From Verrucomicrobiia bacterium (GTDB lineage: Bacteria; Verrucomicrobiota; Verrucomicrobiae; Limisphaerales; UBA11358), in assembly GCA_030042375.1 (NCBI GenBank), contig JASHZU010000230.1:1-5939 (forward strand): 5,939 nucleotides of DNA. Direction: 5' to 3'. The notes below the pieces were generated by a model that did no database searches, was not told the DNA's origin, and saw only the letters and a list, made by a program, of their open reading frames with translations. The position numbers and the translations under genes are program-made. The stretch's first letter is position 1; each line of letters opens with the position of its first letter. Of this stretch, positions 1 through 5,939 are shown in pieces.

Positions 1-570
1 TTAGTTCCACGACAAATTTTCCGGCATTTGCGAAAGCAATTTATTTTTCCATCCGCCTTTGGCCTGTAAAATTTTCCGCCAAAGCTGGTCCGGCGGCGTT
101 TCAAAAACCAATTCTAGCGTGGCCGGATATGTCAGCCACGATTTCCGTTTCATCTCATCTTCCAATTGCCCGGGCGACCATCCGGCGTACCCCGCGAACA
201 TCTTCACTTTCTTGCCCACCGAAAACGATTCCCCAATCTCCATCAAATCGTCGAGTGAATGCCCGAGGTTCAGGTTGGGAAAAACATTGGCATCCGGGAT
301 AAAATTATCCGAATGGAGGAAACTTAGCGCCGAAGGTTGTACCGGGCCGCCCAGGAAAAGTTGCGCTTCCTTGAGCGCATCCGGCAAATCCGCCACGATG
401 ACATCGCCCACTTTGTTTCCCGTGGAGCGGTTTAGCACCAATCCAAAAGCACCTTCGGAATCGTGCTGGCAAATCAGCACCACCGTCCGTTGGAAAAACG
501 AGCCCGACAACTGTCCGCTGTCCAGCAGCAGCTGGCCTTTCAAAAACTTTGACTTGGCTGAGTCCGGCAT
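1..570 (-). CDS. yqgE: YqgE/AlgH family protein (UPF0301)
   Basis: This is a small, probably cytoplasmic protein of the YqgE/AlgH (DUF179) family, whose biochemical function is not settled. Family signatures, numbered from the longer 205-residue reading: a GQLLLDSGQL-type opening at 28-37, HDSEGAFGLVLNR at 52-64, FLGGPV at 88-93, FAGYAGWSPGQLEDEM at 141-156 and a conserved SWL at 160-162. The stop codon occupies the first three bases of the window, so the 3' end is complete. The frame can be opened by a GTG at 618, only 9 bases after the upstream stop, but that start has no ribosome-binding site and adds 16 non-conserved residues. The ATG at 570 has a GAGG 8 bases upstream and gives 189 residues, close to the roughly 187 of E. 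coli YqgE, so I chose it. It lies just downstream of the DA1-like gene on the same strand with no terminator between, so the two are probably co-transcribed. Family assignment is firm; role is unknown. Confidence 0.93.
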   Translation of the reverse strand: MPDSAKSKFLKGQLLLDSGQLSGSFFQRTVVLICQHDSEGAFGLVLNRSTGNKVGDVIVADLPDALKEAQLFLGGPVQPSALSFLHSDNFIPDANVFPNLNLGHSLDDLMEIGESFSVGKKVKMFAGYAGWSPGQLEDEMKRKSWLTYPATLELVFETPPDQLWRKILQAKGGWKNKLLSQMPENLSWN

Positions 571-578
571 AGCCCGCG

Positions 579-582
579 CCTC
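579..582 (-). promoter_or_regulatory. Ribosome-binding site deciding the yqgE start
   Basis: On the minus strand a GAGG lies 8 bases before the ATG at 570. The alternative GTG at 618 has only a T-rich stretch upstream and no purine-rich core. This favours the shorter reading. Confidence 0.45.
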
Positions 583-627
583 AATCTTGCTCAATTCCGG
601 CGTTTTGGCAACTGCCACCGGAAAAAA

Positions 628-1734
628 TCAGTTCTGCGGCAATGACAAAGCCATTTCATTTCCTGTGTCCACGTTCAGGATGCGCACGCTGTTTTTCTCA
701 ATGTTTAAGCAACGAATGGTCACTTTCGCCCCGCCCACGGACACTTTGAATTCATCGCCCACAAAAAACGAGTGTCCATTGATAATCGCCGAAGGCAACC
801 CGCCCCATAAAATTCCCTGGAGCTGGATTGTTTTCGGCGCTACGTACAGCGCCGTCGCTTGCGTATTTTCGACTGGCGCGCTCACCGTGACCGTGGTTGT
901 CGGCATTTGCACGTCCCGTACTTCATCCAGGTGCCCTTCTTCCAAACGGTCCGTCGTCCCGTATTGCATCCAATCCAGGATGGCATCGAAACCGTATTCC
1001 TGTTCCGCCTCGATGAATAAATTCACCTGCCCGCGCGTATAGGTGTTCGCCAGCACGCGCTTTTTTTCGCCCTCCTCGCCTTGCGAATCCATCAGCAGGT
1101 ATCCCATCATCTCGCAAAATCCTTCCTCCGCATCGCGTGCTATCCGCGCATGGCGCTCCCCGGGCACGTTCTCGCCTACCCATGCATGCGATAATTCATG
1201 CGCGCACACTTCCCTCAATTGCGCCGCCGATTGCCCCGTTAGCAGCCCAATCTTATAACGCTTTCGTCCGTCGTCTGCCCGGTACGGTTGCGTGTAGCCC
1301 AGCACCTCCGAGTTTTCCGCCGCGTTGTTGTTCATTACGGAATCCACATCCACCTGGTCAATCGCCGAGACATCCACATTGGTGGGAAACGAGGTGTAAC
1401 GGGAAAACAACCTGTCCAGGTCATCGTGCGCGCCGTCAAAAATGTTGTCGACCTCATTGGCATCCATTACGGCGTCTTTGGCGTCCCGCGCGCACAGCCA
1501 CCGCCCATCCGGCAACTGTGTGCCCCCGTCCTTGACCGGCAGCCCGCAAACATAGCAGCGCGGCAACTGGATGCAGTTCGAGCAAATCTCCACCTGCTCG
1601 CCGGTTACTTGGTCGGTGATAAGATAAACGGTCCCGTGGATTTCCTGGCCGCAAATGGCGCAGACATCCGCCCATGCCGCCACTGCGGCGCAAGCGAACC
1701 AAATCGTCAAAATAAGCTTAAAACAACGCTGCAT
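628..1734 (-). CDS. Secreted LIM-like/DA1-type zinc metallopeptidase
   Basis: The 368-residue product is predicted to be exported and proteolytic. Residues 1-22 form a Sec signal peptide with a hydrophobic core and likely cleavage after AWA. Next comes a LIM-like zinc module: C26-x2-C29-x21-C51-x2-C54 and, five residues later, C60-x2-C63-x17-C81-x2-D84. Around 105-270 is a DA1-like peptidase domain with zinc-binding HELSH (179-183) and a downstream EEGFCEMM segment (203-210), whose Glu is the likely third ligand. This matches the HExxH...EEGxC layout of plant DA1 proteases. A Thr/Val/Pro-rich linker (about 276-300) leads to a C-terminal beta-type domain (about 303-366) with an LQGILWGG...AIINGHSFFVGDEF pattern like GspB/PilP pilot domains. 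The ATG at 1734 is kept because it sits directly before the signal peptide, although no clear Shine-Dalgarno is seen. A terminator upstream isolates the gene from transketolase; yqgE follows closely. Substrate is unknown. Confidence 0.88.
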   Translation of the reverse strand: MQRCFKLILTIWFACAAVAAWADVCAICGQEIHGTVYLITDQVTGEQVEICSNCIQLPRCYVCGLPVKDGGTQLPDGRWLCARDAKDAVMDANEVDNIFDGAHDDLDRLFSRYTSFPTNVDVSAIDQVDVDSVMNNNAAENSEVLGYTQPYRADDGRKRYKIGLLTGQSAAQLREVCAHELSHAWVGENVPGERHARIARDAEEGFCEMMGYLLMDSQGEEGEKKRVLANTYTRGQVNLFIEAEQEYGFDAILDWMQYGTTDRLEEGHLDEVRDVQMPTTTVTVSAPVENTQATALYVAPKTIQLQGILWGGLPSAIINGHSFFVGDEFKVSVGGAKVTIRCLNIEKNSVRILNVDTGNEMALSLPQN

Positions 1735-1798
1735 CGGCCATGAAAAGAGCCTTTCTCATGCCAAAACGCGTCGAAAACACGTTGGATTTACAAAGCAA

Positions 1799-1832
1799 AA
1801 TTGGCTTCAACCGTTTCCGGCTGAAGCCAATT
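1799..1832 (-). terminator. Intrinsic terminator of the transketolase gene
   Basis: On the minus strand, 26 bases after the transketolase stop, an 11-base perfect stem (1822-1832 with 1799-1809) extends by one G-U and three Watson-Crick pairs to a GAAA tetraloop (1814-1817). That makes about 15 pairs in all. The transcript then reads UUUU, partly from the stem base, followed by GCUUUG. The structure lies between transketolase and the DA1-like gene. The T tract is short, but the stem is long and the loop very stable. Confidence 0.85.
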
Positions 1833-1858
1833 AAAACCTTCTCAAATTGGTCGGTGTC

Positions 1859-3697
1859 TTACAGCGACTTGACCTTCTTCGCAATGCCGGCGGCATCAAT
1901 GCCATACCACGCGAGCAATTCTTCCGGCTTGCCGGAACGGGCCAGATGGGTCACCGCGAGCTTGTGCACCTTGATGCCTTCCGTGCTCAGTTCACCCGCC
2001 ACCGCGTCGCCCAAACCGCCTTCGGAATAATGATCTTCCACTGTGATGACGGTGTTGTTGGTCTTTTGCGCTGCCGCGAGAATTTCTTTTTTGCCCAGCG
2101 GCTTGATGCTATACGCGTCAACCACCGTGATATTGATGCCTTCGTTCTTCAATTGGTCCGCGGCCTTCAACGCTTCATACAGCGTCACGCCCGCCGCCAC
2201 CACCGTTACCTTGTCGCCCTGCCGCAGCACCTTCGCGCCGCCGATCGGGAACTGCTCATCGGTGTTGTAAATCACTGCCGTCTTCGGACGCGAAGTGCGC
2301 AGGTAACAAACGCCCTTGGTATGCGCCATTTGTTCCACCAGCTTTTCCGCGCTCACCGCGTCTGACGGATAAAGCACCGTGGCGCCGACTACCGCGCGCA
2401 TCATCGCCAAATCCTCCAGGCCCATCTGCGACGGACCGTCTTCGCCGATGCTCACGCCCACGTGCGAGCCCGCGAGTTTCACATTCCCCTGCGAAATACC
2501 GGCAACACGGATGTGGTCATACGCGCGGGTGAAGAAGCAGGCAAACGTCGAGGCAAACGGTATCTTGTGACGGGCCGAGAAACCCATCGAAACGCCCACC
2601 ATGTTTTGTTCCGCAATGAAACATTCAAAGCTGCGTGACGGCTCTTTCTTGAAAAATTTTTCCGCAAAGGTGGAATTCTTCGTGTCGCCGTCCAGCGCCA
2701 CGATCCGCTTGTCCACATCTCCGATGCGCAACAGCGCGTTGCCGTAGGCCTCGCGTGTGGCTACGGAATCACCGAGCTTATAATTGATTGGCGGATAGCT
2801 CGCCGGCGCGGCATTCTGCGGCTCCGGCAGCGCGTTCGGCTTGGCAATTTCCACGCCCAGGCCCGATTTTGCGCTGGGCTGGAGTTCAGCAATCGCCTTG
2901 GCCGCCTCTTCTTTGTTCAATGCCTTGCCATGCCAGCCTTCTTTGTCCTGCAGGAACGAAACCCCTGCGCCTTTGTACGTCTTGGCAATGATTGCCAGCG
3001 GCTGGTCATTCAAGCCCACACCGCTCAGCACTTCGAGGATTTCCTCGATGTCATGGCCGTCGATGTCCTCAACGCGCCAGCCAAACGCTTCAAAACGATC
3101 GCGATAAACGCCGATATTATGGCCGAATGCCGTTTCCTGGCTTTGGCCCAGGCGATTCGCATCAACGATGGCGATTAAATTATTCAGCTTGAAATATCCC
3201 GCCAGCGACGCCGCTTCCCAAACCGAGCCTTCAGCGATTTCGCCGTCGCCCATCAAAACGTAGGTGTTGTAATCGAGATTATCCACCCGGGCTGCCAGCG
3301 CCATGCCCACGCCTACGCCCAGTCCTTGTCCCAGCGAGCCGGTCGCAACGTCCGCAAACGCCAGCCGCGGCGTCGGATGCCCTTCCAGGTCGCTGGTGAA
3401 CTGGCGCAGGGTCACTAGCTCGCTCACGGGAATAAAACCGTTTTCCGCCCACACCGCGTACAGCAATGGCGCCGCATGGCCCTTGGAGAGGATGAAGCGG
3501 TCATTATTGTAATAGTGCGGATTCTTCGGGTCGTATTTCATGTGCCCGAAAAACAGGGCCGACACCACATCCGCCGCCGAGCAGCAGGACGTGGGATGCC
3601 CGCTGCCCGCTGCAGTCGTGGCATTGATAGAATGAATACGTAACTGGTTCGCGATGCCCTTCAAAAGTTCAATGTCAATCTCGATCATGGAACGCAT
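1859..3697 (-). CDS. tkt: Transketolase, animal-type short form
   Basis: This is a thiamine-diphosphate and divalent-metal dependent cytosolic enzyme. It moves two-carbon ketol units between sugar phosphates in the non-oxidative pentose phosphate pathway. All three domains are present: ThDP/PP-binding (about 1-280), Pyr-binding (about 310-475) and C-terminal (about 485-612). Visible active-site residues are H34 in GSGHPT, H74 in SKGHAAP, metal-site D151 in GDGE and N181 in NRLGQ. Also visible are H256 in WHGK, catalytic E363 in IAEQN, H412 and D420 in SHVGVSIGEDG, and R470 in RTSRP. At 612 residues it is shorter than the roughly 660-residue E. coli/yeast type. It resembles human TKT closely from memory, including ATTAAGSGHPTSCCSAA and Gln185 where yeast-type enzymes use a His. 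The start could be the ATG at 3697 or at 3688; neither has a clear Shine-Dalgarno. A strong terminator follows. The frame is intact with no missing key residue. Confidence 0.97.
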   Translation of the reverse strand: MRSMIEIDIELLKGIANQLRIHSINATTAAGSGHPTSCCSAADVVSALFFGHMKYDPKNPHYYNNDRFILSKGHAAPLLYAVWAENGFIPVSELVTLRQFTSDLEGHPTPRLAFADVATGSLGQGLGVGVGMALAARVDNLDYNTYVLMGDGEIAEGSVWEAASLAGYFKLNNLIAIVDANRLGQSQETAFGHNIGVYRDRFEAFGWRVEDIDGHDIEEILEVLSGVGLNDQPLAIIAKTYKGAGVSFLQDKEGWHGKALNKEEAAKAIAELQPSAKSGLGVEIAKPNALPEPQNAAPASYPPINYKLGDSVATREAYGNALLRIGDVDKRIVALDGDTKNSTFAEKFFKKEPSRSFECFIAEQNMVGVSMGFSARHKIPFASTFACFFTRAYDHIRVAGISQGNVKLAGSHVGVSIGEDGPSQMGLEDLAMMRAVVGATVLYPSDAVSAEKLVEQMAHTKGVCYLRTSRPKTAVIYNTDEQFPIGGAKVLRQGDKVTVVAAGVTLYEALKAADQLKNEGINITVVDAYSIKPLGKKEILAAAQKTNNTVITVEDHYSEGGLGDAVAGELSTEGIKVHKLAVTHLARSGKPEELLAWYGIDAAGIAKKVKSL

Positions 3698-3762
3698 AAC
3701 TTATGCGAGAAAATAAGAAAGCCAAATGAAAAATGATGCTGAAAGAGGACTTTTCGCCCGAT

Positions 3763-3781
3763 TGTGAATAGCTGTGAATAA
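3763..3781 (-). promoter_or_regulatory. Two tandem DnaA-box-like sites upstream of transketolase
   Basis: On the minus strand TTATTCACA (3773-3781) fits the DnaA-box consensus TTATNCACA fully, and CTATTCACA (3763-3771) fits at 8 of 9 bases. Their starts are exactly 10 bases apart, in the same orientation on one face of the helix. They lie 66-84 bases upstream of the transketolase start, in the 102-base gap after the pseudopilin-tailed gene. Binding by DnaA or another direct-repeat regulator is inference; a two-site match can occur by chance. Confidence 0.35.
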
Positions 3782-3799
3782 CTTTCCCCCAGCAAACGC

Positions 3800-4438
3800 T
3801 CACTGTGGCGGTAAAACATGCCCCGGAATCGAACACGTGGGAAGCTGGCCAACCGCATTTATCGTGTAAACTCCGCCTGCCGGGCACACCGGAAACACTC
3901 CGCCTTTTAAATACGGCAGCAAATCCTGTTCGGTAGGGGTATCGTTATCTGTCTTGTTTTTATCCAATGCCCACGCCTGTTTGGCCGCGTAAATCAGCCG
4001 TAGGTTGGCAATGCAGGCATTCCGTTCCTGGGTTTCCGTTTGCGCCACGGCATCCTCCTGTGCCTGTTGTGCTTCCGCCGCCTGTTCGTTCGCCGCTTGC
4101 ATCTCGTCCAATTGCTCCTGCCGCTGTCCCAGCGATTCCCGCGCCGCGCTCAACTGCTGTATCAATTTGGTGTTGTCCGTCTGCAATTGCTGGATCTGGC
4201 TTCGCAGCCGGGGCAAATCCTGGTTGTCCGCCCGCAGCCGAATGAGTTCCGCGCTTTCGTTGGCGGCGATGGCATTGGTGAGTTCGGCCAGATTCGTCTC
4301 CAGTTCGGCCACCTGTTGCCGGGCTGTGCCCAACTGCGTCAGTGCCATGTCCTTTTGGTGGTTCGCCGAGAACAGGAGAATTTCGCTGAGAATCAACAGC
4401 AGGATGCAGACGGCTGGAAACAGTTCTTTGAATTTCAC
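3800..4438 (-). CDS. Membrane-anchored coiled-coil protein with pseudopilin-like C-terminal domain
   Basis: With the GTG at 4438 as start, the product has 212 residues. A basic VKFK opening leads into one membrane helix (about 6-24, rich in Leu/Ile). A long Gln/Glu/Ala-rich coiled coil follows (about 28-138), then a C-terminal globular domain (139-212). That domain has the pattern ACIANLRLIYAAKQAWALDK...DLLPYLK...CPAGGVYTINAVG...CSIPGH, with C142, C185 and C202. It resembles the tail of pseudopilins common in Verrucomicrobiota and relatives. The prepilin GFTLxE cleavage motif is absent, so this is not an ordinary pilin. Topology is probably a short cytoplasmic N-terminus with an extracytoplasmic coiled coil and tail. 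The frame stays open to an ATG at 4519, but that start lacks a ribosome-binding site and adds a non-hydrophobic 27-residue leader. The GTG has GAGG 5 bases upstream. It lies 102 bases upstream of transketolase with no visible terminator. Function is unknown. Confidence 0.8.
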   Translation of the reverse strand: MKFKELFPAVCILLLILSEILLFSANHQKDMALTQLGTARQQVAELETNLAELTNAIAANESAELIRLRADNQDLPRLRSQIQQLQTDNTKLIQQLSAARESLGQRQEQLDEMQAANEQAAEAQQAQEDAVAQTETQERNACIANLRLIYAAKQAWALDKNKTDNDTPTEQDLLPYLKGGVFPVCPAGGVYTINAVGQLPTCSIPGHVLPPQ

Positions 4439-4443
4439 AACTC

Positions 4444-4447
4444 CCTC
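4444..4447 (-). promoter_or_regulatory. Ribosome-binding site supporting a GTG start
   Basis: Minus-strand GAGG lies 5 bases before the GTG at 4438, within the purine-rich run GAGGGAGTT. The upstream ATG at 4519 has no comparable sequence. This is the main reason for preferring the shorter reading of the pseudopilin-tailed gene. Confidence 0.5.
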
Positions 4448-4527
4448 TTTTTTCTCCCTTTTCCCGCCCGCCGTCAAACATAAAGCGTTGGGGATAAATG
4501 TCCCCTGCCACTTTTTCATGGCCAGGC

Positions 4528-4548
4528 ACGATTGAGGTATTCCGGAAC
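4528..4548 (+). repeat. Direct repeat, left copy
   Basis: The stretch ACGATTGAGGTATT, then two variable bases, then GGAAC, recurs at 4661-4681 with 19 of 21 identical and the first 14 perfect. The two copies bracket the stem-loop cluster between the divergent genes. Confidence 0.75.
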
Positions 4549-4554
4549 ACTTGA

Positions 4555-4639
4555 GCCGCCTGGGAGGCGGCGAAAGGAATTCGTTCCGCCCTGACGGAAC
4601 GAAGGTCGCCAGGCGACCGAGCGAGCGGGCGCGAGCGAG
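4555..4639. repeat. Cluster of GC-rich stem-loops (REP/MITE-like element)
   Basis: Three consecutive perfect inverted repeats fill this intergenic stretch. GCCGCC/GGCGGC (4555-4560 with 4566-4571) has a 5-base loop. TTCGTTCCG/CGGAACGAA (4580-4588 with 4595-4603) has a 6-base loop. GGTCGCC/GGCGACC (4604-4610 with 4612-4618) is centred on one base. A pair of CGAGCGAG direct repeats follows (4618-4625 and 4632-4639). The cluster lies between the starts of divergent genes, so it cannot terminate either. No reading frame in it looks coding. The architecture suggests a dispersed palindromic element or a structured RNA leader; which one cannot be decided from one copy. The rest of the 4439-4769 gap shows an A-rich, SD-less leader before 4770 and no convincing promoter. 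Confidence 0.6.
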
Positions 4640-4660
4640 TCAACAATTACACCCGCACGT

Positions 4661-4681
4661 ACGATTGAGGTATTGAGGAAC
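4661..4681 (+). repeat. Direct repeat, right copy
   Basis: This is the second copy of the 21-base imperfect repeat described at 4528-4548, offset by exactly 133 bases. It differs only at the two central variable positions (GA instead of CC). It lies just outside the stem-loop cluster. Confidence 0.75.
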
Positions 4682-4769
4682 TAAGGGCTTTCCACATCCC
4701 TGCTAAATTGCCCGCATGTTTTGCTCAACACGTAACACAATGTGGCTAACTAAAAACTAACAAAAAACT

Positions 4770-5282
4770 ATGAACGACGACAACATCCTCATTATTGCCG
4801 ATGACGGCGCCGCTGAAACCTCCACTCCTCCGCCTCCCGCACCGGAAAAGATCGCGACCAGCGATGAAAGCTGGCTCGGCAACCGCCAAAATGCCTTTGC
4901 CGAAAACTTCCTGGAGAAGCACAAAGCTGAATTCCAGGATTTCGAGCGTATCGAACGCGAAAAGATTGCCTGCTTCGAACAATTCCACGCCTTGGAGCGC
5001 GAAATCGCCGGTCGCCGCCAATGGCTTGAAAACCTGCAAAAAGATATTGCCGGCTATCAGGACGTGGACATCGCCGCCGACCTATTCAAAAATATGCAAA
5101 TGACCGGCCGTCCATTGCTGGAGATTGCCCGGGATCCTCTCTTCGTCGGCGTCGCCTTGATCCAAAAACACGGCAAAAAGATTTTGCAACTTGCCGAAGC
5201 CGATGCGACGGTATTGCAGGATAAGTTCGACACCTTTAAATCCGAAAAGCGCGAACTGCTGAAAGAGCTGGAATTAATTTGA
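4770..5282 (+). CDS. Hypothetical soluble helical protein, 170 residues
   Basis: I do not recognise this protein. It opens with a short hydrophobic strand (NILIIADDG) and a Pro-rich linker (about 20-26). A charged, mostly helical region follows (about 38-95), with spaced aromatic and hydrophobic residues and Glu/Lys/Arg consistent with a coiled coil. A middle segment (about 100-132, DIAADLFKNMQMTGRPLLEIARDPLFVG) is less charged and may be globular. A final acidic-basic helix covers about 134-170. There is no signal peptide, membrane segment or conserved Cys cluster, so it is probably cytoplasmic. The ATG at 4770 follows an A-rich leader of repeated ACTAAAAA-like units without a Shine-Dalgarno sequence. 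Codon periodicity and the stop shortly before the next plus-strand gene support a real gene. It is divergent from the pseudopilin-tailed gene. It may share a role with the next small coiled-coil gene, but nothing in the sequence states what. Confidence 0.78.
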   Translation: MNDDNILIIADDGAAETSTPPPPAPEKIATSDESWLGNRQNAFAENFLEKHKAEFQDFERIEREKIACFEQFHALEREIAGRRQWLENLQKDIAGYQDVDIAADLFKNMQMTGRPLLEIARDPLFVGVALIQKHGKKILQLAEADATVLQDKFDTFKSEKRELLKELELI

Positions 5283-5316
5283 TGCGGCTCGCGCTGCAAA
5301 TTTAACGAAGAACCAG

Positions 5317-5346
5317 TTGCAAAGGAGCGTCCGGTTAAAATATTAT
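5317..5346 (+). promoter_or_regulatory. Putative sigma-70 promoter for the 5367 gene
   Basis: TTGCAA (5317-5322, 4 of 6 to the -35 consensus) is followed after 18 bases by TATTAT (5341-5346, 5 of 6 to the -10 consensus), in an A/T-rich context. Initiation would fall near 5352-5354, leaving a leader of about 15 bases before the ATG at 5367. It lies in the 84-base gap after the 4770 gene. Confidence 0.45.
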
Positions 5347-5360
5347 CCGCGTCCGCGGAT
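5345..5360. promoter_or_regulatory. Perfect inverted repeat overlapping -10 box and start region
   Basis: ATCCGCG (5345-5351) and CGCGGAT (5354-5360) form a perfect palindrome around a 2-base centre. It overlaps the last bases of the predicted -10 box, spans the expected transcription start and ends 6 bases before the start codon. This position suits an operator for a dimeric repressor. As RNA it could form at most a short hairpin near the ribosome-binding site. Confidence 0.4.
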
Positions 5361-5366
5361 GGAATC

Positions 5367-5816
5367 ATGAATGATCCGGAGACATCATTGGAGAAGCGCG
5401 TGCTGGCGCTGGAAGCCCGCGTCCAGGCTCTCGAAGCCCTGGCCCCCGGCCTGCCGGAAAAATCCCGGCGCGTCGATTCGCTCGCCAAAAACGTCTCCGA
5501 ATCTCATTTGAATTTTCGTATCGAATTGCTCTCCCTCATTGAAGACCACATTGAGGTCCTGAAGCTGATGCACAGCATCGTCGGCCCCACCGACAATGCC
5601 AAAAATAAACTCGTCCTCACCTACATCCGCCGCGCCGAAAGCAAACTCGACCAGTTCCAGGCCCACTTCGCGCAATTGGAAGAAACCCGGAAACGTCTGG
5701 AAAATAATCCGCCGCAAAACTCTCCTGAGCCTGGGCCAAAACCAGGCGATGCGCCTCCGCTGAAACCTTCCCGGTTGAATCGACTCCTCCGTTCCGCGTC
5801 CTTATGGAATATGTAA
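5367..5816 (+). CDS. Hypothetical coiled-coil protein, 149 residues
   Basis: I do not recognise this protein. Residues 7-25 are a textbook short heptad coiled coil, with L8, V12, L15, V19 and L22 at alternating 4 and 3 spacing, and could oligomerise the protein. A second amphipathic helical section spans about 45-72 (FRIELLSLIEDHIEVLKLMHSI), and a third about 76-112, charged and rich in Leu/Arg/Glu. A Pro-rich low-complexity linker (about 114-133) leads to a short basic tail (RLNRLLRSASLWNM). There is no signal peptide or membrane helix, so it is probably cytoplasmic. The ATG at 5367 has a weak GGATGGA purine stretch 3 bases upstream and its own promoter-like sequence. It follows the 4770 gene by 84 bases and converges on a truncated gene at the right edge. 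Function cannot be inferred. Confidence 0.8.
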   Translation: MNDPETSLEKRVLALEARVQALEALAPGLPEKSRRVDSLAKNVSESHLNFRIELLSLIEDHIEVLKLMHSIVGPTDNAKNKLVLTYIRRAESKLDQFQAHFAQLEETRKRLENNPPQNSPEPGPKPGDAPPLKPSRLNRLLRSASLWNM

Positions 5817-5849
5817 AGAGGTGAGGGACGGTTTAAAACCCGTCACGAG

Positions 5850-5939
5850 TCATGATTTTTCTTTTCGCTTGCCCGCCGTCGAAGCGATGAGCATGTATCC
5901 CCACAACGAAATCGCGAGAAAAACCAGCCCAAACGGAGA
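5850..5939 (-). CDS. 3' end of a membrane protein gene, cut by the window edge
   Basis: On the minus strand an open frame enters from the right edge and ends at a TGA (5850-5852), giving the last 29 residues of a protein. It begins SPFGLVFLAISLWGYMLIAS, a plausible membrane helix of about 17-18 residues, and ends in a strongly basic tail (KRKEK). By the positive-inside rule the C-terminus would be cytoplasmic. The stop lies 33 bases from the convergent stop of the 5367 gene. The identity cannot be told from this fragment; it was judged coding because of its helix-plus-basic-tail composition and convergent placement. Confidence 0.5.
   Translation of the reverse strand, partial: SPFGLVFLAISLWGYMLIASTAGKRKEKS

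Follow-up and report, generated by a model that had tools for sequence, protein, structure and literature searches.

Plant DA1 has been studied as a ubiquitin-activated intracellular enzyme, and the present locus raises the question of what a protein of the same family would do behind an apparent signal peptide in a bacterium of the Limisphaerales. The window, that is the whole stretch of 5,939 nucleotides analysed, carries the gene on its reverse strand with the following features.

628..1734, reverse strand: coding sequence of the DA1-type protein (368 amino acids, ATG start; open reading frame, Pfam and protein search)
1672..1734, reverse strand: apparent Sec signal peptide (residues 1-21; hydropathy and sequence, putative cleavage between AWA and D)
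1483..1662, reverse strand: LIM-like two-zinc module (residues 25-84, CxxC-x22-CxxC-x5-CxxC-x17-CxxD; alignment and structure models)
910..1422, reverse strand: DA1-like gluzincin-type peptidase domain (about residues 105-275, approximate borders; Pfam at 129-227)
1186..1200, reverse strand: HELSH, predicted zinc-binding and catalytic motif (residues 179-183; alignment)
1123..1128, reverse strand: E203-E204 (alignment of 16 distinct rows)
1030..1041, reverse strand: Y232-G235 (aligned with plant YGDG)

The peptidase and its LIM-like module

It was shown by profile comparison that the peptidase belongs to the DA1 family: the DA1-like profile (PF12315) was matched with 27.9 bits against a cut-off of 25, over residues 129-227 and only positions 47-143 of the 213 in the profile, and all 20 members of the family alignment matched it at E<=0.5. 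The other Pfam matches of the window protein (Peptidase_M1, Peptidase_M78 and LIM) were sub-threshold; in a separate search, matches to zinc peptidases cover about residues 88-276. With the zinc-ligand pattern also in place, the original prediction of a DA1-type peptidase behind a LIM-like cysteine module was borne out as an observation. Of 5918 candidates in the protein search with the window protein, 685 qualified as homologues at E<=0.001; homologue counts out of 120 given below refer to the best 120 of these 685, the window protein included.

H179, E180, H183 and E204 are invariant in 16 distinct rows reaching from Limisphaerales to plants (the alignment counts 17, as one plant row stands in it twice), and E204 is likely the third zinc ligand; C207 could also be read off in the window protein after HELSH and E203-E204. 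In the same 16 rows Y232 and G235 are invariant, and they are the only two positions of the C-terminal SPVYGDGFR-type motif common to all, the window protein having YTRG where plants have YGDG. Sequence search of the PDB gave nothing significant, either with the window protein (best match a putative zinc metalloprotease, E 0.14) or with the family profile (best match alpha-actinin-2 associated LIM protein, E 0.85), and tblastn with the window protein found no match in the plasmid collection.

The candidate zinc ligands of the module are C25, C28, C51, C54, C60, C63, C81 and D84. The first two had been placed at 26 and 29 and have to be moved by one residue, while the remaining six stand as predicted. 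The eight positions and H179, E180 and H183 form invariant columns in the 20-row family alignment, and the eight-ligand pattern fits 112 of the 120 homologues, the window protein among them (the eight others fall outside it for causes that were left unsorted); since the ligand columns are invariant and the pattern recurs to this extent, the combination of cysteines and HExxH is not a product of chance. The gap between the zinc halves (C54 to C60) is five residues, as had been noted, and it is five in all 112. Such a length is nothing unusual, because the LIM-like module of DA1 itself has a long linker, x7 in plants and x5-x6 in bacteria. LIM domains have a two-residue linker between their zinc halves. 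LIM (PF00412) was matched by 11 of the 20 family members at E<=0.5 (best E 0.0013), and in the comparison with this family, proposed along with the original prediction, the window protein scored 13.2 bits, below the cut-off of 22.9. The view that it is a true LIM domain was rejected on this score together with the five-residue linker, and the module is by its sequence LIM-like, not LIM; the window protein would bind metal.

The highest 12-residue hydropathy of the window protein is 2.49, starting at residue 7 and followed by AWA and D. A value of 1.8 was reached by 102 of the 120 homologues versus 4 of 120 plant rows with the same crude measure, which is consistent with an exported protein.

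Position relative to plant and other DA1 proteins

The plant DA1/DAR proteins (PF12315) have the peptidase family, HExxH and the equivalent of E204 in common with the window protein, and they likewise carry ahead of the peptidase a LIM-like module with a linker longer than that of LIM. In contrast to them, the window protein has no UIM match at E<=1 and no LIM over cut-off (the plant protein P0131 has both LIM and UIM_2 over cut-off in Pfam), and it has an apparent signal peptide, an Asp as eighth ligand and an extra PilP-like tail. A large, apparently exported bacterial DA1 branch has retained the LIM-like module together with the peptidase but shows no UIM match and no LIM match over cut-off, so that the basic peptidase activity and the contribution of the LIM-like module could be studied independently of ubiquitin.

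The likeness of bacterial proteins to DA1 is already in print. In the available part of Dong 2017 (PMC5322733), which cites Burroughs 2011, alignments are described as revealing high similarity to Roseiflexus proteins with four CxxC/H pairs, a comparison that we take from that paper alone, and the C274Y exchange in the LIM-like domain is stated to have abolished the peptidase activity of DA1. The Lentisphaerae-type proteins (for example L032-L051 and P0248, the latter with a database copy named 'protein DA1 [Lentisphaerae bacterium]'), which are among the PF12315 matches of the phylum, have a DA1-like peptidase with a plant-like DPVYGxG end and, by eye, hydrophobic leaders and extra CxxC fingers; the x5 linker is found in 14 of 19 rows, those fitting the pattern, and the tail in 0 of 19. 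A literature search gave no exported bacterial DA1 protein or DA1-PilP fusion among the matches listed, which comprised titles and abstract openings with subscription journals sparsely represented.

It had also been suggested that the window protein might represent a bacterial ancestor of the LIM-DA1 arrangement. Trees were constructed from 72 selected rows, of which five were dropped for a failed anchor pattern; thinning by another ten left 57 rows for the careful tree, which is unrooted. In the careful tree plant DA1 groups with P0260-P0263 (97/88), and these together join the clade of the window (98/93), apart from the Lentisphaerae-type proteins; the quick tree arranges the DA1 clades differently. 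The AU test did not reject a grouping of the plants with the window's clade (p 0.654), and the tree held to this grouping scores 6.12 log units higher than the free tree. That the protein is simply a bacterial LIM-DA1 peptidase resembling an ancestor of plant DA1, its tail being incidental, could be reconciled with the AU result and with the alignment of the peptidase and of the second zinc half to plant DA1 (L.DGR.LC pattern), but the careful tree joins the plants to four other DA1 proteins, of which three carry Pfam LIM domains, and the tail is found in all 120 homologues and in all 20 sampled members of the order, so this explanation seems improbable to us. Direct ancestry was not borne out by the careful tree, in which the plants group with P0260-P0263, and for the window's clade the term side branch is more fitting than that of a demonstrated ancestor of plant DA1. 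Taken as a whole, the original interpretation is supported in part.

P0260-P0262 are DA1 proteins of bacterial appearance whose Pfam LIM domains score above the cut-off, and P0260 and P0261 have hydrophobic leaders; therefore LIM-domain DA1 proteins with an apparent leader are not unique to the window.

The C-terminal domain and its possible docking at the secretin

Behind the peptidase we found a separate small beta domain (residues 297-367), which the original prediction did not include.

847..894, reverse strand: low-confidence linker (residues 281-296; pLDDT under 50 at model residues 260-275)
634..846, reverse strand: PilP/GspC-HR-like C-terminal domain (residues 297-367; structure search, profiles and alignment)

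In the structure search with the tail PilP ranked first, and other small beta barrels matched almost as well; the modelled fold appears to be of the PilP/GspC HR type, its nearest likeness being to PilP of type IV pili and GspC of type II secretion. In its predicted fold the tail is like the HR domains of PilP, GspC and GspB, with the difference that the domain of the window is fused to a peptidase and encoded outside the pil operon. A profile built from six PilP-position proteins of the same order found the tail, and at this level of sequence comparison its homology to these proteins was shown computationally. Pfam PilP, T2SSC and T2SSB gave no match for the window protein at E<=1, and even the PilP-position proteins stay under the T2SSB cut-off (18.3 and 15.9 versus 28.4). 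The PDB search with the tail profile gave nothing significant (best match ProQ, E 0.28).

The tail is present by profile count in 120 of 120 homologues, one being the window protein itself, and in 20 of 20 order members (L052-L071) hand-picked along the ranking of the profile search of the order genomes. No tail was found in 120 plant rows or in 42 other DA1 rows, nor in the 19 rows from the phylum and the 23 from the second bacterial search, two sets that have a few rows in common.

The domain recurs in the Limisphaerales (L072, L073, L075, L079, L080; L081, L122, L124, L129). Its stand-alone form is the PilP-position gene beside the secretin in pilM-N-O-P-secretin-like operons; seven regions were read, two of which (L076, L084) show no secretin and are truncated by contig ends. 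The names PilN and PilO were given to the operon genes solely from their position and size; neither Pfam nor NCBIfam gave a PilN or PilO match. The domain also sits on exported thioredoxin-like, Sel1 (L122 and L129 over cut-off, L074 and L082 below) and NERD proteins of the same order; in L124 it forms the N-terminal part of a NERD protein in which, by eye, there is a membrane-like segment. By motif only, 52 tail-bearing ORFs were sorted into 17 with DPFxP, 14 with WCxxC, 8 with HExxH and 13 others; because the 30 best-hit loci were mixed with 20 regions chosen for long frames, and a few ORFs look wrong-frame, this tally is not a frequency. The tail tree (82 rows, 76 columns) did not separate one fusion from several.

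G307 and N319 are invariant in 17 tails of peptidase, PilP-position, thioredoxin-like and Sel1-like proteins, and both would lie in the first beta hairpin of the window tail (about residues 303-323). In the available parts of the sources, the HR domains of GspB, GspC and PilP are described as one fold, with reported binding to N0 of the respective secretins (PMC9239104; PMC3169554), and the contact of PilP with the secretin as lying around the first beta hairpin (PMC3441751). Since the tail resembles these domains, docking at the secretin would be, by analogy, its most likely role.

The reading that we prefer, with a probability of about 0.45, is that of a periplasmic DA1-family zinc metallopeptidase from Limisphaerales held at the secretin by its tail. 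Sec would carry the protein into the periplasm; the tail would bind secretin N0 as PilP, GspC and GspB do and anchor the enzyme at the base of the pilus or secretion channel. The LIM-like module ahead of the peptidase might bind or gate substrates, a role proposed because plant DA1 requires its LIM-like domain for activity, and HELSH with E204 would hold the catalytic zinc, the proteins cleaved there being those of the envelope or of the pilus machine. Host taxon, export, metal binding, peptidase activity, docking and substrate are all inferred.

The tail might instead be a general SH3-like module of the envelope proteins of the order (for peptidoglycan, lipoproteins or others) with no link to the secretin, on an ordinary periplasmic or surface zinc protease. 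Its occurrence on thioredoxin-like, Sel1 and NERD proteins, the nearly equal match of other small beta barrels and the location of the DA1-type gene away from the pil operon make this a serious competitor, although we lean against it: the stand-alone form is a PilP-position gene beside the secretin, and the structure search ranks PilP first. It is hardly probable that the tail is a sorting signal whose bearers exit through a type II or pilus-like secretin, the peptidase acting outside the cell. One C-terminal tail is indeed common to several different exported proteins, and secretins over the Pfam cut-off were found in 12 of 12 related genomes, but the HR domains of PilP and GspC are machine parts, not cargo, and the N-terminal tail of L124, on a protein with a membrane-like segment, does not suit a secreted cargo.

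Docking at the secretin, as preferred above, could be extended to the order as a whole, an extension that we consider speculative and rather unlikely: the PilP/GspC-HR-type domain might serve as an address tag by which unrelated exported proteins (DA1-type peptidase, thioredoxin-like, Sel1, NERD) are gathered at the secretin, where peptidase and thioredoxin might see to the processing or repair of pilus parts or of cargo in transit. The tail yields a directly testable hypothesis, namely that Verrucomicrobiota reuse secretin-binding HR domains and recruit enzymes to pilus or secretion machines.

Distribution and gene neighbourhood

The window protein is conserved in its clade. Ten of the 12 related loci are labelled Limisphaerales, Verrucomicrobia subdivision 3, Verrucomicrobiia or Verrucomicrobia, and L012 is labelled Methylacidimicrobium fagopyrum. 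The family profile matched 79 of 196 drawn genomes of the order, many of the matches being to the C-terminal domain only, and PF12315 matched 37 of 387 phylum genomes (35 over cut-off) and 0 of 14 control genomes.

1..618, reverse strand: YqgE/AlgH (DUF179) gene (directly downstream, same strand; Pfam)
1859..3697, reverse strand: transketolase gene (upstream, same strand; Pfam)

Transketolase is encoded upstream, at most about 1.6 kb away, in 11 of the 12 related loci, and yqgE/algH follows downstream in 10 of them; among 20 distant members yqgE is also adjacent in 6, at peptidase identities as low as about 31%. The retention of both genes beside the DA1-type gene suggests that it may be co-transcribed with them.

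Further along the window, two open frames on the forward strand (4770-5282 and 5367-5816) have no Pfam match over cut-off, nor has a coiled-coil protein encoded at 3800-4519 on the reverse strand, the last 70 or so residues of which appear similar to the C-terminal region of type II pseudopilins. In 7 of the 12 related loci a match to this coiled-coil protein was found on the upstream side of transketolase, and L012 has a match to it without the transketolase.
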